6,575 nt of DNA from NCBI GenBank assembly GCA_003696125.1, contig RFHZ01000772.1, positions 1 through 6,575 of the forward strand, read 5' to 3'. Below are positions 1 through 6,575 of this stretch, piece after piece. The position numbers and the translations under genes are program-made. The notes beneath the pieces were generated by a model, which saw only the letters and a list, made by a program, of their open reading frames with translations, was not told the DNA's origin and ran no database searches. The number at the start of each line of letters is the position of its first letter. The first letter of the stretch is position 1. This DNA comes from Nitrospinota bacterium. Its GTDB lineage: Bacteria; Tectomicrobia; Entotheonellia; J063.

Positions 1-364
1 CAAGGGTATCTACCCGCCGGGTCAGGGTTTCCTGGGCCTGGGCCAGGGCATCCATGCGGTGGGCCAGGGTGTCCATGCGGCGGGTCAGGGTTTCCTGGGC
101 CTGGGCCAGGGCATCCATGCGGTGGGCCAGGGTGTCCATGCGGCGGGTCAGGGCTTCCTGCGCCTGGGCGATCCGGCCTATTTGTTCCTCAGTTCGAGCT
201 AGCCGTTGCTCAGAGCGACGCTGGATCTCCACCAGTTCCTGAACCATCAGTGGGAGCCTCAAGAGCTCTTCACTCAGCACCCATCGCCTCAGTTCAGTTC
301 GCCATTCTGGATGCTCTTCCAAGATACGAAGAAGATCTCGAAAATCTTCCACCGTAAAGGGCAT
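1..364 (-). CDS. Coiled-coil protein, N-terminal part (C-terminus lies outside the window)
   Basis: The frame is open for 121 codons from an ATG at 364 to the left edge. The protein begins MPFTVEDFRDLLRILEEHPE, followed by a helical segment and, from about residue 48, a long heptad-patterned region (RRMDTLA / HRMDALA / QAQETLT). I chose the start at 364 over the in-frame ATG at 385 because GGAGG sits 5 nt upstream of 364, while the SD-like stretch before 385 is closer than ideal. This N-terminus followed by variable heptads resembles proteins annotated as DUF3782/PD-(D/E)XK nuclease-like in thermophiles, cyanobacteria and Chloroflexota, where a nuclease-fold domain follows the coiled coil. 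That domain is not visible here, so function is not assigned. The two identical 63-bp repeats lie inside this gene. A sigma-70 promoter is visible upstream. Confidence 0.8.
   Translation of the reverse strand, partial: MPFTVEDFRDLLRILEEHPEWRTELRRWVLSEELLRLPLMVQELVEIQRRSEQRLARTEEQIGRIAQAQEALTRRMDTLAHRMDALAQAQETLTRRMDTLAHRMDALAQAQETLTRRVDTL
21..146. repeat. Two perfect 63-bp tandem repeats inside the coiled-coil gene
   Basis: Bases 21-83 and 84-146 are identical over 63 bp. A third, diverged partial copy starts at 147, and the first 20 bases look like a further diverged copy. Each unit is 21 codons, exactly three heptads, so copy-number change keeps both the reading frame and the coiled-coil register. 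The perfect identity points to recent duplication by slippage or recombination. Confidence 0.93.
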
Positions 365-417
365 CGCTTCCTCCGGTAAAGGCATTGCTCCCTCTTATCT
401 CAATGCTCTTGTTCCCA

Positions 418-446
418 AGAATATACTATTTTGCCCCATTGGTCAA
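418..446 (-). promoter_or_regulatory. Sigma-70 type promoter of the coiled-coil gene
   Basis: Read on the minus strand, TTGACC (446-441) is followed by a 17-bp spacer and TATTCT (423-418). This matches the -35 consensus in 5 of 6 positions and the -10 in 4 of 6. Transcription would start near 410, giving a leader of about 45 nt before the ATG at 364. Confidence 0.5.
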
Positions 447-532
447 GAGTAGGAGGGCTTGGCATCTGTTTTCGGTTAGGGATACCGGTTCTCTCCAGCC
501 TGGGGTTAGAGTAAGCAGTATCTAACAATACG

Positions 533-561
533 TTGATGTTTTTATGAGCATCTTTTATATC
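533..561 (+). promoter_or_regulatory. Sigma-70 type promoter ahead of the HELGH/TauE cluster
   Basis: TTGATG (533-538), a 17-bp spacer and TATATC (556-561) match the -35 and -10 consensus in 4 of 6 positions each. The predicted start near 568 leaves a leader of about 60 nt to the ATG at 631. It is divergent from the promoter at 418-446. The assignment rests only on this match and on position. Confidence 0.35.
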
Positions 562-585
562 CTTCTTTGATCCTGATCCTGGTAT

Positions 586-602
586 CGATTTTGCAAAAAT
601 CG
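586..602. promoter_or_regulatory. 17-bp palindrome, candidate operator in the leader of the membrane gene cluster
   Basis: CGATTTTGCAAAAATCG is a perfect 7+3+7 inverted repeat located just downstream of the predicted start site and 28 bp before the ATG at 631. Its length and position suit a repressor site. It could equally form a weak RNA hairpin. No regulator gene is visible nearby. Confidence 0.35.
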
Positions 603-630
603 GTGGTAATCGTGTAATAAGGAAAGCTTC

Positions 631-1215
631 ATGAAGAATCTGCCTTTCTTGTTAAGAGAAAACCTCTGCTCACTGTGGAGCTTCCTGGTTGTGAGCATTC
701 AACGTCCCAGACAGGGGTTACGTAAGCCGAATCCTCCGGATCGTACCGCCCAGCACCTGCGAACCTGGTATGGCCTCTCTGCCGAAGTGGTGATCGAGGG
801 AGATTACTGGCACTGGGTACGGCTCGGCTTCCTCCCGATTCCCCACCCGCCGTTGATCAATCTCTTCCTGCGACGTGGTTTACCCCCGGCAGAGAAACGG
901 AAACTCAGCTACTGGCATGAGTTAGGGCATCTGCAGACCGTTCCCTGGGCCTTCCTGCTGGCTGCAATCTATCTGGGAATGCTCTGGTGGCGAGCAGAGA
1001 TCGGAGGATCACTCCTCTGGCGGGGGATGGCTGCACTGATCGGGCATGAAGCGATCTGGGAGCTGGGAGCAGAGGGGTACGTCATCAGGCATATGGGGAG
1101 GCAATACTGGCAGATATATGAGCAGCGAGGGGACATGATCTCCCTCGCTGCTTTCTGGTTTGGTCTGAGTCTGCTCGCGATAATCACTACCTGGTATATA
1201 GTAGGGTGGGGATAA
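631..1215 (+). CDS. Integral membrane protein with a HELGH zincin-like motif (putative zinc metalloprotease)
   Basis: The product has 194 residues and starts behind AAGGAAAG. The N-terminal half (1-95) is basic and aromatic-rich, with one weakly hydrophobic stretch near 13-22. At 96-100 comes HELGH, in the context YWHELGHLQTVP, directly before a hydrophobic segment (about 104-120). Further hydrophobic segments lie near 126-140 and 170-192. Residues 144-148 read ELGAE, which resembles the ExxAD element that supplies the third zinc ligand in M48-type membrane proteases. The spacing of about 44 residues between the motifs is plausible for a gluzincin fold. I therefore suggest a small membrane-embedded zincin, possibly with H96, H100 and E144 as ligands and E97 as the base. 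It is shorter than M48 proteases (usually over 280 residues) and is not a family I recognise. It lies 57 bp upstream of the TauE-like permease and probably shares its transcript. Confidence 0.72.
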   Translation: MKNLPFLLRENLCSLWSFLVVSIQRPRQGLRKPNPPDRTAQHLRTWYGLSAEVVIEGDYWHWVRLGFLPIPHPPLINLFLRRGLPPAEKRKLSYWHELGHLQTVPWAFLLAAIYLGMLWWRAEIGGSLLWRGMAALIGHEAIWELGAEGYVIRHMGRQYWQIYEQRGDMISLAAFWFGLSLLAIITTWYIVGWG

Positions 1216-1272
1216 GGCTCTTCTTCCTCAACCAGGGCTGGGTGCGAATCAACGAGAATAGGGAGAGTAGCG

Positions 1273-2490
1273 ATGAAAAGGGTCCTCTTAGTGCTCATTG
1301 CCGGCCTGGTTACGCTCATATGCACCGCTGCGGTGACGGAGAAGAACGTGGCGGAGCGAGCACCCGTGGTCAACAGGCAGAATACGGAAAAGATCGTTAT
1401 CAGGGATTCCTCACGGAAATTATCCGGAAAGCTGGCCGTGGCTATTGCAGAGACACCGGTCGGCACCGGACTAGACCGGAGGGGAGGAAAAGCCTCCCAG
1501 GGGGTGGCGGGGATACCGGGTGCCCCACAACCGTCGTATCTCATTGCCGTACTCTGGGCCATATGGGTCGGATGGATATTCTCAACAATAGGCGCTTTTG
1601 GTGGAATCATGGCTGGAGTAGGACATATCACCATCTTTGGACTCGGGGATTATGCCAAAACCCTTCAGAAGACAGATCCCATGCTCAACAAACTGCTTAC
1701 GGACACGATAAGGGCTTCGAATCAATATCTGGTGGCCTTGGCTTCCTTGATCTCAACCTTCAACTTTTACCGGATGAAGCGAATTGTGCTGCCTTTAGGA
1801 GTTGCTCTCGGGACCGGGAGTCTTTTAGGAGCAGTGCTGATACCCTGGTTAACCGCTGGGAAGATACACGTCAGTCAGTACATAGGGTATTTTGGCATAG
1901 TCGTCCTCATCATCGGTGGTCTTCTCTTCTATGAAACGACCCCACGGGGGCAGCGGCGAAAGCAAAAAGCGCAAGAGACGGCAGCCGCGTTTCAAAAACG
2001 TATTAAAGAGAAGGGGATTACCCTAAAACAGGGGGTGCAGGTTTCGCATGTTGATTTCGAGGAGGTCTGTTTTCGATTTCTGGACACTGAATTCCGCTTT
2101 CACCCGATCTTGCCGGTCATCGGTGGTTTTCTTATTGCCGCATTATCTTCATTCCTGGGTGTGGGTGGAGGATTTCTCTATGTGCCGTTTATGACCAGTA
2201 TCGTTGGTTTGCCGATGTTCTTGGTTGCTGGCACTTCTGCACTTGCCGTTTTCCTCAGCATGGTCGTGAGTCTCTTCACCTATGTGGCGATCAAAGGGAC
2301 ATTGATAGACTGGTCATTGATCGGCGTAGAGATGGTCGGCGTATGTATCGGAGCCATGATTGGCCCCAGAACTCAGCAATATATTCCGGATATCTGGCTG
2401 AAGAGGATATTTGTGGTATTAGCCCTGTATGTGGGATTGCGATATTTCAGTAAGGGATTCTTTGGCCAGAGTTGGCTGCCACCAGAGTAA
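1273..2490 (+). CDS. TauE/SafE-family membrane permease (sulfite/anion exporter-like), long form with N-terminal extension
   Basis: This is a 405-residue protein with GGGAGAG just upstream of the ATG. Residues 1-20 form a signal peptide or first membrane anchor, followed by a polar, probably extracytoplasmic stretch (21-88). The permease part has two related halves. The first half (about 88-220) contains the glycine-rich GAFGGIMAGVGH. The second (about 277-395) contains FLGVGGGFLYVPFM, the best match to the TauE/SafE signature. A charged cytoplasmic loop of about 55 residues (221-275) joins them. Typical TauE/SafE proteins have about 250 residues, so the N-terminal extension and central loop mark a longer subfamily. 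Members export sulfite, sulfoacetate or related organosulfur anions across the inner membrane. The substrate here cannot be read from sequence. The next gene starts 16 bp downstream, which supports an operon. Confidence 0.88.
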   Translation: MKRVLLVLIAGLVTLICTAAVTEKNVAERAPVVNRQNTEKIVIRDSSRKLSGKLAVAIAETPVGTGLDRRGGKASQGVAGIPGAPQPSYLIAVLWAIWVGWIFSTIGAFGGIMAGVGHITIFGLGDYAKTLQKTDPMLNKLLTDTIRASNQYLVALASLISTFNFYRMKRIVLPLGVALGTGSLLGAVLIPWLTAGKIHVSQYIGYFGIVVLIIGGLLFYETTPRGQRRKQKAQETAAAFQKRIKEKGITLKQGVQVSHVDFEEVCFRFLDTEFRFHPILPVIGGFLIAALSSFLGVGGGFLYVPFMTSIVGLPMFLVAGTSALAVFLSMVVSLFTYVAIKGTLIDWSLIGVEMVGVCIGAMIGPRTQQYIPDIWLKRIFVVLALYVGLRYFSKGFFGQSWLPPE

Positions 2491-2506
2491 GGGGAGGGGA
2501 AATACC

Positions 2507-3031
2507 ATGTTGCGCTTTGATCCATACCTTATCCTGCTTTATAAGCTCACCGGAGATCCCCTCCTGGACTATTTCCTGGGCACGTTTCTTCTCGCCTTTC
2601 TGAGTGTAATCGTGGGGGATGTGACAAGCGTTATCGTCTCCCGAGTGAATAAAAGATACACCGAAAGCCTTACCAGAGACCTTATTGCACACAATACCCT
2701 CTCTCTCGAAGCGATGAAGAGTAGTGATGGACAGCTCTATCAGGCGTGTAACACCTTAGCCAACGAGGCCTTTGGGAAGGTCTTCTTTCACCTGATTGCC
2801 TTATCCGCCAGCTCATTATGGCCCATATTCTTCGCTCTGGCCTGGATGCAGTCTCGATTTGTGGGCATTGAACTTCCTTTACCGGTCAGGGTGCCCATGA
2901 TGGGAAATGCTGTGGGGTATAGTTTCCTCTTTTTTCTCCTGTACGCGATCTCTCGCCTCCTTTTTCCCTGGGTTAAATCAAAACTACTTCTCGCATGGTC
3001 GCTTTTACGGAGGCGGATACACCTCTTCTGA
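2507..3031 (+). CDS. Small membrane protein with about three membrane segments, unknown function
   Basis: I start this 174-residue protein at the ATG at 2507, behind GGGGAGGGG and 16 bp after the TauE-like gene. The longer in-frame start at 2429 would overlap that gene and lacks a comparable site. Hydrophobic segments lie near residues 20-46, 90-116 and 132-158. Between the first two is a charged, probably cytoplasmic helical stretch (47-89) including RVNKRYTESLTRDLI and GQLYQACNTLANEAFGK. The C-terminus is basic (RRRIHLF). The order of one membrane helix, a long polar helical stretch and then two membrane helices resembles the core of Oxa1-superfamily proteins such as DUF106/EMC3. This is a topology likeness only, and I cannot see a family signature. 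The tight spacing suggests it works with the permease, perhaps as a partner subunit. Confidence 0.8.
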   Translation: MLRFDPYLILLYKLTGDPLLDYFLGTFLLAFLSVIVGDVTSVIVSRVNKRYTESLTRDLIAHNTLSLEAMKSSDGQLYQACNTLANEAFGKVFFHLIALSASSLWPIFFALAWMQSRFVGIELPLPVRVPMMGNAVGYSFLFFLLYAISRLLFPWVKSKLLLAWSLLRRRIHLF

Positions 3032-3039
3032 TCCTTATA

Positions 3040-3058
3040 CTGTCCCATAATGCCACAG
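3040..3058. promoter_or_regulatory. Imperfect 19-bp palindrome, candidate enhancer site for a sigma-54 activator
   Basis: CTGTCCCATAATGCCACAG is symmetric at 7 of its 9 base pairs around the central A. It sits about 160 bp upstream of the predicted sigma-54 start site, inside the usual range for binding sites of NtrC-type activators. Its position makes it of interest, but a palindrome of this quality can occur by chance. Confidence 0.3.
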
Positions 3059-3185
3059 AAAGGGGCAAATTTCCTCAGTGGAATCTGTCCCGCAGAGGGA
3101 GACGGGTGGGAAAAAGGGTGATGGTCAAGAGCGAAAGATGGCGGTTACCAGGGGAGGAGCACACGTAAGCAATGCCTGAACATTG

Positions 3186-3201
3186 TGGCACAGACTTTGC
3201 T
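3186..3201 (+). promoter_or_regulatory. Sigma-54 (RpoN) -24/-12 promoter of the Met-rich/YHS genes
   Basis: TGGCACAGACTTTGCT matches the sigma-54 consensus TGGCAC-N5-TTGCW exactly. The invariant GG (3187-3188) and GC (3199-3200) are 10 bp apart. It lies in an intergenic region pointing toward the gene at 3306, with a predicted start near 3212 and a leader of about 95 nt. Sigma-54 promoters need an ATP-dependent activator bound upstream, so the genes behind it should be switched by a dedicated signal. A short inverted repeat, CAATG-N6-CATTG (3170-3185), abuts its upstream edge. The rest of the 268-bp gap (3032-3299) shows no gene. Confidence 0.75.
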
Positions 3202-3305
3202 CTCTATCTTACTCCCAGAAAGAAAGGGATGGACAAACCCTGAACATAGAGAGTAGAATGGTTTATGCCAAAACATTACGGTGAACTTGTTAAGGAGGGA
3301 TGGAG

Positions 3306-3722
3306 ATGAAACGATTGGTACTTTGGGGAGTGGTAATGAGTCTGATAGTTTTTATGGCCACACCGGTTGCCTGGTCGGCCCAGCACCAGGCAGAACAGCC
3401 CTCACCTCCTGCCGGCCAGCCCCCGATGATGGGCAAAGGCGGGATGGGTCCAGGCATGATGGGGAAAGGGGGAATGGGACCAGGCATGATGGGTATGCCC
3501 ATGATGCCCATGATGGGACCGGGCATGATGGGTATGATGCCGATGATGATGTCGATGATGCATCAGATGCCGATGATGCAACAGATGATGGCGGCAACGC
3601 AGAACCCCAAGGTTATGGGGCGGATGCTCCAGATGCGGGGTGAGATGATGAAAGCCATCGGGGAGATCCTGATCAAATACGGGAAGATGATGACAGAAGA
3701 AGCGCAAAAGGAAGCCCAATAG
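3306..3722 (+). CDS. Exported methionine-rich protein, probable periplasmic soft-metal (copper/silver) binder
   Basis: The product has 138 residues. The ATG at 3306 lies 7 nt after AAGGAGG, while the in-frame ATG at 3300 is too close to that site. Residues 1 to about 24 form a signal peptide (basic MKR, hydrophobic core, likely cleavage near AWSAQ). A Pro/Gln-rich linker follows (25-40). The core at 41-95 has 27 methionines in 55 residues, in MMGKGGMGPG and MMxMPMM patterns, with 34 methionines in the whole mature protein. The C-terminal 40 residues are a charged, probably helical tail. Clustered Met thioethers bind Cu(I) and Ag(I) in CopA-, CusB/CusF- and PcoC-type proteins, so periplasmic metal binding is the likely role, although no known domain is recognised. 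It lies behind the sigma-54 promoter and 33 bp before the YHS gene. Low complexity makes family assignment uncertain. Confidence 0.85.
   Translation: MKRLVLWGVVMSLIVFMATPVAWSAQHQAEQPSPPAGQPPMMGKGGMGPGMMGKGGMGPGMMGMPMMPMMGPGMMGMMPMMMSMMHQMPMMQQMMAATQNPKVMGRMLQMRGEMMKAIGEILIKYGKMMTEEAQKEAQ
3426..3485 (+). repeat. Two 30-bp tandem repeats encoding MMGKGGMGPG
   Basis: Bases 3426-3455 and 3456-3485 encode the same ten residues and differ at a few, mainly third-codon, positions. The synonymous drift with preserved protein suggests that the peptide unit is under selection. Degenerate ATGATG units continue to about 3590. Confidence 0.85.
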
Positions 3723-3755
3723 ACGCTATTCTGAGCGAGAAAGGAGGTGAAGATC

Positions 3756-3929
3756 ATGGCAAAGGATCCGGTCTGCGGGATGGAGGTAGATGAGCAAAAG
3801 GCTGCCGCCAAGGCGGAATATAAGGGGCAAACCTACTATTTCTGTGCTCCTGGCTGCAAGGTGGCCTTTGAGAAAGATCCGGAGAAGTACCTCCAGTCCC
3901 AGGGGGGTGAACACCACCATCACCACTAA
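3756..3929 (+). CDS. Small YHS-domain protein with a natural C-terminal pentahistidine
   Basis: This is a 57-residue protein whose ATG at 3756 follows AAGGAGG by 8 nt. A GTG at 3747 in the same frame overlaps that ribosome site and is unlikely. Nearly the whole protein is a YHS domain: DPVCGMEVD (4-12), then KGQTYYFCAPGCKVAF (23-38) and DPEKYL (41-46). Conserved C7, C30 and C34 form the likely metal site. YHS domains occur alone or fused to copper P-type ATPases and are linked to metal, especially copper, handling. There is no signal peptide, so it should be cytoplasmic. The last residues are GGEHHHHH, a Gly hinge plus a His tail that could bind Ni, Cu or Zn. It pairs with the Met-rich exported protein, suggesting one binder on each side of the membrane. 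Confidence 0.9.
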   Translation: MAKDPVCGMEVDEQKAAAKAEYKGQTYYFCAPGCKVAFEKDPEKYLQSQGGEHHHHH

Positions 3930-3939
3930 TTCCACTGAT

Positions 3940-3976
3940 CAAGGGGAAAGTAGACCTATCGCCTACTTTCCCCTTG
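3940..3976 (+). terminator. Perfect 14-bp hairpin after the YHS gene, partial terminator or RNA-stability element
   Basis: The arms at 3940-3953 (CAAGGGGAAAGTAG) and 3963-3976 pair perfectly around a 9-nt loop. No T-run follows on either strand, so this is not a classical intrinsic terminator. It begins 11 bp after the YHS stop codon. It may protect the upstream message, pause polymerase, or lower expression of the DUF302 gene relative to the first two genes. Confidence 0.6.
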
Positions 3977-4002
3977 CCACAAGGAGGAGAGAGGGACATA
4001 AT

Positions 4003-4077
4003 ATGGCGAGAAGTATCGCTGTATCTATGACTACCCTTGACTATAGATTTGGAAGGAGGAAGTTGCATGACTACTAA
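4003..4077 (+). CDS. Possible 24-residue leader peptide overlapping the DUF302 start
   Basis: An ATG at 4003 stands 7 nt after GAGGG, inside a purine-rich stretch, and opens a 24-codon frame (MARSIAVSMTTLDYRFGRRK, then LHDY). Its stop lies at 4075-4077, so it overlaps the next start codon at 4067 by 11 nt, a layout typical of translational coupling. The peptide is basic with no recognised motif. The good ribosome site and the overlap are the only support, and it could be fortuitous. Confidence 0.22.
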   Translation: MARSIAVSMTTLDYRFGRRKLHDY

Positions 4078-4468
4078 GGCATACGGTTTAGCAACGCGTA
4101 CAAACCTCCCCTACGAGGAGGCAGTGGAAAAAACTAAAACGGCTTTGCAAAAGGAAGGATTCGGTGTCCTGACCGAGATCGATGTTAAGGAGACGTTGAA
4201 AAAGAAGCTGAATGCCGATTTCCGCAAATATGTCATCCTGGGAGCCTGTAATCCTCCCCTGGCCTACCAGGCTCTCCAGACAGAGCTGGACATTGGGCTA
4301 CTCCTCCCCTGCAACGTGATCGTGTACGAAGAAGACGGGGGATCGGTCGTTTCTGCCATCGACCCGATCGCTGCCCTCCGGATCACGGAGAATCCGGCTC
4401 TCGAAGACCTGGCCCGTGAGGTGTACGAGAGACTGGAACGGGTCATCAAAGAGGTAAAAGGGGAATAG
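4067..4468 (+). CDS. DUF302 family protein
   Basis: The product has 133 residues and starts 7 nt after AAGGAGG. The in-frame ATG at 4037 has no such site. The sequence follows the DUF302 pattern closely: an N-terminal strand and helix with YEEAVEKTKTALQKEGFGVL (16-35), TEIDVKETLKKKL (36-48), YVILGACNPPLAYQAL (55-70) and IGLLLPCNVIVYE (76-88), ending in a helix (111-131). C61 and C82 are the recurrent cysteines of this alpha/beta fold. The domain occurs as a soluble single protein in many bacteria and archaea, often near redox, sulfur and metal genes, but its biochemical role is not established. There is no signal peptide, so it is probably cytoplasmic. It follows the YHS gene by 137 bp, across a hairpin, and ends before a clear terminator, so it is the probable last gene of the sigma-54 unit. 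Confidence 0.92.
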   Translation: MTTKAYGLATRTNLPYEEAVEKTKTALQKEGFGVLTEIDVKETLKKKLNADFRKYVILGACNPPLAYQALQTELDIGLLLPCNVIVYEEDGGSVVSAIDPIAALRITENPALEDLAREVYERLERVIKEVKGE

Positions 4469-4551
4469 GAGGGATAGGTCCTGTCAAGGAGGAGATAGTT
4501 CAGCCAAGGATCTTTACGGTTAGGCTTGTCTATTCCCTGGAAAAGAGATAG

Positions 4552-4588
4552 AAGAGGAGACGGGTTTTCGGTCTCCTCTTTTGATTTT
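4552..4588 (+). terminator. Intrinsic terminator after the DUF302 gene
   Basis: AAGAGGAGAC (4552-4561) pairs perfectly with GTCTCCTCTT (4571-4580) around a 9-nt loop, and is followed by TTGATTTT. The T-rich tail and position 84 bp after the stop codon make it a standard Rho-independent terminator ending cluster B. The 168-bp gap around it (4469-4636) shows no gene. Confidence 0.82.
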
Positions 4589-4636
4589 GGGATGGTGTAA
4601 ACGCGACTTTTATCAGTTCTTGTTGGAGAGGAGAGC

Positions 4637-4993
4637 ATGTGTCATCTTTTGCTGGCTTTACCGGTACTTGGACTCCCCCTCTTCTGGGTATTACCGCTTT
4701 CCATCGCCCTTCCGATTTATCTTGGCCTTTTGGGAGTGTCTCTGGTATTATACCGGGCCATCTGGCCAACGCTTCGACGACCAGCAATGACGGGGAGAGA
4801 AGGAATGATCGGGCAAGAAGGGGTCGTGGTGACGCCTCTACAGAACTATGGAAAGATCAAGGTAGGGAATGAGCTCTGGTTGGCTCGCGCAGGAGAACCC
4901 CTGTCTGCTGGTGATCGCGTGACCATTGTTCGCTTTGAGGGACTCACCGCTATTGTCCGGCCAAGCTCTGCACATCATGCTACTCCTGAGTGA
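4637..4993 (+). CDS. Short NfeD-like membrane protein (OB-fold domain)
   Basis: This is a 118-residue protein with GGAGAGGAG just upstream of the ATG. Two hydrophobic helices (about 3-20 and 22-40) are followed by a basic joint and a C-terminal domain. The domain reads GMIGQEGVVVTPLQNYGKIKVG (56-77), then ELWLAR (79-84), LSAGDRVTIVRFEGLTAIVRP (89-109). This is the NfeD C-terminal OB-fold pattern (GxxGxVxxxLxPxGxVxVxGExWxArs, GdxVxVxxxxGltLxV). Short NfeD proteins usually sit beside a stomatin/flotillin (SPFH) gene and act in membrane-protein quality control. No SPFH gene is visible here, and the membrane part is shorter than usual. It is separated from the DUF302 gene by a terminator, so it probably has its own promoter, which I could not locate. 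Confidence 0.85.
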   Translation: MCHLLLALPVLGLPLFWVLPLSIALPIYLGLLGVSLVLYRAIWPTLRRPAMTGREGMIGQEGVVVTPLQNYGKIKVGNELWLARAGEPLSAGDRVTIVRFEGLTAIVRPSSAHHATPE

Positions 4994-5043
4994 GAGGGCA
5001 GGGGAAGTACGGTATACTCTTTCAAAAGGGGCGAACTCCCTCC

Positions 5044-6288
5044 TTATTTATAACAACTGAGAACCGCAGTGGAAGTGTTCTGGAGCCTGTTGATCCTGGC
5101 CCGAATCAGGCGTACGGGTAAGCCCTGGGAGGACCCACCACCTAAAGTATATCTCGCTCCTGCTCTTCGAAACCAGCTAAACGCACTCATGATATCCATG
5201 TTGAGCTGGCGCAGTCCATAGAGGATGTTTCGATCGCTGTCACCCCTCTTTGCTACTATCTCCTTGATATATCGGCGTGCATCTCCAGACCAGAGGCTCC
5301 CCTTTCCTCGCCAGTACTGCATGAAAATCGGCTCGGTCAGATACCGGGCGAGCTTTATGACGTAGAGGTGACGCTGGAGGGTGCTGCCCGTGTACATTTT
5401 GCTTTTCCAGCCCGGATCAAATCTGTTCAGTTTATCCCTCTCCCTGGTGGGGAGCGTATCCTTGACGATCATCCGGATTCGAGAATTGATCAAATCCTGA
5501 TTGTAATACATAAGGTACTTTATTCCGGCTTCGGAGATGTACCAGGCGTTTCCGGTGGGATTTCCGATCTTCTTGAGCACGCACAGCATGCGGCTTTGAG
5601 GTCCCAGATCGGGTATGCGGATTCCACTTTGCAACGCCTTTTTGGCTCGTCTGATAGCTTCCCCAAGCGACGGTGGTGGAAGTGATGATGATGGAGGTGA
5701 AGGAGGAGAGGGGGAGGGTGGCGATGCTCGGGATTCTTCCCTGCGAGGTCTCTGCCTGGCGGAACGACGGGAAGGCGTTTGGGGCTGGGACTTGATTAAA
5801 TACGTTCGCCACCATTCATGCATGTGGAAGGGGGAAATTCCCTCTACAATCCCAGCCAGTGGGTCGTTCTTCTTCCACGGAACCCCCGGGAGCTTGGGCA
5901 AACCGGTGTTATCCAGGGGTGCGGCCTTGATGCGCTGATCCATCGTCTCAAACATCTTTATGAGGGTCTCCGCAATAGCAGATTTTTCCTGTGGCCCCTT
6001 GCTGCTGCTCTCCTGTCGCAGTTCGATGTCCAGGCGTTTTGCCTTTTCGATTATCTCCACATTAGACATGTAAGGGATCAGGCTCTGGAAGGCTCTTTCA
6101 ATCAAGGCAAGCATTTCGTCGATTTCACGACTCTCTTGAGGCCCCTCAATGATTGGGCGGATAGTGACCCGGGTTACGCCGGTAGTGAGAGCAGGAGCTT
6201 TCCCTGCTGGCCTGCCTAAGGGCACTCGCTGGCCGTAGTACCCCGTTCGATTTCTGCCTTTTGTGTGTGCGCTTAATCCTCCGGCCAT
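5044..6288 (-). CDS. Unrecognised 414-residue two-part protein with a Ser/Pro-rich linker
   Basis: A single open frame of 414 codons starts at 6288 behind GAGAGGGGAG and converges on the NfeD-like gene, leaving a 50-bp gap. I do not recognise it. Residues 1-40 are basic and glycine-rich. Residues 52-122 are mostly helical (EIDEMLALIERAFQSLI, then IIEKAKRLDIEL). Residues 150-166 contain ISPFHMHEWWRTYLIK. Residues 168-207 are a low-complexity linker: first Arg-rich, then PPSPSPPSPPSSS. The C-terminal part (208-414) is basic and helical, with GNAWYISEAGIKYLMYY (246-262), which resembles the wing and last helix of a winged-helix domain (Y-x-I-T-x-x-G-x-x-Y-L). No signal peptide or membrane segment is seen. 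A DNA- or nucleic-acid-binding role is a guess from basic charge and this motif. Open frames on the opposite strand are shorter and broken. Confidence 0.75.
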   Translation of the reverse strand: MAGGLSAHTKGRNRTGYYGQRVPLGRPAGKAPALTTGVTRVTIRPIIEGPQESREIDEMLALIERAFQSLIPYMSNVEIIEKAKRLDIELRQESSSKGPQEKSAIAETLIKMFETMDQRIKAAPLDNTGLPKLPGVPWKKNDPLAGIVEGISPFHMHEWWRTYLIKSQPQTPSRRSARQRPRREESRASPPSPSPPSPPSSSLPPPSLGEAIRRAKKALQSGIRIPDLGPQSRMLCVLKKIGNPTGNAWYISEAGIKYLMYYNQDLINSRIRMIVKDTLPTRERDKLNRFDPGWKSKMYTGSTLQRHLYVIKLARYLTEPIFMQYWRGKGSLWSGDARRYIKEIVAKRGDSDRNILYGLRQLNMDIMSAFSWFRRAGARYTLGGGSSQGLPVRLIRARINRLQNTSTAVLSCYK

Positions 6289-6316
6289 CTTCTCCCCTCT
6301 CCAATACGATATGAAT

Positions 6317-6409
6317 TTAAAATGTCCTGTTATACTCCCCTGAACACTTATCCTCTGCCAGAAATTGCTTCGTCGCTTTCATTCCCCGTAATGTTCTCAG
6401 GGTGTCCAT
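6317..6409 (-). CDS. Possible 30-residue small protein (weak)
   Basis: An ATG at 6409 opens a 30-codon frame, MDTLRTLRGMKATKQFLAED followed by KCSGEYNRTF, ending 28 bp before the start of the 414-residue gene. The composition looks protein-like, but there is no ribosome site before the ATG. It could be a remnant of a lost gene or chance. Confidence 0.15.
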   Translation of the reverse strand: MDTLRTLRGMKATKQFLAEDKCSGEYNRTF

Positions 6410-6417
6410 GGAAGGAG

Positions 6418-6429
6418 CGGTTGCAACCG
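6418..6429. promoter_or_regulatory. Perfect 12-bp palindrome, candidate operator
   Basis: CGGTTGCAACCG is fully symmetric and lies between the RND tail and the 414-residue gene, 26 bp after the RND stop codon. Its centre leaves no natural loop, so a protein-binding site is more likely than an RNA hairpin. No terminator is seen here. Confidence 0.3.
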
Positions 6430-6455
6430 TCGCTTACCAGAGAGCCTTTTGGGAA

Positions 6456-6575
6456 TCATCTCCCTCCATTGTTCCCGTTGCGTTTTTCCCACTGCTTGCG
6501 GAGGAAGAGGGGAAGGGTGGCACGGAGATCGAGCCAGAGGGAGAAGAGGATCGGGACCAGGACCAGGGTAAAGAG
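6456..6575 (-). CDS. RND-type efflux permease, C-terminal end (N-terminus lies outside the window)
   Basis: Reading leftward from the right edge, 39 codons are open before TGA at 6456-6458. They encode LFTLVLVPILFSLWLDLRAT followed by a basic tail (RKQWEKRNGNNGGR). The pattern TLxxLxxVPxLYxL plus a short polar tail is that of the last membrane helix of RND permeases (AcrB/CusA superfamily). Only this helix is visible, so the subfamily and substrate cannot be assigned. A heavy-metal type would suit the metal-binding genes in cluster B. It is on the same strand as the 414-residue gene, 167 bp upstream of it. Confidence 0.7.
   Translation of the reverse strand, partial: LFTLVLVPILFSLWLDLRATLPLFLRKQWEKRNGNNGGR

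Follow-up and report, generated by a model that had tools for sequence, protein, structure and literature searches.

A candidate copper-handling gene cluster encoding an exported methionine-rich protein and a standalone YHS-domain protein in a Nitrospinota bacterium

The stretch of DNA analysed here, which we call the window, is 6,575 nucleotides long (assembly GCA_003696125.1, contig RFHZ01000772.1, deposited as a Nitrospinota bacterium). The window apparently represents one short contig, so that neither its assignment nor its wider neighbourhood is certain; the source genome is metagenome-assembled, with 94.8% completeness, 8% contamination and 990 contigs. The main features are as follows.

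1273 to 2490, plus strand: TauE/SafE-type permease (PF01925, E 2.4e-25), upstream of MetR
3230 to 3259, plus strand: possible sigma-70-type promoter upstream of MetR (10/12 matches; weak evidence)
3306 to 3722, plus strand: MetR, an exported Met/Gly/Pro-rich protein of 138 aa
3756 to 3929, plus strand: standalone YHS-domain protein of 57 aa (PF04945), with D4/C7/C30/C34 and a C-terminal His5
3940 to 3976, plus strand: hairpin of 14 bp with a 9-nt loop and no T-run, between YHS and DUF302
4067 to 4468, plus strand: DUF302 protein of 133 aa without a signal peptide (PF03625, E 2.5e-27)
4637 to 4993, plus strand: NfeD-like membrane protein (PF01957, E 5.2e-19)

An earlier note on this DNA had singled out positions 3306-3929 as encoding an exported Met-rich protein and a cytoplasmic YHS protein, and this interval does cover both genes, MetR at 3306-3722 and YHS at 3756-3929. 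The MetR start is assigned to ATG 3306, with AGGAGG 7-8 bp before it, and the stop lies at 3722; the in-frame ATG at 3300 was dismissed because AGGAGG is too near to it. The N-terminus is signal-peptide-like (MKRLVLWGVVMSLIVFMATPVAWSA), with the signal peptide spanning about residues 1-25, and is followed by a Met-rich stretch at about residues 28-77 (low confidence) and a conserved C-terminal helix at about residues 101-137. MetR contains 37 Met in total, 34 of them in the mature part (113 aa), which has no Cys and two His. The densest 55-residue segment, residues 41-95, holds exactly the 27 Met that the note had counted. An AlphaFold2 model, weak in being built from three sequences only, assigns low pLDDT to the greater part of residues 28-77 and predicts a helix with fair confidence at residues 101-137. 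No match to the LTXXQ, PF13801, Spy/CpxP or Metal_resist profiles was obtained in a Pfam search, profile searches found no DUF305 domain, and searches of Pfam, NCBIfam and the PDB gave no similarity to SilE or PcoE. A match to SelK_SelG (E 0.046) fell under the cut-off and was judged to be a composition-driven chance hit.

The YHS gene follows MetR on the same strand after 33 bp, and it is plausible that the two lie on one transcript. Its preferred start is ATG 3756, which has AGGAGGT upstream, rather than GTG 3747. The protein matches PF04945 with E 4.8e-20 and 71.7 bits, against a curated cut-off of 30.3, and has the three Cys (7, 30 and 34) and five terminal His (GGEHHHHH) ascribed to it in the note. 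Together with Asp 4, these Cys make up a D-x2-C and C-x3-C ligand set in which the spacing of D4/C7/C30/C34 equals that of D178/C181/C204/C208 in a Mycobacterium phlei protein. The His tail was dismissed as a conserved YHS feature for the sampled bacteria, as none of about 25 bacterial YHS proteins has one; a Thermococcus YHS protein does have a His-rich tail. YHS was present in 26 of the 27 genomes examined, and a YHS query against viral contigs found none.

Most standalone YHS loci examined have CopA within a few kb, and the same holds for loci L160, L201, L204 and L202. A CopA gene of the window's own genome beside the MetR-YHS pair was ruled out, since CopA is on contig C814 and the pair is on C163, the window contig. 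This CopA has its own N-terminal YHS domain and two HMA-like regions. A membrane-anchored cupredoxin-like gene, identified by eye, lies directly after CopA both on C814 (L157, 2988-3359, minus strand) and in genome G125 (L204, 14422-14799, minus strand).

Downstream of YHS, the hairpin at 3940-3976 is strong (-23 kcal/mol, z -5.2). It was not accepted as a terminator, as it lacks a T-run and was not called by prediction; because it precedes DUF302, co-transcription of DUF302 with YHS is doubtful. The DUF302 protein scores 95 bits against PF03625, for which the curated cut-off is 23, and its relatives in the PDB are 1j3m (TT1751; E 2.4e-23) and 1q9u (APC35924). Cys61 and Cys82 lie in CNP and LPC motifs and are shared by the relatives aligned. 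None of the sources found assigns a function to DUF302. The NfeD-like protein has a relative with 41% identity directly after CopA in genome G003 (L160), and the TauE/SafE permease is a possible member of the cluster, the order TauE-HMA-YHS being seen in Chlorohelix. At the right edge of the contig, positions 6458-6575 (minus strand) encode a 39-aa C-terminus resembling the tail of an RND permease; it was rejected as CusA, having neither a Pfam match nor a credible PDB match. At the other edge, positions 1-200 contain the repeats GGTCAGGGTTTCCTGGGCCTGG and GGGCCAGGGTGTCCATGCGG, probably a minus-strand repeat coding for coiled coil.

Among five genomes examined from the window's phylum, the MetR family is present in the window's genome alone. 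Relatives turned up in one 'Deltaproteobacteria' MAG and, within the Rokubacteria phylum (that of a 'Rokuibacteriota' MAG), in 21 of 95 genomes; searches of plasmids and viral contigs found none. All keep a helix at the C-terminus with a sequence like RMLQMRGEMMKAMGEVLxKHGK, and the Met/Gly/Pro stretch varies in length, being nearly lost in L053; the sponge-like part is thus the variable part of MetR and the helix the conserved part.

The earlier note had proposed looking for co-occurrence beside copper ATPases or CusA, and relatives of MetR do flank CopA, Cus pumps and MCO-Sco genes. CopA is directly upstream at L051; the gene order is multicopper oxidase, Sco, MetR at L047, RND, CusB-like, MerR, MetR at L050 and CusB-like, MerR, MetR at L048. 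At L060 the order is YHS, Rieske, TlpA, MetR, SHOCT, YHS-HMA-CopA, and at L041, in a Rokubacteria-phylum genome, it is class III cyclase-YHS, DUF411, MetR. The cyclase gene of L041 (4426-5085, minus strand) encodes a class III cyclase domain with a C-terminal YHS, which is the architecture of the M. phlei copper sensor. Of the 23 loci of MetR relatives, 6 have neighbouring copper genes (CopA, Cus-type RND, MCO-Sco or DUF411-YHS-cyclase), compared with none of 40 loci chosen at random, for the most part in these same genomes (p 0.0015); the size of the effect is approximate given the few controls and gene references taken partly from the test loci. When each reference's own locus was left out, copper neighbours were found at 6/23 MetR loci versus 1/40 random loci (p 0.008). 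No strict copper or metal gene was recognised at the remaining 17 of the 23. DUF302 was near MetR-family genes in none of 22 other genomes, which rules it out as a constant partner of this family.

The association of DUF302 is with YHS and CopA. Among 297 genomes from the phylum to which G098 belongs, at least 8 have DUF302 and YHS no more than 10 kb apart, where 0.85 would be expected (P 3e-6, kinship ignored), and YHS is present in 53 of 64 genomes with DUF302 compared with 131 of 233 others (odds ratio 3.8, p 8e-5, kinship again ignored). This link to YHS and CopA is a result of the present analysis. The note's suggestion that DUF302 is possibly a third part of the system finds support from gene context for YHS and CopA and none for the MetR family.

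The note had named the lack of a conserved neighbourhood as grounds for refutation, but such a neighbourhood was found: the combination of YHS, DUF302 and exported Met-rich genes reappears near CopA in both the window's class and a second phylum, and more loosely in haloarchaea. A region of ~9 kb in G003, of the window's class (L160), reads YHS-TlpA-YHS::MarR-CopA-NfeD-SHOCT-Rieske-rhodanese-propeller-Met-rich Spy-like-DUF302, and its DUF302 is 35% identical to that of the window. The second phylum provides CopA-YHS-Met-rich-DUF302 as consecutive genes in G157 (L201); CopA-cupredoxin-Met-rich-YHS in G125 (L204), followed by a second Met-rich Spy-like gene, DUF302, MCO and MerR; and CopA-cysteine synthase-YHS-Met-rich in G378 (L200), with an RND pump downstream and DUF302 5 kb off. 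Exported Met-rich genes occur at 3 of the 11 YHS/DUF302 loci taken from this phylum and at none of 40 random loci (p 0.008). Domains resembling Spy/Metal_resist were recognised in the Met-rich partners of L160, L204 and L201, and in the searches made the Met-rich proteins of the G003, G157, G125 and G378 clusters were not relatives of MetR, so that what recurs is a kind of protein and not one family. Among archaea, a Thermococcus peptonophilus plasmid carries DUF302-HMA-YHS, its YHS having the His-rich tail mentioned above, and haloarchaeal plasmids carry a looser version (YHS, regulator, exported Met/His protein, SHOCT, DUF302, thioredoxin, plastocyanin) in several near-identical copies that count as few events.

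Several other genes at these loci deserve mention. At L160, positions 7788-8435 (plus strand), between TlpA and CopA, encode a fusion of a YHS domain with a MarR-type regulator, which is a candidate for a copper sensor built on YHS. A cysteine-synthase-like gene, identified by eye, lies between YHS-CopA and the standalone YHS at L199 (6146-7087) and L200 (11192-12133), which suggests a link to thiol supply. Beside YHS, L200 (12431-13132) and L201 (8361-8999) each encode an exported protein with GMGPGMMG repeats and a CPWCG motif; the two have in common a C-terminal domain of about 60 aa with no Pfam match. On an Azospirillum plasmid (L194, 6007-6956), DUF302 is followed directly by DUF305 (CopM family), with Spy/CpxP downstream; DUF305 would there be a further exported partner of DUF302 that binds copper.

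Gene content, domains and the repeated occurrence beside CopA and further copper genes are matters of observation; from them we infer the identity of the metal, its binding and hand-off, and co-regulation. We consider it probable that this is a copper-handling cluster in which a periplasmic Met sponge and a cytosolic YHS chaperone feed Cu(I) export, and the gene neighbourhood, as read from sequence, supports a role in copper, as does the ligand set that YHS shares with a Cu-activated cyclase of M. phlei. Exported MetR would act as a disordered periplasmic sponge in which the Met thioethers of the Met-rich stretch hold Cu(I); the conserved helix at its C-terminus may anchor or oligomerise the protein. 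In the cytosol YHS would be a Cu chaperone or buffer, binding the metal through D4/C7/C30/C34, and its His tail could form an extra copper site that adds capacity in this species. YHS would hand its copper to a CopA-type ATPase, and the CopA pump with its own YHS domain (C814) would link both sides of the membrane. The two-Cys DUF302 is likely to be a cytosolic accessory. Several results count against this reading: the 17 MetR loci at which no strict copper gene was recognised, the variable Met-rich linker, the absence of DUF302 near MetR-family genes in 22 other genomes, Met-rich partners elsewhere that mostly resemble MetR in kind and not in sequence, the location of CopA on a different contig of a genome with 8% contamination, and the presence of DUF302 and TauE in sulfur modules too. 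Chance alone is disfavoured, as the MetR family, its C-terminal helix and the YHS domain all occur elsewhere. The note's overall interpretation survives in its recurrent neighbourhood and copper context; the His tail proved not to be conserved, and of the metals named, copper is indicated by gene context, whereas silver and nickel determinants were not seen.

For DUF302 and TauE there is a real alternative, namely that the cluster answers stress from reactive sulfur (persulfide or sulfite): TauE would export sulfite, DUF302 and the thiols of YHS would handle persulfide, and the Met-rich protein would be a sink for oxidants or sulfur. DUF302 is found in sox clusters (PMC5037610) and, with a CsoR-type regulator, rhodaneses and TauE, in Arthrobacter SUL modules (PMC6305408); both occurrences favour this explanation, as do the TauE/SafE gene upstream in the window, a Bradyrhizobium DUF302 gene beside TauE, rhodanese and DoxX, and the rhodanese of L160. 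A sulfur role may also be compatible with copper, because thiols and copper detoxification overlap. We nevertheless regard it as unlikely to explain the cluster, since rhodanese, persulfide dioxygenase and CstR/CsoR genes were not recognised in the window and the relatives of YHS and of the Met-rich protein keep company with CopA, Cus, MCO and Sco rather than with sulfur genes.

Copper might also be delivered to cuproenzymes and not detoxified, with MetR donating Cu to Sco/CuA or multicopper oxidases and YHS supplying a CtpA/CopA2-type ATPase. This would suit the MCO-Sco-MetR order at L047, the TlpA and Rieske genes near YHS/MetR at L060 and L160, and the cupredoxin-like gene adjoining CopA at L157 and L204. 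We consider it very unlikely, since other relatives lie close to Cus-type RND pumps, MerR regulators and DUF411, which indicate resistance, and no oxidase subunit was recognised beside MetR/YHS genes. Even less probable is that MetR is a Spy/CpxP-like or Met-sulfoxide-cycling protein of envelope stress and oxidant scavenging, with no specific metal function and with YHS as an unrelated neighbour: Met residues scavenge oxidants, and Spy/Metal_resist-like domains are present in the Met-rich partners of L160, L204 and L201, but MetR itself matched neither Spy nor LTXXQ and an exported Met-rich gene adjoins standalone YHS repeatedly in unrelated phyla, also beside copper pumps.

The copper-handling reading may have a wider form, which we put forward tentatively and judge somewhat less likely to be right than wrong: YHS, an exported Met-rich protein and DUF302 would constitute a widespread, unnamed three-part copper (or copper-sulfur) module of bacteria and archaea, in which YHS chaperones would have the two-Cys DUF302 as their Cu(I)/thiol partner in the cytosol and unrelated families would freely replace one another as the exported Met-rich part. 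No function is agreed for either DUF302 or standalone YHS proteins, widespread as both are, and their reproducible link to CopA and exported Met-rich proteins offers both a testable role in copper handling. The data also suggest that, in bacteria, a thiol chaperone in the cytosol and a thioether sponge in the periplasm form a pair on either side of one pump, and that the sponge evolved independently several times. In the open-access literature, subscription journals being outside the scope, no paper was found that combines YHS with DUF302, or methionine-rich with YHS domain and copper. As the parts (a YHS/TRASH chaperone, a Met sponge) are of known kinds and no joint description was found, the note's term 'undescribed' applies to the combination only.

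The closest known systems resemble single parts of the cluster. The archaeal copTMA / copRTA cluster encodes CopM, a small TRASH/YHS copper-binding protein (PMC5328820, PMC7830388), so that there too a CopA ATPase is accompanied by a standalone Cys-based protein of the TRASH/YHS type. In Thermococcales CopR, a TRASH domain is known to be followed by a His stretch, which may be compared with the His tail of the YHS protein described here. It differs in that an exported Met-rich gene and DUF302 are not described there, whereas in the window no regulator was found and CopA is on another contig. SilE / PcoE is a periplasmic metal sponge (PMC5008109), and MetR resembles it in being small, exported, Met-rich and, as predicted by the weak model, perhaps largely disordered. 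However, SilE relies on His as well as Met motifs and is found alongside sil pump genes, whereas MetR is poor in His and its C-terminal helix is conserved, and no sequence similarity between the two was detected. Synechocystis CopM (DUF305), a periplasmic Cu(I) binder with a KD near 3e-16 (PMC4335983), is an exported Met-rich resistance protein beside a Cus-type system; MetR shares its export and Met-richness but is not a DUF305 protein and has more Met, in GMMG/PMM runs. Finally, the YHS adenylyl cyclase of Mycobacterium phlei is activated by Cu2+, with D178, C181, C204 and C208 as proposed ligands (PMC4626032). Although the window YHS is standalone, with a His tail and no catalytic domain, its D/C/C/C spacing is identical to that of the cyclase, and a similar cyclase-YHS gene is found at L041.
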